This document shows positions 1 through 64,000 of a stretch of 64,000 bases of DNA, piece after piece. Source of the stretch: Myceligenerans pegani (lineage in GTDB: Bacteria > Actinomycetota > Actinomycetes > Actinomycetales > Cellulomonadaceae). Both the position numbers and the translations under genes were made by a program. The stretch is taken from assembly GCF_014892515.1 (NCBI RefSeq), contig NZ_JADBGR010000107.1, positions 332,809 through 396,808 on the forward strand. The letters are read 5' to 3'. The notes under the pieces are model-generated. The model did no database searches. It saw only the letters and a list, made by a program, of their open reading frames with translations, and was not told the DNA's origin. Positions within the stretch are counted from its first letter, which is position 1. Every line of letters starts with the position of its first letter.

Positions 1-26
1 GGCGGCCGCCCAGGGGGACGGCCGCC
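1..26 (-). terminator. Stem-loop after the NlpC/P60 gene
   Basis: Positions 1-8 (GGCGGCCG) and 19-26 (CGGCCGCC) form a perfect 8-bp inverted repeat with a 10-nt loop, about 30 nt past the stop codon of the leftward NlpC/P60 gene. It could be an intrinsic terminator, but no T-run is visible before the window edge. Confidence 0.4.
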
Positions 27-57
27 AGGTCCGCGGAGCGTCGTCAGCGCGTGCAGG

Positions 58-942
58 TCAGGGGAACGGCCGTACGACCTTGTCCATCCGCGACGAGCTC
101 GGGAAAACGCCCACGGATTCGATCCGCAGAGGCTTTGACGCCCGGTCGGTGTGGATCATCCGTCCGGCGCCGAGGTAGATCGCCACGTGGCTCACCCCCT
201 CTGTACGCGGGTTGAGGTCCCAGAACACCAGGTCACCGCGACGCCTGTCCTTGAAGTCGATCTTGTGGGGAAGATCGCTGTCGCTGTACTGCGTATAGGA
301 AGCGGTGTGGCCTTCTGCGTCCGGGCCGGCGGTCCAGCCGTAGGCCAACCCGCCGGCGCGGATCCCTTGCAGGCTGAGTCCGGAGCAATCGAACCAGGTC
401 GGACCGTGATAGCCCAATTTGTAGGGCTTACCGAGTTGCTCCTTCGCGTACTCGATCATCGCCTCCACGCCGTGGATGGCCGGGCTCAGGCCGACCCGCC
501 ACAGGTGGTCACCGGCGGCGTTCGAGAGGAGCACGTTGCCGCTGTTGGTCACCTCGAGGGTGGTCGCGGACGACGCCCATTTCGTCGTCCCACTCGCCCA
601 CATCACATCGCCGTCGGCCTGGCGAAGCACGACGTTGCCGGCATCGGTGATCTGGGCCTTGACCGATCCGGAGCCGTCCATCTCGGGGCTCCAGATGATG
701 CCTTCGCTCGCACCGCGCAGCACCAGGTTGCCGTTCTCCTGCATCGTCAGGTTGTACCGGCCGTTCGGAGAGACCAGCTTCTCGTTGGTGTCCAGCGAGC
801 CTCCGATCGAGATCTTCGCGGGCCAGGCGGCAGCGGGCGGTGCCGCGACCACCAGGATGCCGGCAACCAGCGCGAGGGCGGCCAGGAAGCTCCAGGCGAC
901 CCGGAAGGTTCTGCCGCCGGCAGAGCGGACGTCAGTCGTCAT
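58..942 (-). CDS. Secreted NlpC/P60 endopeptidase with bulb-lectin domain
   Basis: This is a predicted peptidoglycan hydrolase that cleaves stem peptides outside the cell. The 294-aa protein has a signal peptide (about residues 1-40, ending near PPAAAWP), a B-type (bulb) lectin domain with NGNLVL and GNVVLRQ-type repeats (about 45-150) and a C-terminal NlpC/P60 domain. The catalytic cysteine is Cys186 in FDCSG, and the histidine lies in VSHVAIYLG. I chose the ATG at 942 because GAAGGAG precedes it; the reading frame is open further upstream without a signal for initiation. The lectin repeats may bind wall or capsule sugars. The upstream 120 bp and the first six residues (MTTDVR) are shared with the leader ORF at 3,428-3,490, so the gene probably belongs to the same regulon as the cell-wall cluster to its right. 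Confidence 0.85.
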   Translation of the reverse strand: MTTDVRSAGGRTFRVAWSFLAALALVAGILVVAAPPAAAWPAKISIGGSLDTNEKLVSPNGRYNLTMQENGNLVLRGASEGIIWSPEMDGSGSVKAQITDAGNVVLRQADGDVMWASGTTKWASSATTLEVTNSGNVLLSNAAGDHLWRVGLSPAIHGVEAMIEYAKEQLGKPYKLGYHGPTWFDCSGLSLQGIRAGGLAYGWTAGPDAEGHTASYTQYSDSDLPHKIDFKDRRRGDLVFWDLNPRTEGVSHVAIYLGAGRMIHTDRASKPLRIESVGVFPSSSRMDKVVRPFP

Positions 943-1063
943 GATCGTGCTCCTTCGCAGAGATGTGGTGGCCCGGGGCGGAGCACCCCGGTCCGCTCCG
1001 AAGGTAGGAAGCGGGCGACGCGGCACGACTCCCGCACACCGCCCGTACCTGAGGCATCGCCCG
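925..1063 (-). repeat. Duplicated upstream module, copy A
   Basis: About 135 bp covering the start region and upstream of the NlpC/P60 gene is clearly similar to 3,478-3,612. Shared blocks include the start MTTDVR, CTTCGCAGAG, CCGAAGGTAGGA, CGACTCCCGCAC and two GTACGGGC words spaced about 18 nt apart (leftward strand). It probably carries a common promoter and operator. The core elements have not been mapped. Confidence 0.6.
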
Positions 1064-1108
1064 TACCCGCCCCGGACCGGGTACGGAGCGTGCCGGGTAC
1101 GGGTGACC

Positions 1109-1142
1109 GCAACTCATTCCCACGGCAGGCAACTCATTCCCA
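1109..1142. repeat. 14-bp direct repeat at a stop codon
   Basis: GCAACTCATTCCCA occurs at 1109-1122 and again at 1129-1142. The right copy contains the stop codon of the lipoprotein gene that ends at 1134. This looks like a small 20-bp tandem duplication with no obvious function. Confidence 0.6.
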
Positions 1143-1910
1143 GAGCAGGTCGACCAGGGCCATCCGCCCGCCGTCGGTCCACGCGTTCGCGAGCACGCAG
1201 GCACCGGCCTGCGCGCAGTCCACCGCCGCACCCGCCCGCGGCATCTCGCGCCGCACGCGCAGCGTGGCGGTCACCGAACCGTCTCCGTCGGCGATCAGCC
1301 GGACGCCGTCGTCGTAGAGGCACTCCGCCGCCACGACCCCGCGAGCATCGGTCGGGCACTGCACGATCCGTACCTCCGCTCCCGGCTCGTACCCTGTGCC
1401 GTTCACGGTGACGCTGCCGTCGGCGGTGTCGAGATCCAGCTCGGACAGCTCGAGCGCCGGCGCCTCCGGTATCGACGCCCCGGCCGGCAGCCGAGCCTGC
1501 GCCGCGGCGACGACACGGTCGGTCAGGTCCGCGACCGCCAGTGTGCACGGCTCCCCGGCGCAGTCCACCTCGGCCACCGCGCCGACGTGGACGAAGCCCT
1601 TCACTGGACGCGTCGTCTCGATCCGACCGTCGTCGTCGGCCATGACCTGCTCCATGGTCGACATGTCGCACCGGTCGAGCGCGCTCGCGCCCGCTGAGGT
1701 GCCACCCGTGCACTGCACCAGGTACTGCCCGCCGCCCTCGTCGTACCCGGTGCCGTGCACGATCCACGCACCGCCGGCACCCTCCACCGTCAGGCTCGGC
1801 CCGCCGTGCGACGACAGCGCGCTCTCGGCGGACCGCTGCGGCTCCGGCGGAAACGCCGTCGTGCAGGCCGCGAGGGCCAGCACGACGGCGCCGAGGAGCA
1901 GGCGCCTCAC
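1134..1910 (-). CDS. Lipoprotein with two neocarzinostatin-like repeats
   Basis: The 258-aa product starts at a GTG that overlaps the stop of the amidase gene as GTGA, so the two are translationally coupled. It has a lipoprotein signal (RRLLLGAVVLALAAC) and should be membrane anchored. Two similar segments follow, each opening with a G-T/G-Y turn and a VQC strand (YLVQCTGG and VRIVQCPTD), each with about four cysteines. This pattern resembles the neocarzinostatin/macromomycin Ig-like fold, where such cysteines form disulfides. That family assignment comes from the pattern only. A role beside the amidase and GerMN-like protein at the cell wall is inferred from the operon. Confidence 0.65.
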   Translation of the reverse strand: MRRLLLGAVVLALAACTTAFPPEPQRSAESALSSHGGPSLTVEGAGGAWIVHGTGYDEGGGQYLVQCTGGTSAGASALDRCDMSTMEQVMADDDGRIETTRPVKGFVHVGAVAEVDCAGEPCTLAVADLTDRVVAAAQARLPAGASIPEAPALELSELDLDTADGSVTVNGTGYEPGAEVRIVQCPTDARGVVAAECLYDDGVRLIADGDGSVTATLRVRREMPRAGAAVDCAQAGACVLANAWTDGGRMALVDLLWE

Positions 1911-2599
1911 GGGTAACCCAGGTAGACGTCGACACCCAGCCCGATCAGGCCGCTCCAGGCCGCCCGGTTCCGCATCCAGTCCACGCCGCGTTGCCACACG
2001 TGGAACTCCTGCTCGAGATAGCACGCCACGGCGTTGGTCTGGTTCAGCTCACCGAGGTCGGTCCGGTACACGAGCCTGTCGTTGTCACCCGGGCTGCTGG
2101 CTCCCACGCGCGACACGAGGTCCGCCGCACACTCCCGTCCCGCGGCCGACACGTACAGCCCGTGCGTGCCGTACTTCGAAGGCGCCGGGTCCGGATCACA
2201 CGACACGTTGAGCGCGTTGGAGTGGAGCGGGATGTGCAGGTCCGCGCCCACCCTGTTCGAGTTGGCGATGTTCTCGCGGGTCAGGCCGTTGCCACGGACC
2301 ACCCGGTAGCCCCGCCTGGTCAGGTTCAGGTGGTCGGGGTCGTCACCGATCGCCGCGGAGACCGCCAAGGCGTAGGAGTTCGCGTTCTCGCTGAACCCGT
2401 CGCACCCGGTGTTGGTGACGCACGTGTCGCCGCCGCGGTCGTGGCACGCCTGCGACAGGTAGATCACCTTGCCGTTCCAGGCGCCGTCGGGCACATAGGT
2501 CACGTCCGCGGACGCGGACGGCGCCACCGCGAGGAGACCGGCCCCGGTCAGGAGAAACGCGGTCACGACGGACAGGACACGTCGGAGTGTCGCGTTCAT
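1907..2599 (-). CDS. Secreted N-acetylmuramoyl-L-alanine amidase, Amidase_3-like
   Basis: This is a predicted zinc amidase that removes stem peptides from muramic acid. The 230-aa protein has a signal peptide (residues 1-31, ending SASA) and an Amidase_3-like domain. Candidate zinc ligands are His53 (QACHD), Glu71 (SENAN) and His126 (LHSNA). LGELNQT and the closing GVDVYLGYP also fit the family. I chose the ATG at 2599, which follows GAGGTGATC; a GTG nine bases upstream is possible. The gene lies between a GerMN-like gene (10 nt upstream) and a lipoprotein gene (4-nt overlap), which indicates one leftward operon. His53 is followed by Asp where many relatives have a Gly-His type motif, so activity is likely but not certain. 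Confidence 0.75.
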   Translation of the reverse strand: MNATLRRVLSVVTAFLLTGAGLLAVAPSASADVTYVPDGAWNGKVIYLSQACHDRGGDTCVTNTGCDGFSENANSYALAVSAAIGDDPDHLNLTRRGYRVVRGNGLTRENIANSNRVGADLHIPLHSNALNVSCDPDPAPSKYGTHGLYVSAAGRECAADLVSRVGASSPGDNDRLVYRTDLGELNQTNAVACYLEQEFHVWQRGVDWMRNRAAWSGLIGLGVDVYLGYP

Positions 2600-2609
2600 G
2601 GTGATCACC

Positions 2610-3431
2610 TCAGTCCAGCTCGATCGGCAGGGTGGTGGCGACGCACATGTCGCCGCCCGACGCGTACGCGAAGGCGAGGCAGTCGCCGTCCAGCGTGAAG
2701 GTCACCGAGTCGACGGCGCCGTTGCTGTGCGCCGTGAACAGCAGCGCCTGCCACACGTCGCTCGGATGCGCCGCACCGTCGGCGAGCGCATCGTCGAACC
2801 CGGTTGCCACGTCGACCGTCGCCGCACCGGCGACCAGCCGCACCTTCGCGGGCGCCAGGTCGGCGTCCGGCAGCAACGCGGAAAGCGTGTCGTCGACCGC
2901 CGTCGCCAGCGTGTCGGACGGCTCCCCCGCGCTCGGCTCGCCGGTCCGACGCTCCCCCGTCGCCAGGTCACAGCCCAGGTCAGGCGTCGTGGAACCGTCC
3001 GTGGAGCGGGAGCCCTGCGGGATGTCGGGACAGACGGGAGCCGCTCCGGCGACGCCCGGTGCTCCTGGGTTCCCGACTGCCTCGTCGGCCGCCCGGCGCT
3101 CGGCACCCGGCTCCACTTCGAACCCGCCGACGACGATGGTCCAGCCGTCCATGACGTCCGCCGACTCCTCGAGCCACTCGTTCGCGACTCGCGGGTCCTT
3201 GGAGACGTCCACCCGCGCGACCCTGGTGGACTCGGAGAACTCGGTGACGATCGGGCTGGCGAGGAAAGCCAGGCGTGCCTGGTGCTGCGCGTCCGACCCG
3301 CGGTCCTGGCCGACGGCGCCGTGAGCGCCGAGCGGTACGAGCGCGGCACCCATGGCCACCGCGGCGGTCACCACCGCCGCCCATCTACGGCGGTGCGTCG
3401 CCCGACGCACCGCCGGTCTCGATTCGCTCAT
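2610..3431 (-). CDS. Membrane-anchored GerMN-like protein
   Basis: The 273-aa protein has a basic N-terminus and one membrane segment or signal (about residues 20-42). A low-complexity middle follows, rich in Gly, Ser and Pro. The C-terminal 100 residues read like a GerMN domain: VRLVAGAATVDVATGF, then LLFTAHSNGAVDSVTFTLDG. GerMN proteins are extracytoplasmic and often accompany amidases. The ATG at 3431 follows GGAGAGG and overlaps the stop of a 20-codon upstream ORF as ATGA. It is first in an operon with the amidase and the lipoprotein. No catalytic motif is visible. Confidence 0.6.
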   Translation of the reverse strand: MSESRPAVRRATHRRRWAAVVTAAVAMGAALVPLGAHGAVGQDRGSDAQHQARLAFLASPIVTEFSESTRVARVDVSKDPRVANEWLEESADVMDGWTIVVGGFEVEPGAERRAADEAVGNPGAPGVAGAAPVCPDIPQGSRSTDGSTTPDLGCDLATGERRTGEPSAGEPSDTLATAVDDTLSALLPDADLAPAKVRLVAGAATVDVATGFDDALADGAAHPSDVWQALLFTAHSNGAVDSVTFTLDGDCLAFAYASGGDMCVATTLPIELD

Positions 3432-3490
3432 GAGATGCCCTCTCCATCGTTCAGGCGTGATGGACGAGTCAGACGGACATCGGTCGTCAT
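3428..3490 (-). CDS. 20-aa leader peptide
   Basis: A 20-codon ORF starts at the ATG at 3490 (MTTDVRLTRP...) and its TGA overlaps the ATG of the GerMN-like gene as ATGA. Its first six codons match those of the NlpC/P60 gene at 942, and the DNA upstream of both starts is similar. Either this is a real leader that couples translation into the operon, or it is the stub of an N-terminus left by recombination between the two loci. The similar upstream region and the exact 4-nt overlap favour a functional leader. Confidence 0.5.
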   Translation of the reverse strand: MTTDVRLTRPSRLNDGEGIS

Positions 3491-3612
3491 GATGTTGTCC
3501 CTTCGCAGAGGTGGTCGGCCCGAGGCGGAGCGCCTGGGTCCGATCCGAAGGTAGGAGGCGTGCGAGGCGGCGCGACTCCCGCACCATGCCCGTACCGAGG
3601 CCATCGCCCGTA
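3478..3612 (-). repeat. Duplicated upstream module, copy B
   Basis: This is the second copy of the module at 925-1063. On the leftward strand it has GTACGGGC twice, then CCTACCTTCGGA, then the start codon of the leader ORF. The remaining sequence up to 3,788 holds the start region of the rightward MDMPI-family gene, including a possible 21-codon ORF (ATG at 3727) whose stop overlaps the ATG at 3789. I see no other gene there. Confidence 0.6.
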
Positions 3613-3788
3613 CGGGCTCATGCAGCTGAGCACCGGACGGACCCGCCGGCCACGGCTGGCTTCCCCGGACGTTCCACGCGGGCGCCGGGTCTCCATCACG
3701 ATCAGCGCGGTCGCAAGGACCCACCGATGAGTTCGACCGGCGCCCCGCGTCAGCCAGAGCACAACGACTCCTCGGAAGGACAACCGCA

Positions 3789-4592
3789 ATGACCGAGCTG
3801 AACGCCGAGCACGCCCGGCGGACGATCGTCGAGCACACCCGACGCCTGTCCGAATCCGCCGCCGCGGCCGGACCCGACGCCGTCGTGCCGACAACCCCCG
3901 AGTGGACCGTCACCGACCTGGTCGCGCACGTGGGCCAGACCCAGCACTGGACCGCGGAGATCATCGAGCGGCGCATCACCGACCCCGCACACCTGCCCAC
4001 GCAGATGGCCGAGCTCCCCGCCGATCCCGGCGAATGGGAGGCGTGGTTGACGCGATCCGCGCAGCGCGTCGCGAGCGCGTTCTCCGACGACGCACTCGAC
4101 GCCCAGGTGTTCAACGCCGCGGGCGACGAGCGGCCCGGCACGCGGTTCTGGCTGTCCAACATCCTCAACGAGACGGTCGTCCACGGCTTCGACGCCGCCA
4201 GCACGGCAGGTCGAGGCGTCGACGTCGACGCCGACGTCGCGGGCGCGCTCATCAGCCACCACCTCGCGATGCTCACGTCCCCCACGTGGGAGAGGCTGCG
4301 GTCCGAGTCCGCCCACGCCATCCGGGGCACCGGGCAGGCCCTGCAGTGGCAGGCCACCGACACCACGCACGACACGGGCGCCTGGTTCGTCGAGCGGCTG
4401 CCCGACGGCGCCAGGTGGCGGCCCGGAACCGGGCGAGCCGACGTGACGGTGACCGGCCCGGCAGGGCCGCTGCTGCTGACCCTGACCCGCCGTCTCCCCC
4501 TCGCCGATGGTGGATCCACCGGCGTGCACATCGACGGCGACGCCGTCCTCGCCCGGCACTGGCTCGACAACACGGCCCACATCGCCGACTGA
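3789..4592 (+). CDS. Maleylpyruvate isomerase family, mycothiol-dependent type
   Basis: The 267-aa protein has the DinB-like MDMPI N-terminal domain (about residues 10-150) followed by a small C-terminal domain. Likely metal ligands are the His in LVAHVGQ and the Glu and His in NETVVHGFD. Family members use mycothiol, the actinobacterial thiol, in isomerisation or conjugation, but the substrate cannot be read from the sequence. The ATG follows GGAAGGACAACCGCA. The LLM oxidoreductase gene starts 14 nt downstream, so the two probably form an operon for a small redox or detoxification step. Confidence 0.8.
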   Translation: MTELNAEHARRTIVEHTRRLSESAAAAGPDAVVPTTPEWTVTDLVAHVGQTQHWTAEIIERRITDPAHLPTQMAELPADPGEWEAWLTRSAQRVASAFSDDALDAQVFNAAGDERPGTRFWLSNILNETVVHGFDAASTAGRGVDVDADVAGALISHHLAMLTSPTWERLRSESAHAIRGTGQALQWQATDTTHDTGAWFVERLPDGARWRPGTGRADVTVTGPAGPLLLTLTRRLPLADGGSTGVHIDGDAVLARHWLDNTAHIAD

Positions 4593-4606
4593 GGAGGAGT
4601 TCAGAG

Positions 4607-5413
4607 ATGACGAAGCCGTTCCGATTCGGGGTCGTGGCCCCGGTCTTGACCGACCTGCCCACGTGGCGGGACCAGGTGCGCCGGATCGCCGGCAGCGGCT
4701 ACTCGACGCTGCTCATGCCCGACGTCCCGCGGTGGCAGCCGGCGCCCGCGCCGGCGCTCGCCCTCGCGGCCGCGCAGGCGGACCTGCGCGTCGGCACCTG
4801 GGTGTACGCCTCGCCGTTGCGCCCGGCCTGGACGATCGCGTGGGAGGCGCACTCGCTGTCGGTGCTCACCGAGGGTCGTTTCGAGATGGGCATCGGCACC
4901 GGCCGCCCGGGGATCGAGGAGGAACTCCGCGACCTCGCGATGCCGGTCACCCCGCCGCGAGAGCGACTCGCCGAGGTGCGGCGGGCCGTGACGATGCTAC
5001 GAGACCTGGACGGCCCCGACCTGCGCACGCCGGTCGTCATGGCCGTGCGCGGGCCGAGGGCCCGGGCGCTGGCCGCCGAGGTCGCCGACACGGTCACGAT
5101 CGCCGCGATGCCGGGCGACACCCGCGCCGAGGTGACGGAACGGGTGCGAGAGTTCCACGGCGGGCGGGACGTCGAGCTCGCGCTCCACGTGCCCGTCGTC
5201 GGCGACGACGTCGCGCCGTTCATGGCGCCGCCGGACCTCGACCCGGCCGCGCTGCGCGAGGCGGACTCGCTGGCGATCCTCCCCGACGACCCGTCGGCGG
5301 CCGCCGACGAGATCCAGCGACGCCGGGAGGAGATCGGCTACTCGTACTTCGTCTTCGGCGCCGGGGCCGCCGACCGACTCGCCCCGCTCGTCGCCGACCT
5401 TTCCGGGCGATAG
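4607..5413 (+). CDS. LLM-class F420/flavin-dependent oxidoreductase
   Basis: This 268-aa TIM-barrel protein resembles luciferase-like monooxygenases, which use F420 or FMN. Visible features are FRFGVVAPV at the N-terminus, LRVGTWVYASPLRP, the LTEGRFEMGIGTG loop typical of the family, and a C-terminal SAAADEIQRRREEIGYSYFVFG segment. The ATG follows GAGGAGGAG with good spacing. It lies 14 nt after the MDMPI-family gene in the same orientation. F420 use is likely from the LLM pattern, but FMN cannot be excluded and the substrate is unknown. Confidence 0.8.
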   Translation: MTKPFRFGVVAPVLTDLPTWRDQVRRIAGSGYSTLLMPDVPRWQPAPAPALALAAAQADLRVGTWVYASPLRPAWTIAWEAHSLSVLTEGRFEMGIGTGRPGIEEELRDLAMPVTPPRERLAEVRRAVTMLRDLDGPDLRTPVVMAVRGPRARALAAEVADTVTIAAMPGDTRAEVTERVREFHGGRDVELALHVPVVGDDVAPFMAPPDLDPAALREADSLAILPDDPSAAADEIQRRREEIGYSYFVFGAGAADRLAPLVADLSGR

Positions 5414-5487
5414 CGCAGTTCGGACCACCCGGTCCGGCCGTCGCCCGGCCGCGGCCGCGTCACGTACGGGACGTGGAACGCCGCACG

Positions 5488-6021
5488 TCACTCCGCGGGT
5501 CCGATCCGGAGGACGGCAGCGGTGTCGCGGATCTCGACGACCTTCAGGCTCATGGCGTCGTTGATGGTCGCGGCGGGCCCCCTGCCGCAGCTGAGCCGGA
5601 CACCACCGCCACCGTTCGTGGACACACCGCCACCCCCGGAGCAACCCGAGACGCTGTAACCCGACCCCGTCACCGGTGCGGCCAGTTCCACCGCTCCGCC
5701 TGCGATCGCCGTCACCTCGATCGGCCCGAGGCCGTACGGCTCCGGCACGGTGACGACGTCCCCCACGGCGACCTCGATCTCACAGGCACCGTCGGCGCAC
5801 GGCCCGGTCGGTGAGGGAGACGGGGCGGCCGTTTCCGTGGGGGCCGGACTGGGATCGGGACCGGGGCGGTCCGACGACGTCCCGGACGCGGGCCCGCTGG
5901 GCTCGCTCTCGGCAGGCGACCCACCCGATGGCTGCGAGGAACACGACGTGAGAGCTGCGAGCACGACAGCCACGACGACGGTGACGACGGCAGACGACGA
6001 CCTACGCATCATGACCGCCAT
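5488..6021 (-). CDS. Hypothetical lipoprotein
   Basis: The product of about 177 aa has a lipoprotein signal with the lipobox LTSC, then a Ser/Pro/Gly-rich linker of about 50 residues and a compact C-terminal domain of about 90 residues. That domain has four cysteines and a strongly Gly-rich loop. I recognise no family. The start is uncertain among ATGs at 6021, 6012 and 6009; GGTGGGG precedes the first. It faces the LLM gene convergently across 74 nt. Confidence 0.6.
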   Translation of the reverse strand: MAVMMRRSSSAVVTVVVAVVLAALTSCSSQPSGGSPAESEPSGPASGTSSDRPGPDPSPAPTETAAPSPSPTGPCADGACEIEVAVGDVVTVPEPYGLGPIEVTAIAGGAVELAAPVTGSGYSVSGCSGGGGVSTNGGGGVRLSCGRGPAATINDAMSLKVVEIRDTAAVLRIGPAE

Positions 6022-6189
6022 CGAACCCCACCATGACCGGGACCCCTCCCGCTCGCGTCGACACAGCGTCCGGCACACCAGAGTCTCGGCAGGAACGGTG
6101 CGCCCGCGACCACCTTGCGCCTGGACCTGCTGCCGCCCCGCCGCTCATGCTGGTGTTCGACGGCGCCAGTGCCCGCGCGGGAACCGGTA

Positions 6190-6693
6190 CACGACCGTGC
6201 CCGCCGAGCTCGCGGCGGCCTTCCGCCCGGGCGACCAGCTCCACGTCGTGCAGTCGACCGGGGCACTGCTGCACGTGCCGGGACCGGTGCAGGCCGCCGT
6301 GACCGCCCAGGTCGACGCCGCCGTCGACGCCTTCGCCCAGCTCCGGACACGCCCGCCCGCCGCGATCAGCCACTTCTGGACCGCGTTCGCCGACGCCCTG
6401 TCCGACGACGACGCGTGCACCACATCGAGGCCGCCAACGCCGACGACGTGCGCCGCGCCCAGCAGGCCGGACGCTCGACGACCCGCCTCCGCGTCTCGGA
6501 CCGGATGCGCCAGGACATGATCGCCGACCTACCGGAACTGGGCCTGTCCAACTGGGAGAACGGGCGCCTGCTCGGCCGGGCCGGCGTGCTCACCGGCTCC
6601 GACCTCACCACCCGCCGCATGTACACCCACCAACGCCGACCAGCACCGCTGACCCACCCGCCCGCGGCCGATCAGGCCTTCGGCACCCGCTAG
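6190..6693 (+). pseudogene. Remnant of a ProA/aldehyde-dehydrogenase-like gene
   Basis: Two reading frames carry adjoining pieces of one protein. The first (to about 6,415) reads VPAELAAAFRPGDQLHVVQSTG and continues to FWTAFADALSDDDA. The second resumes as HIEAANADDVRRAQQAGRS and RVSDRMRQDMIADL, which resembles the N-terminal region of glutamate-5-semialdehyde dehydrogenase-like proteins (AN-D-x-A-G, SDRM). The frame changes near 6,415. No nucleotide-binding or catalytic cysteine region follows, and the ORF ends at 6,693 in unrelated-looking sequence. It is frameshifted and truncated. The family call rests on a short motif stretch. Confidence 0.5.
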
Positions 6694-6715
6694 GCGGGTC
6701 GTCACGCCGACCCGC

Positions 6716-7579
6716 CTACGATCTCGACGCGTCCTGGCCGGTGAGGGCCCAGCTCGCCAACAGGCTCAGGGCGCGCGCGGACGGTGAGCCGGGCTCGGCC
6801 GAGTAGGCGTAGAGCGTCGTATCGGCGTCGCCCGGGAGGGTCAGGGTCTCGTACTCGACGGTCAGGTCGCCGACCTCCGGGTGGCGCAGCCGCTTGGACC
6901 CGTGGGTGCGCTGGTTGACGCGGTGCTCGTCCCACCACGTGACGAACTCGGCGCTGGACTCGCGGAGCTGGGCGATCAGCTCGGCCGTGGCCCGGTCGGC
7001 CGGGTCGTTGCCCGCCTCGAGGCGGAGGTTCTCCACGGCGGTCCGGGCCTGTTCCTCCCAGTCGACGAACAGCGACCGTGCCTCGCCGTCCAGCAGCATC
7101 CACCGCGCGTAGTTGCGCTCCCGGGCGGGGAACCGCTCGAAATCCGTGAACAGGGCCTTGGCCATCCGGTTCTGTGCCAGCACGTCCGCGCGGCGTCCCA
7201 GGACGAGAACCGGCACGTCACCGAGGGCGTCCAGCAGCTGGTACAGCCCGGGGCGGACCCGCTGGACCGGGCGCGAGCGCAGGCGGGGAGGCGTCGCGTC
7301 CAGGCCGATCAGAGCGGCGAGATGGGCTCGTCCCGCCTCGTCCAGGCCCAGTGCGCGTCCGATGGCGTCCGCCACGGACGGCGACGGCACGATGCGCCGA
7401 CCCTGCTCCAGGCGCGCGTAGTAGTCGGTCGAGACTCCGGCGAGGAACGCGACCTCCTCACGCCGCAGGCCCGGAACCCGCCGCACGCGGCCATCGGCGG
7501 GCAGCCCTGCCCGAGACGGGTCGCACTGGCCGCGCGCCCGGCGCAGGAAGTCCGCCAGTTCCGTGTTCCTCTCCGCCAT
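6716..7579 (-). CDS. XRE-family regulator with MmyB-type ligand domain
   Basis: The 287-aa protein has an N-terminal helix-turn-helix (about residues 5-75) with the phrase VPGLRREEVAFLAGVSTDYYARLEQG. A C-terminal MmyB-like PAS domain follows (about 100-275). Such regulators are thought to sense small ligands and very often sit divergently from an SDR gene, as here with the gene at 7,758. The ATG at 7579 begins MAERNTELADFL. It probably controls the SDR through the inverted repeat at 7,634-7,659. A second, N-terminally broken member of this family is at 53.5 kb. Confidence 0.85.
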   Translation of the reverse strand: MAERNTELADFLRRARGQCDPSRAGLPADGRVRRVPGLRREEVAFLAGVSTDYYARLEQGRRIVPSPSVADAIGRALGLDEAGRAHLAALIGLDATPPRLRSRPVQRVRPGLYQLLDALGDVPVLVLGRRADVLAQNRMAKALFTDFERFPARERNYARWMLLDGEARSLFVDWEEQARTAVENLRLEAGNDPADRATAELIAQLRESSAEFVTWWDEHRVNQRTHGSKRLRHPEVGDLTVEYETLTLPGDADTTLYAYSAEPGSPSARALSLLASWALTGQDASRS

Positions 7580-7633
7580 ACACCCATTCTCGCCGGATAC
7601 CAGGGGTCGCCTACCGCACCGGGTAGACCTCTG

Positions 7634-7659
7634 CGTCCTAGGTTGCTCGTCCCAGGACG
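7634..7659. promoter_or_regulatory. Inverted repeat between XRE regulator and SDR
   Basis: CGTCCTAGG (7634-7642) and CCCAGGACG (7651-7659) form an inverted repeat with one mismatch in the 178-bp divergent gap. It is a candidate operator for the MmyB-type regulator and overlaps a TAGGTT-like -10 for the SDR gene. Confidence 0.4.
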
Positions 7660-7757
7660 AGGAGGGAGGGCTATGACGCTTTCCGGCAGGGCGGAGCGCA
7701 GAAGGCTTGAGGTGTCGGCGGGCGCTGCCGACACGACCTTCCCGAGGAGATGCGATC

Positions 7758-8630
7758 ATGACCTACCCCACCGACCGTCCCGCCACCTGGTTCGTCACCG
7801 GAGCCTCCCGTGGCCTCGGACTGGAGCTCGTCCAGCAGCTGCTCCGGCGCGGCGACAACGTCGCGGCCACCACGCGCTCCACGGAGCGCCTGACCGCCGC
7901 GCTGCACGAGACCGACACCTTGCGGCTGCTGCCCCTCCAGGTCGACCTCGCCGACCAGGCCCAGGTCGACCGGGCGGTGGCGACCACCAGGGAACGCTTC
8001 GGCGACCTCGACGTCGTCGTGAACAACGCCGGCTACGGATACCTCGGCGCCGTCGAGGAGGTCCCGGACGCCGACGCGCGCGCCATGTTCGACGTCCAGG
8101 TCTTCGGCGTCTGGAACGTGCTGCGCGCCGTGCTGCCGGGCTTCCGCGAGAGGCGTGCCGGGCACGTCATCAACGTGTCCTCGATCGTCGGGCTGCTTCC
8201 CTTCCCTGGCTGGAGCCTGTACGCGGCCGGCAAGTTCGCCCTGGAGGCGATCAGCGAGTCGCTGGCCGCCGAGGTCGCCGACCACGGCATCAAGGTCAAC
8301 CTGATCGAGCCCGGCTACATGCGCACCGACTTCCTGCGGCCCGTGTCCCTCGGCCTTCCGACCTCGACCAGCGACGCCTACCCGGCGATCCGCGAGATGG
8401 TCGACCAGCACCTGCGGATGCCCGGCTCCCAGCTCGGCGACCCGGCGAAGGCCGCCGACGCGATCATCACCGTCGCGACCACGGGCGACGCACCGCTCCA
8501 CCAGCTGCTCGGCTCCGACTCGCTGTCCCTGGCGGCCACGCGCATCCAGGCTCTCACGGACGACGTCGAAGCCTCTCGCGCCCTCGCCACGACCACCGAC
8601 ATCCCCGCCGCCGGGCCCACCGGCGCCTGA
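7758..8630 (+). CDS. Short-chain dehydrogenase/reductase
   Basis: The 290-aa classical SDR has the cofactor motif TGASRGLG, the NNAG motif, a catalytic serine in INVSSIVG and the YAAGK catalytic pair. FVTGASRGLGLELVQQLLRRG favours NADP(H) by general family rules, but this is not certain. The ATG at 7758 follows GAGGAGA. It diverges from the MmyB-type regulator, and a strong hairpin follows its stop. The substrate is unknown. Confidence 0.85.
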   Translation: MTYPTDRPATWFVTGASRGLGLELVQQLLRRGDNVAATTRSTERLTAALHETDTLRLLPLQVDLADQAQVDRAVATTRERFGDLDVVVNNAGYGYLGAVEEVPDADARAMFDVQVFGVWNVLRAVLPGFRERRAGHVINVSSIVGLLPFPGWSLYAAGKFALEAISESLAAEVADHGIKVNLIEPGYMRTDFLRPVSLGLPTSTSDAYPAIREMVDQHLRMPGSQLGDPAKAADAIITVATTGDAPLHQLLGSDSLSLAATRIQALTDDVEASRALATTTDIPAAGPTGA

Positions 8631-8636
8631 ACCGCA

Positions 8637-8693
8637 CCGGGCCGCGAGGTCCCGCCGGGGGCGACAGGCGCTTCGCGGGACCTCGCGGCCCGG
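8637..8693 (+). terminator. Terminator-like hairpin after the SDR gene
   Basis: Positions 8637-8655 and 8675-8693 are perfectly complementary over 19 bp with a 19-nt loop, starting 7 nt after the SDR stop. There is no T-run, as is common in very GC-rich actinobacteria. Confidence 0.7.
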
Positions 8694-8755
8694 CGACAGC
8701 TGTGGATCGCGTCCAGCCGCAGTACCCGTCCGCGCACGGGTCTTTGCATCGAGCA

Positions 8756-8774
8756 AACGATAACCGTTATCGTT
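8756..8774. promoter_or_regulatory. Perfect 9-1-9 palindrome, Zur/Fur-type box candidate
   Basis: AACGATAACCGTTATCGTT is a perfect palindrome in an otherwise GC-rich gap, 78 bp upstream of the methyltransferase start. Its odd-centred AT-containing layout is like Fur/Zur-family boxes, and a Fur-family gene lies 2 kb away. A TetR site is an alternative. Confidence 0.5.
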
Positions 8775-8851
8775 CCTGATCATGGGGACGGGGATGCGTG
8801 CCGAGGCGAGAGTCGTACGAGCGCCGGGCAGGAACCACGAAGGAGGTACGG

Positions 8852-9616
8852 ATGGATCCCGCTGAGTTCTGGTCCACCGGCGACTACGCCGTCGTCGGCG
8901 ATCTGTGGGCGCAACCCGGCCGCGATCTCGCCGCAACGCTGCCCGTCCAGGGGCGCGACGTCGTCGATCTGGCCACGGGCACCGGCATCACCGCGATCGC
9001 CGCCGCCCTGCACGGGGCGCGATCGGTGGTGGGCGTGGACGTGACCCCCGGCCTGCTGCGGGAGGCCGCGCGCCGCGCCGACGCCGCCGGGGCCGACGTC
9101 ACCTGGCTGACCGCCGACTTCACCACCGTGCCCCTGCCCGACCACTCCGCCGACCTGGTGACCTCCACCTTCGGCATCGTGTTCGCCGCCGACCCCGCCG
9201 CCGCCCTGGCCGAGGCGCGACGCCTGACCCGGCCCGGTGGCCGGATCGTCTTCACCAGCTGGTCCACCGACGGCCTCTTCGGCCGCGTCCGCCGGACCCT
9301 GGCACCGTTCTTCCCCGGCGCGCCCGAGCCATGGCACGAGCGCCCGGACGGCATCCGCACCGTCGCGGGCGCGGACGCGCAGGTGAGCGAGGAATCGTTC
9401 GACATGACCGTCGAGTCACCCGAACGATTCGTGACACTGCTCGAACAGCACAGCGCGCCGATCATCCTCGGCGCCGCGAGCCTGGGCGGCACCTGGCCCG
9501 AGGCCCGCGAGCAGCTCGTGGCCACGGTGCGCGACGCCGCCGGGCAGGCCGGCGAGCCGACCGACGGCGGCATCCGGCTCCCGGTCGGCTACCTGCGCAC
9601 CACCCTCAGGTACTGA
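8852..9616 (+). CDS. SAM-dependent methyltransferase, class I
   Basis: The 254-aa protein carries the class I SAM-binding motif VVDLATGTGITAIAAA (about residues 33-48), the acidic end of strand 2 in VVGVDVTPGLL and the post-motif RLTRPGGRIVFTSW. It resembles UbiE-type small-molecule methyltransferases, but the substrate is unknown. The ATG at 8852 follows GAAGGAGG. A perfect palindrome sits upstream. The gene converges on and overlaps by 11 nt the 3' end of the COG0523 GTPase gene, so a shared metal response is plausible but unproven. Confidence 0.85.
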   Translation: MDPAEFWSTGDYAVVGDLWAQPGRDLAATLPVQGRDVVDLATGTGITAIAAALHGARSVVGVDVTPGLLREAARRADAAGADVTWLTADFTTVPLPDHSADLVTSTFGIVFAADPAAALAEARRLTRPGGRIVFTSWSTDGLFGRVRRTLAPFFPGAPEPWHERPDGIRTVAGADAQVSEESFDMTVESPERFVTLLEQHSAPIILGAASLGGTWPEAREQLVATVRDAAGQAGEPTDGGIRLPVGYLRTTLRY

Positions 9617-10619
9617 GGCGCCGGTACCGCTGCAGGCGGGCGAAGCCCCTGGCGTCGGGACGGAGGGCGGGCTCCAGGGCCTGCTCCAGGCCGCGCCGCA
9701 CAGCGCCCGTGTCCAGCCGCATCCCGATCGCGACCAGCTCTCCGCCGTCGTCGGGCGGGCGTACCGAGGCCACGTGCACCGACCGCCCCACGACGTTGAC
9801 CAGGTAGCCGCGCACGGTCCGGCCCGTGTGCACGGACACCCGGCCCTTGATCCGGTAGGCACCCGACGGCGGGTCCTCCAGCACGTCGACCAGCCGGGAC
9901 GGGCTGATCGACGCGGTCGCGCGCACGCTCACGGCGTCGGCGTGCTGGTGGTCGTGCGCGTGCTCGTCACGGAGCAGCGCGGCGATCGGCAGCTGGTCCT
10001 GCGGGTCCTGCCGCGAGGCGGCGTCGTACACGAGCGCCGGGTCCAGTCGGCCGCGGGACGTCGCCACGACGTGCGCCCGGGGGTTGACCTCCCGGACCCG
10101 GGCCGCGACGCGCGCCACGACCCGCTCCCGGTCGCCCGGCGCCGGCAGGTCGGTCTTGTTGACCACGACCAGCGAGGTCGCCCGGTACCGGGCCGGCGGC
10201 ATCCCGCCCGTGTCGACCGTGCGGAAGTGCTCCACCGCGTCGACGACGTCGACCACTCCCCCGGGACGTACCCGCTCCGCCCCGCTGAACCGGATCATGC
10301 GCGCGAGTGCGACCGGGTCGGCCACGCCACTGGCCTCCACGATCACGACGTCGAGCGCCAGGCGCGGGCTGGTCAGCCGCTCCAGCGCGTCGTCGAGCTC
10401 GCTCGTGTCGGACAGGTGGCACAGGCAGCCCCCGGAGATCGACACCGGCTCGTCGACCTGTCCGGTCACGAGTCCGGCGTCCACGTTGATCTCCCCGAAG
10501 TCGTTCACCACCACCCCGACCCGCGCACCCGGCTGCCGCAACAGATGGTTCAGCACCGTCGTCTTCCCGGCACCGAGATGGCCGGCCAGCACGACCACCG
10601 GAACCCGGCTCCGCCTCAC
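9606..10619 (-). CDS. COG0523-family GTPase, metal chaperone
   Basis: This is a G3E GTPase of 337 aa, a family that delivers or allocates metals such as zinc. It has Walker A GHLGAGKTT (residues 13-21), the GGCLC motif at 63-67, NKTD for guanine recognition (about 173), a His-rich run DEHAHDHQH (about 237) and a CobW C-terminal domain. The usual CxCC metal motif reads C65-L-C67-H68, with His in place of the last Cys. The GTG start overlaps the stop of a 78-aa gene as GTGA, and zur lies upstream. The operon and the box in front of zur imply expression under zinc limitation. Confidence 0.88.
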   Translation of the reverse strand: MRRSRVPVVVLAGHLGAGKTTVLNHLLRQPGARVGVVVNDFGEINVDAGLVTGQVDEPVSISGGCLCHLSDTSELDDALERLTSPRLALDVVIVEASGVADPVALARMIRFSGAERVRPGGVVDVVDAVEHFRTVDTGGMPPARYRATSLVVVNKTDLPAPGDRERVVARVAARVREVNPRAHVVATSRGRLDPALVYDAASRQDPQDQLPIAALLRDEHAHDHQHADAVSVRATASISPSRLVDVLEDPPSGAYRIKGRVSVHTGRTVRGYLVNVVGRSVHVASVRPPDDGGELVAIGMRLDTGAVRRGLEQALEPALRPDARGFARLQRYRRLST

Positions 10620-10852
10620 CGCAGGAGCCTCCAGGACTTCTCGAACTCCCGCTCTCGCTGCCGCCTGGACCGTCGCTCGGCGTCACGCCGTCGAGCGACC
10701 TCGCGATCAGCGGGCCGGCGGGCCGGCGGTCGATCGCCGAACAGGCCGCCGATCACGCGCACGACAACCGCCCGGACCTCGGTCCATGCCTGTGCCCAGG
10801 TCTCCGTCGATGTCTCGATACCCCGGACAGGAGCAACGACGACGCTGACCAT
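10616..10852 (-). CDS. Small basic protein between zur and the GTPase
   Basis: The 78-aa product has a short hydrophobic N-terminal half (MVSVVVAPVRGIET) and a very Arg-rich C-terminal half (RREREFEKSWRLLR-like) that is probably helical. I recognise no family. The ATG at 10852 follows GGGAGGAAC, and its TGA overlaps the GTG of the GTPase gene. Coupling on both sides indicates a genuine gene of the zinc operon. No Cys or His cluster is visible, so direct metal binding is unlikely. Confidence 0.6.
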   Translation of the reverse strand: MVSVVVAPVRGIETSTETWAQAWTEVRAVVVRVIGGLFGDRPPARRPADREVARRRDAERRSRRQREREFEKSWRLLR

Positions 10853-10879
10853 GACCGTTCCTCCCCTCTCCATGCGTCT

Positions 10880-11305
10880 TCAGGTCGTGTCTCTCGCATC
10901 GCCGCCGCTGTCCGCCGTGCAGTCGGCGCAGCGCCCGAAGACCTCCAGCAGGTGCCGCACGAGCGTGAACCCGTTCTCCGTGGCCGCGGCGCGCAGCCAT
11001 GCCTCGTCGGGCGGATCGAGTTCGACCGCCTTCCCGCAGACCTCGCACACCAGGTGGTGGTGATGTCGGCCGGTCTCGCACGCGCGGTAGTACTGCGCGC
11101 TGTGCACGAGGATCGTGTCCGCGCGGCCGAGGTCGGTGAGCGCGGACAGATGCCGGTAGACGGTGGAGAGCCCCACCGGCGTGCCCTCGTCGTGGAGCCG
11201 GCGGTGAAGCTGCTGGGCCGTGACGAAGCCGTCGGAGCGCTGCAGAGCGCGCTGCACCGTCGACCGCTGCAGCGTGCCGCGCGTGACGCTCTTCTGCTGA
11301 GGCAC
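10880..11305 (-). CDS. zur: Fur-family regulator, probably Zur
   Basis: The 141-aa protein has the Fur winged helix (about residues 8-80; FVTAQQLHRRLHDEG, VGLSTVYRHLSAL) and a metal-binding dimerisation domain with RHHHHLVCEVCGK and a closing CADC. These supply the structural zinc Cys pairs and the sensory His/Cys site. The GTG at 11305 follows GAGGAGGTGG. Zur rather than Fur is inferred because the operon encodes a COG0523 GTPase and no iron genes. A Zur/Fur box lies upstream at 11,437-11,451, which suggests autoregulation. Confidence 0.85.
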   Translation of the reverse strand: MPQQKSVTRGTLQRSTVQRALQRSDGFVTAQQLHRRLHDEGTPVGLSTVYRHLSALTDLGRADTILVHSAQYYRACETGRHHHHLVCEVCGKAVELDPPDEAWLRAAATENGFTLVRHLLEVFGRCADCTADSGGDARDTT

Positions 11306-11436
11306 TCCGCCACCTCCTCCTCGGCGCACCGGCCACGACCCTCGTCGCCCGGCCGGCGGATGCGCCGGCCTCAGCGGGCGGCGACGGGCGAGCAGCAGTC
11401 CGGCTCCGGTTCGTCGTGTCGGCTCGATCGACTTAT

Positions 11437-11451
11437 TGTGAATGATTCTCA
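11437..11451 (-). promoter_or_regulatory. Zur/Fur box upstream of zur
   Basis: Read leftward, TGAGAATCATTCACA is a 7-1-7 inverted repeat with one mismatch, close to the known actinobacterial Zur/Fur pattern. It overlaps an ACAATA -10-like hexamer, so bound repressor would cover the promoter. It lies about 130 bp before the GTG start. Confidence 0.7.
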
Positions 11452-11574
11452 GCCTCATCTAAGCCCTCGAGGCGGAGCATGTCAACGGGTGACGACACGC
11501 GGTCGCAGGTGGCGTGGGGTCGCGCCGCAGGGCCGACCACCCGGGCACGGCGCGGGCCGGCGCCGCCCGACGAC

Positions 11575-11600
11575 GGGCGCGGCCACGATGAGCCGCGCCC
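11575..11600 (-). terminator. Hairpin after the SDR gene
   Basis: GGGCGCGGC (11575-11583) and GCCGCGCCC (11592-11600) form a perfect 9-bp stem with an 8-nt loop, 21 nt past the stop of the leftward SDR gene. Confidence 0.5.
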
Positions 11601-11620
11601 GCTGCCCGGATCGGGTCGCC

Positions 11621-12646
11621 TCAGCCCTCGAGCAGTTGCTCGCTCAGGGTCCAGAGTCGCCGGGCGGACTCCGGGTCGATCGCGTGGGGCGCGACGTCGG
11701 TGGGCGGCGGACCATCGAACTCGGTGGTCGGGGGCGTGTCGTCGACCGGGGAGATGTCGTTGTCCTTGAGGTAGACGCCCCCGATGCCGGCGAGCAGCGG
11801 GCTCGTGGCCGCGAGGACCGCGGTGGCGGCCCCCTGCGCCGGGGTCTTGAGCCCTTGCTCGGGGGCGATGACCGGGTTGCCGGCGTCGTCGAACAGGCCC
11901 TGTGCCCGCAGCATCGCCATCCAGTCCTCCGGCTGCTCCGGCGCCTCGCCCGCGCCGCGCGCCGGCCCCAGGTTCGTGGTGGCGATGATGCCGGGGTGGA
12001 CGACGTAGCCGCGGATCCCGTCGCCGGACCAGCGACGGTCGAGTTCGACCGTGAACAGCACGTTGGCGGTCTTGGACTGGCCGTAGGCGAGGTGCCCGTC
12101 GTAGTCGGTGCGCTCGAAGTTCGGGTCGTCCCAGCGGATGTCGGCCAGCCGGTGCGCGCCGGAGGTCATCGTCACGACCCGTGCGCCGCCCGCCGCGCGC
12201 AGGGCGGGCAGCAGGCCGTTGGTGAGCTGGAAGTGGCCGAGGTGGTTGGCCGCGAAGTGGTACTCGTACCCGCGGGCGTCCCGCGCCAGCGGGCCGCCCA
12301 TGACCCCGGCGTTGTTGATCAGGATGTGCAGCGGGCGCCCGGAATCGCGGTAGCGGGCCGCGAAGGCGTCGATCGAGGCGGGGTCGACCAGGTCGAGCCG
12401 GCCGGTCTCGACGCGTTCGATGCCCTCGACGGCGGCCGCAGCCCGGTCCGGGTTCCTGGCGGCGATCATGACCGACGCCCCGGCCCGGCTGAGTCCGCGG
12501 GTCATCTCGCGGCCGAGGCCGGTGTGGCCGCCGGTGATGATCACGTTGGTGCCCGTCAGGTCGATACCGGCCAGGACGTCGTCGACGGTGGAGGCGGCGG
12601 TGAAGCCGGTGCCGATGGGCTTCTGCTTGCTCGTCGTGTCTGTCAT
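11621..12646 (-). CDS. Short-chain dehydrogenase, retinol-dehydrogenase-like
   Basis: The 341-aa SDR has ITGGHTGLG for cofactor binding, LINNAGVMG, a serine in TMTSGAH and YGQSK as the catalytic Tyr/Lys pair. The insert around YEYHFAANHLGHFQL and the long C-terminal tail fit the retinol-dehydrogenase/WW-oxidoreductase-like group common in actinobacteria. The substrate cannot be inferred. The ATG at 12646 has no strong ribosome binding site. It lies downstream of, and in the same orientation as, a TetR gene across 186 bp with no recognisable feature. That TetR may control it as well as the divergent SDR. Confidence 0.8.
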   Translation of the reverse strand: MTDTTSKQKPIGTGFTAASTVDDVLAGIDLTGTNVIITGGHTGLGREMTRGLSRAGASVMIAARNPDRAAAAVEGIERVETGRLDLVDPASIDAFAARYRDSGRPLHILINNAGVMGGPLARDARGYEYHFAANHLGHFQLTNGLLPALRAAGGARVVTMTSGAHRLADIRWDDPNFERTDYDGHLAYGQSKTANVLFTVELDRRWSGDGIRGYVVHPGIIATTNLGPARGAGEAPEQPEDWMAMLRAQGLFDDAGNPVIAPEQGLKTPAQGAATAVLAATSPLLAGIGGVYLKDNDISPVDDTPPTTEFDGPPPTDVAPHAIDPESARRLWTLSEQLLEG

Positions 12647-12832
12647 GGGAACCAGCGTGCCGCTGGACGATCAGACGTTGAATAGCTGTCAGTCTGGATT
12701 TCTTGCGCGAGAGTACGGGAACCGCCGCGGACCTGTCGACCGCCGGCATCGGAACGGTCACCCGCGAAGAGAGGGTGCGGGCACCGCGGCCCTTCTCGCG
12801 CGGTACGCGGCCGGCCCGATACCGCGGCCGCG

Positions 12833-13450
12833 TCAGGCGATCGCGTCCATGGCGCGGTCCAGGATCACGGAGAGCTTCACGCCGGGTCGCTCGCCCGTGG
12901 TCCACGCCGTGAGTGCCGCGTGCACGCATGCGAGCGACGCGCCGACCAGAGCGTCGACCCGAGGGTCGGCACGGTCGTCCGGATCGGCCCCCAGCCTGCG
13001 CGATACCTCTGCCCGCAGCAGTTCGTGCCAGCGCGCGTTCTTCTCCTGGTGCCGGGCGAGCAGCGCAGGAGTGGTCACGACCAGGCGCGTCAGGAGCCGG
13101 ACGCGTTCGTCGTCCGCCTCGTACTTCTCGATCAGCGGATCCAGCGCGCGCCGCATCGCCGTCCACGGCGTCTCGCTGTCAGGCCGGGCGACCAACGCCT
13201 CGCGCAGATCCTCTCCGGCATCCAGCGTCAGCCCGAAGAGCGCGTCCTCCTTGGACGGGAAGTACCTGAAGAAGGTGCTGCGGGAGATCTCGGCGGCAGC
13301 GCAGATGTCCTCGACCGTCGTCCGCTCGTAGCCCCGCTCCAGCATCAGATCCCCCGCGATCGCGGCCACCTCGGCCCGCATCGCCTGCCGCGCGCGGGCT
13401 CGGGCGCCGCTCCTGATTCTGCTCGGACTCACCTCGACGTGGGGACTCAC
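12833..13450 (-). CDS. TetR-family repressor
   Basis: The 205-aa protein has a TetR DNA-binding domain (about residues 22-72: ERTTVEDICAAAEISRSTFFRYFPSKEDAL) and a helical ligand domain without a recognisable subfamily. The GTG at 13450 has no Shine-Dalgarno but lies 6 nt after TACCAT, so translation is probably leaderless. It diverges from the SDR at 13,523 across 72 bp and most likely represses it. Confidence 0.85.
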   Translation of the reverse strand: MSPHVEVSPSRIRSGARARARQAMRAEVAAIAGDLMLERGYERTTVEDICAAAEISRSTFFRYFPSKEDALFGLTLDAGEDLREALVARPDSETPWTAMRRALDPLIEKYEADDERVRLLTRLVVTTPALLARHQEKNARWHELLRAEVSRRLGADPDDRADPRVDALVGASLACVHAALTAWTTGERPGVKLSVILDRAMDAIA

Positions 13451-13456
13451 ACCGAC

Positions 13457-13483
13457 ATGGTACTACCGATCAAATCTGGTACT
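13457..13483. promoter_or_regulatory. Divergent promoter with TGGTACT direct repeats
   Basis: TGGTACT occurs at 13458-13464 and 13477-13483. The left copy overlaps the TACCAT -10 of the TetR gene and the right copy overlaps a TACTGT -10 candidate for the SDR. Binding of the TetR product here would cover both promoters. Confidence 0.45.
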
Positions 13484-13522
13484 GTGTCTCATGTTTGGAA
13501 CCCAATCCTCCAGGAGCCCGGC

Positions 13523-14383
13523 ATGTCCAAGAAGATGACCATCGTGATCACCGGAGCCAGCGACGGCATCGGCGCCGCGGCGACACGCAGACTGCACGCC
13601 GACGGGCACACCGTCGTCGCGGTCGGGCGCTCAGCCGACAAGACCCGCGCGATCGGTCGGGAGCTCGGGATCCAGACCCACGTCGCGGACTTCACCCGCC
13701 TGCACGAGGTCGAGCGTCTTGCCGCCGAGCTCGCCGCGGCGCATCCGCGCATCGACGTCCTCGTGAACAACGCCGGCGGCGTCTTCGGCGCGCGCACCGT
13801 CACCGGCGACGGGTTCGAGAAGACGTTCCAGGTCAACGTCCTCGCGCCGGTCCTGCTGACCCGCCTGCTCCTGGACACGCTGGTCACCTCGCGCGCATCG
13901 GTGGTGCAGACCTCGAGCACGGTGCGGTTCGCCGGCACGATCGACCTGGACGATCTCGGGCACGAACGCAACTACGAGCCGGCGCGCGCCTACAGCGCCG
14001 CGAAGCTCGAGAACATCCTCTTCACCACGGAGCTCCACCGCCGCTACCACGCGGCGGGCATCAGCGCGGCCTCCTTCTACCCTGGCAACGTCTCGACGAA
14101 CTTCGCGTCGGAGACCACCAACCCCATCATGCGTGCGGTTCGCTTCCTCGACACCCGTACGCCGTTCGGTTCGCTCCTGCTCTCCACTCCCGCCGAAGGA
14201 GCCGACCAGATCGTCTGGCTCGCCACGGGCACCCCGGGCATCGACTGGCACTCAGGGAGCTACTACTACAAGCGCCGAGCCAGCACTCCCCGCAACGCCC
14301 AGGCGCGCGACGCCGACTTCGCCCGCCGGTTCTGGGAACGCACCGAGTCCCTGCTCGCCGGGCACCTCACCAACCGCACATAG
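13523..14383 (+). CDS. Short-chain dehydrogenase/reductase
   Basis: The 286-aa SDR has ITGASDGIG for the dinucleotide, VNNAG, SST and YSAAK catalytic residues, and a C-terminal segment with WHSGSYYYKRR. The ATG at 13523 follows CAGGAG. It is expressed divergently from the TetR gene and is probably its main target. Together with the SDR at 11,621 it brackets the regulator. The substrate is unknown. Confidence 0.82.
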   Translation: MSKKMTIVITGASDGIGAAATRRLHADGHTVVAVGRSADKTRAIGRELGIQTHVADFTRLHEVERLAAELAAAHPRIDVLVNNAGGVFGARTVTGDGFEKTFQVNVLAPVLLTRLLLDTLVTSRASVVQTSSTVRFAGTIDLDDLGHERNYEPARAYSAAKLENILFTTELHRRYHAAGISAASFYPGNVSTNFASETTNPIMRAVRFLDTRTPFGSLLLSTPAEGADQIVWLATGTPGIDWHSGSYYYKRRASTPRNAQARDADFARRFWERTESLLAGHLTNRT

Positions 14384-14467
14384 GACCGGAGCCGAGCCCG
14401 CGCCCGGGGCAACGGTCCGGCACGGGACAGGGCGACGGCGCCAGGGCAGAGCCCTGCCCGATGCCTT

Positions 14468-14491
14468 GGCCAGATTCAGGCGATTCTGGCC
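14468..14491. promoter_or_regulatory. Inverted repeat upstream of the DJ-1/PfpI gene
   Basis: GGCCAGA (14468-14474) and TCTGGCC (14485-14491) form a perfect 7-bp inverted repeat with a 10-nt spacer, about 70 bp before the start codon. It is a candidate operator with no identified regulator. Confidence 0.35.
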
Positions 14492-14563
14492 TGGATCGCC
14501 ATTGTGTGTGCCATGAGGCGACAGCAAGGATGGGAGCACCCGCCCGCCGAAAGGAAAGCTTCC

Positions 14564-15223
14564 ATGCCTCAGCTCCGCGCCCAGTTCGTGCTCTTCGACG
14601 GGTTCGACCCGCTCGACGTCGTCGCCCCGTTCGAGGCGCTGACCGCCGGCAGCGACCTCCTCGGCGGAGAGCTCGCGGTAGAACTCGTCAGCGCGAGCGG
14701 TCCCGGCCTCGTGCGATCAGGCACGCCTCAGCTGTCCCTCACGGCCGTCGCGGCACTCGACCCCGACGCGCCCGGCTACGTGCTCGTGCCCGGAGCAGTC
14801 GGGCCTGTCGACGGCGATCCGGAGGCCGGTGACGAGACCATCCCCGTCCTGCTGGGCCGGTTCGCGTCGAGCGGCGCGATGCCGCTCGTGCGCCGCGCCC
14901 TCGGCAACTCCGACGTCACCGTCGCGGCCTACTGCGGTGGCTCGCTCGCGCTCGCGATGGCCGGCCTCCTCGAGGGCCGAACGGCCACCACGCACGCGCT
15001 CGGTATCGACATGCTCGGCGCCGCCGGCGTGAACGCCGTGCGGGCACGTGTGGTCGACGACGGCGACCTCATCAGCGGCGGCGGTGTCACCTCCGGCTTG
15101 GACGTCGCGCTCTACCTGCTCGAGCGCGATTTCGGCTCGCACACCGCACACGCGGTCGAGGAACTGTTCGAGTACGAGCGCCGCGGGATCACCTGGAAGA
15201 GCGAGCGCCCGCTCGCAGCGTGA
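14564..15223 (+). CDS. DJ-1/PfpI family protein
   Basis: The 219-aa protein has the class I glutamine amidotransferase-like fold of DJ-1/PfpI, with LFDGFDPLDVVAPFE near the N-terminus and the nucleophile elbow AAYCGGSLALA (Cys124). Such proteins act as glyoxalases, deglycases, isocyanide hydratases or ligand sensors. No AraC domain is fused, so it is not a GlxA-type regulator. The ATG at 14564 follows AAAGGAAAG. The neighbours give no pathway. Confidence 0.8.
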   Translation: MPQLRAQFVLFDGFDPLDVVAPFEALTAGSDLLGGELAVELVSASGPGLVRSGTPQLSLTAVAALDPDAPGYVLVPGAVGPVDGDPEAGDETIPVLLGRFASSGAMPLVRRALGNSDVTVAAYCGGSLALAMAGLLEGRTATTHALGIDMLGAAGVNAVRARVVDDGDLISGGGVTSGLDVALYLLERDFGSHTAHAVEELFEYERRGITWKSERPLAA

Positions 15224-15393
15224 TCGCTCCCGGGGCGAGCTCACCCGGCGGGCCCGACCGGCCTCTGGCAACCGTCTGCCATTCGGGGCGATCGCCCGGT
15301 GGCGCGGCGGCCAGGAAGCCGCAGGTCGGGGGCCGCTGTGCCGTACTATCGGGGAAATCATGAGGTGGGCCCTCCGGCGCAGGAGGTGTGCAT

Positions 15394-15418
15394 CCGCTTG
15401 CCTCCACGGGGCAAGCGG
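15394..15418. promoter_or_regulatory. Perfect inverted repeat before the LacI gene
   Basis: CCGCTTGCC (15394-15402) and GGCAAGCGG (15410-15418) form a perfect 9-bp inverted repeat with a 7-nt spacer, 40 nt before the LacI start. It could be an autoregulatory operator or a leader hairpin. Confidence 0.45.
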
Positions 15419-15457
15419 GCAGAGGGTCACGACGGACGCAACAGAGGAATGGCCGCG

Positions 15458-16477
15458 ATGCACGACGACGAGACCTCGACCGGCGAGTCCCCCACGGGAC
15501 GGCGACCGACGATCTACGACATCGCCGAACGCCTGGAGCTGAGTCCGTCGACCGTTTCGCGGGCTCTGCACAAGCCGGGGCGGATCAACGCCACGACGGT
15601 CGAGAAGATCCGCGCCGTGGCGGACGAGCTCGGCTATCGGGTCAACCCGATGGCCCGCGCGCTGCCGACCGGGATGTCCGGGACCTTCGCCGTCGTCCTG
15701 CCGGACATCACCAATCCCGTGCACTTCGAGCTGATCCGGGGCGCCGAACAGGTCGCCCGCTCGCACGGCGCCACGCTCGTGGTCTCGGAGTCCGAGGGCT
15801 CCCCCGCCCTGGAGCGGGAGACGATCGAGACGCTCCAGCAGTCGGTCGACGGGCTGCTCGTCGTCGCGTCCCGGCTCGACGCCGCGCAGTTGCGGAAGCT
15901 GGCGGCGATCAAGCCGATCGTCGCCGCGAACCACTCCGCACGCGACCTGCCGTCCGTCACCCCCGACCTGCGCGGAGGCCTCACCGCCGCGCTCGATCAC
16001 CTGCACGAGCTCGGTCACCGGTCCGTGGCCTACCTCGGGGTCACCGGCCTCGCCATCAACCGCGCCCGGTGGGACATCCTCCTCGACCTCGCCACCGAGG
16101 GCTCGATGTCCGTCGTCGAGATCGGGATCGAGGAGCCGACCGTCGACGGCGGGTCCTCCGCCCTGCGGCGCATCCGGGCGAGCGGGGTCACGGCGGTCCT
16201 CGCCTACAACGACCTCGTGGCCCACGGCGTCCTGCGCGCGGCCCGTGCGGCCGGCATCGACGTCCCGACGGCGTTCAGCGTCGTCGGCTTCGACGACATC
16301 TTCAGCGCCGAGCTCACCGTGCCGGCCCTGACGACGCTGCGGTCGCCGTTGCGCGACATCGGCACGAAGGCGATGGCCCTGCTCGCCGATCCCGGGACGA
16401 ACCGCAGCCCGTCCCACGTCGTCCTCCCGATCGAGCTCGTCACGCGCGAGTCCACCGCCCCTCCCCCGCCCCGGTAG
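15458..16477 (+). CDS. LacI-family transcriptional regulator
   Basis: The 339-aa protein has a LacI helix-turn-helix (TIYDIAERLELSPSTVSRAL, about residues 16-35), the hinge helix region VNPMARAL and a periplasmic-binding-like ligand domain (FAVVLPDITNPVHFELIRGA through VVGFDDIFSAELTVPALTTL). LacI proteins usually sense sugars, but no transporter or glycosidase gene is adjacent, so the ligand is unknown. The ATG at 15458 is better spaced from AGAGG than the ATG nine bases upstream. A perfect inverted repeat upstream suggests autoregulation. Confidence 0.85.
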   Translation: MHDDETSTGESPTGRRPTIYDIAERLELSPSTVSRALHKPGRINATTVEKIRAVADELGYRVNPMARALPTGMSGTFAVVLPDITNPVHFELIRGAEQVARSHGATLVVSESEGSPALERETIETLQQSVDGLLVVASRLDAAQLRKLAAIKPIVAANHSARDLPSVTPDLRGGLTAALDHLHELGHRSVAYLGVTGLAINRARWDILLDLATEGSMSVVEIGIEEPTVDGGSSALRRIRASGVTAVLAYNDLVAHGVLRAARAAGIDVPTAFSVVGFDDIFSAELTVPALTTLRSPLRDIGTKAMALLADPGTNRSPSHVVLPIELVTRESTAPPPPR

Positions 16478-16482
16478 CGCCG

Positions 16483-16523
16483 TAGTCACAGGCATAGTCA
16501 CAAAAGTGCACATGCAGTACCGT
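16483..16523 (+). promoter_or_regulatory. Promoter with TAGTCACA direct repeats
   Basis: TAGTCACA occurs at 16483-16490 and 16495-16502, exactly 12 bp apart. TACCGT at 16518-16523 is a -10 candidate 6 nt before the ATG at 16530. The repeats occupy the -35 region and may bind an activator. Confidence 0.45.
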
Positions 16524-16529
16524 CTCGGC

Positions 16530-18128
16530 ATGAATCAGATCGAGCAGAACGGGCGGCAGCTGCTCGAGAAATGGGACCACTTCCGAGCGACCTCAGGCGC
16601 CTCGGAGGGCGATGACCGGTTCAGGCACTTTCTCATGGAGTACATTCCGGCGGAGCAGGCGAGGCTCGGCGAGCCGCTGGAGGATCGCCTGCACGCGCAC
16701 GCCGCGTCGACGATCGCCGTCGTCGATCTCTGCGAAGCGCTGGGACGGAATCACGACGCGCTGACGGTCACCGAGTGGGCAGCGCGAGAGCATGTTCCCC
16801 GGGGCGGGGACGTCGCCGTGCGCACCGTGTGGGCCTGTACGGACGCGTGCCGGGTCGCGAGCTCGCACGCCGACCTGTTTCAGCGCTCGACCGACCTGCT
16901 CGAGTGGATCGCGAGGGCCCTACCGCGAGGTGAGCGCGGGGAAGCCGCGATCGCCGCCTCGAGGACGCTGCTGGTCCTGGCGTCGATCTACCAGACGACG
17001 ACGGACCGTGCGAACCACTCCGAACAGTCCAGGAAGATGGAGAAGATCCTCGGCCGCATCATCACGACCTGGCCGGACAGCGAGGATCCGGCGGTCCGGT
17101 TCCACGTCCACAGCGCGCGCCTGAATCGCGCGCTCGTCCGGATCGAGCTGGCCGACGAATCAGGGGCGCGACAAGACCTCGTCCGTCTCGCGTCGATCAC
17201 GCAGCCGGAGAGAGACATGGCCGGCGTCGGCGAGTTCGTCGACGTGGCCGAGCATGCGATCCCGATACTCGACACGTTCGGGAAGTATCCCGACCCGGAA
17301 TTCAATCTCCGTTACCTGAAGGCACAGCGGCGACGCGACCTGCGGGAGCTTCGCCTCCGCACCTTCGCCCGCAACAATCCGGCCAGATACGCGCGCCTCG
17401 CGTCCGACGCCCACCGGCGCACGGTCCGCCTGCTCACCCGGCTCCTCGTCACCGGCCTGCCCGTGGTCCTGCTGCTGCGCAACTTCGAGATGGTCGAGTC
17501 CTCGCACATCGGCGAGGTCCTGTTCTCCGACGGCGGCTACCGGAAAGAGCACGTCCGGAGGATCTCGGCGACGAAGGGCGCGTCCACGATCGACCGGCTG
17601 AGCACGGCGGTGGACCTCGTCAGCGTGTCGAACGCCGCGGCGGGGGAACTCGAGCTGGACGCCGTGGGGCTGGACTTCGGACGGCCCGCGCTACGCCGGC
17701 CCCTGTACCTGTCGAACGACGACTGGCTCTCGAGTGTCGCCGAACTCGTCGCGGTAGCGGACGTGATCCTGATGTGGACCTCCGAGAAGTCCCCCGGCGT
17801 CGTGCAGGAACTGGAGCTCGTCCAGCGCCTGGGGCGCGCGGGAGACTCGTACGCCCTGCTCGAACCACAGGTGGACGACCCGGTCTACCCGGCACTCACC
17901 AAGCAGCCCCGCAAGGACACCGCACCGTTGACCGCCTCGGACCCGTTGCTCGCCGGGTATCGCGACGTGGTGGAGCTCGGCACCGATCGGCCGACCGCCG
18001 ACGCCGGCCCGGCGGCCGCCGAGCGGCTGGCCGATGAGGTCCTGAGCCGCGTCCAGGAGCTCGGTCGGCGCGAGCGGACCGAACGGATCAGGACCCTTGC
18101 CGCGCGCGCCGGTCACGTCTGGTCGTAG
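16530..18128 (+). CDS. Large orphan protein with C-terminal LRSF-like domain
   Basis: This 532-aa protein has no confident family. Residues 1-290 are mostly helical and could be TPR-like. A short hydrophobic run with LLVTGLPVVLLLRNFEM (about 300-318) begins a C-terminal segment that ends with DDWLSSVAELVAVADVILMW and GVVQELELVQRL (about 435). This order recalls uncharacterised proteins with an LRSF-x-DD start, a D-x-W middle and an ELE end, which resemble TIR-like or nucleotide-binding folds. The ATG at 16530 is preferred because TACCGT lies 6 nt upstream and no ribosome binding site is present. It stands alone. A sensor or effector role, possibly in defence, is speculation. Confidence 0.6.
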   Translation: MNQIEQNGRQLLEKWDHFRATSGASEGDDRFRHFLMEYIPAEQARLGEPLEDRLHAHAASTIAVVDLCEALGRNHDALTVTEWAAREHVPRGGDVAVRTVWACTDACRVASSHADLFQRSTDLLEWIARALPRGERGEAAIAASRTLLVLASIYQTTTDRANHSEQSRKMEKILGRIITTWPDSEDPAVRFHVHSARLNRALVRIELADESGARQDLVRLASITQPERDMAGVGEFVDVAEHAIPILDTFGKYPDPEFNLRYLKAQRRRDLRELRLRTFARNNPARYARLASDAHRRTVRLLTRLLVTGLPVVLLLRNFEMVESSHIGEVLFSDGGYRKEHVRRISATKGASTIDRLSTAVDLVSVSNAAAGELELDAVGLDFGRPALRRPLYLSNDDWLSSVAELVAVADVILMWTSEKSPGVVQELELVQRLGRAGDSYALLEPQVDDPVYPALTKQPRKDTAPLTASDPLLAGYRDVVELGTDRPTADAGPAAAERLADEVLSRVQELGRRERTERIRTLAARAGHVWS

Positions 18129-18235
18129 CCGTCCGCGAGTCCGCCCGGCGAGAGCGCGAGGAGCTGCGCGAACGCGTTCCCGGTTCACCCGACCCGGGAG
18201 ACAACCTCCCTTGCGTGCGACCCGTCATAGGTGGC

Positions 18236-19498
18236 ATGAGCAATCATGCATCCGTCCATCCGGTCATCCTCGGTGGCGACGCCGGCGCCTACAGCCTCGC
18301 CCGCGCCTTCCACGAGGGCTACGGCGTCAGGTCCACCGTGGTGTCCATCCGCGCGACCCCTAACGTCGCGCACTCCCACATCGTCCGGAACGTCGTCGAA
18401 CCGCGCCTCGACGATCCCGAGGTCATGGTCGAGCTGATCCGCCGGGCCGCCGCGGCGAGCCCGGGCCCGGTCATCGCGCTCACCTGCGTGGACTGGTACG
18501 TGCGGGCGCTCGCGGAGCACCGCGAGCGGCTGGCGGACGTCGCGGTGGTCCCCTACCCGTCGGTCGATCTGCTCGACAGGGTGATGGACAAGCGGCGGTT
18601 CTCCGAGCTGTGTCATCGGATCGGCGTCCCGCATCCGCGCACGGAGGTGCGCGACGGCGGAGGTCCGGTCGGCGACCTCGACCTGAGCTATCCGGTGATC
18701 GCCAAGCCCGGCGACAACACGGCCTGGCACCGGGTCTCCTTCCCGGGCAAGGCAAAGGTGCACCTGGTGCGCGACCGCGCCGAGCTGGCCGCCCTCCTGA
18801 AGGCGGCCGGGGAGGCGGGCTACCGGCGGCCGATGATCATCCAGGAGTACGTCCCCGGCGACGACTCACAGATGCGGATCATGACCACCTACTCCGATCG
18901 AGCGGGCGCGGTGCGCATGGCGTGGGGTGGCCGCGTGCTGCTCGAGGAGCACACGCCCGGCACGCTCGGGAACCCGGCGGCGATCCTCACCGGCAGGCTC
19001 CCGCAGGTCGAGGCGGACGCCCGCCGGCTCGTGGAGCACCTGGGCTGGACAGGATTCGCGAACTTCGACGTGAAGGTGGACCCGCGGACCGGGGTCGGGC
19101 ACTTCTTCGAGCTGAACCCGCGCACGGGGCGGTCCAACTACTACCTGACCGCGAGCGGACTGAACCCCGCCGCCTACTGGATGGGCGACCATCTCACGGG
19201 GCACTGGCCGCACGCCCCGGAGCCGGTGGAGGTGCTGTACCGGATCGTCCCGGGCTTCCTCCTGGACCGGTACGTGCGCGACGAGTCGGTGCGTGCCGCC
19301 GTGCGCCGCGCCCGCGTCGTGCACCCGCTGAAGTACGGGCGCGACCTGTCGCCGCGCCGCGACGCCTGGGTACGTCTCGCGGAGCTGAACCAGGTGCGCA
19401 AGTTCTCGCGGTACCACCCGCCGCAGGACGCGCGCGGGATGTCGGGGCCGTCCAGGGTCGGTGCGCCCCCGTCGCCCGCGGAGCGCGAGGTTGCCTGA
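18236..19498 (+). CDS. ATP-grasp ligase, D-aspartate ligase-like
   Basis: The 420-aa protein is an ATP-grasp enzyme: an N-terminal pre-ATP-grasp region (VILGGDAGAYSLARAFHEG), a central ATP-binding region (YPVIAKPGDN, IIQEYVPGDDSQM) and metal-binding residues in FFELNPRTGRSN. The pattern and the aspartate racemase gene directly downstream match D-aspartate ligases, which attach D-Asp to the lysine of peptidoglycan precursors to make a D-Asp cross-bridge. The ATG at 18236 follows AGGTGGC closely. The substrate call depends on the neighbour. D-Ala-D-X or carboxylate-amine ligation is an alternative. Confidence 0.75.
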   Translation: MSNHASVHPVILGGDAGAYSLARAFHEGYGVRSTVVSIRATPNVAHSHIVRNVVEPRLDDPEVMVELIRRAAAASPGPVIALTCVDWYVRALAEHRERLADVAVVPYPSVDLLDRVMDKRRFSELCHRIGVPHPRTEVRDGGGPVGDLDLSYPVIAKPGDNTAWHRVSFPGKAKVHLVRDRAELAALLKAAGEAGYRRPMIIQEYVPGDDSQMRIMTTYSDRAGAVRMAWGGRVLLEEHTPGTLGNPAAILTGRLPQVEADARRLVEHLGWTGFANFDVKVDPRTGVGHFFELNPRTGRSNYYLTASGLNPAAYWMGDHLTGHWPHAPEPVEVLYRIVPGFLLDRYVRDESVRAAVRRARVVHPLKYGRDLSPRRDAWVRLAELNQVRKFSRYHPPQDARGMSGPSRVGAPPSPAEREVA

Positions 19499-20279
19499 CG
19501 CCGGCGCTCCGGGGGCGGGGACCGCCGGAACGCTCGTCGGCGTGCTGGGCGGGGTCGGGCCGCTCGCGACGGTCCGGTTCATGGAGCGCGTCGTCCGCCT
19601 GACCGACGCGGCGCGTGACCAGGACCACGTCGACATGGTGGTGCTGCAGCACGCGGCCGTCCCGGACCGGACGGCGTTCGTGCTGGGGCGTTCCACCGAC
19701 GACCCCGGGCCCGTGCTCGCCGCCGACGCGCGGCGGCTCGCCGCGGCGGGGGCCGGCTTCCTCGTGCTGCCGTGCAACACGGCACACGCGTTCGCCGGCG
19801 CGATCGCCGCGGCCACGCCGGTCCCGCTGCTGTCCGCGGTGGACGTGACGGTGTCCGCGGTGCTGTCGCGCGGCACCTGGACCGGGGGCCGCGACACGAC
19901 GCGGCCGGGGGCGGTCGGCCTCCTCGCGACGGAGGGGACGATCGAGTCGGGCGTCTACCGGGGTGCCTTCGGCGCGCGCGGCGTCGCGACCCTGGTGCCG
20001 GACGCCGCCGGCCAGGCGACGGTGACGTCCCTCGTCTACGACGGCGTGAAGGCGGGCCGTGGCGGTGACCTGAGCGGGCTGGAGAGCGTCGTCGCCGACC
20101 TGCGGTCACGTGGGGCCGGGGCGATCGTGCTGGGGTGCACCGAGCTGTCGGTCGCGGCGGAGGCGACGCCCCCGGACCTCCTGCCCGACGTCGTGCTCGT
20201 GGACGCCCTCGACGAACTGGCCCGGGCGACGGTGCCCCGCGCGGGACGCCGGCTGCGCGCATCGACCCGGACGCGGTGA
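19491..20279 (+). CDS. Aspartate/glutamate racemase family
   Basis: This PLP-independent racemase has GVLGGVGPLATVRFMERV at the start, DQDHVDMV, PDRTAF and the two catalytic cysteines in LPCNTAH and LGCTELS. It should supply D-aspartate, or D-glutamate, to the ATP-grasp ligase encoded upstream. I chose the TTG at 19491, which overlaps the end of the ligase gene and follows GGAGCGCGAGG; the frame is open back to a GTG at 19461. The 262-aa length is normal for the family. Confidence 0.82.
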   Translation: MPDAGAPGAGTAGTLVGVLGGVGPLATVRFMERVVRLTDAARDQDHVDMVVLQHAAVPDRTAFVLGRSTDDPGPVLAADARRLAAAGAGFLVLPCNTAHAFAGAIAAATPVPLLSAVDVTVSAVLSRGTWTGGRDTTRPGAVGLLATEGTIESGVYRGAFGARGVATLVPDAAGQATVTSLVYDGVKAGRGGDLSGLESVVADLRSRGAGAIVLGCTELSVAAEATPPDLLPDVVLVDALDELARATVPRAGRRLRASTRTR

Positions 20280-20430
20280 GGCCGGGACCGCGGCAGCGAG
20301 CGGGAGCCGTCGAGATAAGGAAGACAAAGCGGACAGATAGAATTCACCCGACAGTCGGTCCGCCGTCGGGCCCACGTCGGCTGGGCGGGCGAGGATTCCC
20401 CGGCAGTCCCCAACCGAGAGGGAGGCCAGC

Positions 20431-20847
20431 GTGCCCGAGAAGAACAGCATCATGTCCCGCCTTGTCAGGATGCTCGTCGTCCTGGCCGCCACGGCCGGCT
20501 TCGTCACCGGCGGCGTGTCCGTCGCCCCCGCGGCGGAGGCGGACGTCTACAACTCCTGCACGCACCACGGTTGTGCGGAGGCGTACTCGTCGAACTCGAT
20601 CTGGAGTTCCAAGGGCTACCCGAGCACGCGCGGCTGGTACAGCTGGCCGAACGGTCAGTGCAACTTCGCGGGCGGCACGCACCACAACCGCGAGGGTCAG
20701 CTCCCGGCCGGCCACTCCTACCTCGAGTTCGACGTCACGCCGCGCGCCTGCGGCGCCGCGCGGCAGTCCTACCGGCTCGTCCTGGACCGCACCACCGGCG
20801 TGGTCTACTTCTCCCCCAACCACTACGGCGACTTCTACCGGATGTGA
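20431..20847 (+). CDS. Secreted barnase-like guanyl-specific ribonuclease
   Basis: The 138-aa precursor has a signal peptide (about residues 1-36) and a small ribonuclease domain of the barnase/RNase Sa type. Matching features are NREGQLP for the guanine loop, Glu99 in YLEFDV as the likely general base, arginines 111 and 115, and His131 in the closing NHYGDF. Four cysteines (43, 48, 77, 107) could form disulfides. The GTG follows GGGAGG. A barstar-like gene lies 85 bp downstream, so this is probably an exported RNase with a cytoplasmic inhibitor. An AT-richer tract at 20,310-20,345 may hold its promoter. Confidence 0.8.
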   Translation: MPEKNSIMSRLVRMLVVLAATAGFVTGGVSVAPAAEADVYNSCTHHGCAEAYSSNSIWSSKGYPSTRGWYSWPNGQCNFAGGTHHNREGQLPAGHSYLEFDVTPRACGAARQSYRLVLDRTTGVVYFSPNHYGDFYRM

Positions 20848-20852
20848 CGCGG

Positions 20853-20899
20853 CCCGTGCGCTGCGACGGCCCGGTCGGAGGTCGGCCGCAGCGCACGGG
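20853..20899 (+). terminator. Terminator between RNase and barstar genes
   Basis: CCCGTGCGCTGCG (20853-20865) pairs with CGCAGCGCACGGG (20887-20899), a perfect 13-bp stem just after the RNase stop. It should separate the two transcripts. Confidence 0.65.
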
Positions 20900-20920
20900 A
20901 CCGGCCCTGAGCGGGATGGA

Positions 20921-20926
20921 TAGCCT
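20921..20926 (+). promoter_or_regulatory. -10 box for leaderless barstar gene
   Basis: TAGCCT lies 6 nt before the ATG at 20933, which has no Shine-Dalgarno. This fits a leaderless transcript and gives the inhibitor its own promoter. Confidence 0.5.
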
Positions 20927-20932
20927 CGGACC

Positions 20933-21343
20933 ATGACCGACGACCTGCCCGTGCTCGTCATCGACGGAACACGGTTCACCGACCTCGACGGCTTCGCCCG
21001 CGAGTTCTCCCGGCTGCTGAGCGGGTACACCTGGCGAGGGAACCTCGACGCCCTCGACGACGTGCTCCGCGGCGGGTACGGCACCCCTGCGGGCGGCTGG
21101 GTGCTGAGGTGGGTCGCCTCCGAGACGTCCCGCGTGGCCCTCGGTCACCCCGAGACGGCCCGACGGCTGGAGCGGCTCCTGCCCCGCGTCGATCCGTCGA
21201 ACCGCGCGACCTTCGAGGCGAGGCTCGAGGAGGCGCGGCGCGGCGCGGGCCCGACGCTGTTCGACGAGATCGTCGCCGTCATCCGCGACCACGGACCCGG
21301 CGGCCGGGAGTCCGCGGACGGGATCGTGCTCGAGCTCAGGTGA
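20933..21343 (+). CDS. Barstar-family ribonuclease inhibitor
   Basis: The 136-aa protein matches barstar: IDGTRFTDLDGFAREFSRLL at the start, then the binding-helix phrase WRGNLDALDDVL, and a closing beta strand GIVLELR. It is longer than barstar (89 aa), with an extra helical insert of about 45 residues (GHPETARRLERLLPRV onward). It should bind and block the neighbouring barnase-like enzyme in the cytoplasm. Its own -10 box and the terminator upstream imply independent and perhaps constitutive expression. Confidence 0.82.
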   Translation: MTDDLPVLVIDGTRFTDLDGFAREFSRLLSGYTWRGNLDALDDVLRGGYGTPAGGWVLRWVASETSRVALGHPETARRLERLLPRVDPSNRATFEARLEEARRGAGPTLFDEIVAVIRDHGPGGRESADGIVLELR

Positions 21344-21527
21344 GGCTCGGCCCTCCTCGCCGACATGGAGCCCGGCGGCGCCCGGGACCGCCCGTCCGTC
21401 GTCGCCGCCGCGCCCCACCACCCGCCGTGGGTGAACTGGCCGAATACGCCCGCGATTCTCCGGACGGACGGCGACGACCCCGCTAGTGTCTCTCCGCGGG
21501 GCGACGGCGCCCCAGGGGTCACCTGCC

Positions 21528-24491
<2,964 letters not shown>

Positions 24492-24514
24492 GTTCTCGTA
24501 CCTGGGGTGAGAAC

Positions 24515-24553
24515 GGAGCGCCCGCCCCGGCTCACCGCCGGGGCGGGCGCTCC
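24515..24553. terminator. Strong hairpin after the VWD gene
   Basis: A perfect 17-bp stem (24515-24531 with 24537-24553) and 5-nt loop follow the stop of the VWD gene by 23 nt. It is a likely terminator without a clear T-run. Confidence 0.75.
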
Positions 24554-24555
24554 GC

Positions 24556-24599
24556 TTCGGGTTCTGTCAGGGACACTTTCGGGTTCTGTCAGGGACACT
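24556..24599. repeat. Perfect 22-bp tandem duplication
   Basis: The 22 bp at 24556-24577 are repeated exactly at 24578-24599. Each unit contains TGTCAGGGACA. The pair lies between a terminator and the cold-shock gene, so it may be a regulatory duplication or a recent slippage event. Confidence 0.8.
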
Positions 24600-24636
24600 G
24601 GAGGACAGCAATGTCTGCCGGAACGAGGAGTCCTAG

Positions 24637-25566
24637 GTGCCCCAGGGAACTGTCCGATGGTTCGACGCCGACCGAGGGTTCGGCTTCATCGACCTCGGGA
24701 ACGATGGCGAGGACCTGTTCGTGCATGCGTCCGAGATCGTCGGCGACGACGGACCGAAGCTGCTCCGCGAGGGGCAGGCGGTCGAGTTCGAGGTGGGCGA
24801 GGGTGAGCGTGGCCCGCAGGCGCGCCGTGTCCGTGTCACGGGCGACCGGGCCGCCGACGTGCCCGTGGGCGTGCTCGGCACCGTCATCTGGTACGAGCCG
24901 GCCAAGGGATACGGCTTCGTCATGCCCGACGACGGCCGCGCCGAGATCTTCGTGCACAGCTCGGCCGTCGTCACCGGCGGTGTGATCTCGGAGGGGCAGC
25001 GGGTGGCGTTCCTCGTCGTCGACGGGGAGAGGGGACCCCAGGCGGACCACCTGCTGCCACTCGGGGCGGAGGCCGCACGATCGGCCTCCGACGGCGCGGA
25101 CGGCACGGTGTCCTGGTACGACGACGCCAAGGGCTTCGGGTTCATCGCTCCCGACTCGGGTGGCGAGGACGTCTTCGTCCACGTCAGTGCGCTCGGCCCG
25201 GGTCTGGCCGAGCTCTCCGAGGGAGCACGCGTGACGTACGACGTCGTCGAGGGCGACAAGGGGCCGAATGCCCGCAACGTGCAGCTCGTGCGGGGCTCCG
25301 GGAGTGCGCGCGCGGCCACGGACCGCGGTCGGTCGAGCCGTCCCGCGGCATCGGGCGGGCCTGTGCGCGGAGGCGAGGGCACCGTCGCGCGCTACGACGC
25401 GGAACGCGGTTTCGGCTTCATCACCCCCGATGCCGGGGGGCCGGACCTGTTCGTGCACGTGTCGGTCGTGCGGGACGCCGAGGTCCTGGAGGAGGGTGAT
25501 CGGGTCCGCTTCAAGGTGCGCCAGAGTGACCGGGGACCGCAGGCCGACCGTGTCGAACGGGCGTGA
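24637..25566 (+). CDS. Protein of four cold-shock domains
   Basis: The 309-aa protein is four cold-shock domains in a row (about residues 4-68, 79-138, 153-215, 246-308). Each has an RNP1-like motif (RGFGFI, KGYGFV, KGFGFI, RGFGFI) and an RNP2-like motif ([28 protein letters not shown]). Linkers 2-3 and 3-4 are short and Ala/Ser/Gly/Arg-rich. Cold-shock domains bind single-stranded RNA or DNA, and bacterial members usually have one domain of about 70 aa. Four would allow a long or multivalent RNA contact. The GTG follows GAGGAG with good spacing. The upstream 22-bp tandem repeat may take part in regulation. Confidence 0.9.
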
Positions 25567-25577
25567 GCCGTGGTGGT

Positions 25578-26039
25578 TCACGCTTGCTGTCCGGTCGCCA
25601 GGGTCGCCGACGGTACGGTGCGGGGCCAGGTCCAGGCGTACCGCACGATGAGGGCGAGAAGGATCAGTTCCAGTACGACGCCGAGGCCGTAGAAGTACAG
25701 CCAGGACTCGCCCACCGCGTTGAATGCCGTGACGGGTACGAAGAGCGAGGCCACGACGAGGTTCGTGACGCGGTTCGCCCGGGCGGGCAGCGTCGTCGAC
25801 AGCACGACCATGAGGCTCGGGATGGCCATGAGGGTCAGCGCCGTGGTCGAGAAGGTCTGGGAGAGGTCGAACTCGAAGACCTTGCCGTCGAGGATCTCTT
25901 CGACCACGCCGGGCGTGAAGAAGTTGAGAATGTCCACGTAGACGTACAGGAACATGACGCTTGTCCACGTTGCGGCGAGCTTGGCTCTCACCGAGATCGG
26001 CTGCTCTTCCGGTGTGGTGGTGGGTTGACGTGTTCTCAT
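25578..26039 (-). CDS. Four-helix membrane protein, DUF6326-like
   Basis: The 153-aa protein has a polar N-terminus and about four membrane helices (starting near WTSVMFLYVYVDIL, LTLMAIPSLMVVLS, RVTNLVVASLFVPV and LYFYGLGVVLELILL). It resembles small actinobacterial DUF6326-type proteins of unknown role. The ATG at 26039 follows GGAGCC; an ATG at 26078 is possible. It faces the cold-shock gene convergently with an 11-bp gap. Confidence 0.65.
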   Translation of the reverse strand: MRTRQPTTTPEEQPISVRAKLAATWTSVMFLYVYVDILNFFTPGVVEEILDGKVFEFDLSQTFSTTALTLMAIPSLMVVLSTTLPARANRVTNLVVASLFVPVTAFNAVGESWLYFYGLGVVLELILLALIVRYAWTWPRTVPSATLATGQQA

Positions 26040-26188
26040 GCTGGGCTCCGTTGTCGTGGTAGGGATCGATGCGTCCACGATCGCTGAGCCCGGCGGCGGG
26101 CAGATCCGCCCGGAGGCCGGAGTCGCCCGGCCGATGGCATGATCTCTCTCTCGTTCTTTCGGTGGGTACGCCGCGGCCCGCCGATCTC

Positions 26189-26194
26189 TAGGCT
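26189..26194 (+). promoter_or_regulatory. -10 box for leaderless histidine kinase gene
   Basis: TAGGCT lies 6 nt before the GTG at 26201, which lacks a good Shine-Dalgarno. This fits leaderless transcription. Confidence 0.5.
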
Positions 26195-26200
26195 GGAGCC

Positions 26201-27340
26201 GTGGTCACCGTCCTGCGCTCCATCTGGCATGAGTCGCGGCCTGCTGACGTCCCACCCATCGGTCGTCTCGACTGGCTGCTGGTGGGCGTGTTTGCCGCCG
26301 CCACCTTGGTCGAGGGCATCGTCCGGCCGGGTTTGGCCTGGCGACCCCTTGTGACGGTGCTCGCCCTGATGCTGATGCCGGCTCTGCTCTGGCGGCGTGG
26401 CCGCCCGCTGATCGCCGCCCTGGTCGGGTGGGGCGTCGCCGGGCTGCTCTCGGTCCTCCAGCTGGCTGCGCACGCCGGGGACGTCGGCCTCTACTCCATG
26501 ATGGCTGTCCTGATCCTGCCCTACTCCCTGGTGCGGTGGGGCTCGGGCCGGGAGATCGTCCTGGGGACGGCGTTCGTGACGGTCGTCGTCGCTCTCGGGA
26601 TGTACGCCTCCGCCGGGGGCTGGGCCGACGTCTTCGGCGGGAGCGTCCTCCTGCTGTCGCTCGTCGCCCTCGCGGCGGTGTTCCGCAACCGCGCGGACGT
26701 CTGGCATCGCCGGCACCGCGAGATCCGCAACCAGGAGCGGGTGGCGCTGGCGCGCGAGCTGCACGACACCGTGGCCCATCATGTCTCGGCCATCGCGGTG
26801 CAGGCGCAGGCCGGTGGCGTGGTCGCCGGCATCCAGCCGGAGAAGGCTGCCGAGGTCCTGGCCACGATCGAGTCCGAGGCGTCGCGAACCCTGGCGGAGA
26901 TGAGATCCATGGTGCGGGTGCTGCGTGAGAAGGAAGCCGTCGCCTACTCACCGCAGCCGGGTGTCGCGGACCTGCCTGCCCTGGCGCGTGCCGACGCGAC
27001 GCCCGCCGTCGAGGTCTCGCTGGACGGTTCGTTGGCCCCGCTGGCAGGACCCGTGGACGCCGCGCTCTACCGGCTCGCGCAGGAGGCTCTCACCAACGCC
27101 GTACGGCACGCCCGGAACGCGACCCGCGTAGGGATCGACGTACGCCGGGAGGGCAAGGCCGTCAGACTGCGTGTCAGCGACGACGGACAGACCGAGCCGG
27201 GGCCGGCCCCGGAGCCTGGGTTCGGCCTGCTGGGCATGTCCGAACGCGCCCAGCTCCTCGGCGGATCGCTCTCCGCGGGGCCGGGGCCCAGGGGTGGCTG
27301 GGTGGTCGAGGCCGTGCTGCCGGTCGAGGCGTCGGCATGA
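26201..27340 (+). CDS. NarL-type sensor histidine kinase
   Basis: The 379-aa kinase has an N-terminal membrane domain of five or six helices (about residues 22-165), a HisKA_3 dimerisation and phosphoacceptor region with ARELHDTVAHHVSAI (His188), and a HATPase domain with EALTNAVRHARNAT and FGLLGMSERAQLLGG. The sensor part is all membrane with no large extracytoplasmic loop, so it may sense membrane or intramembrane stress. Its stop overlaps the start of the response regulator as ATGA, and the two form a pair. The target is unknown. Confidence 0.9.
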   Translation: MVTVLRSIWHESRPADVPPIGRLDWLLVGVFAAATLVEGIVRPGLAWRPLVTVLALMLMPALLWRRGRPLIAALVGWGVAGLLSVLQLAAHAGDVGLYSMMAVLILPYSLVRWGSGREIVLGTAFVTVVVALGMYASAGGWADVFGGSVLLLSLVALAAVFRNRADVWHRRHREIRNQERVALARELHDTVAHHVSAIAVQAQAGGVVAGIQPEKAAEVLATIESEASRTLAEMRSMVRVLREKEAVAYSPQPGVADLPALARADATPAVEVSLDGSLAPLAGPVDAALYRLAQEALTNAVRHARNATRVGIDVRREGKAVRLRVSDDGQTEPGPAPEPGFGLLGMSERAQLLGGSLSAGPGPRGGWVVEAVLPVEASA

Positions 27341-27993
27341 GCATCCGTGTCGTCGTGGCCGACGACCAGGACCTGGTCCGGACCGGGCTGGTGATGATCC
27401 TCGGCGCGCAGCCCGACCTCGAGGTCGTGGGGGAGGCGGCAGACGGGCTCGCAGCGCTCGACCTGGCCACCCGGCTGCGTCCCGATGTCCTCCTCGTCGA
27501 CATCCGGATGCCCGGGCTCGACGGCGTCGAGGTGACGCGGCGCCTGGCCGGGCCGGACGTGACGGACCCGATGGCGGTCGTCGTGATCACCACCTTCGAC
27601 CTCGATGAGTACGTCCTCGGCGCCCTCCGCGCCGGCGCCCGCGGCTTCCTGCTCAAGAACGCCGGGCCGGAGCTCCTCGTGCAGGCCATCCACGCGGCGG
27701 CCAACGGGGACGCGCTGATCGCCCCTGACGTGACCCGCCGGCTGCTGGCGACCTTCGCCGGCCAGGCGCCGGTGGTACCGGTCCAGCCCACCGACCCCCT
27801 CACCGAGCGCGAGGAGGAGGTGCTCGCGCTGGTCGCACGGGGCCGGACCAACGCCGAGATCGCCACCGAACTCTTCGTCGCCCTGAGCACGGTCAAGACC
27901 CACGTCGCGTCGTTGATGACCAAGCTCGGCGCCCGCAACCGCGTCGAGATCGCGGTGTGGGCATACGACACCAGACGCGCACGAGCCGAGTAG
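27337..27993 (+). CDS. NarL/FixJ-family response regulator
   Basis: The 218-aa protein has a receiver domain with the DDQ acidic pocket at the start, phosphoacceptor Asp55 in LLVDIRMPG, Thr in VVITTF and Lys in FLLKNAG. A C-terminal LuxR helix-turn-helix follows (LTEREEEVLALVARGRTNAEIATELFVALSTVKTHV). It overlaps the kinase gene by 4 nt. No target promoter is recognisable nearby. Confidence 0.92.
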   Translation: MSIRVVVADDQDLVRTGLVMILGAQPDLEVVGEAADGLAALDLATRLRPDVLLVDIRMPGLDGVEVTRRLAGPDVTDPMAVVVITTFDLDEYVLGALRAGARGFLLKNAGPELLVQAIHAAANGDALIAPDVTRRLLATFAGQAPVVPVQPTDPLTEREEEVLALVARGRTNAEIATELFVALSTVKTHVASLMTKLGARNRVEIAVWAYDTRRARAE

Positions 27994-28077
27994 CGGGTAC
28001 TGATCGCAATGTAGGCCCGTGGGACCATCTGGCCTGCTCCAGACGGCGCTGCCGCCCTCCCATCCGACGTGCCTGGG

Positions 28078-28737
28078 TCACGACCGCTCGGTGGCCGCGT
28101 CGTGCGCCTTGTGCTCCCGCGGTGTGTCCAGCCCGGTCACGATGAGCCCCAGCGCCGAGCCGAAGTCGTCGGTGGCCGGCCGGCGCGGCCCGGCCGCGTC
28201 TTCCGGTGTGAGCGTGTTCGGTGCGCCAAGGACGCCCAGGGTCTCGGCCTGCATGCGCTGCTGCTCGTGGAAGGTGTAGCCGACCACGAAGTGCGTGATG
28301 GCCTCCGCTGCCGTGGTGGCGAGCGATTCCGGTCTTCCCAGCCGGCGAGCGGTCGCCGCGAGCGCGGCGTGGAGTGGCGGAGCGACCAGGCCGAGCGCGA
28401 GGGAGCTGGACACCAGTTCCGCTCCGTCGCGGTAGGCCAGGAGGCGGTCACGCAGTTGCGTGCCGAGGGTGGATGCCTCGGTCTGCAGCGATGGTGCGTT
28501 CGATCCCGTTGCCGCGATCGGGGCGAGGATCCGGCCGCTCACGGCCGCCAGGAGCGCCTGCTTGCTGTCGAAGTGCCAGTAGAGCGCGCTGGGCTGCACC
28601 CCCAGGACGTCGGCGAGGCGGCGCATCGTCAGCCCGGGCAGGCCCTGGTCGTCCAGGAGACCGAGGGCGGCGTCGACGACGTCGTCGCGGGAGTGGCGCG
28701 GCCGCGTGGCGCGCGGGTTTGCCGACCGGTCGTCCAT
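28078..28737 (-). CDS. bioQ: TetR-family biotin regulator BioQ
   Basis: The 219-aa TetR protein has a helix-turn-helix (LTMRRLADVLGVQPSALYWHFDSKQALL, about residues 36-63) and a TetR-like C-terminal domain (HFVVGYTFHEQQR). It diverges from bioY across 75 bp, and the gap contains TGAAC-N3-GTTCA, which matches the published Corynebacterium BioQ motif. BioQ represses biotin uptake and synthesis genes and replaces the DNA-binding role of BirA in many actinobacteria. TAGGCT sits 6 nt before the ATG on the leftward strand, so bioQ is probably leaderless and autoregulated. Confidence 0.85.
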   Translation of the reverse strand: MDDRSANPRATRPRHSRDDVVDAALGLLDDQGLPGLTMRRLADVLGVQPSALYWHFDSKQALLAAVSGRILAPIAATGSNAPSLQTEASTLGTQLRDRLLAYRDGAELVSSSLALGLVAPPLHAALAATARRLGRPESLATTAAEAITHFVVGYTFHEQQRMQAETLGVLGAPNTLTPEDAAGPRRPATDDFGSALGLIVTGLDTPREHKAHDAATERS

Positions 28738-28745
28738 GTCGCTAG

Positions 28746-28800
28746 CCTACCCGAACATCGTTCACCTGAACGGTGTTCAGGTGAACGATGTTCGGGTAGG
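28746..28800. promoter_or_regulatory. 55-bp perfect palindrome, three overlapping BioQ boxes
   Basis: The arms 28746-28771 and 28775-28800 are perfectly complementary over 26 bp around a GGT centre. The centre reads TGAACGGTGTTCA, a full BioQ box. Each arm holds one more near-consensus box (CGAACATCGTTCA and TGAACGATGTTCG). The palindrome fills most of the gap between bioQ and bioY and overlaps the bioQ -10. Confidence 0.85.
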
Positions 28801-28812
28801 TGGGAGGTAGCT

Positions 28813-29439
28813 GTGAGTGACCGACGTGGAGCTGATCGGCTGCGGCTGGATGCGACGGACATGGCACGGGTGGGCGTGTTCGCCGGGATCACGGCCGCGC
28901 TGGGGCTGCCGGGTGGATTCACGGTGCTCGGCGGTGTGCCGATCACCGCGCAGACGCTCGGGGTGATGCTGGCGGGCGCGATCCTCGGGCCGCGGCTCGG
29001 CGCGCTCTCGATGACGGTGTTCATGGGTCTGGTCGCCGCGGGGCTGCCCCTGCTCGCGGGCGGGCGTGGAGGGGCCGCGGTGTTCGTCGGCCCGTCGGGC
29101 GGCTATGCCATCGGCTGGATCGCCGGCGCTTTCGTGATCGGGGCGATCGTGCACGCGGGCGGCCGCAAGCCGGTCTGGTGGCGGACGCTGCTCGGAATGC
29201 TGGTGGGCGGCATCGTGGTGGTCTATGCGTTCGGCATCCCGGTGCAGAGCGCGGTCACCCACCTGCCGCTCGGCCAGACGGTGCTGGCAAGCCTGGTGTT
29301 CGTCCCCGGGGATCTCGTCAAGGCCGTCGTCGCCGTCCTGGTGGTGGGCACCCTCGTCCGTGCCTATCCGCGCGCGTTCCGGCGTGAGTGGGTTTCCGGA
29401 CGCTTGCCTGCCGCGGAGACGGGTGGGGCGCACCGTTGA
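28813..29439 (+). CDS. bioY: Biotin ECF transporter S component BioY
   Basis: This 208-aa membrane protein binds biotin for the energy-coupling-factor transporter. It shows the BioY pattern: VPITAQTLGVMLAGAILGPRLGALSM, GLPLLAGGRGG, FVGPSGGYAIGWIAGAF and a closing FVPGDLVKAVVAVLV. About six membrane helices are visible. The GTG at 28813 follows GGGAGG. Its TGA overlaps the TTG start of the AMP-ligase gene. Expression is expected to be repressed by BioQ through the adjoining palindrome. Confidence 0.93.
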   Translation: MSDRRGADRLRLDATDMARVGVFAGITAALGLPGGFTVLGGVPITAQTLGVMLAGAILGPRLGALSMTVFMGLVAAGLPLLAGGRGGAAVFVGPSGGYAIGWIAGAFVIGAIVHAGGRKPVWWRTLLGMLVGGIVVVYAFGIPVQSAVTHLPLGQTVLASLVFVPGDLVKAVVAVLVVGTLVRAYPRAFRREWVSGRLPAAETGGAHR

Positions 29440-30539
29440 CGCGGATCATTCCGCTGCGCGCTCCGGCCGGGGAACTTCTGGGCCGCATCCGCCGGGTCCG
29501 GGAGGCAGGCGACGTGCCGCTGGTCGGTGACGAGCGCCTGCCCGAGGCCCAGTGGGCCGCCGTCCGCGACCTCGTCGACGGTGCGGCCGTGCCCCCGGGG
29601 ACGGCGTGGGCAACCCTGACCTCGGGAAGCAGCGGGACGCCGCGCGTGGTCCTGCGGACGGCCGAGTCCTGGAGCTCGTCCTGGTCCGAGGTCTCGGCGC
29701 TGTTGGGGGCGTCCGACGAGGACCGGGTTCTCTGCCCGGCGCCGCCGTCGTCGTCGTTGACGCTGTTCTCCCTGGCCCATGCGCTCGAAGGTGGCGGCCC
29801 TCGGCCCGTGCTCGGCCGGAGCGCGGCCGGCGCCACGTGCTTCCACGGGACGCCGCAGGGGCTGCGGGAACTGCTTGCCGCGGACGGGCCGCCGACCGTG
29901 CGTACGGCGCTTGTCGGGGGTTCTCACCTGGACCCCGCCCTGCGCGCTGCCGCGGAGGCGCGCGGGATCCGGGTCGTCGCGTACTACGGGGCCGCCGAGC
30001 TGTCGTTCGTCGCCCTCGACGACGGCAGCGGCCTGAGGCCGTTCCCCGGGGTCCACGTCGAGATCCGCTCCGGGCAGCTGTGGGTGCGCTCGCCGTACAC
30101 CGCTCTGGGCTACCTCGGGCGGCCCGGGCCGCTGCGCGTCGACGGGGACTGGGCCACGGTCGGCGACCTCGCCGAGATCACGGGCGGCGCGTTGCGGCTG
30201 CGCGGCCGCGCGGACGGCGCCATCGTCACCGCCTCCGCGACGGTGATCCCCGAAGAGGTCGAGGTGGCCCTGCGCACCGTGCCGGAGGTCGGCGACGCCG
30301 TCGTGTTCGGCCTTCCCGCACGCGTCGTAGGCGAGCTCGTCGCCGCGCTGATCGAACCGGTCGACACCGGTGTCGACGTCGCGACGCTGCGCCGGGCCGC
30401 GGCCGCTCTCCTCGCGCCCGCGAGCCGTCCCCGGGTCTGGTTCACCGGGCAGATACCCCGCACCCCGGCCGGCAAGCCCGCGCGGGCGGAGACACTGCGC
30501 CGGGCACGTTCCGGGGAGGTGGCCCGTCTTGGCAGATGA
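29436..30539 (+). CDS. AMP-forming acyl-CoA synthetase-like protein, YhfT-like
   Basis: The 367-aa adenylate-forming enzyme has the P-loop TSGSSGTPRVV, the YYGAAE motif, GDLAEI, RGRADGAIVTASATVIP and a C-terminal PRTPAGK with the catalytic lysine. It is short for the ANL family, with a reduced N-terminal domain. The next gene is a thiolase. The set bioY, ligase, thiolase matches Bacillus subtilis yhfU-yhfT-yhfS, which is biotin regulated there by BirA. The substrate is unknown. A CoA-thioester step feeding or salvaging pimelate is a plausible inference. The TTG start overlaps the bioY stop. Confidence 0.8.
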   Translation: MTRIIPLRAPAGELLGRIRRVREAGDVPLVGDERLPEAQWAAVRDLVDGAAVPPGTAWATLTSGSSGTPRVVLRTAESWSSSWSEVSALLGASDEDRVLCPAPPSSSLTLFSLAHALEGGGPRPVLGRSAAGATCFHGTPQGLRELLAADGPPTVRTALVGGSHLDPALRAAAEARGIRVVAYYGAAELSFVALDDGSGLRPFPGVHVEIRSGQLWVRSPYTALGYLGRPGPLRVDGDWATVGDLAEITGGALRLRGRADGAIVTASATVIPEEVEVALRTVPEVGDAVVFGLPARVVGELVAALIEPVDTGVDVATLRRAAAALLAPASRPRVWFTGQIPRTPAGKPARAETLRRARSGEVARLGR

Positions 30540-31656
30540 CGCCGTCATCATCGCCGCCCGCCGGACACCGATCGCCACCCGCGGCCGCGGGCTCTCCGGC
30601 CTGCGGCTCGAGGATCTCGCCGCACCCGCGATCAGGGCCGCGCTCGAGGACGCCGCCACCGCTGCGGGGTGCGACATCCGACCCGCCGACGTCGTACTCG
30701 GCAACTGCATGGGGCCCGGCGGGAACCCCGCCCGCGTGTCCGCCCTGGCCGCCGGGCTCGGCGTCGAGATGCCCGGTGCGACCGTGGACCGCCAGTGCGG
30801 CAGTGGCCTCGCGGCCGTCATCGACGCCTGCGCCGCCATCCGGTCCGGGGATGCCCGCCCGCGCGTGGCCGGCGGCGTGGAGAGCGCCTCCACCGCCCCC
30901 GTCCGCTCGCTGGACGGCGTGCCGTACAGCCGCGCGCCCTTCGTGCCGGCAGGCTGGCCCGATCCGGACATGCTCCAGGCCGCCGACGATCTCGCCCGCG
31001 CCCGCGGGATCGGCCGTGACCGACAGGAGGCCCACGCGCTCCGCAGCCACCAGCGGGCACGCGCCGCGCGGGACGCGGGACGCCTCACCGGCGAGATCGT
31101 CCGCGTGGCGGGGCGGGTGGCCGACGAGATCGTCGGCCACGCGGAGGCCCTGCTTCCCCGCCTCGCGCCTCTCGTGCCGGGCGGCACCGTGACGGCCGGA
31201 ACGGCGACGCGGATCAGCGACGGCGCCGCGGCCGTCGTCGTCGTACCCCGACAGGGCTCGGGCGGCACGGCCGGGCTCCTCCTGCGGGGGTCCGCGATCG
31301 TCGGCTGCGACCCCCGGCTGCCCGGCATCGGCGCGGCGCCGGCCACGCTCGCGGCGCTCGAGAACGCGGAGGCGACCGTGCCGCAGATCGCCGCGTTCGA
31401 GATCGTCGAGGCGTTCGCGGCGCAATCGCTCGCGGTGCTCGACCTGCTTGGCATCGCCGACGACGACCCGCGCGTCTGCGCCGACGGCGGCTCGCTCGCC
31501 CTCGGCCACCCCTGGGGCGCCAGCGGCGCGGTGAGCGTGGTCCGGCTCTTCAGCCGCTTGATCCACGACGGTGCACCCCCGGGGACCCTCGGCGTGGCCG
31601 CGGCCTCCGTCGGGGGCGGCATGGGCGTGGCCGTCGTCGTGGAGGTGGTCCGATGA
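30529..31656 (+). CDS. Thiolase-like protein, YhfS-like, altered active site
   Basis: The 375-aa protein has the thiolase nucleophile region DRQCGSGLAAV and GGSLALGHPWGASGA with the catalytic His. Two usual features are changed: the NEAFA motif reads VEAFA, and the second cysteine (usually C-x-GGG near the C-terminus) is Ser in ASVGGGMG. Thiolases need that cysteine as acid/base for Claisen chemistry, so it may perform a different or partial reaction. It is coupled to the ligase gene (TTG start overlapping its end, preceded by GGGGAGG) and to bioM by ATGA. Confidence 0.8.
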   Translation: MADDAVIIAARRTPIATRGRGLSGLRLEDLAAPAIRAALEDAATAAGCDIRPADVVLGNCMGPGGNPARVSALAAGLGVEMPGATVDRQCGSGLAAVIDACAAIRSGDARPRVAGGVESASTAPVRSLDGVPYSRAPFVPAGWPDPDMLQAADDLARARGIGRDRQEAHALRSHQRARAARDAGRLTGEIVRVAGRVADEIVGHAEALLPRLAPLVPGGTVTAGTATRISDGAAAVVVVPRQGSGGTAGLLLRGSAIVGCDPRLPGIGAAPATLAALENAEATVPQIAAFEIVEAFAAQSLAVLDLLGIADDDPRVCADGGSLALGHPWGASGAVSVVRLFSRLIHDGAPPGTLGVAAASVGGGMGVAVVVEVVR

Positions 31657-32360
31657 ACACCATCGAACTGAAGAACGTGAGCGTGCGGCTGGGCGAGGTG
31701 GACGCGCTGCGGGAGGCCTCCGTGGCGCTGGACGGACGGACCATCGCGGTCATCGGCGACAACGGATCCGGGAAGTCGACGCTCGCGCGCGTCGTCGGCG
31801 GGCTTGTCCCGGCCAGGGCCGGCGAGGTCCGGGTGCTCGGGCTCGATCCGGTCCGTCAGGCGGCCGAACTCCGTCGCCGCGTCGCGTTCGTGTTCAGCAA
31901 CCCCGACGCCCAGATCATCATGCCGACCGTCGCGGAGGACGTGGCGTTCTCGCTGCGCGACCGCGGGATGAGCCGCCGGGAGCGCTCCGAGCGGGTCGCG
32001 GCAGCGCTCGACCGCTTCGGGCTCACCGAACTCGCCGCCCGCAGCTCGCACGACCTGTCCGGAGGGCAGAAGCAACTCCTCGCGCTCTGCGGCGCGCTCG
32101 TCCGGGAGCCGGAGCTCGTCATCGCCGACGAGCCCACCGCCTTCCTGGACGCCCGGAACGCCCGCCGCATCACCGCCCATCTCTTCGACGGCGGCCCCCA
32201 CCGCCTGCTCCTGGTCACCCACGACCTCTCCCTCGCGCGGCGCTGCGAATGCGCCGTGCTCGTCGCCGGAGGCCGCGTCGTCCTCGCGGGAGACCCGGGC
32301 CTCGTCATTGCCGCCCACGAGAAGAGCCTCGATGATCACCCTCTACCGCCCCGGGGATAG
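31653..32360 (+). CDS. bioM: Biotin ECF transporter ATPase BioM
   Basis: The 235-aa ABC ATPase has Walker A GDNGSGKST, the ECF-type Q-loop region FSNPDAQIIMPTV, the signature DLSGGQKQLLAL, Walker B LVIADEPTAFLD and the H-loop VTHD. It powers BioY with BioN. It starts within the thiolase stop as ATGA and overlaps bioN by 29 nt, so expression is strongly coupled. Confidence 0.93.
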   Translation: MNTIELKNVSVRLGEVDALREASVALDGRTIAVIGDNGSGKSTLARVVGGLVPARAGEVRVLGLDPVRQAAELRRRVAFVFSNPDAQIIMPTVAEDVAFSLRDRGMSRRERSERVAAALDRFGLTELAARSSHDLSGGQKQLLALCGALVREPELVIADEPTAFLDARNARRITAHLFDGGPHRLLLVTHDLSLARRCECAVLVAGGRVVLAGDPGLVIAAHEKSLDDHPLPPRG

Positions 32361-32934
32361 CCTCTGGCACCGGCTGCCCACGGGTCGGAAGGCGGCCCTG
32401 CTGGCGGCCCTCGTGCTCGGGATCTCGCTGGTACCGGTCAGCTGGGCCTGGTGGGGTGCCCTGATCCCGGCCGCCGTCTGCCTGGGCTGCTACGCGGTCC
32501 CGGGAATCGGCGTGACACGGCTCCTGGCACAGGCCTGGGCGGCGCGCTGGATCATCCTCGTCACCCTCGCCGGCCAGCTGCTGTTCCTGGGGCCACAGCC
32601 CGCCGTCGTGAACACCGCCCGCGTGGTCGCGATCATCGCCGTCGCCACGCTGCTCGCGCTCACCACCCAGGTCACCGAGTTGCTCGACGCGATCGAACGC
32701 GGACTGGCCCCCCTCGCCCGGCTCGGCGTGGATCCACGCCGAGCCGGGCTGCTGCTGACCGTCACGCTGACCACACTGCCGGTCCTCGCCCGTGCCGCCG
32801 GCCACGTCCGGGAGGCGCAGCGCGCCCGCGGGGCCCGTCCCCGCCTGCGGCTGTTCGTCGTGCCGTTCCTCGTCGTCGCGCTGAAGCACGCCGACGAGCT
32901 CGGCGAGGCGCTCACGGCGCGGGGCGTGCGATGA
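32332..32934 (+). CDS. bioN: Biotin ECF transporter T component BioN
   Basis: This 200-aa membrane protein couples BioM to BioY. It has about four or five helices and the EcfT coupling motif ARGARPR near residue 172. The ATG at 32332 (MITLYRPGDS) lies inside the end of bioM; no later start would leave a complete protein. Its TGA overlaps the ATG of the CHY zinc-finger gene. Confidence 0.9.
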   Translation: MITLYRPGDSLWHRLPTGRKAALLAALVLGISLVPVSWAWWGALIPAAVCLGCYAVPGIGVTRLLAQAWAARWIILVTLAGQLLFLGPQPAVVNTARVVAIIAVATLLALTTQVTELLDAIERGLAPLARLGVDPRRAGLLLTVTLTTLPVLARAAGHVREAQRARGARPRLRLFVVPFLVVALKHADELGEALTARGVR

Positions 32935-33245
32935 CGCCGCGCGTACACGGCCCGACCGTCGACGAGCACACCCGCTGCATCCACTACCGGACGGCGCTCG
33001 ACATCATCGCGATCCGCTTCGCCTGCTGCGGCCGCTACTACCCGTGCCACCTCTGCCACGAACAGACCGCCGCGCACCCCGCACGCCCCTGGCCCGCAGG
33101 GTCCGGCGACGTACGCGCCGTCCTGTGCGGACAGTGCTGGAGCGAACTGACGATCGCGGACTACATCGCGGCAAGCGCATGCCCCCGGTGCGACGCCGGC
33201 TTCAACCCGCGCTGCGCGCTGCACCACCCGCTGTACTTCGGGTGA
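32931..33245 (+). CDS. CHY-type zinc-finger protein
   Basis: The 104-aa protein has the CHY zinc-finger pattern: CIHY, FACCGRYYPCHLCH, VLCGQCW, CPRCDAGFNPRCALHH. This gives enough Cys and His for three zinc sites. It is coupled to bioN by an ATGA overlap and closes the operon. CHY proteins of this size are common in bacteria but uncharacterised. A role in zinc- or thiol-dependent steps of biotin metabolism is only suggested by position. Confidence 0.8.
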   Translation: MTPRVHGPTVDEHTRCIHYRTALDIIAIRFACCGRYYPCHLCHEQTAAHPARPWPAGSGDVRAVLCGQCWSELTIADYIAASACPRCDAGFNPRCALHHPLYFG

Positions 33246-33314
33246 GGGGAGGCCGCCGGCCCTTGTCGCGGAGCACCTCGGCACGCTCGTCGCCGCCCTC
33301 CCCTCGGCCGGCAG

Positions 33315-36300
33315 CTACTCGAACCGGACCCGCGCGGTGTCCCGGGCGATCTCCTCGTGGCGGTCGACCTGCCGGACCACGATGGTCTTCGGGCCGGGGG
33401 CGTCGTAGTCGGCCGTGTCGAAGTGGAAGGACCAGTCCGCGAAGCCGGTGGCGGGCTGCCAGGCGTTCTCGTCGGCGGGGGCGTTGCGGTTGACGATCTG
33501 CCATTGCACCTCGGCGTCGGGCTCGACGGTGAACCGGCTGGCCGAGACCTCCGACGCCGTCTGGTCGACCTGCGCCCGGGCGTAGAGGACGTGTTCGCCG
33601 ATGGGCAGTTGGCCGACGTCGACACTCCACGTGCCGGTGTCCTCGTCGAGCACCGCGGTCAGCGGGTCCGCGAAGGCGTCGTCGTCCACCGACACGAGGA
33701 CCCGTCGCGTGACGGGGTGGTCTCCGGCTTCCGACGACGCGCCGGGGTCGGGGAACGCGTACGAGCCGCCCGCGGTGACGGGCTCGGACTCAGCAACCTG
33801 CGAGCCGTCGGCCGGGGAGGTGATGCTCGCGCCGAACTCGAACCCGGTGGGCGGAAGGTCGGCGGGCGCGATGGTGATCATCGACGCGTGCGCGCCCTCG
33901 TACCCGAATGCCCACGACCGTGCCCCGAGAAGCTGCACCTGGAAGGTGATCTGCTCGCCGGAGAATGCCGGACGGGACGTCTCGAACGAGAACTCGTACT
34001 TCGTCCAGCACGACTCGCCCAGCACCGCACAGGCGGCGCCGCCGGGTCCGCTTCCCTGGACCGGTAGGAGCTGGCCCTCGCCTCGGCCCAGCTCACGGTC
34101 GGTCGCCATGAGCACGCCGGTGGGGCGAACGATCATGGGCGTCTCCCCCGCGACGTACAGTTCGACGTCCACCACCGACCCCGCGGGCAGCGGCACCTCG
34201 AGCGGGGCCTCGGAGGGGAAGATGCCCAGCGGCCGGTACGCCGCGGCCACGCTCGTGACGCGGGACTCGAAGCACGGCTCCAGATCGCCGCCGCTGTCCT
34301 CGCCGTCCAGGTAGGTCTCGTTGATCGACGCGCCGCAGCCGGTGACGCCGGGCTCGGCCGAGACCCTGCGATGCAGATACCGGGTGACCCGGTCAGCGCC
34401 AGGCGCCCCGAGTTGCTCGCTCTCCGGCTCGCCGGTCTCGGCCACCGTGCGCAGGACGTCCAGGGTTCCGGAGACGGTGGTCAGGTCGAACGCCGTGAGG
34501 TCGAGGTCGATGTTGCCGCTCTCGTTCTCGGGCGTGCCGTCGCCGTCGCGGTCGTAGCCGCCCCACAGGCTGTCCCGCACGATGCGGTCCAGGGCGAAGA
34601 ACTCGTCCTCGAACGGCCGTTCCGGCAGTAGCGCCGCACCCAGCAGGACGTCCACGGCTCGCTTCGCGGAGTTCGGCGTCGCCGCACCGTAGCCCTCGAA
34701 GAGCACGTTCGACTCGCCGGCGTAGGGCGCGGTCAGCGGATAGGGATACGGCGAGGTGCTGTTCTCCTGGTTCAGCGGGACCGCGGTCTTCAGGACGGCC
34801 TCGCGCAACTCCGCTCGGGTCAGTTCGCCGTCGGCCAGGTAGACACTGTCGTCGAGGGCGATGCCCGAGGCGACCACCTGGCCGGACCTCTGTCCGGCCG
34901 CGCCGTCGCCGACGGCCGCTCTGGCCTGCGTCAGTACAGTACCGAAGACGCCGGCGGTGTACGGCGTGGCCGCGGAGGTGCCGCCGAAAGCGCACTGGCC
35001 AACCGTTCCGGTGCGGCACGCCGAGGGCAGGTTGCCGTCGCCCCAGGCCGAGACGTGCACCGGGATGCCGTCGCCGACGACGGCACGCTGGTTGTCCCGC
35101 CGGATGGCGCCGACGGTGATGTTCCAGTCCGGACCTGTCTGATCCGAGTGCCAGGTGCTGACCGGCACGTCGAAGGCGTTGCCCACGCCGTTCCCGGCGG
35201 CGAACAGCACGGTCTGCCCCCGCTCGACCGCCTCCTTGGTCACCTCTTCGCCGCTGACGACGGGACCGACCGGGGCACCGCCGACATAGCCGAACGAGTG
35301 CGACGTGATGTCCACCCACGGGTAGCCGGTGGCCACGGTCTCGTCCAGGCCTTCGACGACCACCAGCAGGCAGGTCGGGCAATAGCCGTACCGGTTACCC
35401 GCCGACACCGACGCCGATCCCGAGCCATGGCCGTTGTCGTCCAGGATCGGGTGCGGGTCGTCGGCGGACGTGGCTCCGGTGGAACCGCCGGCGTCGATGG
35501 CGCCGACGATCTTCGTGCCGGGAATCCAGTAGAGGGTCGCCGGGTCGATGGTCTCGTTGCCCGCCCACAACGACTCGTCGGCACTCGGCAGGTATCCCTG
35601 GCCCAGCGTGACTGGGAGCGCCGCGGTGTCCTGCGGATAGCCCGGGATGTACTCCGAGGGATGGCGGGTGAAGTTGTCTGTCAGTGCCAGGACGGCAGGG
35701 TCCGGGTACGCGCCGGCGGAGAACTCTTCGTGGTACGGGTTGATCCCCGTGTCGGCGATGCCGATCACCGTGACGGGAACCGTCTGCGTGGCGATCACCT
35801 CGGGTGCGGCGACCAGGATGCTCGTGGTCTGCCGCCGTTCCAGTCCGGCGGAGTCGGTGGCCTTGAGCGTTGCCAGGTACCGCCCTTCGGGCAGGTTCAC
35901 CGTCGGGGCCGGTCCTTCGGCGTCGTCGAAGATCCCGTCGCCATCGAGGTCCCATCCGACGGTCACGGGACCGGTCCCGCCGGTCACCGTTCCGGCGAGC
36001 ACCTGGTCCGCGCCGAGCGCGAAGGCGTAGGGGCCGCCCGCCGCCACGACGGGCCGCGGGTCGGTCTGCTGGACACCGGTCACGACGGACGTGACCGTGT
36101 CGGTGGCCGTCAGCCAGCGGTCGACGCGCAGCGTCCACTCACCCGCGGCCGGCCCGTCCACACCCGTCGCCTCGGAGGTCTGCGGGGTCCCGGCCGCCGA
36201 CCGGGCCGCCTCCTCGCCGCTGGGGTCGATGAGGTACAGGTCGTAGTCGTTGAGCTCGTTGGTCCACGTCAGGCTCGCGTCGATGCGCGCGGTTCCCGGG

Positions 36301-36869
36301 ACGACGTCGAACCTGTACTCCAGCGGGGCGACGCCCGTCGCGCCCGGTGTCGTGTCGGCGGCCGTCTCGTCCAGCAGGCGGGCCTCGACACCTTCGTCGA
36401 CGACCACCTTGACGACGCCGGTACTCGTCGCCCCCGACCGGTCGGTGACCTCAAGTGACACGCCGTACGTGCCGGGCTCGAGTCCGGTGCTGTCGAAGGT
36501 CGGGGTCGCGGAATCCGCCCGGGTCAGCGTTCCGTCCGCGGCCGACCACGAGAACTCGTACGGAGCCGCGCCACCGAAGGCGGCACCGAGCAGGGTGGCC
36601 GAACCACCAACAGGGACGAATCCGCTGTCACCGGCGTCCGCCACCAAAGGAGCTGCCGAATCTGCCGGTCCCCCGGTGCTCGCCGTTCCGGTGACCGGCA
36701 CCTCGCCTGCCACCCGGTCGCTGACCCGGCCGTCGGTCACGGTCTGCCCGCCGACCGACTCGATCCTCACCTCCGCGGAAGAATCCGCCGCCGCACCGGG
36801 CAGCGCGGCACCGAACAGCACCACCGCCGCGATCGATGCACCCACCAGAAAAGTTCTACGCATGGTCAT
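33315..36869 (-). CDS. Large secreted subtilisin-family protease with PKD domains
   Basis: The 1,184-aa protein has a signal peptide, two PKD-like domains (around residues 60-160 and 275-360) with a beta region between, and a subtilase catalytic domain. The triad is Asp373 (IGIADTG), His481 (DDNGHGSGS) and Ser632 (GGTSAATP). Long beta-rich C-terminal domains with many acidic residues follow (KFNL-type anchors are not seen). It is probably an exported degradative protease. The ATG at 36869 follows GGGGG with 6-nt spacing. It is preceded by about 200 bp without a gene. The length is unusual but within the range of actinobacterial S8 proteins. Confidence 0.88.
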   Translation of the reverse strand: MTMRRTFLVGASIAAVVLFGAALPGAAADSSAEVRIESVGGQTVTDGRVSDRVAGEVPVTGTASTGGPADSAAPLVADAGDSGFVPVGGSATLLGAAFGGAAPYEFSWSAADGTLTRADSATPTFDSTGLEPGTYGVSLEVTDRSGATSTGVVKVVVDEGVEARLLDETAADTTPGATGVAPLEYRFDVVPGTARIDASLTWTNELNDYDLYLIDPSGEEAARSAAGTPQTSEATGVDGPAAGEWTLRVDRWLTATDTVTSVVTGVQQTDPRPVVAAGGPYAFALGADQVLAGTVTGGTGPVTVGWDLDGDGIFDDAEGPAPTVNLPEGRYLATLKATDSAGLERRQTTSILVAAPEVIATQTVPVTVIGIADTGINPYHEEFSAGAYPDPAVLALTDNFTRHPSEYIPGYPQDTAALPVTLGQGYLPSADESLWAGNETIDPATLYWIPGTKIVGAIDAGGSTGATSADDPHPILDDNGHGSGSASVSAGNRYGYCPTCLLVVVEGLDETVATGYPWVDITSHSFGYVGGAPVGPVVSGEEVTKEAVERGQTVLFAAGNGVGNAFDVPVSTWHSDQTGPDWNITVGAIRRDNQRAVVGDGIPVHVSAWGDGNLPSACRTGTVGQCAFGGTSAATPYTAGVFGTVLTQARAAVGDGAAGQRSGQVVASGIALDDSVYLADGELTRAELREAVLKTAVPLNQENSTSPYPYPLTAPYAGESNVLFEGYGAATPNSAKRAVDVLLGAALLPERPFEDEFFALDRIVRDSLWGGYDRDGDGTPENESGNIDLDLTAFDLTTVSGTLDVLRTVAETGEPESEQLGAPGADRVTRYLHRRVSAEPGVTGCGASINETYLDGEDSGGDLEPCFESRVTSVAAAYRPLGIFPSEAPLEVPLPAGSVVDVELYVAGETPMIVRPTGVLMATDRELGRGEGQLLPVQGSGPGGAACAVLGESCWTKYEFSFETSRPAFSGEQITFQVQLLGARSWAFGYEGAHASMITIAPADLPPTGFEFGASITSPADGSQVAESEPVTAGGSYAFPDPGASSEAGDHPVTRRVLVSVDDDAFADPLTAVLDEDTGTWSVDVGQLPIGEHVLYARAQVDQTASEVSASRFTVEPDAEVQWQIVNRNAPADENAWQPATGFADWSFHFDTADYDAPGPKTIVVRQVDRHEEIARDTARVRFE

Positions 36870-37074
36870 CTTGTTCCCCCCTTGCGTCCTGCGTCCGTCC
36901 GCGTCATTGCGGTCCCCGACCAGGAACTGCTCAAGAATCGCCTTCTTCGCCGATTCCCGTCGTTGGCTCACCTTCCATCTCGGACGTTTCAGCACTCAAG
37001 AGGTGGGCACTGAACCGATACACATCCGTTATGTCTGCGTGTGCGCGTCCGCGCCCCGAGCCCCAGCCCACCGT
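36870..37074. other. Upstream region of the subtilase, no gene seen
   Basis: This stretch should hold the promoter of the leftward subtilase gene. I see no convincing ORF or palindrome in it. Confidence 0.5.
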
Positions 37075-37200
37075 CTATCGACCCCGCGCCCGCAGGTGCC
37101 CGAGCAGCCAGACGAAGTAGGACGCGCCGCTCGCGACGGCCACCAGTTCGGCGGGAAGCTGGTTGATGCCGAGGCCGGGCCCGACACCCGCACGACCGGG
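37075..37200 (-). pseudogene. C-terminal fragment resembling a FecCD-type permease
   Basis: Leftward, the last 35 codons before a TAG read GPGLGINQLPAEL, VAVASGASYFVWLL and HLRARGR. This resembles the closing helix of FecCD/BtuC-type iron-siderophore permeases (PAELPVG...GAPYFVWLL). There is no start codon or upstream domain. It looks like a short remnant left by deletion, but the match is short. Confidence 0.4.
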
Positions 37201-37263
37201 TCCATGAGGCCTTGCGGGTTCGCGCCGGTGGCTGGCCACGCAAACCTGTGTAGGGTCACACGC

Positions 37264-37295
37264 GATCTGTGCCGAGTGAGATCTGTGCCGAGTGA
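37264..37295. repeat. Perfect 16-bp tandem duplication
   Basis: GATCTGTGCCGAGTGA occurs twice in direct succession (37264-37279, 37280-37295). It lies in non-coding sequence at the start of the accessory region. Confidence 0.8.
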
Positions 37296-37413
37296 CATGA
37301 GCGCGAGACCGACGCGAACCACGGCTTCGGGCTCCGCCCCGAGCGGCTGCCCGCCTGGGCCCAGCTCGTTGGCGATCTGAGGGCTCGCCGGGGCGTGAGA
37401 CAACGGGGGCCGC

Positions 37414-37698
37414 TCATCGTGGGTCGTTCGTCCCGGTGCGGGTGTTGCGCTCGACCTGGCGTCCGCGGGTCAGCCCCACGTCCAGTGCGTCTTCGATCCA
37501 GGCGGCGATCTGCCCGGCGATCCCGGCGGCGGCCGCATCATCGATGGCCTGGCGCACGCGCGGGTCGAGGTGAGCGGGCATGTGCGCCAGCCCGAGCACG
37601 TCGGCGAGCGTGGCATGCAGGAGCGCGAACTGTGCTCCCTGGTCGGCTGCGCCCGGCCTGGTGAGCCTCGCGGTAGGGGAGACGTCGTAGGTATTCAT
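37414..37698 (-). CDS. Hypothetical 94-aa protein
   Basis: The protein starts MNTYDVSPTARL and is mainly helical, with an Ala-rich middle (RQAIDDAAAAGIAGQIAAWIEDAL) and a basic tail. I recognise no family. The ATG at 37698 follows GAGG; an ATG at 37713 is possible. It is separated by 232 bp from a divergent orphan gene. Codon use looks normal for the region. Confidence 0.5.
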   Translation of the reverse strand: MNTYDVSPTARLTRPGAADQGAQFALLHATLADVLGLAHMPAHLDPRVRQAIDDAAAAGIAGQIAAWIEDALDVGLTRGRQVERNTRTGTNDPR

Positions 37699-37917
37699 CA
37701 GCCTCGATTCCATCCTTCGTGGCACCGATGGCCCCGCGCCCGAGGTCGGGCCCATCCGCACCGGGCCCGCTGTCGATGCCATTGCATCGAGTGTGCCGCA
37801 GGTTTCCCCGTCCAGCCCATGCCCCGCTGTGGTATCGCAGGCGTCACGCTCGACACGCCACGAAGCCTTTCGCCCTGGGCTCTGGGCTGGAGCGGTCCCG
37901 GGCTCCGGGCGGGATCG

Positions 37918-37923
37918 TAGGCT
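37918..37923 (+). promoter_or_regulatory. -10 box for leaderless gene at 37931
   Basis: TAGGCT is followed by a 7-nt gap and the ATG at 37931, with no ribosome binding site. Confidence 0.5.
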
Positions 37924-37930
37924 CAAAGTC

Positions 37931-38356
37931 ATGGACCCCGTCATCCAGACGTTCAGCGCGGGCCGGCGACTGGCACTACGCCCTTCTCAAGCAGAAGACC
38001 TGGTCCAACGGTTACGGGCGCGGATGGTCAGCGAAACCTACACCTGGCAGGAATCGACCCAGGTCCCCGTCGCACCCGGCCCCTCCCCCAGCGGACCTAC
38101 TCTGGCCGATGTTCTGGACGCCGAGGTTCGCCGACTCGTCGTGACCGCCCCGGTCGGCGGTCTGGTCCTCGTGGAGTCCTCCGGGCAGGCTCCCTTCGAC
38201 GCGACGACGTGCGCCGAGCTGTCGCGGGAGGCGCCCGTGTACGACCTCGGCGCCGATATCTGGATCCCGTTCGGCCTGGGGATCTCCATGAAAATGCTGG
38301 CCGACTGCCTGGAACAGCCATGCCGCGTCTACGACCTCGGGCCCGCAAGAGAATGA
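37931..38356 (+). CDS. Hypothetical 141-aa protein
   Basis: The protein starts MDPVIQTFSAGRR. A helical N-terminal half is followed by a beta strand (GGLVLVESSGQAPFDA) and a C-terminal half with LADCLEQPCRVYDLGPA. No family is recognised. The start is supported by the TAGGCT box 7 nt upstream and the absence of a Shine-Dalgarno. It stands alone between orphan genes. Confidence 0.55.
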   Translation: MDPVIQTFSAGRRLALRPSQAEDLVQRLRARMVSETYTWQESTQVPVAPGPSPSGPTLADVLDAEVRRLVVTAPVGGLVLVESSGQAPFDATTCAELSREAPVYDLGADIWIPFGLGISMKMLADCLEQPCRVYDLGPARE

Positions 38357-38474
38357 GTGACGTCGGTCCCGTGGACCGCACGCGCATGGCGAGAGTGACT
38401 CCGAACCAGCCGCAGCTTGCCCGCCCGCGAACACCAGGGGCACCACAGCCCGCAGGCTCGTCCCGGGCCGCCGT

Positions 38475-39323
38475 TCAGATCTCTCGTAGTCGCCGCGCAC
38501 GACGTTCCTCGATGCCACCGCGCCAGCCCGCGAGGGGAACAGTGATGTCCGACCGTGGGCTGCCCGGAACCCGGCGACCGGCAGCCCAGCGTTCCCTGGC
38601 AGGGATGAACCGGTCCCACATCGGGTCCAGAACGGTGCTGGGCAGCACTCCCAGCTCGGCCAGTCCGATGAGAATGCCGTACCGCTGATACTTGTCCGTG
38701 CCGGGAACGATCTTCGCGCGCGCGATCACCTTCTCCAGCTCACTGGGACGTGTTCCCGCAGGCTGAGCGGCGATGATGTCCAGCAGCGCGGCCAAGCGTT
38801 CCCTGTCATCGCCCACAGGATGCGGCAGCCCTTGCCCGGCCGCAGCCTCCAGGTCCGGCAGATACTGCTGAGGCAGCTCGTTCCACGCCCAACCCAGCGC
38901 AAGCCGCAACAGAGCCTCGGTGACATCGACCTCATGGACACCACCGTCCGTGGTGGCCAGACCGCAGTCCGGCAGTCCGTCGGGTTCCCTGACCGCGGTC
39001 CTGAGGTGCCGCGCCCACGCGTAAGAGATGACGGTCTGGCGCCCACGAGGCGCGCTACCCAACCCCGCCACGAACGCCGCCAGCACGGCGTTCTCATCGA
39101 GCGCATCCGCCGCAGCGACACAACGGTCCAGGACATCCAACGGGGTCCACCGCTCCACCGCCCCGACAGGCCAGCCCAGACGCTCCGCCTCAGCAACGTC
39201 CTCCGGATCCTGTGACCGGGAGGCGCCCACGACCGTACCGGTACGCGTGAACCTGTATCCATAACAGCGCATCAACGGCCCGAGCTCCGGCTCGGTGGGG
39301 ATGCGACGAGGCGCAACAGTCAT
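38475..39323 (-). CDS. Hypothetical 282-aa protein
   Basis: The protein starts MTVAPRRIPTEPEL and is largely helical, with a Trp-rich segment (LALGWAWNELPQQYLPDLE) and a basic C-terminus (RRARRLREI). No family is recognised. TACCGT lies 6 nt before the ATG on the leftward strand, so it is probably leaderless. It sits among small orphan genes of the accessory region. Confidence 0.6.
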   Translation of the reverse strand: MTVAPRRIPTEPELGPLMRCYGYRFTRTGTVVGASRSQDPEDVAEAERLGWPVGAVERWTPLDVLDRCVAAADALDENAVLAAFVAGLGSAPRGRQTVISYAWARHLRTAVREPDGLPDCGLATTDGGVHEVDVTEALLRLALGWAWNELPQQYLPDLEAAAGQGLPHPVGDDRERLAALLDIIAAQPAGTRPSELEKVIARAKIVPGTDKYQRYGILIGLAELGVLPSTVLDPMWDRFIPARERWAAGRRVPGSPRSDITVPLAGWRGGIEERRARRLREI

Positions 39324-39688
39324 CGCCGCACGGTACCGCGTAGCAGCCCCTGTTCTCCCCGCCAGACACCAGCGCTCCACCCGGTCGAACTCGGTCGTCG
39401 TCTCGCAGGCACCAAGGTGTTACTGCAGGCCACCCCGCGTCCAGCAAGGTCAAGGGACCAGGCTGGAACCCGGGTCACACTCACACGTTGAGCTGTGCGA
39501 ACCGGTCCTGACCTGCCGAGTCGTTCCGCCGCGTGGGGCGTTGGGACTTCAGTGGGACTTGGGACCGGCCGCTATCTCGAAGTCGCCGGCCGGGCCGGTG
39601 ACGTGGCGAGGCGCCTGTGGGCTGCTCGCCGGTGCGCTCGGCGATCGCCGCGCACTTCAAGAGTACGGCGCCGGCCATGGTTGCTGGG
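39324..39688. other. Intergenic stretch without a recognised gene
   Basis: The left end carries the leaderless promoter of the leftward gene (ACGGTA on the + strand at 39330-39335). The right end (39689-39694, TACCGT) is a -10 box 7 nt before the GTG at 39702. Between them I see short GGGACTT repeats near 39,540-39,565 and no coding signal. Confidence 0.5.
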
Positions 39689-39701
39689 TACCGTTTCCTG
39701 T

Positions 39702-41152
39702 GTGGCGGGCAAGGACAGGGACGAGCTCTTGCGGGAGTTCGAGGCGGCGATCAAGGGCATGGGGCTGGACGAGTTGCGGGGACTGACACACGATCTGCTG
39801 TCCGGGGACCTGCTCGACCTCGCGGGCGGCTCTGGGCAGGCCTTGCGCCGCGGGCGTCGCTGCGCAGGCCGCCGCGCGAGGACGTGGTCGTGTACCAGGT
39901 CCGTGCCGACCTGCAGGACACGAAGCCTCCGATCTGGCGGCGCCTGGAGCTGCGTTCGGACCTGACCCTGGAGGTGGTGCACCAGGTGCTGCAGGACGCG
40001 TTCGGGTGGACCGACTCCCACCTGCACCGGTTCGCTCTCGGCGGCGGGGCGTGGGACCGGGACGCGGAGCTGTTCCTGTGCCCGTACGACGTCGCCGACC
40101 CCGACAACGACGAGGACGGCACCCCGGAACAGGAGGTACGCCTGGACGAGGTGCTCACGGAGGCCGCGGACCGGCTCTCCTACGTGTACGACTACGGCGA
40201 CAACTGGGCGGTGACCCTGCGCCTGGAGAAGGTGCTCGACCACCGCCCCGACTCCCCCGCCGCGGCCTGCAGGGGCGGGCGGATGGCCGCCCCGCCGGAC
40301 GACTCACGCGGCGAGTACCTGCACGGCGGACTCGCCGCCGTCGTCGACGATCCGGAGCACTTCGAGGCCGCGGAGGTCAACGAGGCCCTGGGCAGGCCGT
40401 GGTTCACGCTCACCGCACGCGGGTTCCATCCCCGGCTGCTCAAACTCGCGAACACCCTGTCCTTCCGGGACGACGACGCCGGCCTGGGTGAACGACTCGC
40501 CTCGCTCCCCGAACTCGTCGTGCCCGACGACGAAAAACTGGCCCGGTCGCTCGGCGCGTACCTGTGGTTCCTGGACGCCGCGGCCGAAGACGGCATTCCC
40601 CTGACTGCCGCGGGGTGGATGCGCCCCGCCGTCGTCAAGCAGGCCGCCCGGCAGATACCGCAGATGGCCGGATGGATCGGCAAGGCCAACCGTGAGGACC
40701 TCACCCACCCCGTGATGGCCTTCCGCGAGAGCCTGATCCGGCAGCTCAGGCTACTGCGCAAGTACAAGGGCGCGCTGCGCCTCACCAAGGCCGGGGCCGC
40801 CGTCCGCGGCAAGCCCGCCGCCCTATTCGACCACCTCGCAGCCCGACTCGCGCCCGGGACCGGCGCGGGCGTGTTCGCTGTGGAGGCGAATCTGCTCGTG
40901 CTTGCCCACGCCGCGATCTCGCCCGGCTCGGACCTGCCGCTGGACCGGATCGCGGCCGATCTGGCCTACATGGGCTACGAGCACTCCGACGGCAGCCCGC
41001 TGCGCGGGTACCAGTTCCGCCACTACGACAACACCGCCATCACGGTCCTGGCCAACGTCGATCAGCCACCGGCCGGGCGGCGAGAACGGGAACGGATCAG
41101 CCCCGTCGCAGCTACGCTTGCGCACGCGGCGCTCCTGCAGCACACCAGGTGA
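39702..41152 (+). pseudogene. Frameshifted pRiA4b ORF-3 family gene
   Basis: The N-terminal part starts at the GTG at 39702 (VAGKDRDELLREFEAAIKG, then LRGLTHDLLSGDLLDLAGG). The rest lies in another frame from about 39,865 (PPREDVVVYQVRADLQDTKPPIWRRL) to 41,152. That second part has the pRiA4b ORF-3 core (VYQVRADL, PPIWRRLEL, HQVLQDAFGW, HLHRF, YDYGDNWAV) and a C-terminal helical extension. The frame changes within 39,838-39,870, a run of GC-rich triplets. It is a mutation, a sequencing error or, less likely, programmed frameshifting. The function of the family is unknown. Confidence 0.7.
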
Positions 41153-41269
41153 GGGCTCCTTGGCGCCTCACCCGAAGCTGTTCCAGCTTCGGCCCCATAG
41201 TTCGAGCTCGACAATCCGCGCAGCCCACTCCTCAACCGGAGGCACCGTCAGGGAGCGTTCGAGCGCCTC

Positions 41270-41575
41270 TTACAGGTCGAACGACTTGGTTCCGACGACC
41301 TCGAAATCGGCCCACGTGATCGGGCTCGGCTGCCGTTCGCGGTTGAGATCCTTCGTGGAAGCGATGTCGTGTCGGAACTCCATGAACTCCGAGAGCACCT
41401 GCTGTGCGCGTTCGGCACTGAACCCCTCGGCAGCGGGAGCTGCCTGCTCCCAGTCGGGCCAGCGCAGCTGGATCGCGTCGTCTTCCCAGAAGCAGCTCCC
41501 GCAGATCTCGTACGAGCCGGGTGGCTCGTCAAACACCAAGTGCCCGCAGCACGGGCGCGGGAACCGGTCGCTCAC
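41270..41575 (-). CDS. CPCC-family cysteine-rich protein
   Basis: The 101-aa protein starts at a GTG overlapping the stop of the upstream gene as GTGA. It has the cysteine-rich start PRPCCGHLVF followed by YEICGSCFWEDDAIQ, a pattern of the CPCC family, and a helical C-terminus. The CxxC pair and CC motif probably bind zinc. Such genes are often found near toxin-immunity loci, but the function here is unknown. Confidence 0.75.
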   Translation of the reverse strand: MSDRFPRPCCGHLVFDEPPGSYEICGSCFWEDDAIQLRWPDWEQAAPAAEGFSAERAQQVLSEFMEFRHDIASTKDLNRERQPSPITWADFEVVGTKSFDL

Positions 41576-41913
41576 CGGTACTCCGCGGTGACCTCGATCA
41601 ACCCGACGATGTTCGCGTTCAGCTCCTCCAAGTCCTCGGCCGGGATCCAGTACTCCAGGATCGTCGCGCCACCCACCTGCTGGACCGCATACCCGTCCAG
41701 GAAGCTCTTGGCGACGTCGAACCGCGTCACAAAGCCCGCGCCGGAGTGCTTCACGTTCCAGTCCCGGGCGATCCGGGTGGCGTAGTCCTCGTTCAGCACC
41801 GGATAGAAGATCGGCTGGTCCGCCAGCCGGGGCGGCCACGCCCGCCACCCTGACGCCTCCACCAGCGCCAGCTCCTTCGGCCCGGTCGGCCGCCACAACG
41901 TCACCGTCTCCAT
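41572..41913 (-). CDS. Conserved protein often labelled crystallin J1-like
   Basis: The 113-aa protein starts METVTLWRPTGPKELALVEA and carries GWRAWPPRLADQPIFYPVLN, GFVTRFDV, VGGATILEYWIPAEDL and a closing IEVTAEYR. Close homologues are widespread and often annotated as ADP-ribosylation/crystallin J1 by association, but this is not an ADP-ribosylglycohydrolase fold. The function is unknown. It is coupled to the CPCC gene by a 4-nt overlap. Confidence 0.65.
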   Translation of the reverse strand: METVTLWRPTGPKELALVEASGWRAWPPRLADQPIFYPVLNEDYATRIARDWNVKHSGAGFVTRFDVAKSFLDGYAVQQVGGATILEYWIPAEDLEELNANIVGLIEVTAEYR

Positions 41914-41992
41914 GCGCGCATCCTGACAGTGCGCCTCCCCGTTCGTCACGGCCAATCCGGGCGATCGACACCCTGCTGGGCTACACCGCGGG

Positions 41993-42102
41993 TCAGGTGG
42001 CGGCTGAGGCGACCGAACTCATGTCGGGTACGAGCCAGGTGTGGTCATCACGGACTCGCAGGGTGAACTCATGGATCGTCCGGCCGGTGTGGGTGCGCAG
42101 CG
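41993..42102 (-). pseudogene. 3' fragment of the IS-split histidine phosphatase gene
   Basis: Leftward this encodes RTHTGRTIHEFTLRVRDDH, then TWLVPDMSSVASAAT and a stop. It has no start of its own. Joined to the gene part at 45,924-47,058 by removing the IS and one copy of the 6-bp duplication, it continues the same frame to give an intact 412-codon gene. Confidence 0.8.
42097..42102. repeat. Target site duplication, left
   Basis: GCAGCG directly precedes the left IS end (TGGCTATAAACGT) and recurs directly after the right end at 45924-45929. This is the expected footprint of an IS21-type insertion. Confidence 0.8.
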
Positions 42103-42256
42103 TGGCTATAAACGTCTGATTGGCGAGTGAATGTACGCCGGTCTGGCGAGGGGTCGTGGTTCGGCGAAGGAGATGTACGCGAGAGTCGCGAGGGGTCGCC
42201 TGCGGGTGCACGATGGGTGACGCGGGGGCGTGTGTCGGCGAACGGCGGAATGAGCC

Positions 42257-43935
42257 ATGGCCACGCGTTCTCGGGTGGAGCTGTATGCGGCGATCCGGCG
42301 TGAGTATCGCGCCGGGGAGTCGAAGAGCTCTTTGCAGCGCAAGTATCACGTGGCGTTCGAGACGGTGCAGGCCGCGCTGGACTCGGCCTGGCCCGCGCAG
42401 CGGAAGAAGCCCCGGCCTCGTGAGTCGCGGCTGGACCCGTTCAAGAACCTGGTCGATGAGTGGTTGCGGGCGGACCTGCAGGCACCGCGTAAGCAGCGGC
42501 ATACCGCCCGGCGGGTCTTCGACCGGCTGCGGGACGAGCACGACGCGGACGTGACCTACCGGATCGTTCGGGAGTACGTGGCCCATCGGCGTGGCGAGAT
42601 CAGGGTCGAGGCCGGCCTGGACCCGCCCGAGTCGTTCATCCCGCAGACCCACCTGCCGGGTGTGGAGGCGGAGGTCGACTTCGGCGACGTCACGATCGAG
42701 CTGGCCGGCAAGCCCGTGATCTGCTCGATCTTCTCCTTCCGCCTGTCGTTCTCCGGCAAGGCGGTCCACCGCGTGTTCGCCTCGGCGGGCTCGGAGGCGT
42801 TCCTGGAGGGGCACGTCCATGCCTTCAGGGTGCTGGGCGGGTTGCCGACCGGCAAGGTCCGCTACGACAACCTCAAGGCCGCGGTCGCGCAGGTGCTGGG
42901 GTTCTCCCGGGCGCGCAAGGAGACCGATCGGTGGACAGCCTTCCGGTCCGCCTATGGTCTGGACGCGTTCTGCTGCCAGCCCGGGATCAAGGGCGCGCAC
43001 GAGAAGGGCGGGGTCGAGGGGCAGATCGGCTGGTTCCGCCATAACCACATGGTCCCGGTCCCGCAGGTGGCCACGCTGGGACAGCTGAACGAGATGATCG
43101 ATCAGTGGGACGCCGACGACGAGCGTCGCCGCATCCAGGGCAGGCCCGCACGATCGGGGAGCTGTTCGCCATCTTGCTGGCGCCGCTGCCGGAGGACGAG
43201 TTCGAGACCGGGCGGTGGTTCGACCAGCGGGTGGATCGATACTCCCAGATCACCGTGCGCACCAACCGGTACTCCGTGCCGACCAGGTTCATCGGCCGGA
43301 AGGTCTCGATCCTGCTGCGCGCCTCGGACCTGACCGTCTACGACGGGCACACCGTGATCGCCGAGCACGAACGCCTCTCGGGAAAGGTCGACTCGCGCCT
43401 GGACCTGGACCACTACCTCGAGGCGCTGGTCCGTAAGCCGGGCGCGCTGCCCGGCGCGACGGCGCTGGCGCAGGCCCGGGCGGCCGGGAAGTTCACGCCG
43501 GTGCACGACGCCTGGTGGGACGCGGCGCGCAAGGCGCACGGCGACAAGACGGGGACCCGGGCGCTGATCGACGTGCTGCTGCTGCACCGGCACATGGCCC
43601 ACGAGCACGTCGTCGCGGGGCTGGCCGCGGCGCTGAGCGTCGGGGCGCTGACCGCCGACGCCGTCGCGCTGGAAGCCCGCAAGGCAGCCGACGAGTCGCC
43701 CGCCGGGCAGGCCCGACCGGGGCCGAGCGTCGTCGAGCTGCGCCGGCAGGTGGCGAACGTGACCTCGCTGACCGCCCACCGGCTGCGCACCGGGCAGCTG
43801 CCCGCCGACACCCGCCCGCTGCCGGACCTGACCAAGTACGACGCCCTGCTGCCCAGCCGGCGGCGACCCACCAGCCCCACCGACCAGCAGACCGGCCAGC
43901 AGGCTGGCCGGGAGCAGGCCCGCCCGATGACGTGA
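42257..43935 (+). pseudogene. istA: IS21 transposase istA, frameshifted
   Basis: The first part (42,257 to about 43,140) has the N-terminal helix-turn-helix region (RREYRAGESKSSLQRKYHV) and the DDE catalytic residues in EVDFGDVTIE, VRYDNLKAAV and HEKGGVEGQIGWFR. The C-terminal part continues in another frame (RTIGELFAILLAPLPEDEF to 43,935). The break is near 43,140-43,150. A joined protein would be about 560 aa, normal for actinobacterial IstA. Unless the break is a sequencing error, the full transposase cannot be made. Confidence 0.85.
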
Positions 43936-43942
43936 GGAGACC

Positions 43943-44788
43943 ATGATGAGCACCCAGGCCCCACCCGGGGCCGGACCCCAGAACGAGAAGAAGGCGCCGC
44001 GGCGGCGGGGCATGACCGACCAGGCCGCCGACGCCGCGATCGACCAGGCCTGCCGGATGCTGCGGCTGCCCACGATCCGCACTCACTTCGAGGCGAACGC
44101 CGACGCCGCCGCCCGCGAGCAGATAACCTACCGCGGGTTCCTGGCCGAGCTGCTGCTGGCCGAGTGCGACGACCGCGCCCGCAGACGCTCCGAGCGCCGG
44201 ATCAAGGCCGCCGCCTTCCCCCGGCTCAAGTCCCTGCGCGAGTTCGACTTCGACGCCAACCCGAACGTCGACCCCGCCGTGGTGAACACGCTGGCGACCT
44301 GCGACTGGATCAAGCGCGGCGAACCCCTGTGCCTGATCGGGGACTCCGGGACCGGCAAGTCCCACTTGCTCATCGCGCTGGGGACAGAGGCCGCGATGAA
44401 CGGGTTTCGGGTCAAGTACACCCTGGCCACGCGCCTGGCGAACGAGCTGGCCGAGGCCGCCGACGAGATGACCCTGACCAAGACCATCGCCCGCTACGGA
44501 TGGGTCGACCTGCTCTGTATTGATGAGCTCGGCTATATGGAGCTGGACCGCCGCGGCGCCGAGCTCCTCTTCCAGGTCCTGACCGAACTCGAGGAGAAAG
44601 CCTCGGTCGCGATCGCGTCCAGCGAGTCCTTCGCCGGCTGGACCAAGACCTTCACCGACCCCCGGCTCTGCGCCGCGATCGTGGACCGGCTGACGTTCAA
44701 CGGCGCGATCATCGAGACCGGCACCGACTCCTACCGCCTCGCGCACTCCCGCGACCAGCGCGGCAAGGAGCCCGCCACGGACACCTGA
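43943..44788 (+). CDS. istB: IS21 helper ATPase IstB
   Basis: The 281-aa AAA+ protein has Walker A GDSGTGKSH, Walker B LLCIDELGYM, sensor ASSESFAGWTKTF and the closing GTDSYRLAH. IstB assists IstA in target selection and transposition. GAGGAGA precedes the ATG. It appears intact. It overlaps the following 70-codon ORF as TGATG. Confidence 0.9.
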   Translation: MMSTQAPPGAGPQNEKKAPRRRGMTDQAADAAIDQACRMLRLPTIRTHFEANADAAAREQITYRGFLAELLLAECDDRARRRSERRIKAAAFPRLKSLREFDFDANPNVDPAVVNTLATCDWIKRGEPLCLIGDSGTGKSHLLIALGTEAAMNGFRVKYTLATRLANELAEAADEMTLTKTIARYGWVDLLCIDELGYMELDRRGAELLFQVLTELEEKASVAIASSESFAGWTKTFTDPRLCAAIVDRLTFNGAIIETGTDSYRLAHSRDQRGKEPATDT

Positions 44789-45000
44789 TGGGCTCGCTCT
44801 CGCCGGTGCCCGAGCGCTGGAACGCCGACCAGCGCGCCGCGGCCGATTACTACACCGGCTGGTGGGACGAGGACGGCCGACTCGCGCCCTGGCCCGAGGA
44901 CTTCTTCCTGCCCGACGGCACGATCAACCCGCACTGGCAGCCCAGCCCCGCCGACGCCGTCAGCGACGAAGACCCCGACCCCGACGACCCACCGTTCTGA
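44788..45000 (+). CDS. 70-aa accessory ORF of the IS element
   Basis: This short acidic protein starts MGSLSPVPERWNADQRAA and is coupled to istB by a TGATG overlap. It contains a Trp-rich stretch (YYTGWWDEDGRLAPW) and an acidic Pro-rich tail. No family is recognised. The coupling suggests it is a genuine third IS gene. Confidence 0.6.
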   Translation: MGSLSPVPERWNADQRAAADYYTGWWDEDGRLAPWPEDFFLPDGTINPHWQPSPADAVSDEDPDPDDPPF

Positions 45001-45088
45001 CCTCTCCCGGAAGCCGCAGGAAGAGGGATTCCGCCGCTTCCTGCCAGCCCGTGACGACACGGACGGAGTCCAGGCTGGCCGCAGGCCA

Positions 45089-45165
45089 CCCGCAGGGGCC
45101 TAAGGGCCTTGACGCCGTCCGGGACGGAACCGTCATCGACCCACCACGGCGGAATCCCGGACCCC
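45089..45165 (+). repeat. 77-bp IS-end repeat, copy 1
   Basis: This 77-bp block matches 45745-45821 with 4 mismatches. The following 100 bp, ending at a CA at 45264-45265, is a diverged version of the IS right end. It marks an internal right end. Confidence 0.8.
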
Positions 45166-45277
45166 AAGACCGCTCCTGGAACTCAGCTCCACGATCGGCC
45201 GCCAGGACCTGCTCACCGCTCCTCAAACAGGGCTCCAAACGTTCCCCGTTCTGACCTCCGTAGCAAGGGGTACCTAC

Positions 45278-45673
45278 TCAAGCGACGCAGAACTCGTTGC
45301 CCTCGGGGTCGAGCATGACGACGTGGCCCAGAACTGAACCCCGTTCGTCGGTGTAATCCTCCTCGCGCACCGTGGTCGCCCCCGCGCCCTCGAGCTCGGC
45401 GACCTTCGCACGGATCAGGTCGGCCCGCTGAAGCCAGTCCCACGGCGGTTCGCCGGCAACACGGATGTCGATGTGAAAGCGGTTCTTGGACGTCTTCGGC
45501 TCCGGAACTCGCAAGAAGCCGATCGCCGGGCCGACTCCATCCGGATCGACCAACGAGGCGCCATCGGGATCGTCGTAGCCCGGCTCTGGGACATACCCCA
45601 GCGCCAGCGCCCAGAACTCAGCAAGCCGTTGTGGGTCGCCAGCATCCGCCCCAATGGTCCAGTGCACAGCCAT
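45278..45673 (-). CDS. VOC-family protein carried inside the IS element
   Basis: The 131-aa protein has the VOC pattern of one domain with paired beta-alpha modules: HWTIGADAGDPQRLAEFW at the start, FHIDIRV in the middle and GHVVMLDPEGNEFCVA at the end. Metal-binding positions of glyoxalases could be the His in HWTI, the His of FHIDI and the Glu of GNEF. It could be a resistance or detoxification enzyme; the substrate is unknown. TACGAT is 6 nt before the ATG, so it has its own leaderless promoter. It starts 12 nt inside the first IS right end and points against istAB. Confidence 0.85.
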   Translation of the reverse strand: MAVHWTIGADAGDPQRLAEFWALALGYVPEPGYDDPDGASLVDPDGVGPAIGFLRVPEPKTSKNRFHIDIRVAGEPPWDWLQRADLIRAKVAELEGAGATTVREEDYTDERGSVLGHVVMLDPEGNEFCVA

Positions 45674-45744
45674 CACCCGATCGTAGGCCAGGCCTTCTCT
45701 GAATCGCTGCTGACTCACCTACGCCCGGCGCTGGCCTCAGGCTG

Positions 45745-45821
45745 CCCGCAGGGGCCGAAGGGCCTTGACGCCGTCCGGGACGGAACCATCATCGGCCTAC
45801 CACGGCGGAATCCCGGACCCC
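45745..45821 (+). repeat. 77-bp IS-end repeat, copy 2
   Basis: This is the second copy of the 45089-45165 block, followed by the terminal right end (to 45923). The two copies flank the VOC cargo gene. Confidence 0.8.
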
Positions 45822-45923
45822 CGCGGACCCCTCGTGAAACTCACGTACATCCAGCACCGTCCACCGCCCCAACCACTCGTCAAACAGCCGTACATTCACT
45901 CCTCGTTCTCACGTTCATAGCCA

Positions 45924-45929
45924 GCAGCG
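45924..45929. repeat. Target site duplication, right
   Basis: This is the GCAGCG copy directly after the right IS end, matching 42097-42102. Confidence 0.8.
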
Positions 45930-47058
45930 TCAGGCTGGTGAGCGCGGTGGGGTCGACCGGGGTCCACGTCTCGGGGGTATCAGCCAGGTCTGCGCGCTCG
46001 ACCGGTACAGCACGCGCTGCGGCGATCGCGCCCGCAAGGAGATGGGAGCCCTCGACGTCCAGCCGGCCGAACAGGCCGCCAGAGGGTGCGATCCCGGTCA
46101 CGATGAACCGGGCCACTGGCTGGCCGTTGTCGTGGAGTGTCCACTCGTTCACAACTGGTTCGCGGGTCTCACGCGTCCCCAGCCCTTCACGCAGTGCCTC
46201 GACCGTCGCCTCCACGCCCTGGTACTGCGGCCAGGGGAAGTACTCCCCCCATGCTCCGAACACCTGGCCATCGGCCGGGACCAAGGCCGCGAACCGGCCA
46301 CCCGGCATAGAGCTGGCCATCGCGACGAGGCGAGCCTCAGGATCCCGGATCGGCCTCGTCCGCAGGTGCAGGACCGAATGGCTGAACACCGGGAACAACC
46401 CACCCACCAGCAGGTCCTCCCGCAACCGTGCCACGAGTTCGACAGCCCACATCTCATGGCAGCGCGCGGCCACGGCGAGCCGGTCCCACAGGTGCTCGCG
46501 CCACACCTCCGCCGGAGCATCCCGATCCGGTTGGAGCAGTGTGGTCTTCTCCACGACGATCGTGTCCGGCATCGTCATGGCCTGCCACCGCTCCAGATCC
46601 GGCTCGGTGCCCGTGAGCTCGGCGGCCAGGAGCGTCCAGGCGGTCCCATGACCGACCAGGACCACATCCCTGCCCGAGTGCTCCGCCATGATCCGTCCCA
46701 CGGCCGCCACCACCCGCGACCGTGTCTGCGCGATCGACTCCCACCCTGACCGGGCCACCGGATACGGTTCCGCGAAGGTATGCCGGACGACGTCGGTGAA
46801 GTCCGGCAGCCAGGTCGTCCCGCCGCGGTCGTGTTCCCGCAGGTCTGCCACGACCGGCACCTCGCGACCTGCGAGCAGGAACGCGGTACGGGCTGCCTTC
46901 GGCTCGGGCGAGGCGAACCAGACCGCGTCCTGCGGCCACGGCGCCCGCGCCGCGAGATCCATCACCTCGCGCTCGTGGTCGGGATCCAGGAGCCACGTCG
47001 AGGCCGGAACCGCCGGGTCAAGGAGCGGCCGCCCGTGACGGACCAGGTAAAGAACCAC
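45924..47058 (-). pseudogene. Histidine-phosphatase-family gene split by the IS
   Basis: The N-terminal part is a histidine phosphatase: LVRHGRP at the start and VLVGHGTAW near residue 135. A second domain of unknown type follows (about 180-370, containing SSMPGGRFAALVPADGQVFGAWGEYFPWPQYQG). The frame runs into the IS and stops at 45,880 (total 392 codons with 12 IS-derived). Removing the IS restores a 412-codon ORF ending at 41,993. The GTG at 47058 lies 7 nt after TAGGCT on the leftward strand. The truncated protein lacks 35 native residues and may still be functional. Confidence 0.8.
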
Positions 47059-47079
47059 CGGCGCCAGCCTAGAACGCCC

Positions 47080-47559
47080 TCAGCAGGTCGAATGAACCAG
47101 CGCGGCGACCATGCAGGTCGCGGCAAGCTCGTTGTAGAGGGCGACGGCATCCTCGGTGGGCGCCACGTGCACCTCCATGCCGAGCGACTCCGCATAGCGG
47201 ACGGAGTCCACGCCGACTCCCAGGCGTGACTCCATGCCTCGGGACAGAACGAGCACCTCGATGCGGGCGAGACCCGATTCGGAACTGGTCGCGGCGACCG
47301 CCTGGTCGACGTCGGACCGCTGGATACCCGGGCAGTGTCGTGTGCCCGTCACTGTCCAGTCCCACACGACGGCACCACCTGGATACAGGATGACGTCCTT
47401 GAACCGCCCTACGCCCTGGACATCGACCACTCCCCAAGCCAGGTGCGTGACTTTCGGCGAAGGCTGGCCGCTCGTGTTGCGGTCGTTCATGACAACTCGA
47501 TGACCAAGCACGTCGTCGGCATCCCAGCGGGCTTCAAAAGGCACGAGCATGTCCGTCAC
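47080..47559 (-). CDS. Mth938-like domain protein
   Basis: The 159-aa protein has the DUF498/Mth938 pattern: HLAWGVVDV, RFKDVILYPGGAVVWDW, TGTRHCPGIQ, EVLVLSRGM, and a C-terminal YNELAATCMVAALVHSTC. The family fold is known, but not the activity. The GTG at 47559 is chosen because TACCCT lies 6 nt upstream with no Shine-Dalgarno. It ends 21 nt before the histidine phosphatase start and diverges from the AbiEii-type gene. Confidence 0.75.
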   Translation of the reverse strand: MTDMLVPFEARWDADDVLGHRVVMNDRNTSGQPSPKVTHLAWGVVDVQGVGRFKDVILYPGGAVVWDWTVTGTRHCPGIQRSDVDQAVAATSSESGLARIEVLVLSRGMESRLGVGVDSVRYAESLGMEVHVAPTEDAVALYNELAATCMVAALVHSTC

Positions 47560-47586
47560 ACGCGGAGGGTACCCGACCCGGTGTGG

Positions 47587-47592
47587 CAGGAT
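47587..47592 (+). promoter_or_regulatory. -10 box for leaderless nucleotidyltransferase gene
   Basis: CAGGAT lies 7 nt before the GTG at 47600. It shares a 40-bp divergent gap with the TACCCT box of the Mth938-like gene. Confidence 0.45.
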
Positions 47593-47599
47593 CGCGGGC

Positions 47600-49180
47600 G
47601 TGTATGAGGGCGCGCTGGAGATCCATCTGACCGTTGATTCGTGGGCCGGTGATCGTCTGGACGGGTTCGCGGGTGAGCGTGGGATCAAGGTGAGCCGGAT
47701 CGAGCTGGATCACGGCAAGTTCCGCTCCCAGCCGATGTTGACGGTCGAGTTGACGGGGTCGCTGGAGGACGCCGAGCAGCGCGTTGCGCAGCTGCGTCGG
47801 GAACTGTCCGCTGCACGGCTGCAGGCGGTGCGGGTCAAGGTGGAGACCGCGCCGTGGAACCGCGACGTGCCGGTCACCGACACACAGGCGCGCGAGGACC
47901 TGTACTTCGAGCACCACGTCAAGGTCCGCCTCCCAGCCGGAGACGTCGCACGCCTCCTGGAGATCACGGCGCTGGCTCGAGAGCACGATGCACGCGTCTC
48001 TCGCAACGCGCGGCGCGCGCTGGGGGACGGGTGGGAGGAGCGGTTCGTGACGCAGCGGTGCTTCGGCGTGGGGCGCCAGACGTCACGCCCGAGGCTGGAC
48101 GCGTTGGTTTCAGCGCTCGGCGAGGGCGGGTTCGAGGTGCTGGAGGTCGAGGAGGAGTACGTCGTGGTCGACGACAACCTCGGCTTGGATGCTGGCTGGA
48201 TGGACCGGCCGGCGAAGAACGCCGGCCCGAGCTACAGCGACCTGATCGACGCGCGCGTCGCACAGCAGCTGTCATACCAGCGCGACGGATTCCCGGACAC
48301 GTTCATGCCGCTGGTGCCCTCGGCCGGGGTGAGGCAGCACGCCGTGTTCGAACCGGCCTTGAAGCAGTTCACCAACGCCTTCAAGACAGGGCAACCCGCC
48401 TTCGCTGACCCGCTCCGCGCCGAGCAGTGGGCCCAGGCCCGCGCGGCCGTCCGGAACCATGTGCTCGACGTCATCGCCCGCTCGCCGTGGGCCTCGAACC
48501 TGGTCCTGCGGGGCAGCGCGACACTGCACGCCTGGCTGGGAGACACGGCGCGCGAGCCCGGTGACCTCGACTTCGTGGTCACGCCGCACACGACCGGCGC
48601 GAACAGCCCACAGACATTGGAGATGCTGGACGGCCTGCGGGCCGCCCTGGCTGCCGACCCGGGCCCAGGCGTGCGCGTGGCCGATGCGACCGGTGAGGAC
48701 ATCTGGACCTACGAGCGCGCCGAAGGACGCCGCCTCGTGATCCCCTACGACATGACGACCGGCGGCGAATGGCCGGCCACGACCATCCAGCTGGACTTCG
48801 CCTTCCAGGAACCCCTCATCGATGACCCGGTATCGGTGTCGTTAACACCGTCCGGACCGCCGATGCTGGCCGCTTCTGCCGAGCTCCAGCTCGCCTGGAA
48901 GATCCAATGGCTGGCCACCGACATGTGGCCCCAGGGCAAGGACCTGTACGACGCCGTCCGGCTCACCGAGGTCGCCCACCTGCGCTGGTCACTGCTCCGG
49001 CAGGTCCTGGACGCCGCCGACGACGCTGGGGCTGCCGGCTTCGACGCCGCCGACGCCCTGGGGCTCGAGGTGGACTGGGACAACTTCCTGGCCGACCACC
49101 CCTGGATCAACGGAGACCAACGCGAGTGGGTCGAACGACTCGCCACCTACCTCGCCCGCATCCAGAACGACGACCGATAG
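47600..49180 (+). CDS. AbiEii/AbiGii-type nucleotidyltransferase with extra N-terminal domain
   Basis: The 526-aa protein has a C-terminal nucleotidyltransferase of the AbiEii type with LRGSATLHAWL followed by GDLDFVV (about residues 303-327), a further Asp in QLDFAF (about 398) and a GKDLYDAVRL segment (about 450). The first 200 residues form a separate domain with YFEHHVKVRL, RNARRALGDGWEERFVTQR and VEEEYVVVDDN. AbiEii toxins modify NTP/RNA in abortive infection, but no AbiEi antitoxin gene is adjacent. It is either an orphan toxin-like enzyme or a nucleotidyltransferase with another role. Confidence 0.75.
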   Translation: MYEGALEIHLTVDSWAGDRLDGFAGERGIKVSRIELDHGKFRSQPMLTVELTGSLEDAEQRVAQLRRELSAARLQAVRVKVETAPWNRDVPVTDTQAREDLYFEHHVKVRLPAGDVARLLEITALAREHDARVSRNARRALGDGWEERFVTQRCFGVGRQTSRPRLDALVSALGEGGFEVLEVEEEYVVVDDNLGLDAGWMDRPAKNAGPSYSDLIDARVAQQLSYQRDGFPDTFMPLVPSAGVRQHAVFEPALKQFTNAFKTGQPAFADPLRAEQWAQARAAVRNHVLDVIARSPWASNLVLRGSATLHAWLGDTAREPGDLDFVVTPHTTGANSPQTLEMLDGLRAALAADPGPGVRVADATGEDIWTYERAEGRRLVIPYDMTTGGEWPATTIQLDFAFQEPLIDDPVSVSLTPSGPPMLAASAELQLAWKIQWLATDMWPQGKDLYDAVRLTEVAHLRWSLLRQVLDAADDAGAAGFDAADALGLEVDWDNFLADHPWINGDQREWVERLATYLARIQNDDR

Positions 49181-49265
49181 CGACCAGTGCAGGCACAGGC
49201 CGCGACAGATAGCAGTTCCCGGTCGACACCCGACCAACGCGGCACGACTATGAGGAGGAGTGCCA

Positions 49266-49790
49266 ATGACCACGACCAACGGCTGGGCATGCGCCACCTG
49301 CGGCACGACCCACGGCGGGCTCGCGATGGTGTTCGGCCCCCCCGCACCCAGCCCGTGGATCTCGGCCACCGACGCCGAACGCGCCGCCGGAGAACTCAAC
49401 GCCGACACGTGCATCCTGCACGCCGCCGACGGGACGACGCACCGCTTCGTGCGCGGTCACATCGAGATCCCCGTCCACGACTCGCCCGACGGGCCTTTCT
49501 GCTGGTCGGTGTGGGTCTCCCTGAGCGAAGAGAACATGCTCAAACAGGCCGAACACTGGGACGACCCCGACCGCGCCGGCCTGGAGCCCATGTTCGCCTG
49601 GCTCAGCACCCACCTGCCCTACGAACCCGCCACCGCGCCCTTGCCCGCACGACTGCACACCCGCGAGCCCGGCCTCACCCCCTGGATCGAGCTCGACCCC
49701 GACCTCGACCACCCCCTCGCCCACGAATACCGCCACGGCATCACCATGCACCGGGTCGCCGAACTCAACCAACTACTCCTCCATGGCTGA
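49266..49790 (+). CDS. DUF2199-family protein
   Basis: The 174-aa protein starts with a zinc-ribbon-like WACATCGTTHGGL and continues with HIEIPVHDSPDGPFCWSVWVSL and a C-terminal EYRHGITMHRVAELN. This matches DUF2199 proteins, whose function is unknown. GAGGAGG precedes the ATG at 49266. It overlaps the start of the following frameshifted DUF5063 gene by 8 nt. Confidence 0.75.
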   Translation: MTTTNGWACATCGTTHGGLAMVFGPPAPSPWISATDAERAAGELNADTCILHAADGTTHRFVRGHIEIPVHDSPDGPFCWSVWVSLSEENMLKQAEHWDDPDRAGLEPMFAWLSTHLPYEPATAPLPARLHTREPGLTPWIELDPDLDHPLAHEYRHGITMHRVAELNQLLLHG

Positions 49791-50323
49791 CGTCCCGGGC
49801 GACGCGCTACCGGCCGATCCCGCACCGAGCAGCCAACCGGACCTCGGGCCGCAGGCCACCGCGTTCCGGCAGGCGGCCGAGGCGTACTGTACGGCCATCG
49901 AGAACATCGCCACCACCGACCCGCAAGACGCTGGTGCGGCTGCGATCCCAACTCGCCGCTCTGATCGCCGCAGCCCTGGCACTGCCGGAGTCGGAACCCG
50001 CGACGACCGCGGTCCCGCCAGGCATCGGCCACGACACCTGGTCAGCACGATTCGCCGCGATCGATACCGCGCTCGGCTCCGCGGCTGCCTACTGGACAGC
50101 GAGCCTCTCGCCCCAGGACATCGAACCCGAGGTGGTCCCGCTCCCACTGGCTGACGACCTGGCCGACATCTGGCGCGACCTGCGCCCCACCCTCGACCAA
50201 CTCGCCTCGGGAGCCGAAGCTGCGGACGTCGTGTGGCAATGGCGATTTACCTTCGACGCACACTGGGGACTGCACGCCGTCGAAGCCCTCCGGGCCCTGC
50301 ACATCACCGTCGCAACAGCGTGA
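49783..50323 (+). pseudogene. Frameshifted DUF5063-family gene
   Basis: The first part (49,783 to about 49,930) reads FRQAAEAYCTAIENIATTDPQDA. The rest is in another frame (LVRLRSQLAALIAAALALPE to HWGLHAVEALRALHITVATA at 50,323). Together they match the DUF5063 pattern. The break is near 49,930, in GACGCTGGTGCGG. It is probably broken, unless the frame change is a sequencing error. The ATG overlaps the end of the DUF2199 gene. Confidence 0.7.
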
Positions 50324-50393
50324 CCCTGCCCTGTTCGACGGGGAGGTCCTGCACGGCAACGCAGGTGTACCAGGGCCCGAGCCACCCGGCTGC

Positions 50394-50819
50394 CTAGCGC
50401 CCTGCCGTCCGGGCCATCAGTCGCATGCGCACCCCGGCACGAAAGCGCCGGGAGCCGCCGGACGCGGCCAGTAGTTGGGATGCTTCCTCGTCGGTCAGCT
50501 CGACACGGCCCACCAGAGCCAGGCCAGCCGCGTACGGGCGCTGGCCATTCGCCAGGAGGCGCAGGATCCGGTCCAGGACGGCGAGCAGCACCTGACGGTC
50601 GGCTCGTGGGCTGGCGGCGATGCGGGCCAGCAGGGCGTTGTCGTTCCAGGCGGAGTCACTCCGGTGGACGATCAGTGCCAGCACGTCGGGCGTGACGTCG
50701 GACCGCTCGGCAAGGGCCTGCCACACGAAGGGGTACGGACAGCGGGCCAGCTCGCGCAACTCATCCGCTGAAGCATCCGGTGCCAGGGCCCGGTCGCGAT
50801 AGGCCGCTGGGCTACGCAT
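50394..50819 (-). CDS. Hypothetical helical repeat protein
   Basis: The 141-aa protein has leucine-rich helical units of about 23-25 residues (ALAPDASADELRELARCPYPF, VTPDVLALIVHRSD, ALLARIAASPRADRQVLLAVL), similar in rhythm to variant leucine-rich or HEAT repeats. The C-terminus is basic. The ATG at 50819 is preferred over one at 50843 because the repeat pattern begins there. No close function is recognised. About 286 bp without a recognised gene separate it from the next feature. Confidence 0.5.
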   Translation of the reverse strand: MRSPAAYRDRALAPDASADELRELARCPYPFVWQALAERSDVTPDVLALIVHRSDSAWNDNALLARIAASPRADRQVLLAVLDRILRLLANGQRPYAAGLALVGRVELTDEEASQLLAASGGSRRFRAGVRMRLMARTAGR

Positions 50820-51105
50820 CCGGCCAGCCACGTCCCGGAGCATCCCGAGCAGGGCGGACTACCGGCAAACAGCCCGCGTCCATGGCGTGGTGTTCCCAAC
50901 CTGTTCCGGGTGCGGTCACTCGTCGTCCTGTCCGTGGACCGCCGGGTCGCCGCGTCCGTCGAGGAACCGAACTCGGCTACGGACCCTCCCTATGGTCCCG
51001 ATCAGCACCACGCCTGTCCGTCGCCTTCCGGTCCACCATCCCGGCACACTGAATCGCTCACCGCGCACGTTCGAAGTCGAACTTCCCTGACCAGACCCAC
51101 CGCCA

Positions 51106-51645
51106 TCACTCCTGGTCATCGCCACGTCGTTGGGACCGGAAGACCTGGCTGGTATCCATGAAGAGGTCGGAGAAGAACTGGCTGGTGACGTCCCCGTGCA
51201 GGATGCCTAGGAGCAGGTCGATGGTCGACAGGTCGAACCGTTCCCACCGCACACCGTCGCCATCTTCGACGTAGATCGGGTACACGCCAGAGGTGTTGTC
51301 GGCATCGGCCCGCCAGAACAGCGTTTCACCGTGGCCGGTGGTCGCCCAGGCGATCAGGCAGGAATCCTCGGGCAGATCTGCCGGGCGGTACTCGGGGTCG
51401 TCCTCCCATGCGAGCAAGAGGTCCTCGAACACACCGTCGGATTCCAGGAGGTCGTGGCTCTTGAGCTCGTCGCCCGGCGAATAGACGCTGAGGTCGTTGA
51501 ACCAGACTCCAGCTCCGCCCGCGTCGACCAGCTCGCAGTAGTCCGACGGCAGTCGCATGCGGAGGTGTTCTTCGACGGGTGCCCAGTCCACGGACTCAGC
51601 CAGCGGCGTGAGGGAAGCGGCGTCGATCAAGTTCTGTACCGACAT
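51106..51645 (-). CDS. SUKH (SMI1/KNR4) immunity-type protein
   Basis: The 179-aa protein has the SMI1/KNR4 pattern: VDWAPVEEHLRMRLPSDYCELVDAGGAG near the start, followed by LSVYSPGDEL, and an acidic body. SUKH proteins commonly neutralise nuclease toxins encoded directly upstream. The ATG is 2 nt past the stop of a decayed nuclease-toxin tail, so it is the probable immunity gene of that toxin, now left without an intact partner. Confidence 0.75.
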   Translation of the reverse strand: MSVQNLIDAASLTPLAESVDWAPVEEHLRMRLPSDYCELVDAGGAGVWFNDLSVYSPGDELKSHDLLESDGVFEDLLLAWEDDPEYRPADLPEDSCLIAWATTGHGETLFWRADADNTSGVYPIYVEDGDGVRWERFDLSTIDLLLGILHGDVTSQFFSDLFMDTSQVFRSQRRGDDQE

Positions 51646-51647
51646 GT

Positions 51648-51992
51648 TCAGATCCTTGTCCCGAAGCGGAATCCGTGCTCGTTCTTGGGGAGGTTACCCG
51701 CCTTGACCTCTGCCGAGTAGAGCGGCAGATCCGCCCTGTTGGACAGCTCGTAGTCGAGCCGGTATCCGTTCGATCCCTCGGCACGGATGCGAATGGACGT
51801 TCGGATCACCGCATCGCCGTCGTATTTCGGCGTCACCTTGTACGCGACGTCCTCTCCAGCCTTGACGACCTTCGATACTTCTCGCTCGATCATGCGCTGC
51901 CAGGGGTTGTTCGACCGTTCTCACTGCGCGACGAAGTTCGCGGCGTCGTCGTTGGGCCCGCCGAGCAGACCGCCGGTGGAGGCCGAGCGGGA
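51648..51992 (-). pseudogene. Decayed C-terminal tail of a nuclease toxin
   Basis: Leftward the frame reads STGGLLGGPNDDAANFVAQ, a TGA stop, and then ERSNNPWQRMIEREVSKVVK and a C-terminal stretch ending NLPKNEHGFRFGTRI. The combined pattern matches the C-terminus of DNA/RNA non-specific endonucleases (Endonuclea_NS_2) used as polymorphic toxins. The catalytic histidine part is absent, and the 5' side abuts the TetR gene stop. The internal stop, missing upstream half and adjoining SUKH gene show a degraded toxin/immunity module. Confidence 0.65.
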
Positions 51993-52544
51993 TCACCGTC
52001 GGCGCAGACCGTCCAGCACGATGCGCAACGGCCGGTGCGCGCGCCGGCTCCACTCGTCCTCGTCCAGACGCGAGAGATAGCCGATCAGCACGATGACGTC
52101 CCCGGCATCCACGTCCTCGCGGATCTGCCCTGCGGCCCTTCCCGCGTCGAGCAGCAGCGTGATGGCGTCCCCGATGGGGCCCAGGCTGCGGTTGGTGATC
52201 CCTCTCCAGACCGACGCTTCCACGGCAGCGAGCACGCCACGCTTCACGCGAGCATACTCGGCGACCTGGTCGAACCACTGGGCGAGCGCGTCCACGGGCT
52301 CAGCGGTCTCCAAGAGCCGCGGTGCGAGGCCTACCAGATCGTCGACCTCCTGCCGGTAGACCTCGACCAGCAGCGTCTCGCGCGTCGGGAAGTGCCGGTA
52401 GAGCGTCCCCTGCCCGACACCGGCCTCCTTGGCGATCGCGTTCAGCCGTAGCTCTGCGACGCCAGAGGCAGCAACCTCCCGACGCGCCACCTCGATGATC
52501 CGCGCACGGTTCTCAAGTGCGTCCTTGCGAGCGGCCTTGACCAT
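51993..52544 (-). CDS. TetR-family repressor
   Basis: The 183-aa protein starts MVKAARKDALENRARIIEVA and has a TetR helix-turn-helix (LNAIAKEAGVGQGTLYRHFPTRETLL) and a helical ligand domain (LETAEPVDALAQWFDQVAEYARV). The ATG at 52544 follows GAGGAG. It diverges from an SDR gene across 121 bp with two identical operators, so it surely controls that gene and itself. Confidence 0.88.
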   Translation of the reverse strand: MVKAARKDALENRARIIEVARREVAASGVAELRLNAIAKEAGVGQGTLYRHFPTRETLLVEVYRQEVDDLVGLAPRLLETAEPVDALAQWFDQVAEYARVKRGVLAAVEASVWRGITNRSLGPIGDAITLLLDAGRAAGQIREDVDAGDVIVLIGYLSRLDEDEWSRRAHRPLRIVLDGLRRR

Positions 52545-52578
52545 CGCTTCTGGCTCCTCGTCCCGACTGCTCGACAAA

Positions 52579-52622
52579 CGGACACGTGTCCGCTACTGTC
52601 GAAAGAAGCGGACACGTGTCCA
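52579..52622. promoter_or_regulatory. Twin TetR operators 30 bp apart
   Basis: CGGACACGTGTCCG at 52579-52592 and CGGACACGTGTCCA at 52609-52622 are palindromic, and their centres are exactly 30 bp apart (about three helix turns). The right site touches a TATAGC -10 for the SDR gene. Confidence 0.75.
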
Positions 52623-52665
52623 CTATAGCACCGGGTGGCGCTGAGAAGAAGGAAGAGGCAGCGAC

Positions 52666-53433
52666 ATGACAGCAAGCACAACGAGGACCGCGACAGGGGT
52701 TCAGGGCAAGGTCGTCGCTATCACCGGTGCGAGCAGCGGCATCGGTGAGGCCACCGCCGTCCTGCTCGCGCAGCGGGGAGCGAGCGTCGTCCTGGGGGCG
52801 CGGCGGACTGACCGGCTGGAGGAACTGGTGCATCGGATCCGTAAGGACGGCGGCCGCGCGACCGCGCTCGCCGTGGACGTGACGCGGCGACCGGACCTGG
52901 GGAGCCTGGTCCAGCGAGCCGTCGAGCAGTTCGGCCGGCTCGATGTACTCGTCGGGAACGCAGGGATCAGCCGGCTCAGCCCGGTCGCGGACCTTGACAT
53001 CGACGGCTGGCAGGCAATGATCGACGTCAACCTCAACGGTGTGCTGAACGGGATCGCCGCCGCGCTGCCCGTGTTCCGCGCCCAGGGTGAGGGGCACCTG
53101 GTCACGACAGTCTCGACATCGGGCTTGAAGATCGTGCCGACCCAGGCGCTCTACGCCGCTACGAAGAATGCGGTCCGAACCTTGCTGGAGGGCCTGCGCC
53201 AGGAATCCACGGACGGCGTACTGCGCACCACCTCGGTCTCCCCCGGGTACGTGCGCACCGAGATCGTCGACTCGATGGACATGTCCCCACAGGTACGCGA
53301 CGAAGTCAAACGCAACATGGCCGACCTCGGCATCGACCCGGCCGCCGTGGCACGGACCGTTGCGTTCGCCATCGAGCAGCCGCACGACGTCGAGATCGGC
53401 GAGATAGTCGTGCGGCCTAGCCGGCAGAACTGA
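52666..53433 (+). CDS. Short-chain dehydrogenase/reductase
   Basis: The 255-aa SDR has ITGASSGIGEATAVLLAQ, GNAGISRL, STSG as catalytic serine region and YAATK as the Tyr/Lys pair. It closes with IGEIVVRPSRQ, a common end of NADP-dependent SDRs. The twin palindromes in the divergent gap indicate control by the adjacent TetR. The substrate is unknown. Confidence 0.85.
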   Translation: MTASTTRTATGVQGKVVAITGASSGIGEATAVLLAQRGASVVLGARRTDRLEELVHRIRKDGGRATALAVDVTRRPDLGSLVQRAVEQFGRLDVLVGNAGISRLSPVADLDIDGWQAMIDVNLNGVLNGIAAALPVFRAQGEGHLVTTVSTSGLKIVPTQALYAATKNAVRTLLEGLRQESTDGVLRTTSVSPGYVRTEIVDSMDMSPQVRDEVKRNMADLGIDPAAVARTVAFAIEQPHDVEIGEIVVRPSRQN

Positions 53434-53449
53434 AGCACCGCTGTCGCCG

Positions 53450-54241
53450 GGCCCTCGCCGTCGAGCCCCGGGCCTGCGAAGGGAGGATCTGGCGGAGCTG
53501 GCCGGGATCTCGGTGGACCACTTGGTCCGGCTCGAACAGGGCCGCGCTGAGCATCCGTCCGCCTCGACGGTCGCGGCCCTGGCACGCGCCCTCCAGCTCG
53601 ACCAGGCCGAACGAGACCTGCTCTTCCGCGCGGCAGGGCTGCTCCCTCCTGCGGCCAGCCTGATCAACGACCATGTGCCGCCCAGCGTGCACCGCCTCGT
53701 GTCCAGGCTCCATGAGCTTCCCCTGGCCGTGTTCACCGCCCACTGGCAACTGGTCATGTGGAACCGGATCTGGATCGCCCTCCACGGCGCCCCCACGGGA
53801 ACCTCGGACACCCAACGGAACCTGGCCCGCGCCGTGTTCCTCGATGGCTTCGATGATGCGCCGTTCCGCGCCGTCCGCCCGGTCGCTGGTCGAACGCAGC
53901 TCGACACTGCGCAGGTCGCCGATCTACGCCTGGCAGCGACCACCTATCCGTACGACCCGGAGCTCGCCCGGCTGGTGAGCGACCTGCGCGCGGGAAGCGA
54001 ACACTTCGAGCGGCTCTGGTCGACCGGCGCAGCCGCTCAGCACACGAGCGACACGAAGGCGATCGATCGCCCCACGGTTGGTGAGCTCGTCGTCGACTGC
54101 GCCGTCAGGGTCATTCCGGGAGCCGATCTGCGCGTGGTCACCTACTCCGCGGCGAGCAGTTCCCCCGACGCCGGCAAGCTCGAGCTTCTGCGGGCGACGG
54201 ACACGGTCCCGACGACCAACGCCGCGGCCACGAACGCCTGA
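53450..54241 (+). pseudogene. N-terminally truncated MmyB-type regulator
   Basis: The frame opens inside the end of the SDR gene and reads APGLRREDLAELAGISVDHLVRLEQG, then an MmyB-like C-terminal domain (HWQLVMWNRIWIALHG to RVIPGADLRVVTYSA). The first helices that normally precede PGLRRE are missing and no start codon precedes the homology (first GTG at 53513). It looks like a recombination-truncated relative of the intact regulator at 6,716. A shortened product from 53513 would lack the first half of the helix-turn-helix. Confidence 0.65.
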
Positions 54242-54310
54242 GTGGTACCCGCAGTCCTCGGGACGACGAGAGTTCTGGTCGGCGCTCCCAGCACGGCCAA
54301 GACTGGACCC

Positions 54311-54817
54311 ATGAACGACACAGTCGCTCCACTCATCACCCGTTCCGACACGACGGTCCCGGTGACCGTATTCGCCCGTACGACGGCCACGCCCCGCAAG
54401 GCGTTCGACGTCATCGCCCCCATCGATCTCACCACGGTCTTCCACCCGGTGTTCCCCTTCCCGGGTGTCACCGAGGTCTGGAACCAGACACAGTCGTGGG
54501 ACCACGCCGGCCCGTCGCGGAACCCCACCTTCGGTGACGGCTCCCAGGCCACGGAGCGCCTCACCGAGTACGTTGCCGGACATGGCTTCGCCTACGAGCT
54601 GACCGAGTTCACCAATGTCCTCGGCAGTCTCGCCGCGGGAGTCCGCGGCGAGTGGTCGTTCTTTCCCGACGGCGACGGCACCTCGATCCGCTGGACCTAT
54701 GAGTTCAAGCCGCTACGCGGACGTCGGCTCATTCTCGCCGGCCCGTTCCGACCCCTGTGGCGCCGCTACATGCAACGAGCGCTCGACCGGATGGTCGACG
54801 TCGTCGAAGCCGCCTGA
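54311..54817 (+). CDS. SRPBCC-family (polyketide cyclase-like) protein
   Basis: The 168-aa protein fits the SRPBCC/START fold: VPVTVFARTTATPRKAFDVIAPID, FPGVTEVWNQT, a GDGSQATERLTEY turn and a C-terminal helix WRRYMQRALDRMVDVV. Such proteins bind hydrophobic ligands. The ATG at 54311 has a weak ribosome binding site. The gene follows the truncated regulator in the same direction and may once have been controlled by it. Confidence 0.7.
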   Translation: MNDTVAPLITRSDTTVPVTVFARTTATPRKAFDVIAPIDLTTVFHPVFPFPGVTEVWNQTQSWDHAGPSRNPTFGDGSQATERLTEYVAGHGFAYELTEFTNVLGSLAAGVRGEWSFFPDGDGTSIRWTYEFKPLRGRRLILAGPFRPLWRRYMQRALDRMVDVVEAA

Positions 54818-54837
54818 CCGCTGCGCGAACGTGACCT

Positions 54838-54905
54838 GGTGCTGGTGGACCCGTCGGGCAGCGACGTCGGCGCGGCCACGATCCGCGCAATCGAGCCCGG
54901 CTGAG
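54838..54905 (+). repeat. 68-bp copy of the 3' end of the VWD gene
   Basis: This stretch matches 24425-24492, the last codons and stop of the 987-aa VWD protein gene, at 64 of 68 positions. Here it encodes SGSDVGAATIRAIEPG and a stop with no gene upstream. It probably marks a recombination or deletion scar between paralogous sequences. Confidence 0.8.
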
Positions 54906-54962
54906 CCGGACGAGGCGGCCCGCAGCCGTAGTGCGGACGAACGCCCCGGAACCGGCCCTACG

Positions 54963-55355
54963 TCACACGTTGAAGCCCAGCATCCGCAGCTGTTCCTTGC
55001 CCTCGTCCGTGATCTTCTCCGGGCCCCACGGCGGCATCCACACCCAGTTGATGCGGTGGCCGGTCACGATGCCCTCCAGGGCCTGCGCGGACTGGTCCTC
55101 GATGACGTCGGTGAGCGGGCAGGCCGCGGACGTGAGCGTCATGTCGATGGTCGCGAAGCTGTTCTGGTCGATCTGCACGCCGTAGACGAGGCCCAGGTCG
55201 ACGACGTTGATCCCCAGCTCGGGGTCGATCACGTCGCGCAGCGCCTCCTCGACGTCGGCGACGTTCGCGGGCGAACCCGCCACGGCAGCGGGCGCCGGCG
55301 CCTCAGGGGCCTGCTGTTCGACGTCGGTCGTGGTTCCCTCGGTCATGTCTGTCAC
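54963..55355 (-). CDS. sufT: SUF-associated DUF59/MIP18-type assembly factor
   Basis: The 130-aa protein has an Ala/Pro-rich N-terminus and a DUF59 domain: VEEALRDVIDPELGINVVDLGLVYG, LTSAACPLTDVIEDQ and VWMPPWGPEKITDEGK. Proteins of this kind help transfer or mature Fe-S clusters and close actinobacterial suf operons. The ATG follows GAGGTGACAGAC. It is 16 nt after sufU. Confidence 0.9.
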   Translation of the reverse strand: MTDMTEGTTTDVEQQAPEAPAPAAVAGSPANVADVEEALRDVIDPELGINVVDLGLVYGVQIDQNSFATIDMTLTSAACPLTDVIEDQSAQALEGIVTGHRINWVWMPPWGPEKITDEGKEQLRMLGFNV

Positions 55356-55371
55356 CTCAGTGGTTGGTGGC

Positions 55372-55869
55372 TCAGTGGTTGGTGGCCGTGGCCGACGCGC
55401 CGCTGCGCACCAGCGAGTCCTTGAGCGCCGCCCAGCCGAGCAGCGCGCACTTGATCCGGGCGGGGTACTTCGACACCCCGGTGAAGGCGGTGGCGTCGCC
55501 GAGGTCGTCCTCGGCGGCGTCGTCGTCGAGCCCCTTGCCGCGCGAGCTCATGAGGTCGTGGAAGAGCGCGTCCAGGCGCGCGACCTCGTCCAAGGGCTGG
55601 TTGCTGACCAGGTCGGTCATCACGGACACGGAGGCCTGCGAGATCGAGCAGCCCTGTCCCTCCCAGGACACGCCGGCCACCCGCGCGGGCGCGCCGTCGG
55701 CCGCGGGCACGACGTCGACCCGCAGGGTCACCTCGTCGCCGCACGTCGGGTTCACCTGGTGCGACTCCCCGTGCAGGTGACCGCCGTCGACCGCGACGAG
55801 CCCCCGCCCCACGGGATGCTTCGCGTGATCGAGGATCACCTGCTGGTACATCTGCTCGAGCGAGCTCAC
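55372..55869 (-). CDS. sufU: SufU sulfur-relay protein
   Basis: The 165-aa protein has the SufU zinc-site cysteines: NPTCGDEV, GQGCSISQAS and RIKCALLGW. It accepts sulfur from SufS. The GTG at 55869 follows GGAAGGGGCAGG; a TTG at 55899 is less likely. It sits between sufS and sufT as in other actinobacteria. Confidence 0.92.
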   Translation of the reverse strand: MSSLEQMYQQVILDHAKHPVGRGLVAVDGGHLHGESHQVNPTCGDEVTLRVDVVPAADGAPARVAGVSWEGQGCSISQASVSVMTDLVSNQPLDEVARLDALFHDLMSSRGKGLDDDAAEDDLGDATAFTGVSKYPARIKCALLGWAALKDSLVRSGASATATNH

Positions 55870-55911
55870 GCCTGCCCCTTCCGAAGTTCTCTCGTCCAAC
55901 CTAGGCCGGTG

Positions 55912-58087
<2,176 letters not shown>

Positions 58088-58186
58088 GCGTTCTCTCCAG
58101 GTTCTTGCGGAAGCTTCGTGTGATGGACGACGGCGGTCGTGGTGGCGCCGTTCTCGGCGTGCGGCCGGGCCGTGCCGCCGGGTGGT

Positions 58187-58534
58187 TCAGGAACTGCCGG
58201 CGGGTGGTCCGTCGATGTCGACGAGCACCTTGTCCCCCTCGACGTTCACGGGGTAGACGGGCACGGGGCGGATCGCGGGGAGCTGGACGGGCTGGCCGGT
58301 GCGCACGTCGAACTGCGAACCGTGCAGCCAGCACTCGACCAGGCAGCCCTCGACCTCGCCGTCGGACAGGGACACCTGCCCGTGGGAGCAGATGTCGCTG
58401 ATGGCGTGGTAGTCGCCGTCGGCGTCGCGGACGACGGCGACCGGGACGGGCGCCCCGTCGACGCCGTCCAGCTCGACGAGCATGGCCTCCTCGGGGGCCA
58501 GGTCGTCGGTGAGGCACGCGGTCTGGAAGGTCAC
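58187..58534 (-). CDS. Rieske-type ferredoxin in the suf operon
   Basis: The 115-aa protein has a Rieske [2Fe-2S] site, CSHGQVSLSDGEVEG then CWLHGSQF (CxH and CxxH). Non-heme ferredoxins of this size lie between sufD and sufC in many actinobacteria and may supply electrons. The GTG start is preceded by GGAG and lies 7 nt after sufD. Confidence 0.9.
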   Translation of the reverse strand: MTFQTACLTDDLAPEEAMLVELDGVDGAPVPVAVVRDADGDYHAISDICSHGQVSLSDGEVEGCLVECWLHGSQFDVRTGQPVQLPAIRPVPVYPVNVEGDKVLVDIDGPPAGSS

Positions 58535-58541
58535 CGGCCGG

Positions 58542-59807
58542 TCACTCCGCTTCGTCGGCGCCGCCGGCCGGCGTGGCCACGCCGGTGATGACGCTCATGG
58601 ACTTCTCCAGCTCGGCCTCGATGGACGCGATGAGGCGCTCCTCGACGGACTCGACGCCGATCTCCTGGATGAGCTCGGCGAAGAAGCCGCGCACCACCAG
58701 GCGGCGGGCGTCCGTCTCCGGGATGCCGCGGGCCATGAGGTAGAAGAGCTGCTCGTCGTCGAACCGGCCGGTCGCGGACGCGTGGCCCGCGCCGTCGATC
58801 TCGCCGGTCTCGATCTCGAGGTTCGGCACGGAGTCCGCCCGCGCGCCGTCGGTGAGGACGAGGTTGCGGTTGAGCTCGTACGTGTCGGTGCCCTCGGCGT
58901 CGGCCTGGATGAGGACGTCGCCGACCCAGACGGTGTGCGCGCCGGAGCCCTGCAGGGCGCCCTTGTAGGTGACGCGCGACTTGCAGCGCGGGACCGCGTG
59001 GTCCACGAAGAGGCGGTGCTCCTGGTGCTGGTCGGCGTCGGCGAAGTACAGCCCGACCATCTCGACCTCGCCGCCCTCGGCGGTGAACTCGGCGTCCGGG
59101 GTGATGCGCACGACGTCGCCGCCGAACGTGACCACGACGTGCTTGAGCTTGGCGTCGCGGCCGAGCCGGGCCCGGTGGCTGGAGGTGTGCACGGCGCCGT
59201 CGGCCCAGTCCTGCACGGAGACGACGGTGAGCTGCGCGCCGTCGGCCACGTCGATCTCGACGGTCTGGTTGAGCGTGGCGACGCCGGCGTGGTCGATGAC
59301 GACGACGGCCTCGGCGTGGCGCTCGGCCCTGACCAGCACGTGGGCGGCGGACGGCGTGGCGGCGCCGGCCTGCTCGCCGTCGAACCGCACGGAGGTGACG
59401 TCGGAAGCGACGGCCTCGGCGGGCACGGTCACGACCGTGGCCTGCTGGAACGCGTTCCAGGCGGTGACGCCGGTGCGGTCGCCGGGCTTGCCCGCCCGGC
59501 CGAGGCGGGCGTCGTCGCGCCCGACGGTCTCGACCTTCACCTCGGGGGCGGCGTCGACGGTCACCCGCACGCCGGAACCGTCCGCGCCCGCGGTCCCCAG
59601 ACCGCCGTCGAACAGCGGCTGGATCCGCGCGACCGGGGAGAAGCGCCACTCCTCCTCGCGCCCGGTGGGCACGGGGATGTCATCCAGGGAGAACGAGGTG
59701 AGGCGCTCGGCGCGCGAGCCCTGGGGCTTGGCGCCGACGCCGTGGGTATGGGCGCCGTCGGCCACGGCGCGCGAGTGGTCCGTGGTCAGATCAGTGGTAG
59801 TGGTCAT
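58542..59807 (-). CDS. sufD: Fe-S assembly protein SufD
   Basis: The 421-aa scaffold protein has the SUF domain signature: long beta-helix with SRVTYKGALQGSG, NRNLVLTDGARADSVPNLEIETGEI and GHASATGRFDDEQLFYLMARGIPE. It pairs with SufB and SufC. It starts just after the sufB stop. Confidence 0.94.
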   Translation of the reverse strand: MTTTTDLTTDHSRAVADGAHTHGVGAKPQGSRAERLTSFSLDDIPVPTGREEEWRFSPVARIQPLFDGGLGTAGADGSGVRVTVDAAPEVKVETVGRDDARLGRAGKPGDRTGVTAWNAFQQATVVTVPAEAVASDVTSVRFDGEQAGAATPSAAHVLVRAERHAEAVVVIDHAGVATLNQTVEIDVADGAQLTVVSVQDWADGAVHTSSHRARLGRDAKLKHVVVTFGGDVVRITPDAEFTAEGGEVEMVGLYFADADQHQEHRLFVDHAVPRCKSRVTYKGALQGSGAHTVWVGDVLIQADAEGTDTYELNRNLVLTDGARADSVPNLEIETGEIDGAGHASATGRFDDEQLFYLMARGIPETDARRLVVRGFFAELIQEIGVESVEERLIASIEAELEKSMSVITGVATPAGGADEAE

Positions 59808-59808
59808 G

Positions 59809-61239
59809 TCAGCCGACGGAACCTTCCATCTGGAGCTCGATGAGGCGGTTGAGCTCGAGCGCGTACTCCATGGGCAGCTCGCGCGCGATGGGCTCGACGA
59901 ACCCGCGCACGATCATCGCCATGGCCTCGGTCTCGTCCAGGCCTCGGGACATCAGGTAGAACAGCTGGTCCTCGCTCACGCGGGACACGGTGGCCTCGTG
60001 GCCCATGGACACGTCGTCCTCGCGCACGTCCACGTACGGGTACGTGTCGCTGCGGGAGATCTGGTCCACGAGCAGGGCGTCGCAGAGCACGTTGGACGCG
60101 CTGGCGCTCGCGCCCTCCAGCACCTGCACGAGGCCGCGGTAGGACGTACGGCCGCCGCCGCGCGCCACCGACTTGGACACGATGGAGCTCGAGGTGTGCG
60201 GCGCGGCGTGCACCATCTTCGCGCCGGCGTCCTGGTGCTGCCCCTCACCGGCGAAGGCGATGGACAGCGTCTCGCCGCGGGCGTGCTCGCCCAGCAGGTA
60301 GATCGCCGGGTACTTCATGGTGACCTTGGAGCCGATGTTGCCGTCGACCCACTCCATGGTGGCGCCCTCGGCGGCCGTGGCGCGCTTGGTGACCAGGTTG
60401 TACACGTTGTTCGACCAGTTCTGGATCGTCGTGTAGCGCACGCGCGCGTTCTTCTTCACGACGATCTCGACGACGGCCGAGTGCAGCGAGTCGGACTGGT
60501 AGATCGGCGCGGTGCAGCCCTCGACGTAGTGCACGTAGGAGCCCTCGTCCGCGATGATCAGCGTCCGCTCGAACTGGCCCATGTTCTCCGTGTTGATGCG
60601 GAAGTAGGCCTGCAGCGGGATCTCGACGTGCACGCCCGGCGGCACGTAGACGAACGAGCCGCCCGACCACACGGCCGAGTTCAGCGCGGAGAACTTGTTG
60701 TCACCGGCGGGGATGACGGTGCCGAAGTACTCCTGGAACAGCTCCGGGTACTCCCGCAGGCCCGTGTCGGTGTCGACGAAGATGACGCCCTGCTTCTCCA
60801 GGTCCTCGCGGATCTGGTGGTACACGACCTCGGACTCGTACTGCGCGGCGACGCCCGCCACCAGGCGCTGCTTCTCCGCCTCCGGGATGCCGAGCTTGTC
60901 GTACGTCTGCTTGATGTCGTCGGGCAGGTCCTCCCACGAGGTGGCCTGCTTCTCCGTGGACCGCACGAAGTACTTGATCGAGTCGAAGTCGATGCCCGAC
61001 AGGTCTGAGCCCCAGGACGGCATCGGCTTCTTGTCGAACAGGCGCAGGGCCTTCAGGCGCTGCTTGGTCATCCACTCCGGCTCGTTCTTCAGCGCCGAGA
61101 TGTTGCGGACGACGTCCTCGTTCAGGCCGCGCTGAGCGGCCTGGCCGGCCTCGTCGCTGTCGCGCCAGCCGTACTCGTAGCCACCGATCGAGGCAATGAT
61201 CTCCTCGTCGGTGCGCTGCTCCTGCGTCGGTGCACTCAT
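59809..61239 (-). CDS. sufB: Fe-S scaffold protein SufB
   Basis: The 476-aa scaffold protein shows [51 protein letters not shown] and [21 protein letters not shown]. It starts in the sufR stop as ATGA and is first of the structural suf genes. It assembles the nascent cluster with SufC and SufD. Confidence 0.96.
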
Positions 61240-62123
61240 CGTGATCCTTCGGTGGTGGGGATTGCGGGCAGGGGGATGTTCGTGGTGCAGGCGTGGGCTC
61301 CGCCCGCGATGGTCGCCAGGCGTTGCACGTGCGTCCCGAGCAGCTCGGTGAACGCCCGCGCCTCCGCCTCGCAGAGTTCGGTGTGCTCCTCCGCCAGGTG
61401 CTGCACGGGGCAGTGCCCCTGGCAGAGCTGGACGGCGGGGACGACGCCGACGGGCGCCGCCGCTCCGCCGGGTGTGGGCGCGGCGGGGCCGGCCGTGCCG
61501 GCGGTGTCCCCGGACAGTGTCCCCGCCGCGGGCACGGGCCGCACGGAGGCGGCGTATCCGTCCTCGCTCAGCAGCGCGGCGAGCCGGGCGGCGCGGGCGG
61601 CGACGGCGGACGCCTCGATGGCGGGCGCGGCTGGGCCGGGCGCGGCGGTGTCGGTCGGCGTCGTGCCGGAGGCCGTCGTGCCGGGCATGGCGTCATCAGG
61701 CGCAACGGGGTCGGACGCGTCCAGCCGGGGTGCGTACCGGCGCACGACGGCGTCGTACCGCTCGCGGGCGAACGCCCGCACCGCCTCGTCGCCGCCGCGG
61801 GCGCGCAGGTGACGCAGCAGGTCGGCCGCGATCTCCTGGTAGCCGCCGGCCAGCTCGGACTGCCCGCCGTGCGTGACGACGTAGTGTCGTGCCGGGCGGC
61901 CGCGGCGCGCCGGTCCGGGCTGCCCCTCGTGGATCTCGATCCGGCCCTCCTCCTCCAGGAGGGTCAGGTGGCGGCGCACCGCCGGGGCCGTGAGTCCGAG
62001 CGTGGAGGCCAGGTGGGCCGCCGTGACCGGGCCGTCGGAGGCGACGAGCTGCAGCACGCGGCGGCGCGTGGTGCCGTCCGTCTCGTGCGGGTGCGCGGTG
62101 GGCGCGGATACCTGCGTGCTCAT
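61236..62123 (-). CDS. sufR: Fe-S responsive repressor SufR
   Basis: The 295-aa regulator has a winged helix ([30 protein letters not shown]), an Ala/Pro/Thr-rich variable section and conserved cysteines in [20 protein letters not shown] near the C-terminus, which bind the sensing cluster in SufR relatives. With the cluster it represses the suf operon. A perfect palindrome lies upstream at 62,194-62,219. It overlaps sufB by 4 nt. Confidence 0.92.
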
Positions 62124-62193
62124 CTCACCTCCCAGATGGTTCGACGTGGTGGTTCGGTGTAGCGGTCAGACCGGCCGTCATGCCGGGCAACGC

Positions 62194-62219
62194 TTTAGGG
62201 AACATCCTTGTTCCCTAAA
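62194..62219. promoter_or_regulatory. Perfect palindrome, SufR operator candidate
   Basis: TTTAGGGAACA (62194-62204) and TGTTCCCTAAA (62209-62219) are perfect 11-bp inverted repeats with a 4-nt spacer, 71 bp before the sufR start. It is one of the few AT-rich stretches of the gap and lies between sufR and the ABC transporter. Confidence 0.65.
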
Positions 62220-62316
62220 TCCGACTTGGCAAGGAAGGCGACCCTCAGAACGCTCCGGATCGAGGCGAAGATCACACGCGTCTCGCACCGGCACTCGTGC
62301 GAGCCGGCGCACGCCC

Positions 62317-62322
62317 TAGGAT
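62317..62322 (+). promoter_or_regulatory. -10 box for leaderless ABC ATPase gene
   Basis: TAGGAT is 7 nt before the GTG at 62330, which lacks a ribosome binding site. Confidence 0.5.
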
Positions 62323-62329
62323 TGCCCGG

Positions 62330-63304
62330 GTGACCGTCTCCCCGCCCGCGCCCGGTGGCCCCGCCGCCGTCGAGGTGCGCGGGCTCGTCAAGCGGTACGG
62401 AGGACGGCCCGTCGTCGAACACCTCGACCTGACCGCCCACGCGGGCGCCGTCACCGCCGTGCTCGGCCCCAACGGGGCCGGCAAGACCACCACCGTCGAA
62501 TGCTGCGAGGGCCTGCGCACCCCCGACGGCGGCACCGTGCGCGTCCTCGGCCTCGACCCGGCCGCCGACGCCGCCGCCCTGCGCCCCCGCGTCGGAGTGA
62601 TGCTGCAGGACGGCGGCCTCCCCTCCGGAGCCCGCGCCGGCGAGGTGCTGCGCCACGTCGCCGCCATGTACGCCCGCCCGCGCGACGTCGGCGAGCTGTC
62701 CGAACGCCTCGGCATCGGCGGCTTCGCCCGCACCACCGTGCGCCGCCTGTCCGGCGGCCAGCGCCAGCGCCTCGCCCTCGCGTGCGCCCTGGCCGGGCGC
62801 GGACAGGTGGTGTTCCTCGACGAACCCAGCGCCGGCATGGACCCGCAGTCCCGCCGCGCCGTGTGGGACCTGATCCACGAGCTGCGCACGGACGGCGTCG
62901 CCGTCGTCCTCACCACCCACCTCATGGACGAGGCCGCCGACCTCGCCGACCACGTCCACATCGTCGACCACGGCCGCGTCATCGCCGCCGGCACCGTCCC
63001 CGAACTGCTCGCCCACGACGGCCCGCACGGGACGACGACGGCCGCCCGCGTCCGCATCGAGGCCCGGCCCGGCCTCGACGCGGCCGCCCTGGCAAAGGCA
63101 CTCGACGAGGCGACCGGACCCGCCTGGCACGTCTCCGAGACCGAACCCGGGGTGTACGTCGCCGACGGGCCCGTCGACCCGGCGGCGCTCGCCGCCGTCA
63201 CCGCGTGGCTGGCCGACGCCGGAACGCTCGCCCGGACCATCACCACCGGCGGCCGCACCCTGGAGGACGTGTTCCTCGACCTGACGGGGAGACACCTGCG
63301 ATGA
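62330..63304 (+). CDS. ABC transporter ATPase, DrrA-type
   Basis: The 324-aa ATPase has Walker A GPNGAGKTTT, signature LSGGQRQRLALA, Walker B VVFLDEPSAGMD and H-loop THLMDEAADLADH, with a C-terminal DrrA-like extension (TTGGRTLEDVFLDLTGRHLR). It likely drives an ABC-2 type exporter with the following permease. Its stop overlaps the permease start as ATGA. The neighbour is the suf operon, but no Fe-S role is implied by sequence. Confidence 0.9.
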   Translation: MTVSPPAPGGPAAVEVRGLVKRYGGRPVVEHLDLTAHAGAVTAVLGPNGAGKTTTVECCEGLRTPDGGTVRVLGLDPAADAAALRPRVGVMLQDGGLPSGARAGEVLRHVAAMYARPRDVGELSERLGIGGFARTTVRRLSGGQRQRLALACALAGRGQVVFLDEPSAGMDPQSRRAVWDLIHELRTDGVAVVLTTHLMDEAADLADHVHIVDHGRVIAAGTVPELLAHDGPHGTTTAARVRIEARPGLDAAALAKALDEATGPAWHVSETEPGVYVADGPVDPAALAAVTAWLADAGTLARTITTGGRTLEDVFLDLTGRHLR

Positions 63305-64000
63305 ACGACGCCGCCCGCTCGACCCGACCCACGGAGCCGTACTCCGGGCCGTCGGGGCGACCCGCGCGGACGGCGGGCGCCTCCGCCGCCGCGCCCTCCA
63401 CCGCCACGACTCCGGCCGCCGCACCGCCCGCGCGGCGCGTCCTCACGCAGGCCGCGTTCGAGGCCCGGACCCTGCTGCGCAACGGCGAGCAGCTGCTCGT
63501 GTCGCTGATCCTGCCCGTGCTCGTCCTCGTCGGGATGGCCACGGCGCCGTTCCTCGGCATCGCCACCGGCGGGGCGAGCCGCATCGACTTCGCCACGCCC
63601 GGCGTACTGGCCCTGGCCGTCGTGTCGAGCGCGTTCACGTCGCAGGCCATCGCCACCGCCTTCGACCGCCGCAACGGCGTGCTGCGCATGCTCGCCACCA
63701 CCCCGCTCGGGCGCAGCGGCCTGCTCGCGGGCAAGGCGCTCGCCGTGCTCGCGGTGCTGGCGGTCCAGGTCGCGGTGCTGAGCGCCGTCGCGGCCGGTCT
63801 CGGCTGGACGCCCGAGCCCGCGGGACTCGCCCCGGCCGGACTCGCCCTGCTGCTCGGCACCGCGTGCTTCACCGCGCTGGCGATGCTGCTGGCCGGGACC
63901 GTGCGCGCCGAGGGGGTGCTGGCCGTGGCGAACCTCGTGTGGATCCTGCTCGTGGTGGGCGGCGGGCTCGTGGTGCCGCCCGACCGGCTCGGACCGCTCG
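63301..64000 (+). CDS. ABC-2 type permease, cut by the window end
   Basis: The open frame runs to the end of the window (about 233 residues). A polar Ala/Pro/Ser-rich N-terminal tail is followed by at least four membrane segments (starting near LLVSLILPVLVLVG, GVLALAVVSSAFTSQ, ALAVLAVLAVQVAVL and ALLLGTACFTALAM). It fits ABC-2/DrrB-like permeases. It is coupled to the ATPase gene by ATGA. Confidence 0.85.
   Translation, partial: MNDAARSTRPTEPYSGPSGRPARTAGASAAAPSTATTPAAAPPARRVLTQAAFEARTLLRNGEQLLVSLILPVLVLVGMATAPFLGIATGGASRIDFATPGVLALAVVSSAFTSQAIATAFDRRNGVLRMLATTPLGRSGLLAGKALAVLAVLAVQVAVLSAVAAGLGWTPEPAGLAPAGLALLLGTACFTALAMLLAGTVRAEGVLAVANLVWILLVVGGGLVVPPDRLGPL

Follow-up and report, generated by a model that had tools for sequence, protein, structure and literature searches.

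Insertion sequences of the IS21 family are described as elements with two genes, both serving transposition. Tn7-like transposons combine a DDE transposase and an AAA+ regulator with cargo adjoining the transposition genes. For IS21 elements, the literature gives terminal inverted repeats with repeated sub-units and a terminal CA (PMC10122671), and for three examples from Paracoccus sizes of 2.47-2.50 kb and target duplications of 7-8 bp (PMC3281130). In transporter IS (tIS), a gene unrelated to transposition is carried within the IS ends (PMC9330008, PMC3129680), and the sections of the transporter-IS literature consulted contain no tIS of the IS21 family.

The element analysed here resembles IS21 and IS5376 in its DDE transposase IstA, its AAA+ helper IstB, its ends with repeated sub-units and terminal CA, and its short target duplication, but at 3.8 kb it is larger than the Paracoccus elements, and a passenger gene follows istB ahead of the right end. 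It shares with tIS the unrelated gene within its ends, and differs in that, within its group, elements seem to swap cargo together with the right end as one block. Tn7-like transposons with cargo (cf. PMC8649781) are likewise comparable in their DDE transposase, AAA+ regulator and adjoining cargo, although the transposition genes identified in our element are istA and istB. It is a member of a group of cargo-carrying ('transporter') IS21 elements in actinobacteria that seems not to have been described before.

Insertion into a histidine-phosphatase gene

The window, which is the whole stretch of DNA analysed (64,000 nucleotides of Myceligenerans pegani), holds a 3,821-bp IS21-family element that interrupts a histidine-phosphatase gene. 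Its features are the following:

41993..42096, minus strand: disrupted histidine phosphatase, 3' remainder with stop (rejoined ORF; M. salitolerans homologue)
42097..42102, no strand: target duplication GCAGCG, left copy (present once at the M. salitolerans empty site)
42103..45923, plus strand: the whole IS21-family element (3,821 bp) including its passenger gene; no second full copy was found in the draft genome
42103..42198, plus strand: left end with repeated sub-units 42,131-42,156 and 42,173-42,198 (inverted repeats I1, I3; direct repeat D6)
42257..43333, plus strand: istA, 5' part, covering the N-terminus and the DDE catalytic region of an IS21 transposase (NF033546, E 1.7e-55; aligns with IS5376 IstA, 8q4d/8b4h)
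43105..43935, plus strand: istA, 3' part with the Mu-type C-terminal domain, out of frame with the 5' part (PF22483, E 9.2e-20)
43943..44788, plus strand: istB, AAA+ helper ATPase, intact (PF01695, E 4e-62; NF038214)
44788..45000, plus strand: ORF of 70 aa with a TGATG overlap at the istB stop, also retained by L078 (ORF comparison)
45074..45165, plus strand: 92-nt direct repeat D1, copy 1, part of the inner right end (92%)
45166..45266, plus strand: inner, degenerate right end (ends ...GTAGCAA vs ...GTAGCCA in L078)
45278..45673, minus strand: passenger gene, VOC / Glyoxalase_6 protein, 131 aa (PF18029, E 1.5e-24)
45730..45821, plus strand: 92-nt direct repeat D1, copy 2, part of the outer right end
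45822..45923, plus strand: outer right end, used in this insertion and pairing with the left end (I1, I3)
45924..45929, no strand: target duplication GCAGCG, right copy (present once at the M. salitolerans empty site)
45924..47058, minus strand: disrupted histidine phosphatase, codons 1-378 (PF00300, E 7.5e-14)

A previous sequence-only reading had delimited the element at 42,103-45,923 by matching inverted ends (TGGCTATAAACGT / ACGTTCATAGCCA) and a 6-bp duplication, GCAGCG, on either side; both are present exactly as claimed, the duplication at 42,097-42,102 and 45,924-45,929. The element begins with TGGCT and closes with AGCCA; its terminal arms, of 57 nt, are complementary at 75%, with the repeated sub-units and terminal CA of the family (I1, I3, D6). 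Removal of the element and one GCAGCG restores, as that reading had also proposed, a frame of 1,239 nt (413 codons with stop) with the join TALTSLTL-RTHTGRTIHEF. The search for an empty site that it advised found one in M. salitolerans (NZ_JAFMPK010000045.1, L021), where the gene is a single uninterrupted 412-aa ORF, so that the rejoining goes beyond chance, and where both the exact integration point and the younger age of the insertion relative to the gene are borne out. The 42 nt made of the left flank plus GCAGCG, and the 42 nt made of GCAGCG plus the right flank, are each 42/42 identical to M. salitolerans, where the two matches overlap by exactly six bases and GCAGCG occurs once, which confirms the 6-bp target duplication; the rejoined flanks are 93.4% identical over 1,910 bp. 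A further same-genus genome (G001, L010) gave identical figures and is probably one and the same genome. The insertion itself is an ordinary event.

The disrupted gene retains 378 of its 412 codons, including the entire phosphatase domain (residues 3-156), and the truncated ORF (45,880-47,058) now closes with 14 residues encoded by the element. The M. salitolerans homologue crosses the junction to the same stop, against the possibility, raised beforehand, that homologues stop short of it. Support for read-through is thinner beyond the genus than within: in the homologues that other genera yielded, the match is confined to residues 1 to about 177 or less, and a separate ORF resembles the C-terminal half at 26%.

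Cargo, right ends and their probable exchange

We consider it very probable that the element is a tIS of the IS21 family with a cargo slot, with capture by a second right end and block exchange as the routes by which cargo would be gained, and that this copy is probably non-autonomous. The core comprises the left end, istA and istB, with the slot lying behind istB and closed by the right end. The sequences show that such a transporter IS inserted into the Myceligenerans phosphatase gene, duplicating GCAGCG, and that the same slot is filled with other genes in related elements of Streptomyces plasmids and other actinobacterial genomes. To gain cargo, the left end may pair with a further right end beyond a neighbouring gene, after which the former right end would decay; recombination within istB or immediately behind it could later let elements trade cargo and right end together.

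Two copy pairs and one empty site among the relatives show that cargo is inside the transposing unit. Two copies in S. canus have exactly 3,515 bp in common, from TGGCT to AGCCA and with a DUF6518 gene included, and L173 and L134 are 99.97% identical over 3,813 bp that take in a MarR gene and an SgcJ/EcaC gene; moreover, the L108 element, which bears a methyltransferase gene, is missing from plasmid L119. By sequence comparison the passenger moves with the IS in L122/L141 and L173/L134, and the window's own element was found as a single copy.

Blocks also appear to be exchanged. In 11 pairs with cores at least 90% identical, left ends are 93.8% and right ends 74.3% identical, and elements with 91-95% identical cores bear unrelated cargo. 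The converse is seen in L130/L138, with cores at 78% and cargo plus right end at 88% over 524 bp. The identity step falls within istB both in this pair and between the window element and L078. The higher identity of istB is partly ordinary, since istB is more conserved against G262 as well; a mosaic origin argued from fourfold sites alone is weak for this reason, and it is the patterns of ends and slots that carry the argument.

It is possible, if somewhat doubtful, that elements residing together gain cargo solely through gene conversion or homologous recombination with one another, with no second right end used. Cores of 92-94% identity that switch to unrelated cargo at the istB stop would fit such a process, as would the 138-bp right end (93%) shared by L122 and L123 around differing cargo. 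Recombination accounts for reshuffling, however, and not for the first entry of a host gene; the right end differs along with the cargo in 10 of the 11 close pairs, and in the window element a right end stands on either side of the cargo.

These two ends frame the VOC gene, a non-transposition gene that lies within the duplicated boundaries, between istB and the outer right end and on the strand opposite to istA and istB. The degenerate end that precedes it, between istB and VOC, has lost its terminal CA (compared with L078) and scores 39 in alignment with the left end vs 96 for the outer one. A reading in which the insertion was made by an ordinary IS21 element free of cargo, and in which the VOC gene either pre-existed or arrived later within it by an unrelated event draws on real examples: cargo-free relatives are known (L177, L184, L128), and L078, in a genome of another genus (G565), is an existing element of 3,156 bp that stops at the inner right end and lacks the VOC gene, being 83% identical to the window element from 42,202 to that end, with istA intact, a left end unlike the window's and no duplication seen. 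We nevertheless judge this reading very improbable, as it is the outer right end that borders the duplication and matches the left end, the VOC gene is absent from the M. salitolerans empty site, relatives hold different genes in the same slot, and in G023 the inner-end/VOC/repeat junctions are shared with the window at 91%, so that the arrangement is not private to this insertion.

Elsewhere, the VOC gene is 90-93% identical in DNA to genes in two other genera without istA or istB nearby, with substitutions mostly at third codon positions. Searching the genus of G023 for an empty site of the VOC unit matched 17 of 18 genomes, 15 of them only from query position 1 to 474-608, which covers a neighbouring gene that we take, by eye, to be nrdB; no clean empty site was found in the 18. 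In plasmids, a search with the VOC protein gave 56 records whose best places were all below 60% identity and was not informative, and neither the outer right end nor the left-end type of 42,103 was found there; in 221 genomes of the family, the further matches of this left-end type were confined to the element's own right end and, in two genomes, short pieces. The earlier reading had overlooked the VOC passenger, the inner right end, the 92-nt repeat and the broken istA, as well as the variable genes occupying the same slot in related elements.

Survey of related loci and state of the transposase

In total, 47 IS21 loci were tested for ends, in batches of 25, 8 and 14, requiring TGGCT/AGCCA-anchored ends, at least 12 of 24 matching end bases and a duplication of at least 6 bp; only anchored ends were retained because an unanchored search was too noisy (null scores up to 27.5). 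A first null on 25 loci, set at a duplication of 5 bp or more and 13 of 24 end bases, gave 1/600, and it was repeated on all 47 at 6 bp and 12 of 24 because L132 and L172, both among the positive loci with 12 of 24 bases, fail the stricter count. Paired ends with a duplication of 6-9 bp were found in 20 loci, 18 of which (the window element and 17 relatives) have a filled slot; in five of these (L138, L172, L173, L176, L185) the cargo is an ORF annotated by no record there. Two further loci lay outside the 47: L115, which lacks istA and runs into a contig end, and L118, a fragment without istB.

That the genes behind istB in relatives are mere flanking genes, with right ends called by chance, is hardly credible to us. 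End pairs without duplication do occur, at eight loci of which six are plasmid-borne; for 14 of the 47 loci no ends could be resolved, so that they carry no weight for cargo (L109, L121, L131, L136, L084, L116, L117, L175 and L178-L183, all dropped from the cargo counts), and 8 of 2,162 mismatched left/right pairings of the 47 loci pass. Yet 20 of 47 true pairings pass, element copies at different sites end at the identical base past the cargo, the empty site for the L108 element is known, and filled slots measure 519-3,091 bp vs 107-156 bp for empty ones. L121, among the dropped loci, is the same insertion as L108, truncated beside an IS3.

In the window element, the DDE core of istA scores 188.7 bits with NF033546 (cut-off 160) and matches IS5376 IstA in the PDB, and istB, directly downstream, scores 245.2 bits with NF038214 (cut-off 200). 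The 70-aa ORF had no NCBIfam match and no match in plasmids, and its substitutions by codon position (6, 3, 10), from two sequences only, are too few to call a gene. The istA reading frame is lost near 43,100-43,200, downstream of the DDE core, leaving it in two frames instead of the intact transposase of an active transposon. Because this lesion separates the catalytic core from the C-terminal part that engages IstB, the copy is probably no longer autonomous and could hardly display activity itself. A programmed frameshift in an active element is most unlikely: both istA parts are still recognisable, but they lie in one frame in L078 and L084, and the window is shorter than L078 by a net 10 nt at that point.

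A possible route from insertion sequence to transposon

The window copy can be read as a snapshot of the capture step, since it still holds the decayed inner right end; no other element compared was found to have two right ends, and the capture route is thus drawn from a single case. The broader proposal is that this actinobacterial IS21 group is widespread and shuttles genes, keeping its core fixed and exchanging blocks of cargo and right end: the transposase would pair the left end with the right ends of other elements and thereby capture host genes, with trade by recombination at istB and with the window element preserving an intermediate that has both the old and the new right end; to our mind its chances are evenly poised.

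If it is true that a whole IS21 branch transports host genes in a fixed slot and trades them, it would represent a small and simple gene-transfer vehicle in Streptomyces and relatives, easily overlooked because its cargo is annotated as an unrelated neighbour. The use of a second right end would offer a concrete, testable route from insertion sequence to transposon. The window element itself holds a borrowed enzyme gene in a slot that its relatives in other soil bacteria fill differently.

The insertion and the gene that it splits

The window is part of a draft genome (5.87 Mb, 111 contigs), in all likelihood that of a Myceligenerans strain (Actinomycetes, Promicromonosporaceae). A sequence-only reading had placed a 3,821-bp IS21-family element at 42,103-45,923, with defined ends, a 6-bp target duplication (GCAGCG) and a histidine phosphatase gene that can be rejoined in frame; ends and duplication are exact in the sequence, and so is the rejoining once recomputed. 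The expected empty site exists in M. salitolerans (L021, NZ_JAFMPK010000045.1), where the gene is uninterrupted and its translation continues through the junction to an identical stop. Both 42-nt flanks of the insertion match this locus at 42/42, overlapping by exactly GCAGCG. This homologue (89% protein identity) was the only one of a named organism found in genome contigs, and a genome of the same genus as the window (G001) gave identical alignment figures. That homologues might end before the junction, raised by that reading as a refutation, does not hold in M. salitolerans. In other genera, matches extend only to about residue 177, except that residues 195-402 have a 26% match in a single separate ORF, which points to a poorly conserved C-terminal half of the phosphatase.

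The insertion deprives the gene of 34 of its 412 codons. Since the phosphatase domain (residues 3-156) is left untouched and the disrupted frame extends 14 codons into the element, the split gene need not be inactive. When 8 kb of the window were compared with 9.1 kb of L021, similarity was restricted to ~1.9 kb around the gene (window 41,452-47,188), which therefore sits in a small conserved island. Near it, a 543-aa ORF (47,549-49,180) matches in its C-terminal part the AbiEii nucleotidyltransferase family (PF08843).

Two right ends in one element

Besides istA (in two frames) and istB, the element contains:
44,788-45,000, 70-aa ORF, beginning inside the istB stop codon (TGATG)
45,166-45,266, inner right end, degenerate, directly behind the first copy of a 92-nt direct repeat
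opposite strand, VOC/Glyoxalase_6 gene, with a copy of the repeat (92% identical) on each side
45,822-45,923, outer right end

Alignment scores of 96 for the outer and 39 for the inner right end show that the left end pairs with the former and not with the latter, whose last bases read GTAGCAA versus GTAGCCA in L078, a relative of the element in genome G565. In IS5376, according to PMC10122671, the 3′ terminal CA sits at the catalytic site and an end requires two complete repeats, from which we infer that the inner right end is probably dead. The frame of istA is interrupted 3′ of the part encoding the catalytic core, and the C-terminal beta-barrel of IstA is described in PMC11208146 as the part docking on IstB, so that this copy is probably immobile unless another element helps. 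The 70-aa ORF is conserved in the G565 element at 62 of its 70 positions and may represent either a small cargo of earlier date or an accessory gene. As a separate observation, the genome of the window carries an istA fragment of a different IS21 element (L118, G000:C52:20,500-25,000; 51-61% protein identity).

A cargo slot between istB and the right end

Of the 25 loci fetched from Streptomyces plasmids, most have an opposite-strand gene close 3′ of istB. We examined 47 loci, in batches of 25, 8 and 14, for TGGCT/AGCCA ends and duplications, and found paired ends with a 6-9 bp duplication at 20, as against 8 of 2,162 mismatched left/right pairings. The stretch between istB and the right end, or slot, is filled in 18 of these 20 and empty in L184 (107 bp) and L177 (115 bp). 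Eight other loci have paired ends without duplication: six are filled (L110, L124, L129, L133, L141, L174), L128 is empty (156 bp), and the 480-bp slot of L078 has the 70-aa ORF as its only content. L111 and L134 are also filled, with a left end apparently truncated in the former and split around an ISL3 gene in the latter; L112-L114 look empty, judged solely by right-end position, and ends were not resolvable at 14 of the 47 loci. Where both ends were found, filled slots measure 519-3,091 bp versus 107-156 bp for empty ones. With the copies L122/L141 and L173/L134 each taken as one element, the filled elements number 24.

Cargo by locus, from annotation and Pfam unless marked as by eye (no family search); remaining cargo gave weak or no family match
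L108: methyltransferase
L111: DUF4440
L122/L141: DUF6518
L123: STAS + DUF6221
L126, L127, L129: HAD-type proteins
L133: YdjC-like
L134: MarR regulator
L140: mycothiol-S-transferase/DinB
L172, L174: putative SMI1-like proteins (by eye)
L176: putative short-chain dehydrogenase + LuxR-type regulator (by eye)

Orientation was compared in 19 elements, namely that of the window and 18 different plasmid elements, with L134 and those from G-numbered genomes left out: 17 have their first cargo gene antisense and 2 (L124, L125) have it in sense (two-sided binomial 0.0007). Among the elements from G-numbered genomes, at least L172 has its best slot ORF in sense. The cargo is our own ORF, without annotation, in L138, L172, L173, L176 and L185 (all filled and with duplication) and in L174, that of L138 being homologous to the annotated cargo of L130. 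Other insertion sequences are nested in some elements: the slot of L125 holds an ISL3 transposase gene, and the right end of L135 contains an IS5-family gene.

Three independent cases indicate that the cargo truly moves with the element. A single S. canus plasmid holds two copies that have exactly 3,515 bp in common, from TGGCT to AGCCA and including the DUF6518 gene, and nothing outside; L173 (genome G827) and L134 (on a plasmid of S. globisporus) are 99.97% identical across 3,813 bp reaching as far as the right end, and their two cargo proteins each match at 100%; and plasmid L119, homologous to that of L108, lacks the L108 insertion, methyltransferase included. Besides L119, twelve other records (H83, H85-H95) display, from the listing alone, the same two-piece match pattern.

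Proposed exchange of blocks and origin of the VOC gene

In 11 pairs with cores (left end, istA and istB) at least 90% identical, mean identity is 93.8% for left ends and 74.3% for right ends, against 48.7% for random 90-mers, and in 10 of the pairs the right end falls more than 8 points below the left. The exception among the pairs, L122/L123, retains a right end of 138 bp (93% identical) with different cargo. Slots of the 11 pairs showed no nucleotide similarity at E 1e-4 except for the end itself. The opposite pattern occurs in L130/L138, with cores at 78%, dissimilar left ends, and cargo plus right end at 88% over 524 bp. Identity steps inside istB in L130/L138 and window/L078, and at the istB stop in the three close-core pairs profiled; we infer that the core and the block of cargo plus right end recombine around istB.

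L078 (3,156 bp; G565 is of the same family and another genus) lacks the VOC gene, has istA as a single frame and no duplication seen around it, and matches the window at 83% over 42,202-45,268, its own right end coinciding with the inner right end. Identity is ~60% in the left end, 75-84% in istA, and 86-96% over the stretch that starts ~110 bp inside istB and runs up to the inner right end. Another G565 locus (L079, G565:C13) holds at ~3,363-3,719 two facing right-end-like pieces ~60 bp apart, resembling a relict or MITE, with no istA/istB in the 7 kb fetched.

The VOC gene has matches in G559 (90%), G562 (92%, partial) and G023 (93%), none with istA/istB within the fetched stretches. At 91% over window 45,214-45,772, the G023 match additionally covers part of the inner right end and part of the second repeat, and we take it for a degraded remnant of the same unit. 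Substitutions by codon position, [2,4,21] versus G023 and [5,3,32] versus G559, are concentrated in the third one, so that the VOC protein has been under purifying selection. A VOC homologue of 35% identity on the same strand directly 3′ of istB, close to a contig end (L115, G200:C10), is possibly an independent capture.

Insertion sequences with passenger genes ('transporter IS') are an already known kind (PMC9330008 and PMC3129680); in the literature searched, which left out most subscription papers, ISfinder and TnPedia, no IS21 group was found described as having such a slot. In the favoured model, capture, a step proposed from the window element as the one case, would occur when an element employs a right end situated past a neighbouring gene; the old right end would then decay, and blocks would be exchanged through recombination.
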